DNA from: Bacteroidota bacterium
GTDB taxonomy: Bacteria; Bacteroidota; Bacteroidia; B-17B0; Aurantibacillaceae
Length of the DNA stretch: 35,594 bases
Reading direction: 5' to 3'
Assembly: GCA_025963735.1 (NCBI GenBank)
Contig: JAOQAF010000068.1
Span: 1 to 35,594, forward strand
The notes beneath the pieces were generated by a model, which saw only the letters and a list, made by a program, of their open reading frames with translations, was not told the DNA's origin and searched no databases. A program made the position numbers and the translations under genes. Below are positions 1 through 35,594 of the stretch, one piece after another; the first letter of the stretch is position 1, and every line of letters starts with the position of its first letter.

Positions 1-8
1 TCCCTTTA

Positions 9-116
9 TGGCGTCTATTGCGGCGGGGATCACCTCTTCCCTTTCCGAACAGAGAAGTTAAGCCCGCCTGCGCAGATGGTACTTGGCCTAAAGCCCGGGA
101 GAGTATGTCGATGCCA
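9..116 (+). rRNA. rrf: 5S ribosomal RNA
   Basis: The stretch contains the conserved 5S core (CACCTCTTCCCTTTCCGAAC at 31-50, then AGAAGTTAAGCCCG and GATGGTACT). The ends TGGCGTC (9-15) and GATGCCA (110-116) can pair to form the terminal helix, which gives a length near 108 nt, as expected. It is the last gene of an rRNA operon whose 16S and 23S genes lie before the window. The exact ends are inferred from the helix and may be off by a few bases. Confidence 0.93.
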
Positions 117-125
117 ATTTTAAAG

Positions 126-162
126 AAAACCCTTCTTGAGAAATCCTGAAGGGTTTTTTTAT
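126..162 (+). terminator. Rho-independent terminator of the rRNA operon
   Basis: AAACCCTTC (127-135) pairs with GAAGGGTTT (148-156) around a 12-base loop and is followed by a run of T. It begins about 10 bases after the 5S helix, as expected for the end of an rRNA operon. Confidence 0.85.
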
Positions 163-217
163 TTTATCCCACCCCCCATCAAGTGCGGAAATTTTTTTAA
201 TATTACCTTTAAAAATT

Positions 218-1225
218 ATGAGTGATACCAACTTTGTAGATTATGTAAAAATTTGCTGCCGCACCGGAAAAGGAGGCGCAGGATCTATGCATTTTCACAG
301 AGATAAATTTACAGCCATGGGCGGACCCGACGGCGGTAACGGCGGTCGCGGCGGACACATCATTTTAAAAGGAAACAAACAACTCTGGACTTTAATTCAT
401 CTTAAATACAGAAAACATATTATCGCTGAAGAAGGTACAGGCGGAACAAGCAGCAACAGCAGCGGAAAGCAGGGTAAGGATGAGATTCTTGAAGTTCCGC
501 TCGGAACAATTGCCCGTGACGCAGAAACCGGCGAAATAGAATGTGAAATAACAGAAGATGGCCAGGAAATAATTCTGGTGGCCGGCGGGCGTGGCGGTTT
601 AGGTAACGCCAATTTTAAATCAAGCACCTTACAATCTCCACGATACGCGCAGCCCGGAGAACCGGGTAAAATGGAATGGAAAATTTTAGAACTAAAAGTA
701 TTGGCCGATGTTGGATTGGTTGGATTTCCTAATGCAGGAAAATCTACCCTACTCTCAGTAGTAAGCGCCGCTAAACCTGAAATAGCCAATTACCCATTCA
801 CTACACTGGTGCCTAATTTAGGAATTGTAAAATACAGGGATTATAAAAGTTTTGTAATGGCTGATATTCCGGGTATTATTGAAGGAGCTCATGAAGGAAA
901 AGGAATTGGATTAAGATTTTTAAGACATATTGAACGCAACTCTACCCTACTCTTTATGATCAGTTGCGATACCAATGATATTATTGAGGAATATAAAATA
1001 TTATTAAATGAGCTGAAACAATTCAATCCGCAGCTGATTGATAAAAAAAGACTTCTTGCCATAACTAAATCCGATTTAATGGATGAAGAACTCGAAGAAG
1101 AAATGCGTAAAGACCTCAACAAACGTATGAAAGGCAAAAACAAAATTCCCTTTATATTCATTTCTTCCGCAACCGGAAAAAATATCATGCAACTCAAAGA
1201 TATGCTGTGGGAACAGTTGAATTGA
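218..1225 (+). CDS. obgE: GTPase Obg (CgtA)
   Basis: Obg is an essential GTPase that binds the 50S subunit and takes part in ribosome assembly and stress control. The first ~160 residues form the glycine-rich Obg fold ([12 protein letters not shown] near residue 35-46; GGRGGLGN near 123-130). The G domain follows with a P-loop GFPNAGKST (169-177), DIPG (216-219) and TKSD (283-286). At 335 residues it ends after the G domain and lacks the extra C-terminal OCT domain of Firmicute Obg. The start ATG follows an A/T-rich leader with no clear Shine-Dalgarno, which is normal in Bacteroidota. It stands alone between the rRNA terminator and the convergent ybeY. Confidence 0.96.
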
Positions 1226-1240
1226 TTTTCTGAAGAAATA

Positions 1241-1657
1241 CTATACCATTTTTTTTAAAGCCCAGTTCTCTTTTTTACGCATTACTTCTGCATGGGCTTT
1301 CGTTTTGTCTTTATAACCGCATAAGTGCAGGATGCCATGAATTATTACACGGTTTAATTCATCCCTGAAATCTATCTTCATTTTTTTTGCGTTATCCCCC
1401 ACCCTGTCAATACTGATCATGATGTCGCCATTAATTGTTTTTCCTTCAGTATAATCAAATGTAATGATATCGGTATAAGTGTCGTGTTTTAAATATTGCT
1501 GATTTATTTTTAGCAATTCATCGTCGGTAGTAAAAACAAAATTAATGTGTCCTGTTTTTTTTTTTTCCAGTTCAACAATTAATCTGATCCAGGCTTTTAC
1601 ATTGGCAATGCGTTTTAATTTAAAATCAGGATGCTGCGAGTTAAAAGTAACAGCCAT
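1241..1657 (-). CDS. ybeY: Endoribonuclease YbeY (rRNA maturation factor)
   Basis: YbeY is a zinc-dependent endoribonuclease involved in 16S rRNA 3' processing and ribosome quality control. The 138-residue protein has the TDIITF motif (62-67) and the metal-site helix HGILHLCGYKD (107-117). His107 and His111 are present. The third ligand of the usual H-x3-H-x5-H motif is Asp117 here rather than His, a variant I believe is common in Bacteroidota. It is convergent with obgE with only 15 bases between them, and its ATG lies 1 base after the stop of the upstream lipoprotein gene, so the two are probably co-transcribed. Confidence 0.93.
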   Translation of the reverse strand: MAVTFNSQHPDFKLKRIANVKAWIRLIVELEKKKTGHINFVFTTDDELLKINQQYLKHDTYTDIITFDYTEGKTINGDIMISIDRVGDNAKKMKIDFRDELNRVIIHGILHLCGYKDKTKAHAEVMRKKENWALKKMV

Positions 1658-1658
1658 A

Positions 1659-2300
1659 TTATAATGGAATTGAATCTTTAATTATAGTTGGCATCTGACC
1701 ATTATTTCTTGAACGAATAAGGTTTTCGATTCCGTAGAGGGATAATTTGAACTCCTGAAGATTTGCCTGAAACAATTGTTGCTGTGAGTAGCTGGCTATC
1801 ACAAGCTTTTGAGCATTTTCCTTTTCCTGTAGGGAACATTGAATCAATATATTTTCTTCAATTGAATGTTCTTTAATATCAGTAATAAGTTTATTTACCT
1901 GAGAATTGATCAAAGTTCCCCGCGCTAAAATTGCGATTCTGTTATCTGAAAAATCAAGCAGATTTTTTCCGCAAACAAAAAATTGCTGTAATTGATTTGC
2001 TTCTTCCTTTGTTACTGTGTCATTTACATTCTGCAAAATGAATTGCCTGTAGTTGGTATATTTTGAAATGGCTTTTTGAAGAATAATTGTGTCTACCTGT
2101 CGTAGCTCGGTTAGTTTCTGATTAAGCGCGCCGCTAAGGCTGTCCAGGGATTTTAATTGCGTTTCGTACACTTCGTTTTTTAAGCAGGAGAAGAGGGAAA
2201 ATGAAACAATCAACGCAATCTTCAAAACAAAACTGTTCTTACTATGAACCGGAAAGAATGACTTTGGCTTAGAGATTGAACTATTTAAATATCTTTTCAT
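1659..2300 (-). CDS. Putative lipoprotein with coiled-coil character, unknown function
   Basis: I do not recognise a family. Starting at the ATG at 2298-2300 gives 213 residues: a basic N-region, a hydrophobic stretch and a lipobox-like FSLFSC, then a helical, Gln/Leu/Asn-rich body likely to form coiled coils. The frame is open to an ATG at 2354, but that extra 18-residue segment translates a palindromic repeat (see 2321-2396), so the internal ATG is preferred. That choice also leaves the signal peptide nearer the N-terminus, though the n-region is still long (~25 residues). It abuts ybeY with 1 base between. An envelope lipoprotein is the most that can be said. Confidence 0.7.
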   Translation of the reverse strand: MKRYLNSSISKPKSFFPVHSKNSFVLKIALIVSFSLFSCLKNEVYETQLKSLDSLSGALNQKLTELRQVDTIILQKAISKYTNYRQFILQNVNDTVTKEEANQLQQFFVCGKNLLDFSDNRIAILARGTLINSQVNKLITDIKEHSIEENILIQCSLQEKENAQKLVIASYSQQQLFQANLQEFKLSLYGIENLIRSRNNGQMPTIIKDSIPL

Positions 2301-2320
2301 TTCATATAATTGCCCCGTTA

Positions 2321-2396
2321 TCATTCGTCCTTGTGATGAAGAACGTCGAAACAATCTCTTTCACCTTGGATTGCTTCACTACGCTGTCAAATCGTT
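2321..2396. repeat. Degenerate palindromic intergenic repeat
   Basis: Two arms that are roughly reverse complements flank a short centre. The left arm runs from CGTCCTTGTGATGAAG into ACAATCTCTT. The right arm, GGATTGCTTCACTACGCTGTC, reads GACAGCGTAGTGAAGCAATCC in reverse. The wording resembles the CGTCATTGCGAGGAAC...GAAGCAATCTC dispersed repeat I know from many bacterial genomes, but decayed. It lies between serS and the lipoprotein gene. Assignment to that repeat family is from memory and needs a genome-wide search. Confidence 0.5.
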
Positions 2397-2409
2397 TACA
2401 AATATTTTA

Positions 2410-3684
2410 TTAAACAATCATATCAAAGCCCGTGTATGGAACAAGCACGGCAGGAATCTTTATTCCAATTTCTGTTTGATTGTTTTCAAGTAAGGCTGCA
2501 ACAATACGCGGTAATGCCAGGGCGCTTCCATTAAGACTATGTGCCAGCTGACTTTTTCCATTGGCATCTTTGAATCTGCATTTTAAACGATTGGTCTGGA
2601 AGGCTTCAAAATTACTTACACTGCTAACTTCCAGCCAACGCTGCTGGGCCGCGCTCCACACTTCCATATCGTAAGTAAGGGCACTGGCAAAACTCATGTC
2701 GCCTCCACATAATTTTAAAACACGATAGGGTAATTCTAATTCTTTTAAAAGTCCTGCAACATATTCACGCATCTCTTCCAGAATTTCATAACTTTTTTCA
2801 GGATGGGCTATCTGCACGATTTCAACTTTATCAAACTGATGCAAACGATTTAAACCGCGAACATCCTTACCATAACTCCCTGCTTCTCTACGGAAACAAG
2901 GCGTGTAAGCGCAATTCTTTATTGGTAAATCATTTTCTTTTACAATTACATCACGGTAAATATTTGTCACAGGCACTTCGGCCGTAGGTATAAGATATAA
3001 ATTATCAATACCCACATGATACATCTGGCCTTCTTTATCGGGCAATTGTCCGGTACCATAACCACTGTCTTCGTTCACTACAATTGGTGGCTGAATTTCC
3101 AGATATCCCTGCGCTGTTGCTTTATCCAAAAAATAATTAATCAGAGCTCTTTGCAAACGTGCGCCTTTTCCTTTATACACCGGAAAGCCAGCTCCGGCTA
3201 TCTTCACTCCCAATTCAAAATCTATCAGGTCATATTTGGTTGTTAGATCCCAATGAGGTTTGGCGTTAGCATAAAGCGTGGGTTTAACACCATGTTCAAA
3301 AACAACTTCATTGTCTTCAGGGGTTTTACCGCCAGGAACTTTTAAACTTGGGGCATTGGGAACCTGCACTAATAAAGAATGGATCTCGTCTTCCAGATTC
3401 TTTAATTGCTCGTCAAATTTTTTTTCTTTCAGTTTTAACTCTCCGGTTTTTGCTTTTGCGTGTTCCGCTTCTTCTTTCTTACCGGCCTTCATTAATTCGC
3501 CAACCTGCTTGGCAATCTGGTTGGCCTCCGCTTTCAGATTATCAGAATCCTTCTGCATATTTCTTCGCGCTGTATCTTTTTCTAACACTGCGTTAAGAAT
3601 GCTTTCGGCATCTTTAAAATTTTTAATTGAAAGACGTTTTAAGACTTCGTCTTTATTTTCGCGGATGTAATTTAGTTGTAACAT
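2410..3684 (-). CDS. serS: Seryl-tRNA synthetase
   Basis: SerRS charges tRNA-Ser in the cytoplasm. The 424-residue length is normal for the family. Residues ~1-110 form the N-terminal long coiled-coil arm that holds the tRNA variable arm (many K/E heptads). The class II core follows: a serine-binding TAEVP segment, motif 2 (FRREAGSYGKDVRGLNRLHQ) and motif 3 near the C-terminus (NGSALALPRIVAALLENNQ). It is separated from upstream rpmA by a terminator and probably has its own promoter (3698-3705). Confidence 0.97.
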   Translation of the reverse strand: MLQLNYIRENKDEVLKRLSIKNFKDAESILNAVLEKDTARRNMQKDSDNLKAEANQIAKQVGELMKAGKKEEAEHAKAKTGELKLKEKKFDEQLKNLEDEIHSLLVQVPNAPSLKVPGGKTPEDNEVVFEHGVKPTLYANAKPHWDLTTKYDLIDFELGVKIAGAGFPVYKGKGARLQRALINYFLDKATAQGYLEIQPPIVVNEDSGYGTGQLPDKEGQMYHVGIDNLYLIPTAEVPVTNIYRDVIVKENDLPIKNCAYTPCFRREAGSYGKDVRGLNRLHQFDKVEIVQIAHPEKSYEILEEMREYVAGLLKELELPYRVLKLCGGDMSFASALTYDMEVWSAAQQRWLEVSSVSNFEAFQTNRLKCRFKDANGKSQLAHSLNGSALALPRIVAALLENNQTEIGIKIPAVLVPYTGFDMIV

Positions 3685-3697
3685 AAAATATTGATGT

Positions 3698-3705
3698 CAA
3701 AAATA
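3698..3705 (-). promoter_or_regulatory. Possible serS promoter -7 box
   Basis: On the minus strand the bases read TATTTTTG, a match to the Bacteroidota -7 consensus TAnnTTTG, 13 bases before the serS ATG. The box overlaps the T-run of the rpmA terminator. I see no TTTG element at the right distance, so this could be chance in A/T-rich DNA. Confidence 0.28.
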
Positions 3706-3737
3706 AAAAAGCCCATCGAATTATCGATAGGCTTTCT
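3700..3737 (-). terminator. Rho-independent terminator after rplU-rpmA
   Basis: A 12-bp stem with one G-U pair (3708-3719 with 3724-3735) and a 4-base loop is followed, on the minus strand, by a T-rich tract (TTTTTTATTTTT). It lies about 20 bases after the rpmA stop and just before serS. Confidence 0.85.
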
Positions 3738-3756
3738 AAAAATAATTCGTAAATAA

Positions 3757-4026
3757 TTAAGCTTGTGCAGCTTCTTCAGCCACAATCGATACATATGAAC
3801 GATCGTCTCTTTTCTTTTTAAATACTACTGTGCCGTCGATTAAGGCATATAGAGTATGATCTTTACCAATACCTACACCTACACCCGGGTTATGCTTTGT
3901 GCCTCGCTGACGAACAATAATGTTACCAGCTATGCAAGCTTGTCCACCGAAAATTTTAACGCCTAAGCGTTTAGCATGTGATTCGCGACCGTTCTTTACT
4001 TTACCTTCGCCTTTTTTATGTGCCAT
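3757..4026 (-). CDS. rpmA: Ribosomal protein L27 (bL27)
   Basis: The 89-residue protein begins [16 protein letters not shown] and carries the conserved GGQ[14 protein letters not shown] core of bL27, a 50S protein whose N-terminus reaches toward the peptidyl-transferase centre. There is no N-terminal extension of the kind cleaved by Prp in Firmicutes. It follows rplU, the standard rplU-rpmA pair, with 73 bases between them that include a heptamer repeat. Confidence 0.97.
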
Positions 4027-4040
4027 TTTATTAAATTTTA

Positions 4041-4068
4041 GAATTAAGAATTAAGAATTAAGAATTTT
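4041..4068. repeat. Tandem heptamer repeat in the rplU-rpmA spacer
   Basis: GAATTAA occurs three times head to tail (4041-4047, 4048-4054, 4055-4061), with a fourth partial copy GAATTTT. A second short A/T repeat (AATTTTC twice, about 4077-4092) follows. The array lies in the transcribed spacer just upstream of rpmA on the minus strand, so copy number could vary by slippage without touching a protein. Confidence 0.85.
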
Positions 4069-4099
4069 ACATTTTTAATTTTCAATTTTCAATTGGTTA

Positions 4100-4600
4100 T
4101 TAATCTTCTTTTTTCTTAGTTGTTGTTTTTTTTGCTGCTGCTTTTTTTGCCGGAGCTTTTTTTGCAGGGGCTTTTTTCTCAGCTTTCACTTCCGCAACAG
4201 GCTCAGAAGTTTCAGTTTTTTTAGATTTCATTCCATAAACCTTCTTCTCATATTTTTCAACTTTAATTTCATCCTTTAAAGTTTCGCCTTTACCAAGAAC
4301 ACCCTGGATAAGGATCTGAGTATAAGATTGACGGTGATTGTTCCATTTTTGAGTAGTCTTACGACGGTTCTTTTTGAATACAATTACTTTGTCACCTTTT
4401 AAATGGGTGATTACGGTGGCTGCTACTTTAGCGCCATCCACTGTAGGGCTTCCAACTGAAACGTTATCGCCGTTACCCATAAGTAACACACGATCAAATT
4501 CAATTTTAGCACCCTCGTTAGCCTCAAGGCGGTGAACGTAAACTTTGTTTCCACGTTCCACTTTAAATTGTTGCCCGGCTATTTCTACGATTGCGTACAT
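4100..4600 (-). CDS. rplU: Ribosomal protein L21 (bL21) with basic C-terminal tail
   Basis: Residues ~1-102 are the bL21 domain (MYAIVEIAGQQFKVE start; KRRKTTQKW...-type rRNA-binding segment appears here as FKKNRRKTTQKWNNHRQSYT). Typical bL21 is about 103 residues, whereas this one has 166. The extra ~60 residues are rich in Lys, Ala, Pro and Thr (APAKKAPAKKAAAKKTTTKK) and look like histone H1-type disordered tails. Such tails are frequent in Bacteroidota L21 and probably contact rRNA or other nucleic acid (inference). It is the first gene of the rplU-rpmA operon. Confidence 0.96.
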   Translation of the reverse strand: MYAIVEIAGQQFKVERGNKVYVHRLEANEGAKIEFDRVLLMGNGDNVSVGSPTVDGAKVAATVITHLKGDKVIVFKKNRRKTTQKWNNHRQSYTQILIQGVLGKGETLKDEIKVEKYEKKVYGMKSKKTETSEPVAEVKAEKKAPAKKAPAKKAAAKKTTTKKKED

Positions 4601-4647
4601 GCTCTGTTAAATTTAAATTGTTAATAATTTCCTTTTAAAAAGGGATG

Positions 4648-4678
4648 CAAATATACGGATTTGAGGGAAACGAACAAA
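4648..4678 (-). promoter_or_regulatory. rplU-rpmA promoter, Bacteroidota type
   Basis: On the minus strand TTTG (4678-4675), a 19-base spacer and TATATTTG (4655-4648) match the Bacteroidota sigma-ABfr consensus TTTG-N17-21-TAnnTTTG exactly. It is placed to give a leader of about 40 bases before the rplU ATG. Confidence 0.8.
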
Positions 4679-4680
4679 TT

Positions 4681-5553
4681 TTATCTTCGATTTATGAGAT
4701 AAACACTAAAAATAATAACAATCATACTCAAAAGCTGAATCCAGTTCACAATTTCGTAGTCCATTAATCCCCAGCCAATTGCAACAACGGGGATTAAATA
4801 CGTGCAGGTACTGGCAAATACCGCACCGGCCTGTTTTATCAGAATATTAAAAATAATTACTGAAAGTGCAGTTCCCACAATAGCTAAAATAGCAATGTAA
4901 CCCAATGATTGCATGGCCAAAGGGTTATTTAACAAATGGTGGGTGAAGTTGGTAAAGCCGAACAAATACACAACCGCTACGGGCCCGGTAAAGGTAAAGG
5001 CCCAAACAGTTGCCGTAATTGAGTTAAGCCCACCCAGATATTTTTTAATTCCGGTAACACTAATGGCATAACAAATTGTAGCCGCAACCACTAATAATCC
5101 ATATAAAGCGTTTTTAGAAGGTTCATTATTTGAATCAAAAAACATGAGAGCCACGGCAGAAATAAAACCAATAATGATTCCCGATATCTGTGTCCCGCTG
5201 GGCTTAAGTTTTAACCAAAATACACCTATAATAATTGTAAAAAGAGGCGTGAGAGCGTTTAGCATTCCTGTTAAGCTACTGCTGATCTCGGTTTCAGCTT
5301 TTGTAAATAAAAAAGCAGGAATCAGATTACCGAATACGCCCATCAACATCAAACCAAAACTGTACTTTTTTAAATCTATTTTATGATGTTTTATTAAAAG
5401 GGGCGATAAAAAAATAAAAGCCATGCTTATCCGAAGGGCGGCCACTTCATCGCTGCTAAAGGCTTCCAGTCCGCGTTTCATTAAAATGAATGAACTGCCC
5501 CAAACTACAGATAACACCAAAAGAATTGTCCAGGCCAGTTTTTTATTTTGCAT
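4681..5553 (-). CDS. EamA-family (DMT) transporter
   Basis: This is an inner-membrane protein of about 290 residues with ten predicted hydrophobic spans in two EamA halves. The first half begins with the typical VVWGSSFILMKRGLEAFSS segment. Members export metabolites or amino acids, and the substrate cannot be read from sequence. The frame is open to an ATG at 5607, but the ATG at 5551-5553 (MQNKKLAW) gives the expected short N-terminus before span 1. A -7-like box at 5561-5568 would put the transcript start at about that ATG. It is divergent from the CvfB-like gene. Confidence 0.85.
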   Translation of the reverse strand: MQNKKLAWTILLVLSVVWGSSFILMKRGLEAFSSDEVAALRISMAFIFLSPLLIKHHKIDLKKYSFGLMLMGVFGNLIPAFLFTKAETEISSSLTGMLNALTPLFTIIIGVFWLKLKPSGTQISGIIIGFISAVALMFFDSNNEPSKNALYGLLVVAATICYAISVTGIKKYLGGLNSITATVWAFTFTGPVAVVYLFGFTNFTHHLLNNPLAMQSLGYIAILAIVGTALSVIIFNILIKQAGAVFASTCTYLIPVVAIGWGLMDYEIVNWIQLLSMIVIIFSVYLINRR

Positions 5554-5560
5554 ACCGGGA

Positions 5561-5568
5561 CAAAGATA
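5561..5568 (-). promoter_or_regulatory. Possible -7 box for the EamA gene
   Basis: The minus strand reads TATCTTTG, matching TAnnTTTG, 8 bases before the preferred ATG. The best upstream TTG lies 23 bases away, slightly too far. If real, the transcript would be nearly leaderless. Confidence 0.33.
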
Positions 5569-5628
5569 GCAGTAAATATTCACGTTGCTCCCAATCACTG
5601 CTTTCACATTTGATAAGGTTTAAGAATA

Positions 5629-5657
5629 TTTCATGCCATAAAATTAAAGTATCTTTG
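5629..5657 (+). promoter_or_regulatory. Probable promoter of the CvfB-like gene and asd
   Basis: TTTC (5629-5632), 17 bases, then TATCTTTG (5650-5657) match the Bacteroidota consensus with one mismatch in the upstream box. The start codon is 20 bases downstream of the -7 box. Confidence 0.45.
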
Positions 5658-5676
5658 TGCTTAATTACGTTTTATA

Positions 5677-6546
5677 ATGATACACATAGGAAAAACAAAT
5701 ACCTTAACCATTTTACGCGAAAGCGCTGTAGGACTGCATTTGGGAGATGATGACAAAAATGAAGTATTGCTTCCCGCTTCTTTTATTAAATCAGATTTTA
5801 AAGTAAAAGATAAAATTGAAGTGTTTGTTTACAAGGATTCTGAAGACAGATTAATTGCAACTACTCAAATACCATATGCCGAACTGTACTCTTTTGCTTT
5901 CCTTAGGGTAACAAGTATTTCAGAAGTGGGCGCTTTTTTAGACTGGGGTCTTGAAAAAGATCTGTTCATGCCATTCAGAGAGCAAAAGAATGATATGCAC
6001 GAAGGTGAGTCTTACGTGGTGTATATATATCTTGATGAAGAAACCAATAGAATAATTGCCTCAGCTAAAATTGGCAATTTTATAAGCAATGAGCATTTGC
6101 AGGTTGAAGTTGGTGATGAAGTGGACCTGATGGTCTTCGAGGAGTCTCCGCTCGGGTTCAGCTGCATCATCGATCGTATGCACCGCGGGTTAATGTATCG
6201 TAACGATATTTATAAAGACATACAAATTGGAGATGAGCTGAAAGGTTATATCAAAAACATCCGTCAGGATAACCTGATAGATCTGAGTCTTCAAAAGCCG
6301 GGGTTTCAGAATGTTCTTTCTTCTACGGATATGATACTTGAATATCTTCATCATAACAATGGTTATTTAAATCTGAATGATAAAAGTTCTCCCGAAGAAA
6401 TAGCAAAACAATTTGCCATGAGTAAGGCCACGTTTAAAAAAAGTATCGGCGTTTTATACAGGCACAGGAAGGTTCTTATAAAAGATGATGGTGTGTACCT
6501 TGTGAAACCTGAAGATCAGGATAAGGAACCAACAGGCGGCGAATAA
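5677..6546 (+). CDS. CvfB-like S1 RNA-binding protein
   Basis: The 289-residue protein matches the CvfB/YitL family layout: an N-terminal S1-like domain with LHLGDDDKNEVLLP, a second S1 domain containing VGAFLDWGLEKDLFMPF (near residues 88-104), a third S1 domain containing RGLMYRNDIYK, and a C-terminal winged-helix segment (YLNLNDKSSPEEIAKQFAMS). CvfB binds RNA and influences virulence and translation in Firmicutes; its role in Bacteroidota is unknown. asd follows 34 bases downstream, so the pair is probably co-transcribed. Confidence 0.88.
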   Translation: MIHIGKTNTLTILRESAVGLHLGDDDKNEVLLPASFIKSDFKVKDKIEVFVYKDSEDRLIATTQIPYAELYSFAFLRVTSISEVGAFLDWGLEKDLFMPFREQKNDMHEGESYVVYIYLDEETNRIIASAKIGNFISNEHLQVEVGDEVDLMVFEESPLGFSCIIDRMHRGLMYRNDIYKDIQIGDELKGYIKNIRQDNLIDLSLQKPGFQNVLSSTDMILEYLHHNNGYLNLNDKSSPEEIAKQFAMSKATFKKSIGVLYRHRKVLIKDDGVYLVKPEDQDKEPTGGE

Positions 6547-6580
6547 ATAATTTTTTTAATTTTATCAAAAATAATAACAC

Positions 6581-7573
6581 ATGAAAATTGCCGTAGTTGG
6601 CGCCACCGGACTGGTAGGCACTAAAATGCTGGAAGTACTTGACGAAAGAAATTTTAATGTTACCGAATTGATACCCGTAGCTTCTGAAAAATCGGTTGGT
6701 AAAGAAATTGTATTTAAAGGGGAAAAATACAAAGTTCATTCTATGCAACAGGCCATTGAGGCCAAACCACACATAGCCTTATTTTCGGCAGGCGGAAGCA
6801 CTTCGCTTGAATGGGCGGATAAATTCGCGGAGGCAGGAACCACTGTGATTGATAATTCTTCGGCATGGCGGATGGATCCTACTAAAAAATTAATTGTTCC
6901 GGAAGTTAACGCACATGTTCTCCAAAAAACGGATAAGATTATTGCAAACCCTAATTGCTCAACGATACAAATGGTGGTGGTTCTTAATCCTCTTCATAAA
7001 AAATACAAGATCAAACGCGTGGTTGTTTCAACTTACCAAAGTGTTACGGGTACTGGCGTAAAAGCGGTAGACCAAATGATGAATGAGCGCAAGGATGGAC
7101 ACAGTCCTGACATGGCCTATAAATATAAAATTGATCTGAATGTTATTCCTCAGATTGACGTTTTTTTGGATAATGGTTACACCAAGGAAGAAATGAAAAT
7201 GGTGAATGAAACCAAAAAAATAATGGGAGACGATTCCATTTCTTTAACGGCTACTACGGTGCGCATTCCTGTTATGGGGGGCCATAGCGAAAGTGTGAAT
7301 ATTGAATTTGAAAATGAATTTGAGATAAAGGATGTATTTGAACTTATAAAAAATACTCCGGGAATTATTTTACAGGACGATATTAAGAACCAGATTTATC
7401 CAATGCCTATTAATGCCCATAACAAAGATGAAGTGTTTGTTGGAAGAATCAGAAGAGATGAATCGCAGCCCAAAACATTAAACATGTGGATTGTTGCCGA
7501 TAACCTGCGAAAAGGAGCGGCTACCAATGCTGTTCAGATAGCGGAGTTTCTAGTGAAATCAGGGTTAATCTGA
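6581..7573 (+). CDS. asd: Aspartate-semialdehyde dehydrogenase
   Basis: This enzyme reduces aspartyl-4-phosphate to aspartate semialdehyde with NADPH, the branch point to lysine/diaminopimelate, threonine and methionine. Visible signatures are the N-terminal nucleotide site GATGLVG (7-13), the active-site Cys126 in NPNCST, and the acid/base His235 in VMGGHSESVN. The length (330) is normal. Diaminopimelate supply links it to peptidoglycan. The TGA stop is immediately followed by the GxxExxY relic. Confidence 0.96.
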   Translation: MKIAVVGATGLVGTKMLEVLDERNFNVTELIPVASEKSVGKEIVFKGEKYKVHSMQQAIEAKPHIALFSAGGSTSLEWADKFAEAGTTVIDNSSAWRMDPTKKLIVPEVNAHVLQKTDKIIANPNCSTIQMVVVLNPLHKKYKIKRVVVSTYQSVTGTGVKAVDQMMNERKDGHSPDMAYKYKIDLNVIPQIDVFLDNGYTKEEMKMVNETKKIMGDDSISLTATTVRIPVMGGHSESVNIEFENEFEIKDVFELIKNTPGIILQDDIKNQIYPMPINAHNKDEVFVGRIRRDESQPKTLNMWIVADNLRKGAATNAVQIAEFLVKSGLI

Positions 7574-7585
7574 AAAACAAAATAA

Positions 7586-7986
7586 TACCTTGACGATCTT
7601 ACTTATGAAGTAGTGGGTGCGGCTATTGAAGTTCACAAAATAATGGGAAAAGGCCTTCTTGAAAGTATTTATCATAAATGCATGATGGAAGAGTTAATAC
7701 ATAGAAAAATAACTTTTTCCACAGAATTTAAAGTTCCGGTTATTTATAAAAACAAACAACTTGATACCGATTTCAGATTCGATTTGTTCGTTGAGAATTG
7801 TTTTGTAGTTGAATTAAAGGCAACCAATGAAATACATCCTGTATTTGAAGCGCAGCTTCTTACCTATATTAATCTTTTGAAAGCTCCTAAAGGAATTCTT
7901 ATAAATTTAATTGCTCTAATATTTTCGCGGAGCGTCAGAAAACTTTTATCAACGAGCATTTCAAGAAGCTTCCACCCTCCCTGTAA
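7586..7986 (+). pseudogene. GxxExxY family protein, start lost and frameshifted
   Basis: Reading from 7586 gives YLDDLTYEVVGAAIEVHK, the usual N-terminus of GxxExxY proteins, but the frame is closed by TAA at 7583 and contains no ATG, GTG or TTG before the GTG at 7613, which lies inside the conserved GAAIEVHK region. The body (GLLESIYHKCMMEEL, FRFDLFVEN, VELKATNE, EAQLLTY) is intact. At about 7906-7909 the frame breaks: restoring one T in AAATTTAATT yields INFNCSNIFAERQKTFINEH..., the normal family C-terminus, ending at TAA 7984-7986. As read, the open frame instead runs on to 8032 with unrelated residues. GxxExxY proteins are small PD-(D/E)XK-like proteins of uncertain function. A sequencing error could explain the frameshift but not so easily the missing start. 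Confidence 0.82.
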
Positions 7987-8055
7987 ATCTATGTGGTTAA
8001 AATTTTTCTCAGAAAACCCAAATGCAGCGTGACATTAAAAAACAAGGTACAAAAT

Positions 8056-8068
8056 TGTAGAATCTACA
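8056..8068. promoter_or_regulatory. 13-bp palindrome upstream of nbaC
   Basis: TGTAGA-A-TCTACA is a perfect inverted repeat 23 bases before the nbaC ATG, so it could be an operator or a small 5' leader hairpin. There is no T-run, so it is not a terminator. Confidence 0.35.
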
Positions 8069-8091
8069 TGAATAAACTGTAAATTTAAAGC

Positions 8092-8613
8092 ATGGTAACA
8101 CGCCCTTTTAATTTTAAGAAATGGATCGATGAAAATCGACATTTGCTTAAACCGCCCGTAAATAACAAGGTTGTTTATAAGGATGCAGAATTTATTGTAA
8201 TGGTTGTTGGAGGCCCTAATTCGCGCAAAGACTATCACTTTAACGAAAGCGAAGAATTTTTCTATCAGCTGGAAGGTAACATCAAAGTTCAAATTCAGGA
8301 AGATGGAAAAGCTGTTGAAGTAGACATCAATGAAGGTGATATTTTTTTACTTCCCGGAAGAGTACCTCACAATCCAAAAAGGGGTCCTAATACCATAGGT
8401 TTGGTGATGGAAAGAAGAAGAAGGGATGGAGAAAAAGACGGTCTGCAATGGTATTGCGAAAAATGCAACTACAAATTACATGAAGCTTATTTTGATTTAA
8501 CCGATATTCAAACACAATTTCAAACAGAATTTAAACGTTTTTATGAAGATAAAAATTTACGGACCTGCAAATCATGCGGCTACGTAATGGAGCCACCTCC
8601 TGTGATCAGTTAA
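8092..8613 (+). CDS. nbaC: 3-hydroxyanthranilate 3,4-dioxygenase
   Basis: This cupin dioxygenase opens the ring of 3-hydroxyanthranilate; the product cyclises to quinolinate, leading to NAD or to degradation. The iron ligands are visible as His49 (DYHFNESEE), Glu55 and His93 (GRVPHNP). A second, rubredoxin-like site is present as C122-x2-C125 and C149-x2-C152, which marks the bacterial form. The length of 173 is normal. The ATG at 8092 begins MVTRPFNFKKWIDEN, the expected N-terminus. No other kynurenine-pathway gene is in the window. The DUF853 ATPase starts 10 bases downstream. Confidence 0.94.
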   Translation: MVTRPFNFKKWIDENRHLLKPPVNNKVVYKDAEFIVMVVGGPNSRKDYHFNESEEFFYQLEGNIKVQIQEDGKAVEVDINEGDIFLLPGRVPHNPKRGPNTIGLVMERRRRDGEKDGLQWYCEKCNYKLHEAYFDLTDIQTQFQTEFKRFYEDKNLRTCKSCGYVMEPPPVIS

Positions 8614-8623
8614 CAATATTGGT

Positions 8624-10168
8624 ATGGATAAAACAGCGGCTTTCAAAGAACAATTAATTTCGGGTTATAAAAGTAGTGGCAACTCAATAAATCTTGGCGC
8701 GGCATTATTGGATGGTGTTCCGCAAAAAGAAGTGCAGGTTAAAATTCCTTTAAAAACACTTAACCGTCATGGGTTAATAGCCGGGGCAACAGGCACAGGT
8801 AAAACAGTAACTCTGCAGGTGATCGCTGAAAATATGTGCGCGGCAGGAATACCCGTACTTTTAATGGATGTAAAAGGCGACTTAAGCGGACTGGCCAAAG
8901 AGGGTGCCAGTAATCCAAAAATAGAGGAACGTCATTCACAGATTGGAATACCATATTCACCAAAAGCCACTGAAACGGAATTTCTTTCGCTCTCGAAAGA
9001 ACCTGGCGTGAGATTAAGAGCTACGGTAAGTGAATTTGGTCCTGTCTTATTTTCAAAAATATTAGAACTCAATGATACGCAGGGGGGTGTTGCAGCTATG
9101 CTTTTCAAATACGCTGACGATAAAAAAATGCCATTGCTTGATCTAAAAGATTTTAAATCTCTGCTTCAATTTGCAACCGAACAAGGTAAGGAAGAAATAA
9201 AAAAGTTATATGGGAACCTTTCCACAGCAAGTACTTCAACCATTCTTAGAAAAATTATTGAACTCGAAACACAGGGGGCTGAATTATTTTTCGGCGAAAA
9301 AAGCTTTGAAGTTTCAGACCTGGTAAGAACTGATTCAAAAGGTTGCGGCATTGCCAGTATTATAAGATTAAGCGATATACAGGATAAACCAAAATTATTT
9401 TCAACTTTTATGCTGAGCCTGCTGGCTGAAATTTACGCTTCCTTTCCTGAAGCCGGCGATCTTGAAAAGCCAAAGCTTTGTATTTTTATTGACGAAGCAC
9501 ATTTAATATTTAAAGAAGCCTCTAGAGCCTTGCTTGATCAGATTGAGAGCATTATTAAACTCATCCGTTCCAAAGGTGTAGGCATTTATTTCGTTACTCA
9601 AAACCCAAATGACATCCCTGATTCAGTACTTTCTCAGTTAGGATTAAAAGTTCAGCATGCCTTACGGGCCTTTACGGAAAAAGACAGGAAGGCCATAAAA
9701 AAAACAGCTGAGAATTATCCGACGTCCGGATTCTACAAAACAGATGAACTATTAACCAGTTTAGGGATCGGAGAAGCGTTAGTTTCGGCCTTAAATGAAA
9801 AGGGTGTCCCTACGCCACTGGCAGCTGTACATTTAAGAGCACCAATGAGCCGGATAGGAACTTTAACCTCGGAAGAATTAAATAAAAATATATCGACCAG
9901 TAAACTTGTTGCTAAATACAGTGAAGTAATTGACCGTGATAGCGCCTATGAAATTTTAAATGAGAAAATTAAAGGGGCTTCAGAAATAAAAGAAGAAAAA
10001 GAACCTTCGGTAAAACAAAAGAAACAAAAGGAAGAAAAATCGGTGATTGAAAAAGTGAGTGAAAACACAATGGTAAGGCAGGTTGGCCGTACTGTGGTGA
10101 AAGAAGTGGCCCGAGGCCTCCTGGGTGTTCTTGGCTTGGGCGGCAAAAGTAAAAAAGGCTGGTTTTAA
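8624..10168 (+). CDS. DUF853/HerA-like ATPase (YjgR family)
   Basis: The 514-residue protein has a Walker A motif GATGTGKT (54-61) close to the N-terminus, a Walker B strand LCIFIDEAHLIF (about 285-296) and a downstream FVTQNPNDIPDSVLSQLGLK segment, all typical of the helicase HerA C-terminal-like DUF853 family. The C-terminal ~70 residues are Lys/Glu-rich and end in a Gly-rich GLLGVLGLGGKSKKGWF tail. Members are hexameric motor ATPases of poorly known function; E. coli YjgR is the named homologue. It follows nbaC by 10 bases. Confidence 0.88.
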   Translation: MDKTAAFKEQLISGYKSSGNSINLGAALLDGVPQKEVQVKIPLKTLNRHGLIAGATGTGKTVTLQVIAENMCAAGIPVLLMDVKGDLSGLAKEGASNPKIEERHSQIGIPYSPKATETEFLSLSKEPGVRLRATVSEFGPVLFSKILELNDTQGGVAAMLFKYADDKKMPLLDLKDFKSLLQFATEQGKEEIKKLYGNLSTASTSTILRKIIELETQGAELFFGEKSFEVSDLVRTDSKGCGIASIIRLSDIQDKPKLFSTFMLSLLAEIYASFPEAGDLEKPKLCIFIDEAHLIFKEASRALLDQIESIIKLIRSKGVGIYFVTQNPNDIPDSVLSQLGLKVQHALRAFTEKDRKAIKKTAENYPTSGFYKTDELLTSLGIGEALVSALNEKGVPTPLAAVHLRAPMSRIGTLTSEELNKNISTSKLVAKYSEVIDRDSAYEILNEKIKGASEIKEEKEPSVKQKKQKEEKSVIEKVSENTMVRQVGRTVVKEVARGLLGVLGLGGKSKKGWF

Positions 10169-10457
10169 TTTTAGGATAGCTGATATTTTTGGAGCTGCTC
10201 TTTAAAATCAATACTATACGTCTCCTCCATTATAAGCTGATAGCTTTTATACTGAAGCAGGAATATGGAGTGAAGGTAATTCAACCACTTTATTGTTAAA
10301 TAATGTATTATAGTGATTACGTGTTTAAAACCTATTTTACATCCAAGAGATAATTTTTTAACTTTGCCTTACTAAAAAAAATATGAGATAGCGAATTTGC
10401 TAAACAAGCAAAAATTTGAAAACGGCTATACTATATGACAATTAAAAAAATAAACAA
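10169..10457. other. Intergenic region before purQ, no gene seen
   Basis: This A/T-rich spacer of 289 bases has no open frame with coding character. It holds a promoter-like box (10359-10366) and a small hairpin in the presumed purQ leader (TTTGCT 10396-10401 with AGCAAA 10407-10412). A short AAGCT-GAT-AGCTT inverted repeat at about 10233-10245 has no T-run. No riboswitch consensus was recognised. Confidence 0.6.
10335..10366 (+). promoter_or_regulatory. Probable purQ promoter
   Basis: TTTT (10335-10338), 20 bases, then TAACTTTG (10359-10366) fit TTTG-N17-21-TAnnTTTG with one mismatch in the upstream box. This would leave a leader of roughly 85 bases. Confidence 0.42.
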
Positions 10458-11150
10458 ATGAAATTTGGCATTGTTGTTTTTCCCGGCTCTAATTGCGATG
10501 AAGACATGGTTTATGTTTTAAAAAACATAATGGGGCATGATACTGTGAAATTATGGCATAAGAATACGGACCTTGAGGGATGTACTCATATTATTTTGCC
10601 CGGTGGATTTTCATACGGTGATTATTTACGCAGTGGTGCCATCGCCCGATTTTCGCCCATTATGGAAAAAGTAACTGAACATGCTTCCAATGGTGGTTTT
10701 GTTTTTGGAGTGTGTAACGGGTTCCAGATCTTGTGCGAAAGTGGTTTGTTGCCAGGCGCTCTGTTACATAACAACAGCCGGAAATTCACCTGTAAAAATG
10801 TATTTATCAAAGCTGAAAATAATTCAACAAGCATTACTTCAAAAGTTCCTTTGAATAAAGCTTTAAAAATTCCAATTGCCCATGGTGAAGGCAAATATTT
10901 TGCTGACACCGATACTATAAAAAAATTAACTGATAATGGTCAGATCCTTTTTCGTTATTGCGATGAAAACGGAAAAGTAACTCCTGAATCAAATCCGAAC
11001 GGCGCCACTGAAAATATTGCCGGTGTTTGTAATGCCGCAAAAAACGTTTTCGGCATGATGCCACATCCTGAAAGGGCTTCGGATAAAGAATTAGGAAATG
11101 AAGACGGCAGGTTTTTGTTTGAGAGCATCTTAGAAAAAGTTCTTGCTTAG
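10458..11150 (+). CDS. purQ: Phosphoribosylformylglycinamidine synthase, glutaminase subunit PurQ
   Basis: PurQ hydrolyses glutamine and delivers ammonia to the FGAM synthase step of purine synthesis. The class I glutamine amidotransferase nucleophile is the Cys of GVCNGFQIL, the oxyanion [12 protein letters not shown] segment precedes it, and the catalytic His/Glu pair is MMPHPER near the C-terminus. At 230 residues it is the separate-subunit form, so PurL (and possibly PurS) must be elsewhere. Its stop is 17 bases from the convergent polysaccharide operon end. Confidence 0.96.
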
Positions 11151-11167
11151 GCATTCATTTTCCAGAT

Positions 11168-12511
11168 TCAATTAATTTCCTTCCCTTTCCATAGTAAACT
11201 ATCTGCTATTACAATGGTCCCAACAACCGTACCTAAATTAAACAGTACGGTTATAAAAAACAAATGTCTTTCACTTTCAAGGGCATCAGCATTGTAAATA
11301 ATTATAATATTAAATGCAGCAAACATTAATATTAATGGCGCCGTTAATAATGATAAGGACTTATTCTTCTTAAAGTATAAGAATAAACACGCAACAGTAA
11401 CTGTCCCGGCCAGGCAGGGACCAAAAAGTGAAAAGAAATTGTAAGCATTCGCAAAAAAACCTTGAGGTTTACCAATATAATTATGTAAGTCCTGATGAAA
11501 TATTTTTGCTCTCTTACTACCTGTTTCATTGAGTAAGAAAGTATAGGCAGGATGAGTAAGAAGAAAGCGGGTATATACGTTTTTACCATCCTTTTCTATC
11601 CAATTGAATAAAGAAGCGTAAGTAGTATCTGAATACTGCGAAAATAAAAACTTTGTAGACTCAAACACTTCGATATCTATTTTAGAAAAATCACGATGTA
11701 CTTGTTGCGCCTTTGGCATACCGTGTGCCCTGAACCAATCTAAATGCTCCGGGCTTTTTGAAACTCTGCCTGTGATGGAGTTAAAAACGGGTAAACGATA
11801 TCTTACACCCTGAACGGATGTGAAATTCTGAAAAAAGAACAGTATCACAATAAACACAAACGCAATGGTGCCAGCTAATCGGTTTTCTTTTTTAATAAGT
11901 GAAAAAATAAAAAGGAGGCCATATACCACTAATAAAGAGTACGGCCAGGAATCTCTTGTGAACGAAAAGAAAAAAGCAATCAATAAATTTAGAATCAAAT
12001 ATTTCCAGGTCCCTTTTTTCAGATAAAAAATAAAGGACGCCATCCATGCAAACATTAATGAAAGTGATATGGATTCAGACAAATGAATGTTAACCCATCC
12101 TGCAATTGGCCACCAGGTGAAGTAAAAGAACAAAAACAGAATTGCACCCAACCTTACGTAGATGTTTGAGAGCAAACTTAAAACCGCAAGTACAAAAAAC
12201 AATCCGCAAAAACACAGTAGCCATTTTTGCATATCTACGATCGCATAATCATTTCCAATAAAAGGACGGTAAAATAAAGGAACCGTAAATGGCCTTGGAG
12301 AATAATGTTTAAAGGCGGGATACAAAAAAGACTGCGAAAATAAGGGATGAACACCTTGTACCTTATAATCATTGCAATCCGCACAATGTTCCCAAGTAGG
12401 CGAGGGCTTCGGAACCATGAAGTTTATGCATATAAAAGCCAAAAATACAAGAACAATAAATATACGTTCAGCATTTTTAAAATTATTTAAGTTTAATTTT
12501 AAGGATGACAT
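11168..12511 (-). CDS. Multi-span membrane protein of the polysaccharide locus
   Basis: I do not recognise a named family. The 447-residue protein has about ten hydrophobic spans, with larger soluble loops around residues 33-75 (which contains HCADCNDY) and 225-330. That shape fits GT-C-type glycosyltransferases or other lipid-linked sugar membrane proteins, but no catalytic motif is certain. It is the last gene of the 14-gene minus-strand run, 6 bases after the AlgJ/AlgX-like gene, and is convergent with purQ. Confidence 0.75.
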   Translation of the reverse strand: MSSLKLNLNNFKNAERIFIVLVFLAFICINFMVPKPSPTWEHCADCNDYKVQGVHPLFSQSFLYPAFKHYSPRPFTVPLFYRPFIGNDYAIVDMQKWLLCFCGLFFVLAVLSLLSNIYVRLGAILFLFFYFTWWPIAGWVNIHLSESISLSLMFAWMASFIFYLKKGTWKYLILNLLIAFFFSFTRDSWPYSLLVVYGLLFIFSLIKKENRLAGTIAFVFIVILFFFQNFTSVQGVRYRLPVFNSITGRVSKSPEHLDWFRAHGMPKAQQVHRDFSKIDIEVFESTKFLFSQYSDTTYASLFNWIEKDGKNVYTRFLLTHPAYTFLLNETGSKRAKIFHQDLHNYIGKPQGFFANAYNFFSLFGPCLAGTVTVACLFLYFKKNKSLSLLTAPLILMFAAFNIIIIYNADALESERHLFFITVLFNLGTVVGTIVIADSLLWKGKEIN

Positions 12512-12517
12512 ATTAAT

Positions 12518-13654
12518 TTAATTTCTTGAGGGAATATTATCAGAGATCTTTGAGGCTCCGTAAGGAAAATTATCAAGTGTTCCAACACTAAAAAACAAAA
12601 TCACGATATTGGTATTGCTTAATTCTTTTTTCATATCCAAATTTACAACATCCTGATCAGGCCTTCCATCGTGGGCAAATGCCTGCCTGAAATAATATAA
12701 AAAATAACTTTCCTTTGAAAAAACCCGCGAAGGGATCCAGGTATTATTTAAACCATAATAAAAGCTATCTCCTATCAACAGCACTTTTGGTTTATAACAA
12801 CTATCATTATTACGCACATATTCTATTGTAGGATAGGCTAACTTTCCACTGTTTAAATTCTGGAATAAATTAAACGCCTTGCTTATATCATCATCAGAGC
12901 CCCGTGCGGTATCACTTAATTCAACCGATTTTATTTTAATTAAATTTACATTCTTCGAAGTTTCAAAAGCAATACGTTTTAATAAAGTATCCAATGCAAT
13001 GTAAGCCCCATAGGTTGTCCAGTGAACAGCACCTTGTATAAAAAGCGGATATGAGGAGTTGGCTTTTAATTTTTGAAAATAATTCTGATAGTCCAGTAAT
13101 GGGATATTATTCTTTACTAATTTTTCTTTGTAAACAGAATAATATGTGCGCGCTTTAACTTTTGAAAGAAAAGTATCCGGCAAAAACTCGGGATAAAAAC
13201 TTTCCTTACATGGTGCAAAACACACCAATAATTTTATTTTTTGATCTTTCAACTTTTTATTCAACACCCTAAGGCTTTGTATAACTGAATCAGCATGGCT
13301 ATCGTTATAATGCTGTCCGGAATAACTGTTATAAAATTTATAACTATACAAATAATTTTTTTTACCGCGAAAAACATCATTTACGTGCATCTCTTGAAAC
13401 AAACTGTAGGACACCTGATTATTAAGTTTTACAAAATAGTTTCTTAATCCGAAATTTTCATTAAGATATTTCTCTTTGTGGATTTGATACGATTTATCCA
13501 GCCATGAGGCAAGTGTTAAGGTAGTATCATCGCTTTTAGAGAAAGATCCAAACAGTAATGGTTCGCGCACCACCTTAAACTGTTTTTGGATCAGAGGAGC
13601 CAGCATTACAAACAAAATTATTGCCAGTACTGTTATTTTATTTATTCTTTTCAT
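12518..13654 (-). CDS. AlgJ/AlgX-like SGNH hydrolase, partner of MBOAT-1
   Basis: The 378-residue protein has an N-terminal signal anchor (residues ~5-22), the family-typical KYLNENFGLRNYFVKLNN segment, an HWTTYGAY motif (His211) and GDSF with Ser297 as presumed nucleophile. This is the SGNH-fold periplasmic enzyme that transfers acyl groups delivered by an MBOAT protein to a polysaccharide, as in alginate acetylation. Its ATG overlaps the MBOAT-1 stop (TAATG), so the two are translationally coupled. The acceptor polymer is not known. Confidence 0.85.
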   Translation of the reverse strand: MKRINKITVLAIILFVMLAPLIQKQFKVVREPLLFGSFSKSDDTTLTLASWLDKSYQIHKEKYLNENFGLRNYFVKLNNQVSYSLFQEMHVNDVFRGKKNYLYSYKFYNSYSGQHYNDSHADSVIQSLRVLNKKLKDQKIKLLVCFAPCKESFYPEFLPDTFLSKVKARTYYSVYKEKLVKNNIPLLDYQNYFQKLKANSSYPLFIQGAVHWTTYGAYIALDTLLKRIAFETSKNVNLIKIKSVELSDTARGSDDDISKAFNLFQNLNSGKLAYPTIEYVRNNDSCYKPKVLLIGDSFYYGLNNTWIPSRVFSKESYFLYYFRQAFAHDGRPDQDVVNLDMKKELSNTNIVILFFSVGTLDNFPYGASKISDNIPSRN

Positions 13655-15084
13655 TAAAATCTGAAATAAATAAAAGGGTTAAAGTCATTTGAAGTAACTG
13701 AACTCACCGAGAGCACAAATAAAACCAGAACACAGGTCGCTACTAAATAATGTGCAACACTTGTTTTATTTTCGCGGTTATAAAAGTAATTCTGAATCTG
13801 CTGTCCATAAGGAAGAATTACAAAGAATGAAAACAAAACAGAAAGAGCGAAAAAGAATCTTATTTTGAAATCAAGTGCAGATAATATTCCGCCACCGCAT
13901 GAAAAAGAAAACATTTTTTTCACGAATATAAAAGCGAAGGAAAGTGAGTCGGACCTAAAAAACACCCAACCAACAACAACAATTAAAAACGTTAACAGTA
14001 CAGCAAAATTACCTAGTTTTTTTAAATATGCTCCTAAAAACACACGTTCAATCACCAGCCAAAAACCATAATAAACGCCCCAGAAAACGAAAGTCCAGGC
14101 CGCGCCATGCCAAAACCCACTTAGAATAAAAACCAACCACAAATTAAAATATAACCGGTGAACCGAATTTACTTTATTACCTCCTAATGGAATATATAAA
14201 TAATTTTTCATCCAGTTACCTAAAGTAATATGCCACCTTCGCCAAAACTCTGTTACACTTTTAGAAGTATATGGATTATTAAAATTTTCGGGGAAACGAA
14301 AACCAAACATTTTACCAAGTCCGATAGCCATATCAGAATATCCTGAAAAATCAAAATAAATCTGAAAGGTATAAGCAAGTGCGCCGATCCAACAATCTGC
14401 AACACTTAATTCACTAATGGAAGAACTAAAAACTTTGTCTGCCATCAGTGCCATGGTATTGGCAATAAATACTTTTTTTGCCAAACCCAAGCCAAACCGA
14501 TAAAAGCCGCTCAATATCAAATCCGGATTGTAAGATGAGAATCTTCCGGTTATCTGATCTGAGATCTCACTGAAACGGATAATAGGTCCCGCGATTAATT
14601 TTGGAAACAATAAAATGTAGAGCTGGTATTGTAAAAAATTGGAGAGGGGTTTATGTTCCTTTCGGTAAACATCAACAACATAGGTTACACTTTCAAAAGT
14701 ATAAAATGAAATACCAATTGGTAAAATAACGTTTAACCAAGCTAATTGTCCGGCACCGGTTGCACTCAACACCTGATTGATGTTTGCCACAAAAAAATTG
14801 CAATACTTAAAATAAAAAAGTAAACCCAAATTAAGGCTCAAAGATACTATCAATAATAATTTTCGTGTTGACACAGTTTGGGCTGCAGCCATTAATTTAA
14901 CTAAATAAAAATCGAGGGTAGTTGTTATAAGAATTACAAAAATAAAACGCGGCGCACCCCAACTGTAAAAGAATACACTTGCCATGAGAAGAAAGACATT
15001 CTTGAATGCATTGGGCAAAATAAAATATACCACCAAAACAAGAGGTAAAAAATACACCAGAAAAATACTGCTGCTAAAAATCAT
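13654..15084 (-). CDS. MBOAT O-acyltransferase (AlgI-like), copy 1
   Basis: This is a membrane-bound O-acyltransferase of 476 residues with about eleven spans. The family signatures are PKLIAGPIIR (161-170), FDFSGYSDMAIG (244-255), WRRWHITLGNW (281-291, His285) and the catalytic WHGAAWTF (His326). It moves acyl groups across the inner membrane for transfer by the SGNH partner encoded immediately downstream. It starts 2 bases after the GNAT gene stop. It differs clearly in sequence from copy 2 (20931-22337), so this is not a recent tandem duplication. Confidence 0.93.
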   Translation of the reverse strand: MIFSSSIFLVYFLPLVLVVYFILPNAFKNVFLLMASVFFYSWGAPRFIFVILITTTLDFYLVKLMAAAQTVSTRKLLLIVSLSLNLGLLFYFKYCNFFVANINQVLSATGAGQLAWLNVILPIGISFYTFESVTYVVDVYRKEHKPLSNFLQYQLYILLFPKLIAGPIIRFSEISDQITGRFSSYNPDLILSGFYRFGLGLAKKVFIANTMALMADKVFSSSISELSVADCWIGALAYTFQIYFDFSGYSDMAIGLGKMFGFRFPENFNNPYTSKSVTEFWRRWHITLGNWMKNYLYIPLGGNKVNSVHRLYFNLWLVFILSGFWHGAAWTFVFWGVYYGFWLVIERVFLGAYLKKLGNFAVLLTFLIVVVGWVFFRSDSLSFAFIFVKKMFSFSCGGGILSALDFKIRFFFALSVLFSFFVILPYGQQIQNYFYNRENKTSVAHYLVATCVLVLFVLSVSSVTSNDFNPFIYFRF

Positions 15085-15086
15085 TG

Positions 15087-15905
15087 CTAATAAGCATCAA
15101 AATCTATTAGTTCAAAATAGCAATTAGATGAACTAACTTCCATGGTGTTGCCTGACAAATTTTTAAAAATAAGATTTAAAGGAGAAGGCTTTAATCTGTC
15201 GGGCAAATTAATAGCGAATGAAGGCAAATTCATATTTAAACCAATTGAAATTTTAAAAGGATTAAAGCCGGCTTTAGGTAAGGTATTATTCTCTGGCGAA
15301 GCCCCGGCGGTCATTAAACTTTTAAAAAACGGAAGGTGAGTAGAAGAATAGATTGATTGTTGAGAATAAAAATAAGTGCCCTTAGGATTTTTTAAACGCC
15401 ATTTCATAAACGGATGGTCGTGACAGGCATGAAAAATATTTTCAGAAATCTTTTTTTCATTAACTGAACCCATATATACTTTAACTTCCAGTTTATTTAT
15501 GAGTTTAAAACCAAGCTTATTTATAAATCCGTGAGTGCTGTTTTGATTTGCAACTCCAATCACAAATTCAAACCCTTGTCGCGAAGCTTCCTCATAAGTT
15601 GCCTTAGCCAGTTTAAGAAACAATCCTTTGCCCTGATGCGCCTTACCGGTTGCGGTATTTAAAGACAACACACCTTTAATGATCCTGTTTCCCCATTTGT
15701 AAAGTACAGGAATTGTAACATAATGGGCAGCGAGTTCATCTCCGAGGAACGCATCAAACCCAATAACATCGCCGGCGGGATTTTCAAAGTACTGCCATTT
15801 TAAAAATTCTAAAGAGTATTTTGAAGTTTCGGTAAAAACGTTAGACAATAGATCGGAGTACAATCCAAGATTTTCCCTTTTCGTTGCAACAATATTATAC
15901 TCCAT
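15087..15905 (-). CDS. GNAT-family acyltransferase
   Basis: The 272-residue protein has the GNAT acyl-CoA-binding core in residues ~60-130: VLSLNTATGKAHQGKGLFLKL (a motif A region with the GKAHQGKG loop), then FEFVIGVANQNSTHGFINKLGFK. The C-terminal ~140 residues are unassigned. Such enzymes in polysaccharide loci acylate an amino sugar or a sugar nucleotide, which fits the adjacent deacetylase (inference). Its start overlaps the deacetylase end by 11 bases. Confidence 0.8.
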   Translation of the reverse strand: MEYNIVATKRENLGLYSDLLSNVFTETSKYSLEFLKWQYFENPAGDVIGFDAFLGDELAAHYVTIPVLYKWGNRIIKGVLSLNTATGKAHQGKGLFLKLAKATYEEASRQGFEFVIGVANQNSTHGFINKLGFKLINKLEVKVYMGSVNEKKISENIFHACHDHPFMKWRLKNPKGTYFYSQQSIYSSTHLPFFKSLMTAGASPENNTLPKAGFNPFKISIGLNMNLPSFAINLPDRLKPSPLNLIFKNLSGNTMEVSSSNCYFELIDFDAY

Positions 15906-16737
15906 TTTTTAAATGATTTTTAATATAATCGTCGTATCTCATAATTTTAACATCAAGTGCAACAACTTTATCGAGCCTTGAAAGCATATGTTTCCGGTTA
16001 TAATACATCAGAAAGTTATAGAGTGTGCTATTGTTAATGCCGGCGTGCATAAATTTTTCCTGCTCTGAATCTAAATCGTAAGGATGAAAATAGCTAAGCA
16101 CGGGTTCATTATTTTTAAAATATTTTTTGAAAGACTTTCGTATAAACCAAAAAGGAAATGATCTGAAATAAACACCACCCGCAAACGGAATATTTAACGG
16201 TCCGAACCGGTTTAATGTTACCGGCAATTCTATTAATTTTTTATTTATCTGCTTTGGTGCGGCACCAAATTCTTTCCAGCCATATAGGGGATTGTCGGCC
16301 GGCAAAACAGAACTGGAGTATGTAATACCACAACCCGCTAATATTTCATGGGCCCATGAAGTATCTTTGGTAAGCGAAAAAACCGGAGCCCTGAAACCTT
16401 TCACTGACTCAACCCCGCTCTTAAGTAAAGCATTAATGTTTTTTTCCAGGTCAAACTTAAAAGATTCAGGTGTTTGAAGGTTTAAAGGCGTATGACTATA
16501 AGAGTGGCAGGCGATTTCATGCCCTGCCCTGACAATTTGTTTTATTAAATCGGGATATTTTTCGGCCACTTTACCTACAGTAAAAAATGTGCAAGTGCTA
16601 TTATTTTTTTCCAGCCAGTCGAGATACTTTAATGTATTATTCACTACCCTGTCTTTATAAAGGCTTCCGTTCACAACTCCTTCGCGAACATCTTCCAGAT
16701 CTATACTGAATAAAAATATATTGTTAGTATCAGGCAT
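15895..16737 (-). CDS. Polysaccharide deacetylase (NodB homology, DUF3473-like tail)
   Basis: This metal-dependent carbohydrate esterase family 4-type deacetylase has 280 residues. The motifs are FSIDLED (Asp13, Asp16), HSYSH (His78 and His82, metal ligands), FRAPVFS (motif 3) and a later YFHPYDLD. This arrangement resembles the deacetylases of exosortase-type exopolysaccharide loci. No signal peptide is visible, so it probably acts in the cytoplasm on a lipid-linked intermediate, or is exported otherwise. It overlaps DUF2304 upstream (8 bases) and GNAT downstream (11 bases). Confidence 0.9.
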   Translation of the reverse strand: MPDTNNIFLFSIDLEDVREGVVNGSLYKDRVVNNTLKYLDWLEKNNSTCTFFTVGKVAEKYPDLIKQIVRAGHEIACHSYSHTPLNLQTPESFKFDLEKNINALLKSGVESVKGFRAPVFSLTKDTSWAHEILAGCGITYSSSVLPADNPLYGWKEFGAAPKQINKKLIELPVTLNRFGPLNIPFAGGVYFRSFPFWFIRKSFKKYFKNNEPVLSYFHPYDLDSEQEKFMHAGINNSTLYNFLMYYNRKHMLSRLDKVVALDVKIMRYDDYIKNHLKNGV

Positions 16738-17089
16738 CTTTCTTCTGTAATTCAGCTTTTAGCAAGGCATGCTCCTGTGCAAGATCTTTCATTTGTTTTT
16801 GCAGCTTTGAATTTATAACCGACAAATGAACAAGAAAAATAATAATAGCGAAAATAGCACCCAAAAAAACCAGTGCCGGTGCATAATACACGCCTAATAG
16901 TTTCGCTACTATATCTAATCCGTTTCTCCAGAAAGCAAATACCATTAAAAATAAAGTACATACAATCCATACAATGGAATATTCCTCTCTTAATTTGCCT
17001 TTAACAATCAATCGAAAAATAAATAACATAAAAAGCAATGATCCTACAATGCTTAAGAGTTGTATTTTATAAGGCACTACGTTTTCCAT
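16730..17089 (-). CDS. DUF2304 small membrane protein
   Basis: The 119-residue protein has three hydrophobic spans and a C-terminal coiled-coil segment (about 88-119, QKQMKDLAQEHALLKAELQK). The YSIVWIVCTLFLMVFAF region is typical of DUF2304, which is regularly encoded next to dolichol-phosphate-mannose-synthase-like GT2 enzymes, as here. It probably anchors or assists the glycosyltransferase. It overlaps the GT2 gene by 23 bases. Confidence 0.85.
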   Translation of the reverse strand: MENVVPYKIQLLSIVGSLLFMLFIFRLIVKGKLREEYSIVWIVCTLFLMVFAFWRNGLDIVAKLLGVYYAPALVFLGAIFAIIIFLVHLSVINSKLQKQMKDLAQEHALLKAELQKKDA

Positions 17090-17813
17090 TTCCTTTTAAT
17101 CTTATATAAATAAATAATATTCCCAACGTTACTTTAATCATATAATATATGCTGGAAAAGGATCCAATAGATGATTGACCACTTTCCCGATCCTTCATAA
17201 CTACAGGGATCTCTTTTATTTTTAAAGCGTTCAATGTATAAATAACAATTGCTTCGGGTTCGGGATAAGTATCCGGATAATAATCGCACACCAACCTTAT
17301 AGTTTTTTTATCAAGTGCCCTGAAGCCGGATGTACTATCGGTTACAGTAACGCCAAGCATAAATTTTATAAGGTATTTAAAATAATTGATGCCAAACCTT
17401 CTTAAAGCTGAAGATTGAAAACCCTGCTTGTCAAGAAATCTAGAGCCTATAACTACATTTGATTCATTATTTAAAATGGGTTCAATTAATCTGGCGATAT
17501 AATCGGCAGGATGTTGTCCATCACCGTCAAACTGAACTGCAATGTCAAAATTATTTTTTAGCGCGTATTTGTAACCTGCCTGTACGGCCCCGCCTATCCC
17601 TAAATTAATGGGAAGGTTAATATAAACGCTGGTTAACTTTTTTATTTCCAAGAGCGTATTATCCTTAGATGAATCATTAACAGGAAGTGCTCTTATATTA
17701 ACCCCGGGAATAGAAACAGACCTCAGCGAAGCAAGCACTTTTGCAATATTCCCTTCCTCATTGTAGCAAGGAATGATTATCAGCACATTTTTACTGGTTC
17801 CTGTCTGCTCCAT
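17067..17813 (-). CDS. Family 2 glycosyltransferase (DPM1/GtrB-like)
   Basis: The 248-residue protein has the GT-A fold signature PCYNEE (15-20), VNDSSKD (45-51) and the metal-binding QFDGDGQHP (DxD-like, Asp96/Asp98). The family makes polyprenyl-phosphate sugars from nucleotide sugars on the cytoplasmic side of the membrane. There is at most one C-terminal hydrophobic segment, so membrane association may come from the DUF2304 partner. It overlaps both neighbours by 23 bases, implying tight translational coupling. The GT-C-like protein upstream is a plausible user of the lipid-linked sugar. Confidence 0.92.
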   Translation of the reverse strand: MEQTGTSKNVLIIIPCYNEEGNIAKVLASLRSVSIPGVNIRALPVNDSSKDNTLLEIKKLTSVYINLPINLGIGGAVQAGYKYALKNNFDIAVQFDGDGQHPADYIARLIEPILNNESNVVIGSRFLDKQGFQSSALRRFGINYFKYLIKFMLGVTVTDSTSGFRALDKKTIRLVCDYYPDTYPEPEAIVIYTLNALKIKEIPVVMKDRESGQSSIGSFSSIYYMIKVTLGILFIYIRLKGNGKRSAL

Positions 17814-19212
17814 TTTTCAATTTTGTATAATCAGGTTCCTTTAACGATTTCCAGTAATTTCCTTCAGGTGCGCCACTCAATGAATATTTTCCAAATACAA
17901 GCCAGTAAGATTCTTTTGTCATAGAATTAAAATGGATATAGCCACGTGAGTACTGGTAACTTTGACCAATGTTTAAACAAATGCCCGAAAAAACAAAAAT
18001 TAAAAATATAAATTTAAGTGGGTGAAACCATGTGGCTACTCTGTCGCTGTCAAGAAAATAAGTGCTAACAGCTGCAATTGGCATTGCAAGAAAGGCAATG
18101 TGCTGGCAAAAACCTCTTGCGCCAAAACATCCGCCAAAAAACCAGTCCCACCAACAACTTAAAATATAAAGATTAAGCAAGAGCACGAATGTTATACCAA
18201 TCTTTAGCTTTGACGCTTCTCCTTTTAAAAAAAACAAACCTATAAAGGACAAAATAATCAATGGCGTATACGTAATCCAGCCTTTCCGGTAACTAAAAAG
18301 AACGTTTAATACTTGCGGATCGTTCCAATAAAATTTTTCGCCGTTGGTTGCATACGAAGAATAAAAATACGACCCGGTATGATTTTTCCAGAAAATAAAT
18401 TGAGGAATCCAGATTAAAATAAAAATAACAAGCATGATAACCAGATGCGACCAGTTAGTCAGAAATTTAGAAACCTGAACTTTTAAAGAATTTAAATCAG
18501 TTACCCCCCATAAAACAAAAATTAATCCCACTAAAATTTCTGTAGGTCTGATCAAAGAAATTAAACTAATAAGAACACCTACAACCACAGAGCGGCCAAT
18601 AGTAACGTTATTGTGCCATTTATAACAGGCGAGTAAAAAAGCACTTATGAGAAAAAATAAATATCCATGCGTCATTTCACTATCACCATAGGTATAATAA
18701 AAAAGCATGGTTCCGAAAAAAACAATTGCCAGAGTAAATGCCGTAGTTCTTTCGGAGTAAAATTTAATTAAAAAATTACGCAGCAATATTAATCCAAGAA
18801 GAGAATAAAAAATGCTTCCCCAATGAAGGCAGGTTGAAAAAGGCTCACTGAATCCATCGAGCGGACTTTTTTGATTAAGCGCTATTTTGTACCCTAAAGC
18901 AAAAAAGGGGGAATACATTATGGCCATGCCGTAAGTTGCTCTCGTAACTATTTCGCCATTTGGCAATACCTGCAAAAAATCGGAAACCCCATTTGAAAAC
19001 TTAAAAGAATCATTATTACAAAACTTGGCGGGAAGATAACTGTAATAGTTAGCAACATCCCATTGAAAATTATTTTGGGTAAAATGCCATTTTCTCCAAA
19101 GGTCCATTGTGAAGAAAGAAAAACAAAAACAGAATATAATAAGCATGACCGAAGGTTTTGATAAGCCTGAGAAATCAGGAATAAGCCTGCTTAAATATTT
19201 TACTTTATTCAT
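17791..19212 (-). CDS. Multi-span GT-C-like membrane protein
   Basis: The 473-residue protein has about eleven spans and a first periplasmic loop (NNFQWDVANYYSYLPAKF, roughly residues 47-64) that contains acidic residues, as in GT-C glycosyltransferases of the ArnT/PMT type. Placement directly before a DPM1-like GT2 and DUF2304 supports a role in using polyprenyl-phosphate sugar. No named family is claimed. The start is 16 bases after scoB. Confidence 0.72.
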   Translation of the reverse strand: MNKVKYLSRLIPDFSGLSKPSVMLIIFCFCFSFFTMDLWRKWHFTQNNFQWDVANYYSYLPAKFCNNDSFKFSNGVSDFLQVLPNGEIVTRATYGMAIMYSPFFALGYKIALNQKSPLDGFSEPFSTCLHWGSIFYSLLGLILLRNFLIKFYSERTTAFTLAIVFFGTMLFYYTYGDSEMTHGYLFFLISAFLLACYKWHNNVTIGRSVVVGVLISLISLIRPTEILVGLIFVLWGVTDLNSLKVQVSKFLTNWSHLVIMLVIFILIWIPQFIFWKNHTGSYFYSSYATNGEKFYWNDPQVLNVLFSYRKGWITYTPLIILSFIGLFFLKGEASKLKIGITFVLLLNLYILSCWWDWFFGGCFGARGFCQHIAFLAMPIAAVSTYFLDSDRVATWFHPLKFIFLIFVFSGICLNIGQSYQYSRGYIHFNSMTKESYWLVFGKYSLSGAPEGNYWKSLKEPDYTKLKNGADRNQ

Positions 19213-19228
19213 TTAATGCTGAAAGAAA

Positions 19229-19885
19229 CTAAATAACCATTTCTTTAACTTCACCTTCTATTATTAATTTTCCGGCAGTGGCATTTTTAATTTCATCAAC
19301 CGAAATGCCCGGAGCACGCTCCAGTAAACGAAACCCGCCCTGAGGCAGCACATCATAAACTCCCAGCTCGGTAACTATTTTTTTAACGCACCTTACACCT
19401 GTTAAGGGTAGTTCGCATTTTGCAAGCAGTTTTGATTGGCCCGCTTTATTAACCTGTTGCATGGCAACAATAATGTTCTTTGCGCTTGCCACAAGATCCA
19501 TGGCGCCTCCCATGCCCTTCACCATTTTTCCCGGAATCTTCCAGTTGGCAATGTCGCCATCTTCACTTACTTCCATTGCACCTAAAATAGTAAGGTTAAC
19601 TTTTTGAGACCGGATCATACCAAAACTCATGGCGCTGTCAAAAATACTGGAGCCTTTTAACAATGTTATGGTTTGTTTTCCGGCATTGATGAGATCTGCA
19701 TCCTCTTCTCCTTCAAAAGGAAAAGGTCCCATGCCTAAAATTCCATTTTCTGATTGTAAAACAACATCAAACCCTTCAGGAATATAATTTGCAACAAGAG
19801 TTGGTATTCCAATCCCCAGGTTAACGAACATTCCGTTTTGTACTTCCTTTGCAATACGTTTTGCAATACCATTTTTATCAAGCAT
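19229..19885 (-). CDS. scoB: 3-oxoacid CoA-transferase subunit B
   Basis: The 218-residue protein has the catalytic segment VVLQSENGILGMG (Glu46 forms the CoA thioester), followed by the AMEVSEDGDIANWKIPGK signature of succinyl-CoA:acetoacetate (or butyrate-acetoacetate) CoA-transferase beta chains. Its partner scoA is not adjacent: an MBOAT/SGNH pair (19888-22337) lies between the two. The ATG is 2 bases after the SGNH gene stop, so translation is likely coupled to that gene. Confidence 0.95.
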   Translation of the reverse strand: MLDKNGIAKRIAKEVQNGMFVNLGIGIPTLVANYIPEGFDVVLQSENGILGMGPFPFEGEEDADLINAGKQTITLLKGSSIFDSAMSFGMIRSQKVNLTILGAMEVSEDGDIANWKIPGKMVKGMGGAMDLVASAKNIIVAMQQVNKAGQSKLLAKCELPLTGVRCVKKIVTELGVYDVLPQGGFRLLERAPGISVDEIKNATAGKLIIEGEVKEMVI

Positions 19886-19887
19886 GA

Positions 19888-20931
19888 TTAAAAAGCGGTT
19901 TTATATTTATTATTAAATTGTGTACTTAATGCTTTAGCCAGGTTCCGGGCAATTATCATCCTGCCTTTATAACTGTAGTGTTCTGTTGTCCAGCTCTGAT
20001 CTGTAAATTCTTTTCCTTTAACTAATTCCAGGTTATCCACCACTCTGCAGTTATTTCTATTATATCTTTTTACCAGATAATCTCTGTTTTGTTTCATTAA
20101 AAATACTAATTCTTTACCAACCAGACTGTCGGCATACTCCATGTTTTCAGCCAAAAGGTTAAGGTATAAATTTACATTATTTTTGTGGCACCAGCCAGCT
20201 ATAAAATCGAAATCTTTAATACGCGGATTTTCATCTTCAATATTAAACGCGTATGTTTTAACGTAATGGCAGGCGAGTGTTATTTTCTCTGTATCCCAGC
20301 TGCCATCGGGCTTGATATATGTACCCTGAGCCATTTCATAATCCCATTCGCGAACAGTTTTATGCGCTGATTTAAAAGGAAATTTCAGGCGGGTTGTTTC
20401 CCATTCCTTTATCATATCCTGATCGCGCTGCTGTTCGGTTTTATTATCGAAGGCATTTAACGAAAGTAAAAACCTGTTTATAATGTTGGGGTATGGCTTT
20501 AATAAAACAACCGATTCCTGCAAAGGTGTTTCCAGTTTTGAATTGATCCAGGTGGCATCAAATGAGCGCAGGTTAAGCGTAACAACTATTGCTTTAGGTT
20601 TATGTTCCTTTACATTAACCTGGGTAATCCAGTGCTTATAAATTCCGGCGTGAGTTGCCGCTTTATTGATAGCGGTAATTTTTAAAGAAGGAAAAAACAA
20701 GTTAGTAATCTCTGAAATACTGTTTTGTATTGAGTCTGATGGTTGCGTAGAAAAATTAGAAGACTCCGCAAAATAAAAAATATCGGTATTGTTCTGTTCT
20801 TTTTTTATTTCCTGAACCTCTTCGCATTTTTCATTTAAATCTTTTTTATACAATGTAAAATTATAAATGAGGTTAAGTATCGCGATTACAACCACGATGC
20901 CAAAAATTCTTATTATTATTTTTTTAATCAT
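19888..20931 (-). CDS. SGNH-like envelope protein, partner of MBOAT-2
   Basis: Starting at the ATG that overlaps the MBOAT-2 stop (TAATG at 20931) gives 347 residues beginning MIKKIIIRIFGIVVV, a signal anchor. The frame is also open upstream to 21015, but that is MBOAT-2 coding sequence. Possible catalytic features are FAESSN (Ser57/58, where SGNH proteins have GDS or GSS) and WTTEHYSYKGR (Glu317-His318, like the C-terminal D/E-x-x-H block). It resembles DltD/AlgX-type partners only in layout, with no strong sequence match recognised. Position after an MBOAT supports the role. Confidence 0.75.
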   Translation of the reverse strand: MIKKIIIRIFGIVVVIAILNLIYNFTLYKKDLNEKCEEVQEIKKEQNNTDIFYFAESSNFSTQPSDSIQNSISEITNLFFPSLKITAINKAATHAGIYKHWITQVNVKEHKPKAIVVTLNLRSFDATWINSKLETPLQESVVLLKPYPNIINRFLLSLNAFDNKTEQQRDQDMIKEWETTRLKFPFKSAHKTVREWDYEMAQGTYIKPDGSWDTEKITLACHYVKTYAFNIEDENPRIKDFDFIAGWCHKNNVNLYLNLLAENMEYADSLVGKELVFLMKQNRDYLVKRYNRNNCRVVDNLELVKGKEFTDQSWTTEHYSYKGRMIIARNLAKALSTQFNNKYKTAF

Positions 20932-22337
20932 TAAAACTGAAAATAAATAAAAGTAAATTTCTGAGTACCGGCCATAGCCATCAGGCAAAATATAAATAAA
21001 GCATACATGGCCCACCGTGCCGGGGCTTTAACGGCACCCAGGCGTTTATCAAACCTGGAGTTATAAACCAGTATATCAATTATTATTATCACGCAACTAA
21101 ATATTACCGCATAGTTAATTTGTTCTGGCATGGCCGGAACATGCCAATTTCTAACCATCGCTTTGATTATATTTTTCGCTTTGTCAAACGTTTCGGCCCT
21201 GAAAAATATCCAGATAAAGGAAGTAACAATAAATGTTTTAAGAGTTAACATGATATTTAAAATGTTCCATTCTTTTGTAATATTTATTCCAAATACTTTA
21301 GAGGTAAAACGTTCGAGCAAAATCATTAATCCGTGTAAAGCCCCCCACACCACAAAGGTCCAGCTTGCCCCATGCCATAACCCGCTTATCATAAAAACAA
21401 TAAGAATATTAATGCACCAGCGCGGCAATTTAACTCTGTTACCACCCAGGGGAATGTAGAGGTAATCTCTGAACCAGCTGCTTAATGAAATATGCCAGCG
21501 TGTCCAGAATTCAGTTATGCTTTTAGATAAATAGGGAGTATTAAAATTATCCATGATCTTAATTCCCAATAAGCGTGCACTGCCAAGAGCAATGGTAGAG
21601 TACCCGAAAAAATCGGCATAAATTTGAAAAGAAAATAAAACAACCGCTAGAATCACTTCACCCGAATTATATTTTAACGGATCGGTGTATACAAGGTTAA
21701 CATACGGAGCAATGTTATCAGCTACAACCATTTTTACAAACAGGCCAAATAAAATCATTCTGAAACCATTTGAAAAATTTTCATATTTAGGTTTATGATC
21801 CTGTTTTAATTCGTTGCCTAAAGTATCGTACCGTTCAATGGGACCGGCTACCATTTGAGGGAAGAATAAAACATAATTGGCAAAATAACCAAGATGCCGT
21901 TCGGCTTTTTGCCTGCCCCTGTACACTTCAATAGTGTAGCTCATGGATTGAAAGGTGTGGAACGATAAGCCAATGGGAAGGATGATGTTAAGGTTAACCG
22001 GATCAAATTCTCTGCCAAACAAATTAAAAACAGTAACGAGGTTATCATTAAAAAAATTAAAGTATTTAAAAAAAGCAAGCAGGGCAATGTTAGCCGTAAG
22101 GCTGCCTATAAGATAAAACAACCGAAGCTTACCGTTTAATTTTTCAATGGTTAGGGCCGAAACATAATCAATTAAAATAATAAGAAAAAGAATGAGAATA
22201 TATTTGGGTACAAATACCATATAAAAATAGCAGCTGGCTATAAAAATAAGTATCCATCTGAACCTGAAGGGAAGGAGATAATATAAACCAACTACAATTG
22301 GTAGAAAAATAAGGAAGTGTAGTGAGTTAAATAACAC
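20931..22337 (-). CDS. MBOAT O-acyltransferase (AlgI-like), copy 2
   Basis: The 468-residue membrane O-acyltransferase has the signatures PQMVAGPIERY (160-170), FSFQIYADFFGYSTIALG (235-252), TRWHISLSSWFRDYLYIPLG (279-298, His282) and WHGASWTF (catalytic His322). It lies between scoA (15-base gap) and its SGNH-like partner (TAATG overlap). Compared with copy 1 it keeps the motifs but differs in most other positions, so the two pairs probably modify different polymers or positions (inference). Confidence 0.93.
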   Translation of the reverse strand: MLFNSLHFLIFLPIVVGLYYLLPFRFRWILIFIASCYFYMVFVPKYILILFLIILIDYVSALTIEKLNGKLRLFYLIGSLTANIALLAFFKYFNFFNDNLVTVFNLFGREFDPVNLNIILPIGLSFHTFQSMSYTIEVYRGRQKAERHLGYFANYVLFFPQMVAGPIERYDTLGNELKQDHKPKYENFSNGFRMILFGLFVKMVVADNIAPYVNLVYTDPLKYNSGEVILAVVLFSFQIYADFFGYSTIALGSARLLGIKIMDNFNTPYLSKSITEFWTRWHISLSSWFRDYLYIPLGGNRVKLPRWCINILIVFMISGLWHGASWTFVVWGALHGLMILLERFTSKVFGINITKEWNILNIMLTLKTFIVTSFIWIFFRAETFDKAKNIIKAMVRNWHVPAMPEQINYAVIFSCVIIIIDILVYNSRFDKRLGAVKAPARWAMYALFIFCLMAMAGTQKFTFIYFQF

Positions 22338-22352
22338 GTGATCTTGTAAAAG

Positions 22353-23063
22353 TTATTTTTTTCTTACTGTAATTTGTTCAATGCGTTTTTCATACTTTTC
22401 GCCCTGAAAAATGCGGTGGACATATATTCCCGGCGTGTGAATGTGGTCAGGATCCAATTCACCGGCAGGAACCAGCTGTTCTACCTCAGCAATGGTAATT
22501 TTTCCGGCCATTGCCATCATGGGATTAAAATTGCGGGCGGTACTTTTATAAATAAGGTTTCCGGCAGTATCGCCCTTCCAGGCTTTTACTATCGCAAAGT
22601 CCGATTCAAAAGCAGCTTCCATCAAATAATCTTTTTCTTCGCCGTTAAATTTAAATTTACGCACTTCTTTGCCTATAGCAACTTCGGTACCCACTCCTGC
22701 TGGAGTATAAATAGCCGGCATGCCATATCCGGCGGCCATGCATCGGGTTGCCAGCGTACCCTGCGGCACAAGCTCAACTTCCAGTTCACCGCTTAACATC
22801 TGACGTTCAAATTCGGCGTTTTCTCCCACATAGCTCGATATCATTTTTTTTATCTGTTTTGTTTGAAGGAGTAAACCAAGACCGAAATCATCGACGCCCG
22901 CATTGTTACTTATACAGGTAAGATTTTTCACTCCCATTTTTACCAGCTGGGCAATGCAGTTTTCCGGAATGCCGCATAAGCCAAATCCGCCTACCATTAA
23001 AATCATTCCGTCTTTAATATCTTTTGTTGCTTCTTCAACATTTTTTACAACTCTGCTAATCAT
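22353..23063 (-). CDS. scoA: 3-oxoacid CoA-transferase subunit A
   Basis: The 236-residue protein has the CoA-transferase alpha-chain signature ([13 protein letters not shown], 25-37) and the [11 protein letters not shown] segment. With scoB it forms the enzyme that moves CoA between succinyl-CoA (or acetyl-CoA) and acetoacetate or a related acid. Normally scoA and scoB are adjacent, whereas here 2.5 kb carrying two acyltransferase genes separates them on the same strand. It starts 10 bases after the upstream membrane-protein gene. Confidence 0.95.
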
Positions 23064-23073
23064 ATTGTGTAAT

Positions 23074-24627
23074 TTATTTTTGCGTTAATTTAGGGAAGTA
23101 TTCTCCTTTAGGGTAATAAAATTTTTCTACAATAAGAAACTCATATTGTTCGGTTTTGATAGTATCTTTTATGACGAATTTTTTTTTCATGGCTTCGGGT
23201 AAAAAAGAATCACTGATCACAAAATCAAAATCTCCTTCGTGAAACCAATTTATATTGGCACCGCTTTCACAAATATTACCCCCGGGAAATGCTGAAAGAA
23301 CCTGAATATGATTATGCGATAATAAACTTGCACGCTTGGCGGTCCAGTATTCGGCAATTCCACGCTTAAGATTATGTTTTACACACACACTATCAATCAA
23401 TTTTACATCGGCGGGATAATAACTGAAAAAATTGGTTAAGCCCGCTGAACTGAATTTAACAGCAAAAAGAAAACCAAAAAGTATCAATAAAACCGGCGCA
23501 ATAAAACGAGTGAACGTGAAAACTTTATATTTTTCGAGTACAAAAGCAAAAGCTATGGTAAAAATAATTCCTGACAAATAAAAGGGATGCACGTTATATC
23601 GCAGGGTATCCCATCCTGTATAATTGCCATTAAGAATTGGTGCCGGAAAAACGCTAAGACAGAATACAACAAAATATACCAGCATAAAAAGCAGCGGGTA
23701 AGGCATTTTACCCGCCTTTCGAATACATATAATCAAAAGTACAATCATTGATAAAACAGTAAAAATAATTGTAAAGCTTCTGAATCCGGGAGTTGTAATA
23801 TATATTGCCATTTGATCGATAAACATGTCAAACGAGGGCTTAATGTTTTCAAAAGCGTATATTTTATGAGGATCTGCAAAATTAAACACCTTGCTTTCTT
23901 TAACAACTTTAAAAAGGAGGATGGCCCCAACACTGCCTGTAATAACACTTGAAATAAACATTAAATGAGACTTTAATCTTTCCCGCTTTGCAGTTAACAG
24001 CATGGTTATTATAAAAGGGAAACAAAACATGACGAAAAATAAAATGTCGCTAAAACCAAAAATGAAGGAAAGAATAAACATCCATATATATTTGAATATA
24101 TTCTTAAGCGGACCAAGATATACAGCTAATAGTATCAAAGTATTTACAAAGGCCCCGGAATGATAAGAAGGCTGCGTGAGAAAAAAAGCGAACAGAAAAT
24201 CGTGACTGAAGTAAAAGCTCTCTAAATAAAACATGGAAAAAAACACCGGAATAAGCCATACATACTTTTTTAAAGGTGGTTGAACTACCTTAATAAAAAT
24301 ATAAGACATTAGCAGGCATATAACCATTACCTGAACTAAACTGTAAATAAAACTTGTTGTAAAAACAGTAGACTTGAAAATAAAAATAATTAAAAAGTAA
24401 AGTGTAAAATCAGGAAATAGCGCAGGTGCCGCGGCAAAACTCCATCCTTTAATATCACCATGATTTACAAAAATATCTTTATAAACATAGTAAGGACCAA
24501 GTGAATCTGAATAAAAAACCAGATAAAATTTTGAATCTTCAAACAAGGAATAACCGGACACTATGCAACCCAGCAACACTAAGTACGCTACCACAATAAG
24601 TTTGTTTTCCTTTAAAAATTTCAGCAT
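23074..24627 (-). CDS. Large multi-span membrane protein, unknown
   Basis: The 517-residue protein has about eleven hydrophobic spans and a soluble C-terminal domain of ~110 residues (about 407-517). An early periplasmic loop ([12 protein letters not shown], near residues 42-53) and the general shape suggest a GT-C-like glycosyltransferase or a dolichyl-phosphate-sugar mannosyltransferase relative, but I see no decisive motif. It is the second gene of the run, 36 bases after PBP1a and 10 before scoA. Confidence 0.72.
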
Positions 24628-24663
24628 TGCGATTAATTCTTATTGCCTAAGTGTGAATTAAAT

Positions 24664-26916
24664 TTATTCAAACTCGTTAAACTCAATACTTCCATCATTA
24701 TCCTTTGAGTCGTATTTGCTGCAATCAAGCTCTAAATTAGGGTCAAGGTTTTTTGGTCGTGGAAAATCACCTTTACTTACCTTTAAAAGTTTATCGGCAT
24801 ATACCTTACTGAAAAATTTACCCCATATTGGCAGAGCCATTGTAGCCCCCTGACCCTCTACCATGGAGTTAAAATGCACACTACGGTCTTCGCCTCCAAC
24901 CCAGGCGCCCGCTACAAGTTCGGGGGTTAAGCCCATAAACCATCCATCGGCGTTTTTTTGAGTGGTTCCGGTTTTACCTGCAATCTGATTCATTAATTTA
25001 TGTCGCGAACGTAATCGTGAACCTGTTCCTCCATCCACTACGCCACGCATTAGCTGAATCATTACATAGGCTTTTTCTTCACTGAATACCTCATCTGTTG
25101 CAGGAATAAACTCTTCAAGCACCTTACCGTTTTTATCTTCAATGCGGGTTATAAATGTTGGTTGAATGTAAGTTCCTTTATTTGCAAACGTTGAGTTGGC
25201 AGCTACCATTTCAAACACGTTGATATCCGCTGTTCCTAAACATATTGAAGGAACTTCAGGTATTTCGGAAGTAATGCCCAACCGTTTTACCAGGTTAACA
25301 ACGGCATGCGGACCGTATTGTTTCATCACCCACGCAGTTATATAATTAATAGAATTGGCAAGCGCTTTTTTAAGCGTTATCATTTTCCCGTTGTTTTTAT
25401 CGTTTGGTCCATCAGAGTTTTCGGGACACCAGTCTGTTCCATCAGGCAAGGCAATGCAGGTCTTTACATTGGGCACCTGGTGACAAGGCGAGTATCCTTC
25501 CTGTATAGCAAGCGCGTACACAAAAGGTTTAAAGGTAGAACCCACCTGCCGCTTGCTAACTTTAACGTGATCATATTTAAAATGCTTATGATTGATACCA
25601 CCTACCCATGCCTTTACATATCCGGTTTGTGGTTCCATGGCCATGAAGCCTGTTTGCAAAAATCCTTTGTAATATTTAATGCTGTCGAAGGGAGTCATCA
25701 GTGTATCAACATCGCCGCGCAAGCTGTAAACGGTCATTTGCACCGGTTTGTAAAAAGTAGCTACAATTTTATCATGACTAAGTCCTTGTTTTTTCCCTGA
25801 ACGGTATCGGTCGCTGCGCTTTATGGAAGAGTTCATTATGTTTTCAATCTCTTCCTTGTTTACGTTCCATGCAAAAGGCGCGTTCTTTTTTTGCTTCAGA
25901 TCCTTATTAAACATGCGCTGCAGTTCCTGCATGTGCTCATTTACTGATTCCTCGGCGTGTTTCTGCATCCGCGAATCAATGGTGGTAAAAATTTTTAAAC
26001 CATCTTTATAAATATTGTAGGGTTTTTCGGTATCAGGATTAATATGTTTTTCGCACCAGGCTTTTAAAACATTATCACGTAAGTATTCCCTGAAATAAGG
26101 AGCAAGTCCGTCGTTATGATTTTCGGGATGAAAACTTAAGGCCAATGGCAGCGCTTTTAAACTATCGTATTTTTGTTTGGTAAGGTAGCCGTACTTTACC
26201 ATTTGGAACATCACTACATTCCGCCGGTGCATAGTGGTATCATGATGCCTGATGGGATTAAATAGTGCGGGGTTTTTAGCCATGCCTATTAACATGGCTG
26301 CCTGTTCAATTTTTAAACTATCCTGCCCCCGGTTAAAATAAATTTGTGAAGCCGATTTAACTCCTACCGCTAAATTCAAAAAATCAAATTTATTGAGATA
26401 CAGGCTCATGATCTCGTCTTTGGTATAAAGCTTCTCAAGGCGGGTGGCTATGATCCACTCTTTCATTTTACGAACAATCAAACCCGGCTTGCTCAATTTT
26501 TCGTCGCGCGGAAACATCATTTTAGCCAGTTGCTGGGTAATGGTGCTTCCACCGCCCTTACTTCCACCGGTAAGCGCACCCGAAAGAGATCTTCCCAGCG
26601 CTTTTATATCCACCCCGCTGTGTTCATAGAATCGCGCGTCCTCCGTTGCTATCAAAGCATTCACCAGATCTTTATCGAGCTGACTGAAACTAACATTCAC
26701 GCGGTTTTCGCTGTAATACTTGCCAAGGATCTTCATATCGCCACTGTACACAACAGTTGCCAGGTTGTTTTTGGGATTAAGAAGTTCATCCACTTTAGGC
26801 AGGGAGCCAAAAGTACCCATGCTGATAAACAGAATGAGCAGAAAAATAAGGATCACAGGACTTAAAAATAAGATCCATAACCATTTAATGAATTTAGCTG
26901 GGGGCTTCTTGGCCAT
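24664..26916 (-). CDS. mrcA: Penicillin-binding protein 1A (bifunctional class A PBP)
   Basis: This inner-membrane peptidoglycan synthase has 750 residues. It has one N-terminal membrane anchor (about 12-33), a GT51 glycosyltransferase domain with catalytic Glu92 in TEDARFYEHSG and GGGSTITQQLAK (121-132), and a transpeptidase domain with S460-TF-K463, S522-I-N524 and K648-TGT. The C-terminus ends in an acidic segment with an EF-hand-like loop (SKDNDGSIEFNE), which is unusual for the family. It is the first gene of the minus-strand run that continues into the polysaccharide locus. Confidence 0.95.
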   Translation of the reverse strand: MAKKPPAKFIKWLWILFLSPVILIFLLILFISMGTFGSLPKVDELLNPKNNLATVVYSGDMKILGKYYSENRVNVSFSQLDKDLVNALIATEDARFYEHSGVDIKALGRSLSGALTGGSKGGGSTITQQLAKMMFPRDEKLSKPGLIVRKMKEWIIATRLEKLYTKDEIMSLYLNKFDFLNLAVGVKSASQIYFNRGQDSLKIEQAAMLIGMAKNPALFNPIRHHDTTMHRRNVVMFQMVKYGYLTKQKYDSLKALPLALSFHPENHNDGLAPYFREYLRDNVLKAWCEKHINPDTEKPYNIYKDGLKIFTTIDSRMQKHAEESVNEHMQELQRMFNKDLKQKKNAPFAWNVNKEEIENIMNSSIKRSDRYRSGKKQGLSHDKIVATFYKPVQMTVYSLRGDVDTLMTPFDSIKYYKGFLQTGFMAMEPQTGYVKAWVGGINHKHFKYDHVKVSKRQVGSTFKPFVYALAIQEGYSPCHQVPNVKTCIALPDGTDWCPENSDGPNDKNNGKMITLKKALANSINYITAWVMKQYGPHAVVNLVKRLGITSEIPEVPSICLGTADINVFEMVAANSTFANKGTYIQPTFITRIEDKNGKVLEEFIPATDEVFSEEKAYVMIQLMRGVVDGGTGSRLRSRHKLMNQIAGKTGTTQKNADGWFMGLTPELVAGAWVGGEDRSVHFNSMVEGQGATMALPIWGKFFSKVYADKLLKVSKGDFPRPKNLDPNLELDCSKYDSKDNDGSIEFNEFE

Positions 26917-26981
26917 AAATATGGGTAAAAATACTAAAAAGACACAAGGAGAAGCGTGAAATAAACTAAAATTTATAAGAA

Positions 26982-27025
26982 ACTGTTAGTGATACTCATA
27001 CATTACTCACATGACACTTAACAGT
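26982..27025. repeat. Inverted repeat in the PBP1A-regulator intergenic region
   Basis: ACTGTTA (26982-26988) and TAACAGT (27019-27025) are perfect reverse complements separated by 30 bases. GTG and CAC beside them extend the symmetry with a one-base offset. It lies between the divergent mrcA and XRE genes, so it could be a regulator site or only a chance match. Confidence 0.35.
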
Positions 27026-27065
27026 AAAAGGTTCAAAATATTTTTTTAAAAGCGTTTGCGAATAC

Positions 27066-27101
27066 CCATAATTTGTAGTAATTTTAAACTATAATTTATA
27101 G
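27066..27101. promoter_or_regulatory. Candidate operator pair of the XRE/S24 regulator
   Basis: CTATAA-T-TTATAG (27089-27101) is a perfect 13-bp palindrome ending 2 bases before the regulator's ATG. A second copy, CCATAATTTGTAG (27066-27078), matches at 11 of 13 positions with start-to-start spacing of 23 bases, about two helical turns. Self-binding by a phage-repressor-like XRE/S24 protein is the natural interpretation, but it is inference. Confidence 0.5.
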
Positions 27102-27103
27102 CA

Positions 27104-27871
27104 ATGAGCAAAATATCATCTAACATCCGCTTCCTTCGTCAATTAAAAGGCCTATCGCAAGAGCAACTTGCAGATGAGTTAAATGTAACACGTTCGCGTA
27201 TTGGCGGATATGAGGAAGCCCGGAACGAACCCCCCATTGATCTTTTAATAAGGCTTTCTGAATATTTTCACATTGCCATTGATGCCTTAGTGCGTGGCGA
27301 TTTAAAAAAGACAAACCTCGATGGCCTTATGAAGGTGGGTAAAAACCGTATTTTGTTTCCCATTCTTTTAGACGCTGATGGAAATGACATGGTGGAGCTT
27401 ATTCCATTAAAAGCTTCGGCCGGTTATTTAAAAGGATATGCCGATCCGGAATACATCGAAAAATTGCCGCAGATGCGCCTTCCGTTTTTACCAACAGGTA
27501 AACACCGCGCCTTTCCTATTAAGGGCGATAGCATGCCTCCGATTAAAGAAGGTTCGTTTGTGATTGCCAAGTACCTTGAAAAACTCGAAGATGTAAAAAT
27601 CGGTAACACCTATATTGTAGTTACCAAGGATGATGGATTGTCTTATAAACGAGTAATGAATTACAATAAAAAAGAAGCCTCGCTCGAATTACATTCAGAT
27701 AACAAAATATATCAACCCTATAAAGTGAAGCTGGAAGAAGTTCTTGAACTCTGGGAATACACTTGCTGCCTTAACATGAATCAATACGATCATACCGAAC
27801 TAAACCTCGACAGCATCATGAATATGCTCAGGGGATTAAAAGTTGAGATCGAACAGATCAAAAGGAGATAA
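27104..27871 (+). CDS. XRE-family regulator with S24 (LexA/CI-like) peptidase domain
   Basis: Residues ~7-60 are a helix-turn-helix of the XRE type (LRQLKGLSQEQLADELNVTR). The C-terminal half is an S24 domain: presumed autocleavage site Ala106-Gly107 (KASAGY), nucleophile Ser143 in KGDSMPP, and general base Lys182 in LSYKRV. Spacing between Ser and Lys is close to that of LexA. Such proteins are repressors that may self-cleave on DNA damage or another signal. No phage genes surround it, so a chromosomal stress regulator is more likely than a prophage repressor. It is divergent from mrcA. Confidence 0.92.
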   Translation: MSKISSNIRFLRQLKGLSQEQLADELNVTRSRIGGYEEARNEPPIDLLIRLSEYFHIAIDALVRGDLKKTNLDGLMKVGKNRILFPILLDADGNDMVELIPLKASAGYLKGYADPEYIEKLPQMRLPFLPTGKHRAFPIKGDSMPPIKEGSFVIAKYLEKLEDVKIGNTYIVVTKDDGLSYKRVMNYNKKEASLELHSDNKIYQPYKVKLEEVLELWEYTCCLNMNQYDHTELNLDSIMNMLRGLKVEIEQIKRR

Positions 27872-27954
27872 ATTTTCATTTTTTTAGGAAAAGCGCTAAC
27901 CATGCTCAATCACAGACCAAGAGTATTTTTTGTATTTTTATCCAAACAAATAAA

Positions 27955-28581
27955 ATGAGAGTTTTAATATTTACTACCCTAACGCTGTTTCTTTTTTCAT
28001 GTTCAAGTAAATTTAATTTACAAAAAAGAAAATACACGAAAGGATATTATTTTGGAATGGTGTCCAAAAAAAATAAACCTGCTACACAAACCGTAACAGC
28101 TCATGTACCTGAAGGCAAGCACTCAGGTGCTAAAGAGGAAATAACAGAGGAAATGACACTTAAAAAGGAAAGTAAGGCTGAAGAAACGATGCCTCTCAGA
28201 ACGCTTGCAACAATAAAACAACATAAAAGAACCACAGTACCTGCAAAAATAATTACAGCGTCGGCATCAAAAAAAACAGTGGCATCAGTAATAATTAATT
28301 CTAAACCGGTAAAAGCGCTTAACCCGTATCTGCACGGCAAACAGGGTACTAAAAATCAACATTATAAACCTTTTGATGCCTTTGGCTCGGGGATGGGTAT
28401 TTTAAGTATTATCGGGATAATTTCCGGGATAATTTCAGTTATTGCGTTTCTTTTTTACCTTATATTTTTTCTTTCATTACTGGGAGTAATCACATCCTAT
28501 GCCAACGCGCTTTGGATTGTTGGTGTGCTGATTATTATTGCCGTGGCAATAGGACTTGTTGTACTTGCTAATTCAGATTAA
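27955..28581 (+). CDS. Putative lipoprotein with C-terminal membrane segments
   Basis: The 208-residue protein has a lipoprotein signal with lipobox FLFSC (Cys16), followed by FNLQKRKYTKGYYFGMVSKK, a 'QKRKYxKGYY' segment I associate with small Bacteroidota lipoproteins. Next is a Lys/Thr/Ala-rich linker of about 90 residues, and then hydrophobic spans (about 141-204). A lipid anchor followed by polytopic C-terminal spans is an odd combination: either the first hydrophobic stretch is a transmembrane anchor, or the protein is lipidated and also membrane-embedded. Function is unknown. Confidence 0.78.
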   Translation: MRVLIFTTLTLFLFSCSSKFNLQKRKYTKGYYFGMVSKKNKPATQTVTAHVPEGKHSGAKEEITEEMTLKKESKAEETMPLRTLATIKQHKRTTVPAKIITASASKKTVASVIINSKPVKALNPYLHGKQGTKNQHYKPFDAFGSGMGILSIIGIISGIISVIAFLFYLIFFLSLLGVITSYANALWIVGVLIIIAVAIGLVVLANSD

Positions 28582-28590
28582 ATTAATTTT

Positions 28591-29052
28591 ATGAAAAATT
28601 TTGCAGTTCTTATTTTTCTCACCTTTAGCGTGCAGGGTTTTACCCAGGAAATAAAACGTATTTCAAAATCGGGAGAAATTATTTCCGAAAAAAATAAAAG
28701 CTACGCCAATGCAATAGGTGCCGGTTTAAATACTGCTAACGCAGAAACAGCCTATAAAGGAAAAGACTCACTCATTTTCAAAAAAGAACTGAGTGATTTT
28801 TTTGATGGTCTTGAAAACGCTTTACGTTCCAATGACGGATCACTTAACTTTATAAGCAATCATAAAACTATGAATTACGTTATTTTCATAAGCAATACCG
28901 GTTATATCGACGCTTTTTATTATGAATTTGAAGACGGTAAACTTAAGATTCCTTTTATGGGCACTTTAAACAGCTACATTGCTAATTATAAATGGCCCAC
29001 TACCTCGCATCAAAAATTCACACACAAAGGCATTCACACATTTAAAAAATAA
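28591..29052 (+). CDS. Secreted protein of unknown function
   Basis: The 153-residue protein has a clear signal peptide (MKNFAVLIFLTFSVQGFTQE, cleavage probably after the FTQ region) and no recognised domain. It starts 9 bases after the lipoprotein stop, so the two are probably co-transcribed. The mature part is mixed alpha/beta with several aromatic residues (FISNTGYIDAFYYEFEDG). Confidence 0.78.
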   Translation: MKNFAVLIFLTFSVQGFTQEIKRISKSGEIISEKNKSYANAIGAGLNTANAETAYKGKDSLIFKKELSDFFDGLENALRSNDGSLNFISNHKTMNYVIFISNTGYIDAFYYEFEDGKLKIPFMGTLNSYIANYKWPTTSHQKFTHKGIHTFKK

Positions 29053-29083
29053 CAATTTTCAACAATCGTTTTTTTTTAGCTTG

Positions 29084-29111
29084 TTTGTTAACCGTAATTT
29101 TTTTTAATTTG
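29084..29111 (+). promoter_or_regulatory. Possible promoter of the 29131 gene
   Basis: TTTG (29084-29087), 16 bases, then TTAATTTG (29104-29111) approximate the Bacteroidota consensus with one mismatch and a slightly short spacer, 19 bases before the ATG. Confidence 0.3.
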
Positions 29112-29130
29112 TAAAACCAAAAACCCCTTT

Positions 29131-29769
29131 ATGAAAAAATATTCCATCCTAATTATTTTTACCTTCTTAACTACTTTAATTTCTGCCCAGGATATGATCG
29201 TTAAAAAAGACGGCGCCATTGTAAAAGTAAAAATAACCGAAGTAGGCGAAGAAAGCATTAAGTATAAAAAAACGGATAATCCTGATGGTCCCACCTACTC
29301 TATTGCCAAGGCCAATATTACTTCTATTAACTATGCTAACGGCGAAGTAGAAAAATTTGCGGAACCTGAAAAAAAGGTTGAGAAGAAAGAGAACGATGAT
29401 GATGATGATAAGCAGGAAGAAGGAGAAGAAAAGCCGAAGAAAAATGAAATTCTTGACGACCCTAACATGAAAAAAACTGTTGAAGGCATTGCGCGTGATG
29501 TGGGTGAGCAGTTGTTACGCAGCTGCGCGAACGGAAAAATTGACAATTCAACAACAGAAGTGTACTGGGATCAAACCTTTAAAGATGCAATTACCAAAGA
29601 AATTAATATTGCCATTAAAACCAGCTGGAAACCAAAATGGACTGATGGTGGCGGAAAATGGATTAAAGGAAAAGTTGTTGTAGGCGCCGACGGATCTAAA
29701 CGATGGGTATATCAAAATGACAATGGTCTTGCATTTTCCGGTTGCCCTAAAGGTTTTAAAATCAAATAA
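29131..29769 (+). CDS. Secreted protein with acidic linker, unknown function
   Basis: The 212-residue protein has a signal peptide (MKKYSILIIFTFLTTLISAQ). Residues ~20-72 form a small domain (IVKKDGAIVKVKITEVGEES...) of a type repeated in many Bacteroidota secreted proteins. A highly acidic linker (about 80-105, with five consecutive Asp) follows, then a C-terminal domain with Trp-rich segments and two Cys. The downstream gene encodes a related N-terminal domain, so the two look like paralogues. Its stop codon TAA (29767-29769) overlaps the apparent lost start of that gene. Confidence 0.8.
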   Translation: MKKYSILIIFTFLTTLISAQDMIVKKDGAIVKVKITEVGEESIKYKKTDNPDGPTYSIAKANITSINYANGEVEKFAEPEKKVEKKENDDDDDKQEEGEEKPKKNEILDDPNMKKTVEGIARDVGEQLLRSCANGKIDNSTTEVYWDQTFKDAITKEINIAIKTSWKPKWTDGGGKWIKGKVVVGADGSKRWVYQNDNGLAFSGCPKGFKIK

Positions 29770-30386
29770 AGGCTTTCACCTTCATATTTACAAGCTCGCT
29801 CTTTTTTCTGAGTCTTAAATGCACTGCACAGTGCGATACAATTTACTTACGAGCCGGAGGGCAACTTCCGGCACGCATAAGTGAAATAACCGAAGAAATT
29901 ATCACTTACAAGAAACCTGAATCAGTAACCATCCATACCTTGCAGGTGGCTGAAATTCAAAAAATAAGGTTTAAGAACGGCGTTACCGAGGCATTCAAAC
30001 CCGCGGAGAAAAAAACAACAGTATTTAATAAGCCCAAACAATTAAGTCCTGTTACTACATCAGAGTTAAGTTCTGAAGATAAGGCAACGATAGAAAAAAT
30101 AGTTGAGAAGTGTGGTGTAAAAATAGCCAGGTGCGCGCTTAGAAGTCTCAGGAACTGCTCCAGTTCTGTTGATTGGGGCATTACACGCCGGGATGTTTTT
30201 AATCCCGGAACAATAATAATCATTATGAAAGTTAACTATGAACAAACGGTAAATACAGATACAGAATCATTTGTTGTGTCACTTACCGTAAATGAAACAA
30301 CAAAAAACATTACCTGGAAGTTACTGAATTCAACAAATGATGCGGATGGAATAGAGATTCTTAAGTGTCAGAAGAATTCAATGTAA
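29766..30386 (+). CDS. Secreted paralogue of the preceding gene; start codon apparently ATA
   Basis: From 29766 the frame reads ATA-AAG-GCT-TTC and encodes a good signal peptide (KAFTFIFTSSLFFLSLKCTA) followed by CDTIYLRAGGQLPARISEIT, which aligns with the N-terminal domain of the preceding protein. The frame upstream is closed by TAA at 29757, and no ATG, GTG or TTG occurs before the TTG at 29940, which would delete the signal peptide. A single G in place of A at 29768 would give a classical ATGA overlap with the previous stop (then TGA). So this is either a rare AUA start, a recently inactivated gene, or a base error. The total would be about 206 residues, with six Cys in the mature part. 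Confidence 0.7.
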   Translation: MKAFTFIFTSSLFFLSLKCTAQCDTIYLRAGGQLPARISEITEEIITYKKPESVTIHTLQVAEIQKIRFKNGVTEAFKPAEKKTTVFNKPKQLSPVTTSELSSEDKATIEKIVEKCGVKIARCALRSLRNCSSSVDWGITRRDVFNPGTIIIIMKVNYEQTVNTDTESFVVSLTVNETTKNITWKLLNSTNDADGIEILKCQKNSM

Positions 30387-30415
30387 TCAGTAATTTTACT
30401 CTAATGAAAAAAAAA

Positions 30416-30447
30416 TTTGGATATCTTAACTTAAATAATTTTCTTTG
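30416..30447 (+). promoter_or_regulatory. Probable promoter of the small lipoprotein gene
   Basis: TTTG (30416-30419), 20 bases, then TTTCTTTG (30440-30447) match TTTG-N17-21-TAnnTTTG with one mismatch, leaving a short leader of about 25 bases before the ATG at 30478. Confidence 0.5.
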
Positions 30448-30451
30448 ACTC

Positions 30452-30479
30452 ATTAAACAAAAAACATTAAACAAAAAAT
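30452..30479. repeat. 14-bp tandem duplication running into the start codon
   Basis: ATTAAACAAAAAAC (30452-30465) is followed directly by ATTAAACAAAAAAT (30466-30479), whose last two bases are the first two of the lipoprotein ATG. This A-rich leader may aid translation initiation, which in Bacteroidota relies on A-rich unstructured leaders rather than Shine-Dalgarno. Confidence 0.8.
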
Positions 30480-30813
30480 GAGAAAATTAATTATCCCCGT
30501 TGCTGCTATCGCAGTTTTAGCTTTATCAAGCTGTAACCAACGTCTAATCGACTTTACAGTGATTTCATCAAAGAACGTATCTTTACGTTTACCAGATGAT
30601 GCTAAAGGTCCTCGTAGTACTGGTAAAGAAATGAAAATGTGTTCTCAACCACAGTTAAAAGCTGCTGTTGATAAGGCTATCGAAAATGCAGGTCCTGGTT
30701 ATGATGCTTTAATTGATGGCGTTGTTTATTCAAGAAATGAAATTTTCCGTATGGGTTGGGTTGTTGAAGGAACTCCGGTTAAAACTGGTAAGTTAAAAGC
30801 TTCAAATAACTAG
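30478..30813 (+). CDS. Small lipoprotein, probably highly expressed
   Basis: The 111-residue protein has a signal sequence ending in lipobox ALSSC (Cys19). The mature part has a PGYDALIDGVVYSRNEIF segment and ends VEGTPVKTGKLKASNN. I recognise no named family, but the fold may be of the small 'AIDxAL...DALxD' lipoprotein type (from memory, weak). Codon choice is strongly biased to GGT, GCT, CGT and TTA compared with its neighbours, which suggests high expression. It has its own promoter-like element and a strong terminator, so it forms a single-gene unit. Confidence 0.85.
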   Translation: MRKLIIPVAAIAVLALSSCNQRLIDFTVISSKNVSLRLPDDAKGPRSTGKEMKMCSQPQLKAAVDKAIENAGPGYDALIDGVVYSRNEIFRMGWVVEGTPVKTGKLKASNN

Positions 30814-30830
30814 TACTTGATTATAATTAA

Positions 30831-30870
30831 AGAAAAGCTGTTTCTAACAAGGAACAGCTTTTTTTGTTTT
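30831..30870 (+). terminator. Rho-independent terminator of the lipoprotein gene
   Basis: AAAAGCTGTTTC (30833-30844) pairs with GGAACAGCTTTT (30851-30862), one G-U pair, with a 6-base loop and a T-run (TTTTGTTTT). Confidence 0.88.
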
Positions 30871-31167
30871 ATGAGAGTTTTATCCTCTTTTTTCTTGTCC
30901 TTTTGTTCGGTATGCGATACTCCCGGCAAACAAGCTTTGTTATGTGGTTCAAAAATAACAAGGGGCATTCATTTACCCACATAAAATCTTACTTTTTATA
31001 AATATCCTGTATTAGGAACTTATTTTTTTATGGAAAAAAGTTACTTTACCCCAATAACAGAAAGTACTACTATTTTGATCAGGAATATGTTGAACGGAAT
31101 AATAACGATAACCCGCGAAAAGTATTTAAGGCTTTTGCAAAAAAAATAGAGAGGTTAAAAACCCCAA
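30871..31167. other. Intergenic region with short unassigned frames
   Basis: About 300 bases without a convincing gene. An ATG at 30871 opens 37 codons (MRVLSSFFLSFCSVCDTPGK...) ending at 30984. Another frame from about 31002 to 31175 reads protein-like (KYYYFDQEYVERNNNDNPRK, then KVFKAFAKKIERL) but has no good start and runs into the end of the WD40 gene on the other strand. These may be decayed gene fragments. No RNA gene or terminator was recognised. Confidence 0.45.
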
Positions 31168-32124
31168 CTAATTAATTTCTTTCAGTTCCCATACTTTAAT
31201 TGTTTTATCCTGTGAGCAGGAATAAAGGGTTTTGCCATCAGTACTGAATTTAACGTCAATAACAGCCGCATCGTGTGCTTTAATACGTTTTACTTCTTTC
31301 TTTGTTGCAAGATCCCATATAATAATGTTCTTATCAACCGCGCCGGAGGCAAGATATTTACCGTCTTTTGATAAATCAAGGCAAACAACTCCTTCGGTAT
31401 GACCTTTTAATGTAGCAATATTTTTACCTGTATTTACTTCCCACATTTTTATTGTATTATCAAAGCTTGCCGAAAATAAAAACTTTTCGTCCATAGATAA
31501 ACATACATCATACACCCAATCGTTGTGACCGGCGTAGGATCTTACCATTTCCCCGGTAGTAAAGTCCCACATTTTTACAAGGTTATCATGTCCTCCGGAA
31601 AAAATAAGGGTTGTGTTTTTGTTGAAAATAGCATTGTCCACCCAGGTCACTTCTTTTGTTTCAACCTGTTCTTTTAAACTCCCTGCCTTCCATACAACCA
31701 GCGTTTTATCTCTCCAGCTCGACGTTAAAATATATTTATCATCGCTTGAATAGAGGCAGGTTTCTACGAAAGCCGTATGAGTATTTTTTCTTGAGAACTT
31801 AGGTTTAAATGTTTTAAAATCTATTTCGGCAAACCGTGTATACAGAGCCGCAAGAAATTTTGAACCATCATGATTGAAATTAATCCGCTTTACAGAAGAA
31901 CCTTCCATATTAATGGTTTTTTTTAAGGAAAAGTTAGCAAGGTCCCATATCCGTATGGTTTCGTCTTTCCCGCCTGAAATAAGAGTGAGGCCGTCAGGCG
32001 AAACATCAATGCTGTTAACGGCACCCGCATGACCGCTTAAAATAGCTTTTGCAGTTGAATCCTGAGAAAACGATAGTTTAATTAACGAAATAAAAATAAG
32101 TGTTATTAAGAGTTTAAAGCGCAT
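31168..32124 (-). CDS. Secreted seven-bladed WD40 repeat protein
   Basis: From the ATG at 32124 the protein is 318 residues: a signal peptide (MRFKLLITLIFISLIKLSFS, then QDS), then seven WD40 blades closing with IWDL, FAEIDF (degenerate), VWKA, MWDF, MWEV, IWDL and VWEL. This makes one complete beta-propeller and nothing else, so it is an extracytoplasmic binding scaffold. An ATG at 32133 would add three residues (MIT) before the signal peptide and is less likely. It overlaps the upstream TPR gene by 11 bases and is the last gene of its unit. Confidence 0.88.
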   Translation of the reverse strand: MRFKLLITLIFISLIKLSFSQDSTAKAILSGHAGAVNSIDVSPDGLTLISGGKDETIRIWDLANFSLKKTINMEGSSVKRINFNHDGSKFLAALYTRFAEIDFKTFKPKFSRKNTHTAFVETCLYSSDDKYILTSSWRDKTLVVWKAGSLKEQVETKEVTWVDNAIFNKNTTLIFSGGHDNLVKMWDFTTGEMVRSYAGHNDWVYDVCLSMDEKFLFSASFDNTIKMWEVNTGKNIATLKGHTEGVVCLDLSKDGKYLASGAVDKNIIIWDLATKKEVKRIKAHDAAVIDVKFSTDGKTLYSCSQDKTIKVWELKEIN

Positions 32125-33013
32125 TGTAATCATTTAGTTTTTTAATAAAAGCAGATTTAAAGTTATCATTAAATTTCCGGGTTTTTTCATAATTCCTTTT
32201 CGGAATAACTTCGTTAAGCTGATTAACTCCACCCGTATAAAAAGACCGCATCATAAACAAGCCTGCAGACGCGGCAGTTATATAATTGGTTACATAAATA
32301 TTGGCGGCGGTATAACCAACCGCTAACAGCTGAAAACCAATATTTGCAAATGCTTTACCCGGTTTACCCGCATAAAATAAACCAGCTCCCGGTAAACATT
32401 TCGATAATCGTCTTGCCTTTTTTAAAGATTTTAATTTAGGAATATTATCTTTTGAGTAGTAACGGTTAACGAAATTGGATAAAGAGTCGCGTGCATTGAC
32501 CTGAACATTTGCGCCAACACAATAATCCTGAAGCTTTAATCTGGCCTGCGAATAATTGTTTAATTCGTTTAATACCAATGCATGTAATAAGACAGCGTTT
32601 TTGTACTCTTTAGAATTTATTGGAATAGACGCCGCTTTAGCGCAGTATTTTTCTGCATCATTAAAATAAGAGGACAGGTAAAGGTTGAGAGCCAATTCGT
32701 AATACGAAACACATCTAATTGAATCGTTTAATTCAAAATTTTCAATTCTTACAAGGCTCCGGTATGCTTCGTAATTAAGTCCCAGTTTTTTAAAACAGTT
32801 TGCTCTGTTAAGTAGTGCCTGAATTTTTTTATCAATATTTTTAGTGAAAAAAAACACCCGTTCATATGCTGTTGCCGCTTCTTCATATTGTCCCAACGCA
32901 AAAACACTATCCGCTTCAAAAGCAGACCGGCTCTGGGCTTTAGTTGAAGAATTTACTAACAGGCAGCTTAAGGCCAACCAATATATTGTGTTTATTTTCA
33001 AATTGTTTTTCAA
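32114..33013 (-). CDS. Exported TPR protein with C-terminal PGxG membrane domain, copy 2
   Basis: The 299-residue protein has a signal peptide (about 1-26, ending STKA-QS), TPR-like helical repeats (about 30-165, including ALGQYEEAATAYERVFFF), and then a C-terminal region with LPGAGLFYAGKPGKAFANIG (about 206-225), hydrophobic segments and a YTGGVNQLNEVIPKRNYEKT tail. The same order is found in the gene just upstream. Its start overlaps that gene's end by 74 bases, which is long; the signal peptide requires this start. Confidence 0.8.
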   Translation of the reverse strand: MKNNLKINTIYWLALSCLLVNSSTKAQSRSAFEADSVFALGQYEEAATAYERVFFFTKNIDKKIQALLNRANCFKKLGLNYEAYRSLVRIENFELNDSIRCVSYYELALNLYLSSYFNDAEKYCAKAASIPINSKEYKNAVLLHALVLNELNNYSQARLKLQDYCVGANVQVNARDSLSNFVNRYYSKDNIPKLKSLKKARRLSKCLPGAGLFYAGKPGKAFANIGFQLLAVGYTAANIYVTNYITAASAGLFMMRSFYTGGVNQLNEVIPKRNYEKTRKFNDNFKSAFIKKLNDYNAL

Positions 33014-33815
33014 TTTTAACTAGTTGTACCGACACAGCGCTTCCCCAGATATTTCCAACATAAAACAAGGTAAACATCCCCGCAAAAAAGAGCGTTTGAG
33101 GATGTTCAATCCCAAGATGAATATAATTCTCTGCGGCAATGGCACCCATAAGTCCGCAGGTTAAAAAAGCAGCGAGCCCCTGTGCATTATTGCCTACATA
33201 CACTTTACCTAAGCCGGGTATTATTGTTGACAAGGCGCCTGCGACAAATGCCGATTTACGTTTTATTTTTTTATCAATAACACAATAGTTTTTAAGGTTC
33301 TCACCCTCAGAACGAATTAAGGGATTTTTAAATTGTGAAACCTGCATAATAGAATCGAAAACGCCGTATCGTTTTTTTAATAAAGCCATCCCTGCCAATT
33401 CAAACGAACGGAGCTCATTAAGATCTTCGCTCGTACTTAAACCAATACCCACAAAATTAGTTATACTTGAATCTACCCGCTCCATCTCCGCATCTATCAT
33501 ACCGGCAAGGTAACGGGCCTTATAATAAAAAAAAGGTTGTTCTGAAACTTCCATAAAATGCTTTCGTGCGGACTCCGGTTTGTTATCGTTATAATAAGCC
33601 TGTCCGAGAAAAAAATTAATGGAATCTTTATATAAAGTGGCAATGTCTTTTTGTTTAAATAATTTTCCGCGCTCAAATTCAGCTTCTTTAAATAATTTAT
33701 TTTTAGAAAGATGAATGATAAAATTAAAATCATTGAAGAAAGTAATGTTTTCGTTTTGAGAAAAAACTGCGAGGGTTAAAAATAAAAAGACAAAAGTAGT
33801 TACCCGGTTTTTCAT
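32940..33815 (-). CDS. Exported TPR protein with C-terminal PGxG membrane domain, copy 1
   Basis: The 291-residue protein has a signal peptide (MKNRVTTFVFLFLTLAVFSQ), helical TPR-like repeats (about 35-175) and a C-terminal region KSAFVAGALSTIIPGLGKVY (about 186-205) with hydrophobic segments and a YVGNIWGSAVSV tail. The IIPGLGKVYVGN motif parallels LPGAGLFYAGKP of copy 2. Its ATG overlaps the YidD-like stop (ATGA). I read this as a periplasm-facing TPR domain joined to a membrane hairpin. Function is unknown. Confidence 0.8.
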   Translation of the reverse strand: MKNRVTTFVFLFLTLAVFSQNENITFFNDFNFIIHLSKNKLFKEAEFERGKLFKQKDIATLYKDSINFFLGQAYYNDNKPESARKHFMEVSEQPFFYYKARYLAGMIDAEMERVDSSITNFVGIGLSTSEDLNELRSFELAGMALLKKRYGVFDSIMQVSQFKNPLIRSEGENLKNYCVIDKKIKRKSAFVAGALSTIIPGLGKVYVGNNAQGLAAFLTCGLMGAIAAENYIHLGIEHPQTLFFAGMFTLFYVGNIWGSAVSVQLVKIEKQFENKHNILVGLKLPVSKFFN

Positions 33816-34255
33816 TTGTGTTCATGCAAACGGTAATATTCCGGGAGATCATTTACTTTACCGTTATCACTAAACATAACAGGATGAAAATCGGCGGAAG
33901 ATAATTTAGTGCAGCGTGTAAGGCGGTCGGCTGATAAGGCCAGTCCCTTCCCTAACCCAAAGGTTTTGATGCTTTGTTTACTGAAGTTGGAGCAGCTTGG
34001 GTTAAAAGCACAACCCTGCATAATTTGCCGTGAAATTACACCCTGATAAAAAAGCAGGGCGCCACCAAAGACCAACGAAACCGGATTGTATTTTATAAAA
34101 GCATTTTTATTTTTAAAAACGTAATTTACCTTATGCTTTTTAATGATGGAAGAATCGGTAAAATCTTTTTTCATAACACTTTCAAAATCATTGGACGACT
34201 GCCCAATAATAAAACATGACGAAAAGGTTATCAGTATTATTAGAAAAGATCTCAC
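33812..34255 (-). CDS. YidD-like protein with N-terminal signal sequence
   Basis: Residues ~62-117 carry the YidD (membrane insertion efficiency factor) signature: LLFYQGVISRQIMQGCAFNP, then SCSNFSKQSIKTFGLGKG and ALSADRLTRC, with the conserved Cys82, Cys88 and Cys115. Standard YidD is about 70-85 residues and cytoplasmic/membrane-peripheral. This one, started at the GTG that overlaps the DedA stop (TAGTG at 34255), has 147 residues with a hydrophobic N-terminus (MRSFLIILITFSSCFIIGQS). The upstream ATG at 34330 lies inside dedA and would spoil the signal. It is not near yidC/rnpA, so it is probably a specialised paralogue. Confidence 0.82.
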   Translation of the reverse strand: MRSFLIILITFSSCFIIGQSSNDFESVMKKDFTDSSIIKKHKVNYVFKNKNAFIKYNPVSLVFGGALLFYQGVISRQIMQGCAFNPSCSNFSKQSIKTFGLGKGLALSADRLTRCTKLSSADFHPVMFSDNGKVNDLPEYYRLHEHK

Positions 34256-34884
34256 TAAACTGTTTTTTTCTTTCCTTTGAAATATGCTATAATAACAGGT
34301 AAAACCGAAATAAAAATAATCAAGAGGCATACTACATCAATGTGTTTTCTGATGATCTGAACATTTCCCAAAAGATAACCTGCAGTTGTTAAACTTCCGA
34401 TCCACAAAGCGCCGCCAAGCAAATCATAGGTCACAAACTTTTTATAATTCATTTCGGCGATGCCTGCCGCAAAAGGCGCAAAGGTGCGTACAAAGGGGAC
34501 AAAACGCGCCATTATAATGGCTTTAGTGCCGTATTTTTCGTAAAAAATATGCGTCTTAACAAGGTATTCTTTTTTTACAAGAGGCTTGCCTTTAATATTA
34601 TATTTAAATATGCGCAAACCTACCGTTCGGCCAACCCAGTAATTTACATTGTCGCCAAGCACTGCGGCAATGAATAAAAATAGAAGAAGGTAGCTCATGT
34701 TTAAATAACCTGAGCGGGCAAATAAACCGGCTGTAAACAACAAAGAGTCGCCGGGTAAAAATGGCATTGCCACTAAACCGGTTTCAACAAAAATAACAAG
34801 GAACAATATAATGTAAACGTAGGTTCCGTAGTTCTGAAACAACCATTCAAAATCGAGGTGGAGGATGTGTTTAAATAATTCCAT
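34255..34884 (-). CDS. DedA-family membrane protein
   Basis: The 209-residue protein has the VTT/SNARE-associated fold: FVETGLVAMPFLPGDSLLF (about 32-50), LGDNVNYWVGRTVG (about 76-89), and FYEKYGTKAIIMARFVPFVR followed by TFAPFAAG. DedA proteins are inner-membrane scramblase-like transporters, some recycling undecaprenyl phosphate or phosphatidylethanolamine. It lies 2 bases after the rhodanese gene and overlaps the YidD-like start. Confidence 0.92.
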   Translation of the reverse strand: MELFKHILHLDFEWLFQNYGTYVYIILFLVIFVETGLVAMPFLPGDSLLFTAGLFARSGYLNMSYLLLFLFIAAVLGDNVNYWVGRTVGLRIFKYNIKGKPLVKKEYLVKTHIFYEKYGTKAIIMARFVPFVRTFAPFAAGIAEMNYKKFVTYDLLGGALWIGSLTTAGYLLGNVQIIRKHIDVVCLLIIFISVLPVIIAYFKGKKKTV

Positions 34885-34886
34885 AA

Positions 34887-35192
34887 TTATAATCCTATTT
34901 CATCTATGTAAGCAAGAATGCCGCCTTTTAAATTATAAAGATTCTTGAACCCGTGCTGCGCTTCCAACGCCTGAATAACGCTTGCACTGCGCTTACCACT
35001 TCGGCAATGTACGATCACTTTTTTTTCTTTAGATATTTTATCAACGTTATCCATCACTTCGCCCATCGGAATGAGTTCGCCATGAAGGTTAGCTTCATCA
35101 AATTCATACTCTTCGCGTACATCAATAAGTTGATAATCTGCATTTGAATCTTTCAGGTCTTTTAATTCCTGAACCGTTATTTCTTTAATCAT
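34887..35192 (-). CDS. Rhodanese-like domain protein
   Basis: This is a single-domain rhodanese of 101 residues with the active-site loop VHCRSGKRSA (Cys63 nucleophile) and the opening LIDVREEYEFDEANLHG. It probably carries persulfide sulfur in the cytoplasm; the target is not known. It starts 13 bases after the phosphosulfolactate-synthase-like gene, the neighbour most likely to share its sulfur chemistry (inference). Confidence 0.92.
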   Translation of the reverse strand: MIKEITVQELKDLKDSNADYQLIDVREEYEFDEANLHGELIPMGEVMDNVDKISKEKKVIVHCRSGKRSASVIQALEAQHGFKNLYNLKGGILAYIDEIGL

Positions 35193-35205
35193 AGGGGTTA
35201 AGATA

Positions 35206-35594
35206 TTAAATTATTTCCTGTTTCATTCCTTCCGGTAAAAAAGTAAAAAACGTGTCGCCCCTTAAACCCAACCGAAGTGTTTCAAGAGGTATAACATCAT
35301 CCACACTAATGTTTCCAACGTTAACGTTAGCGCCAAACAATTTTAAAAAATAAACCTGCTGACTTTTCTGAGGAGTTTCCCAGATAATATTTTCAATTTT
35401 TACTTTGTTTACAATACGGCTGATAAGCATGGTGTGCGCGCTACCGTTCTTATGAAAAATTCCAACGGTTCCGCTTTCGCGCGCTTCCGCAATTACTTTG
35501 AAGGCACCGGCGCTCAATTCGCTCTGCATCATTTTAATCCAGCGGGCCGGATGGATAATAACCCCTTCCTCTTTACTTCCAACTTCGCTTAAAA
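35206..35594 (-). CDS. Phosphosulfolactate synthase-like protein (ComA family), C-terminal part
   Basis: The reading frame is open across the window edge, so the N-terminus is missing; about 128 residues are visible. The family signature is clear: VIAEARESGTVGIF, WETPQKSQQVYFLKLFGANV, then NVGNISVDDVIPLETLRLGL and RGDTFF. ComA adds sulfite to phosphoenolpyruvate to give phosphosulfolactate, known from coenzyme M synthesis in methanogens. Bacteroidota homologues have been linked to sulfonate products such as sulfonolipids, but the actual product here is unknown. The ATG at 35530-35532 is internal and not the start. Confidence 0.8.
   Translation of the reverse strand, partial: LSEVGSKEEGVIIHPARWIKMMQSELSAGAFKVIAEARESGTVGIFHKNGSAHTMLISRIVNKVKIENIIWETPQKSQQVYFLKLFGANVNVGNISVDDVIPLETLRLGLRGDTFFTFLPEGMKQEII

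Follow-up and report, generated by a model that had tools for sequence, protein, structure and literature searches.

The scoA-scoB junction as a probable insertion slot occupied by an MBOAT-SGNH acyltransferase pair in a genus of Bacteroidota

Variable surface-glycan loci, such as the cps and O-antigen loci, lie between conserved genes. For the MBOAT acyltransferases, one source (PMC12148441) describes FXYXXF as the C-terminal acyl-shuttle motif of proteins such as PatA, used with acyl-CoA, gives acetyl-CoA as the acyl donor of PatA, and states that DltB lacks this C-terminal motif, which is carried by a separate protein, DltX. A literature search, restricted to open-licence PMC articles and for that reason weak evidence of absence, returned no title dealing with an MBOAT/SGNH pair between scoA and scoB, or with split scoAB in Bacteroidota.

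The window (the whole stretch of 35,594 nucleotides analysed, contig JAOQAF010000068.1 of assembly GCA_025963735.1, family Aurantibacillaceae) contained such an arrangement, with the following features:

17067-17813, minus strand: GT2 glycosyltransferase (PF00535, 82.7 bits)
17791-19212, minus strand: glycosyltransferase-like protein of 473 amino acids (cluster c8), downstream of scoB (NF047440, 29 bits, far below the cut-off of 200)
19229-19885, minus strand: scoB, 3-oxoacid CoA-transferase subunit B, 218 amino acids (TIGR02428, 309.8 bits; PDB 3cdk_B, E 2.4e-73)
19888-20931, minus strand: SGNH-fold partner, 347 amino acids, S58 and H318 invariant (AlphaFold2 pLDDT 92.6; DltD best in Foldseek)
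20931-22337, minus strand: MBOAT acyltransferase, 468 amino acids, GTG start, catalytic H322, C-terminal acyl-shuttle motif FIYFQF (PF03062, 99.9 bits)
22353-23063, minus strand: scoA, 3-oxoacid CoA-transferase subunit A, 236 amino acids (TIGR02429, 254.1 bits; PDB 3rrl_A, E 6e-91)
23074-24627, minus strand: protein of 517 amino acids (cluster c15) between the PBP1a-like gene and scoA, a membrane protein by eye (open reading frame; no Pfam match at E 0.001)
24664-26916, minus strand: PBP1a-like penicillin-binding protein, the conserved upstream neighbour (PF00912, 176.1 bits; PF00905, 85.2 bits)

The gene order and gaps described in the earlier note were exact to the base: scoA, MBOAT, SGNH and scoB follow one another on the minus strand, with 15 bases between the end of scoA (22353) and the MBOAT GTG (22337), an overlap of one base (gap of -1, TAATG) between the MBOAT stop and the SGNH ATG at 20931, and 2 bases between the end of SGNH (19888) and the scoB ATG (19885). 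The G+C content from 19 to 23 kb (34-39% per kb) was inside the range of the 10-28 kb region (33-42%), the repeats flanking the MBOAT-SGNH cassette were short and imperfect, and no transposase or integrase family was found among the 23 of 39 window open reading frames (at least 120 amino acids) run against Pfam; a mobile element carrying the cassette was rejected on these three grounds. Promoter and terminator scans gave numbers close to the shuffled means (41 vs. 36.4 and 7 vs. 9.4 respectively).

Both subunits exceeded the curated cut-offs of their models (128.5 bits for TIGR02429 and 243.55 bits for TIGR02428), and they were the only PF01144 matches found in the source genome. The ScoAB-type structures 3cdk and 3rrl come from Bacillus and Helicobacter respectively.

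The MBOAT-SGNH pair, judged from its sequence and a predicted fold, looks like a working acyl-transfer machine, and probably decorates the cell surface with acyl groups. In the MBOAT, H322 and Y465 were invariant (27 of 27 aligned), and the WHG histidine and the C-terminal FXYXXF motif were both present in all 53 MBOATs compared (53/53). Its closest solved structure was DltB (E 1.4e-27), but it scored only 158.3 bits on the DltB equivalog model TIGR04091 (cut-off 375) and has the C-terminal shuttle motif, and its identification as DltB was rejected. For the SGNH protein, no Pfam or NCBIfam match was obtained other than one at chance level (E 0.28), and a sequence search of the PDB gave nothing or chance-level matches. 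We infer that S58 and H318, invariant columns in 30 of 30 aligned sequences, are the catalytic residues; the residue three positions before H318 is not Asp, and Glu317 adjoins H318. DltD was the best PDB match of the AlphaFold2 model in Foldseek (E 2.7e-5, with TM-scores of only about 0.4), and the label "DltD-like" rests on this Foldseek order, since a GDSL esterase was level with DltD in VIA-align (Z 14.4 each).

Thirty-two same-genus genomes had both sco genes on one contig. The pair lay between scoA and scoB in 26 of them, scoAB were adjacent in 5, and another protein occupied the junction in 1. The earlier note had proposed searching relatives for the scoA-MBOAT-SGNH-scoB order, and had named as refutation that it occurs in this genome only, with scoAB intact and the MBOAT pair elsewhere in the closest relatives; the outcome was the opposite, the order being usual in the genus. 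In 32 of 39 genomes scoB was directly preceded by the SGNH gene, and the tight junction noticed in the window (2 bases) was also recovered, 25 of the 32 gaps measuring 1-3 bases (the three called as -4 lie 2 bases from the ATG). Median identities were 89% for scoA, 89% for scoB, 66% for MBOAT and 59% for SGNH. Outside the genus, 28 of 30 loci had the PBP1a-like gene no more than 400 bp from scoA; inside it, 19 of 34 did.

The junction was also surveyed in the class (72 genomes with full lists, with etfBA as the control pair). Of 59 genomes, 28 had the scoA-scoB pair interrupted or its genes unlinked, a figure in which some cases on different contigs may be assembly breaks, and the etfBA genes were more than 400 bp apart in 1 of 70 (Fisher, 6.5e-11). 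The subunits, described in the earlier note as normally adjacent, were so in only 31 of the 59 sampled genomes. Among the matches listed in a larger class survey, both subunits were present in at least 134 of 197 genomes; in these 134 they were at most 350 bp apart in 69, farther apart on one contig in 44, and on different contigs in 21. In other families the contents of the slot included genes for GT-C-fold proteins, 23S-IVP, PIN, nuclease and thiolase (the latter in G078). Six changes on the GT-C tree were not taken as entries, and three of its rows (G039, G149 and G159) were mislabelled "OUT": these genes in fact sit within the scoA-scoB interval on the opposite strand, or immediately follow scoA. 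Because class-wide interruptions exceeded the etfBA control and the cargo elsewhere was varied, the sco genes behave as the bookends of a variable slot beside the PBP1a-like gene.

The source assembly is a draft of 269 contigs, as an assembly or binning artefact in a single genome would have it, but the recurrence of the order in 26 of 32 genomes, including assemblies of one contig (G001) and two contigs (G030), refutes such an artefact, to which we give practically no weight; shared to this extent, the order is neither chance nor assembly error. A single insertion in an ancestor of the genus, inherited vertically and lost several times with no exchange, deserves more consideration, and was evaluated on a tree of PBP1a, scoA and scoB, a species proxy made of the locus's own flanks. 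On this tree, genomes with an empty slot branch as sisters of genomes with a filled one, and presence of the pair changes at least five times. Five changes can equal one gain plus four losses; the pair is absent from the slot in both genomes of the sister genus (G173 and G197), and the identities of sco and cargo proteins correlate (Spearman 0.53 and 0.59), all in keeping with such a history. Against it, the pair's history differs from that of its flanks in one lineage (G003 and G016): PBP1a and scoA are 91-94% identical to those of the window, but MBOAT-SGNH groups with G015, G033 and L123, and the flank and pair data sets reject each other's groupings (AU p 1.5e-68 and 2.6e-8). No recombination breakpoint was placed in scoA or scoB, half-gene identities in G003 and G016 giving no clear switch; the amino-acid identity of G003 scoB leans to G033 and G015 (92 and 91 vs. 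88 for the window), and that of G016 not clearly. In addition, nested within the genus set, though beside a long branch (G025), are loci labelled Cryomorphaceae, Crocinitomicaceae, Chryseobacterium and Flavobacteriales in which the pair lies away from sco genes. Insertion once without exchange is, on balance, unlikely.

Even less probable is the functional coupling suggested in the earlier note, in which ScoAB would be kept with the pair for its role in setting the pool of acyl-CoA that is used to acylate a surface polymer. The close SGNH-scoB spacing is in keeping with it, as is the C-terminal motif, which is the one that PatA uses with acyl-CoA (PMC12148441), and the thiolase of G078 indicates that metabolically related cargo does occur. 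However, 6 of 32 genomes had scoAB but not the pair, and relatives of the pair occurred without an adjoining sco gene in G002 and in 51 of 80 loci; acetyl-CoA, given as the PatA donor (PMC12148441), requires no CoA-transferase. As sco genes and pair each occur alone and unrelated genes occupy the slot in other families, the metabolic link is not supported.

The reading that we consider probable is that the scoA-scoB junction, next to the PBP1a-like gene, serves as a permissive insertion slot, while ScoAB would remain an ordinary CoA-transferase. In the genus the slot usually holds the MBOAT-SGNH acyltransferase cassette, and in many cases genes of membrane glycosyltransferase type lie between scoA and MBOAT; this cargo would be read together with the operon in one transcript. 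The pair most likely transfers an acyl group (acetyl, with acetyl-CoA as donor, is probable) through the MBOAT to Tyr465 in the C-terminal motif, and then to the SGNH serine and a putative surface-glycan acceptor. Cargo could be exchanged by homologous recombination in the conserved flanks, and SGNH and scoB are possibly coupled in translation. The other suggestion of the earlier note, a tolerated insertion, was supported and can be widened: most genomes of the genus share the arrangement, and across the class insertions at this junction are frequent. The tight SGNH-scoB junction is more than a neutral slot requires and counts against the permissive-slot reading, as does the failure to place a breakpoint in scoA or scoB, and the number of independent entries of cargo is uncertain. 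A bolder version, which we hold only tentatively and rather doubt, would make the junction a class-wide Bacteroidota docking site for envelope-glycan genes, with cargo retained since its removal must keep both subunits expressed (through SGNH-scoB coupling), the housekeeping enzyme thereby trapping exchangeable surface cassettes in an expressed state.

A metabolic guess becomes, in this way, a testable claim on genome architecture, namely that a variable locus can be bracketed by both subunits of a single enzyme. In annotating Bacteroidota genomes, separated scoA and scoB should be expected, and the two genes can help to locate uncharacterised envelope genes of the GT-C and MBOAT-SGNH kinds; in these uncultured Bacteroidota, the pair occupies a spot where relatives repeatedly gain, swap and lose genes.

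Compared with described systems, the locus shares adjoining MBOAT and SGNH genes with PatAB-type pairs (peptidoglycan O-acetylation; AlgI with AlgX/AlgJ for alginate), as well as the WHG histidine and C-terminal FXYXXF of the MBOAT and the SGNH fold of its partner, but is placed between CoA-transferase subunits, and its SGNH protein, unlike AlgX-type partners, has no AlgX Pfam match. It resembles DltB-DltD (teichoic acid D-alanylation) in the nearest solved structure of the MBOAT and, by Foldseek, of the SGNH model, and differs from DltB in its C-terminal motif and its score under the model cut-off. Both subunits are full length with strong matches, as in ScoAB succinyl-CoA:3-ketoacid CoA-transferase, whereas their genes are parted by two others. 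As in cps and O-antigen loci, the flanks are conserved, the envelope cargo is diverse and in-place exchange probably occurred in one lineage; in contrast to those loci, the flanks encode both subunits of a single enzyme and some of the cargo has no relation to the envelope.

The two subunit genes of 3-oxoacid CoA-transferase were separated on one strand by an MBOAT gene and its SGNH-fold partner, with gaps of 15 and 2 bases around them and a TAATG overlap between them (a gap of -1), an order proposed in the earlier note and borne out by the coordinates of the window:

23063-22353, minus strand: scoA, above the NCBIfam cut-off
22337-20931, minus strand: MBOAT with a GTG start (PF03062, 99.9 bits)
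20931-19888, minus strand: SGNH-fold partner, 347 aa, no sequence-family match, fold from an AlphaFold2 model
19885-19229, minus strand: scoB, above the NCBIfam cut-off
13654-15084, minus strand, downstream: second MBOAT (PF03062, 104.8 bits)
12518-13654, minus strand, downstream: AlgX-type SGNH partner of the second MBOAT (PF16822, 46.8 bits)

Solved enzymes matched ScoA at 6e-91 and ScoB at 2.4e-73, and these two genes were the only PF01144 matches found in the genome of the window; PF01144 searches took in 60 genomes, 37 from this genus. A PBP1a-like gene lay upstream of scoA with one 517-aa gene in between; on the same strand downstream of scoB were a glycosyltransferase-like gene, a GT2, a small gene (the member of its cluster that was tested is DUF2304), one gene each for a polysaccharide deacetylase and a GNAT protein, and the second MBOAT with its partner. 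The window also encoded a WD40-repeat protein at 31168-32133 (PF00400, 190 bits), unrelated to the sco locus.

Among 72 genomes of the class at least 95% complete, a CoA-transferase match was present in 61 and both subunits in 59: scoA and scoB were adjacent (domain gap of 400 bp or less) in 31, interrupted on one contig in 21 and on different contigs in 7. The control pair etfBA was always on one contig and kept to the 400-bp limit in 69 of 70 genomes, with 662 bp in the other (Fisher p 6.5e-11; 1.5e-8 once the different-contig cases are set aside). In four genomes (G111, G159, G225 and G153; loci L201-L208) each subunit gene was in the interior of a different contig, and the two look truly unlinked. 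No more than 400 bp separated PBP1a from scoA in 28 of 30 loci with both genes outside the genus, partly picked for split scoAB, vs. just 19 of 34 inside; both junctions have therefore been invaded in this genus.

The cargo of the slot varied between families. Proteins of 565-690 aa occupied it in families f4, f5, f9, f10, f20, f31, f37 and f45; the model of one of them (pLDDT 81.4, aligned with 14 others) matched GT-C enzymes (Emb arabinosyltransferases, ALG12, ArnT) with TM-scores of 0.3-0.5, and two GT-C-type subfamilies were found. Four-helix 23S-IVP genes were present in several families, by Pfam in G050 and G138 (L084, L200) and by cluster in G051, G056, G084 and G217 (L085, L089, L217, L218). 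Other genomes carried PIN (G121), PDDEXK_3 (G096, G231), methyltransferase (G230), fn3 (G212) or PF00144 (G094) genes, a 505-aa protein with no Pfam match (G106, f29), a 393-aa protein with no match (G167), genes on the opposite strand (616-aa in G039 and G149, 597-aa in G057), or a thiolase gene compatible with ketone-body metabolism (G078, L197).

Within the genus, the scoA-MBOAT-SGNH-scoB order sought in relatives recurred: the pair lay between scoA and scoB in 26 of the 32 genomes with both called on one fetched stretch, scoAB were adjacent in 5, and G014 had a 467-aa protein with no Pfam match. Eight of 40 genomes did not enter this count because a contig ended, the genes were on separate contigs or a gene call was missing (G002, G010, G011, G020, G023, G031, G060, G062); in G002 the pair was on a short contig, scoB not alongside. 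One to four extra genes separated scoA from MBOAT in 12 of the 26, including c7 (PMT_2, 30.4 bits), c6 (PMT_2, 25.5 bits, slightly below the 26.1 cut-off), c14 (DUF2079) and c19 (no Pfam match). A profile search found the SGNH gene in 34 of the 40 genomes; the six without it were the five with adjacent scoAB and G014. In 32 of 39 it stood immediately upstream of scoB, at 1-3 bases in 25 of these 32; the remaining gaps were 4, 6, 6, 13 and three called -4, where the call begins at an early TTG and the ATG is 2 bases away. A second, distant pair was present in G003, G007 and G026. Of two genomes from a sister genus in the same family, one had adjacent scoAB (G173) and the other a single 183-aa gene between them (G197). 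The scoA match of G012 (C37 12167-12808, in L043) had one in-frame TGA.

DltB was the nearest solved structure to the window MBOAT, which scored 158.3, under the DltB cut-off of 375. H322 and Y465 were unchanged in 27 of 27 genus rows, and WHG and a C-terminal FXYXXF (FIYFQF in the window) in all 53 MBOATs of the tree set (33 from the genus itself, 17 from loci outside it and 3 distant second copies). This motif is shared with PatA, where its Tyr, according to PMC12148441, undergoes auto-acetylation with acetyl-CoA and then passes the acyl group on to the SGNH protein; DltB is described there as having no such motif and using DltX instead (PMC12148441). Sequence-family and further sequence searches with the 347-aa partner gave nothing or chance-level matches. 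Its model is confident (pLDDT 92.6, pTM 0.89), Foldseek placed DltD top (E 2.7e-5), VIA-align gave Z 14.4 against DltD (rmsd 3.5, 225 residues) and likewise against a GDSL esterase, and S58 and H318 were unchanged in 30 of 30; on these grounds it is, as modelled, an SGNH-fold protein. The pair would move an acyl group, presumably to a polymer acceptor.

Judged by sequence identity, the flanks are conserved and the cargo is diverse (medians: scoA 89, scoB 89, MBOAT 66, SGNH 59%; 378 genome pairs before short-overlap removal). On the PBP1a+scoA+scoB tree (39 of 42 rows; G020, G023 and G062 dropped for too few columns), empty genomes stood beside filled ones (G027 by G028, G036 by G015, G008 and the 60% complete G032 by G033), requiring at least 5 changes in pair presence with or without G002, counts by which gain and loss are indistinguishable. 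The MBOAT-SGNH tree (54 rows, including 17 of 80 loci with relatives of the pair) conflicted with it: G003 and G016, with PBP1a and scoA 91-94% identical to those of the window, grouped with G015, G033 and L123, and each data set rejected the grouping of the other (AU p 1.5e-68 and 2.6e-8). No recombination breakpoint could be placed for them in scoA or scoB. Loci named Cryomorphaceae, Crocinitomicaceae, Chryseobacterium and Flavobacteriales nested inside the genus set beside the long branch G025, suggesting, though not proving, transfer; under these names, L112 and L114-L118 had closely related pairs near a c6-type gene, away from sco genes. A sco gene was beside or near the pair in 29 of the 80 loci, many of them from the genomes with G numbers (L123 with one gene between SGNH and scoB, L121 with scoA alone shown), and absent from the listed neighbours in 51, several on short contigs.

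The common factor is the slot and not the MBOAT-SGNH pair. In the simplest account, this junction in a housekeeping operon beside a PBP1a-like gene would be permissive and rich in envelope-glycan genes, and an acyltransferase cassette would have become usual in the genus, missing from some members and exchanged in place in one lineage. The metabolic link proposed earlier, ScoAB setting the acyl-CoA supply for O-acylation, is possible but unneeded. What a strictly neutral slot chiefly fails to explain is the tight SGNH-scoB junction, which suggests translational coupling.

An open-licence PMC search found no locus with two subunits of one enzyme as bookends that was measured to be split more often than a control pair, which is weak evidence of absence. 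The cps and O-antigen loci are familiar examples of variable surface regions set between conserved genes; conserved flanks and variable cargo are common to those loci and this one, but here the flanks are the two subunits of one enzyme.
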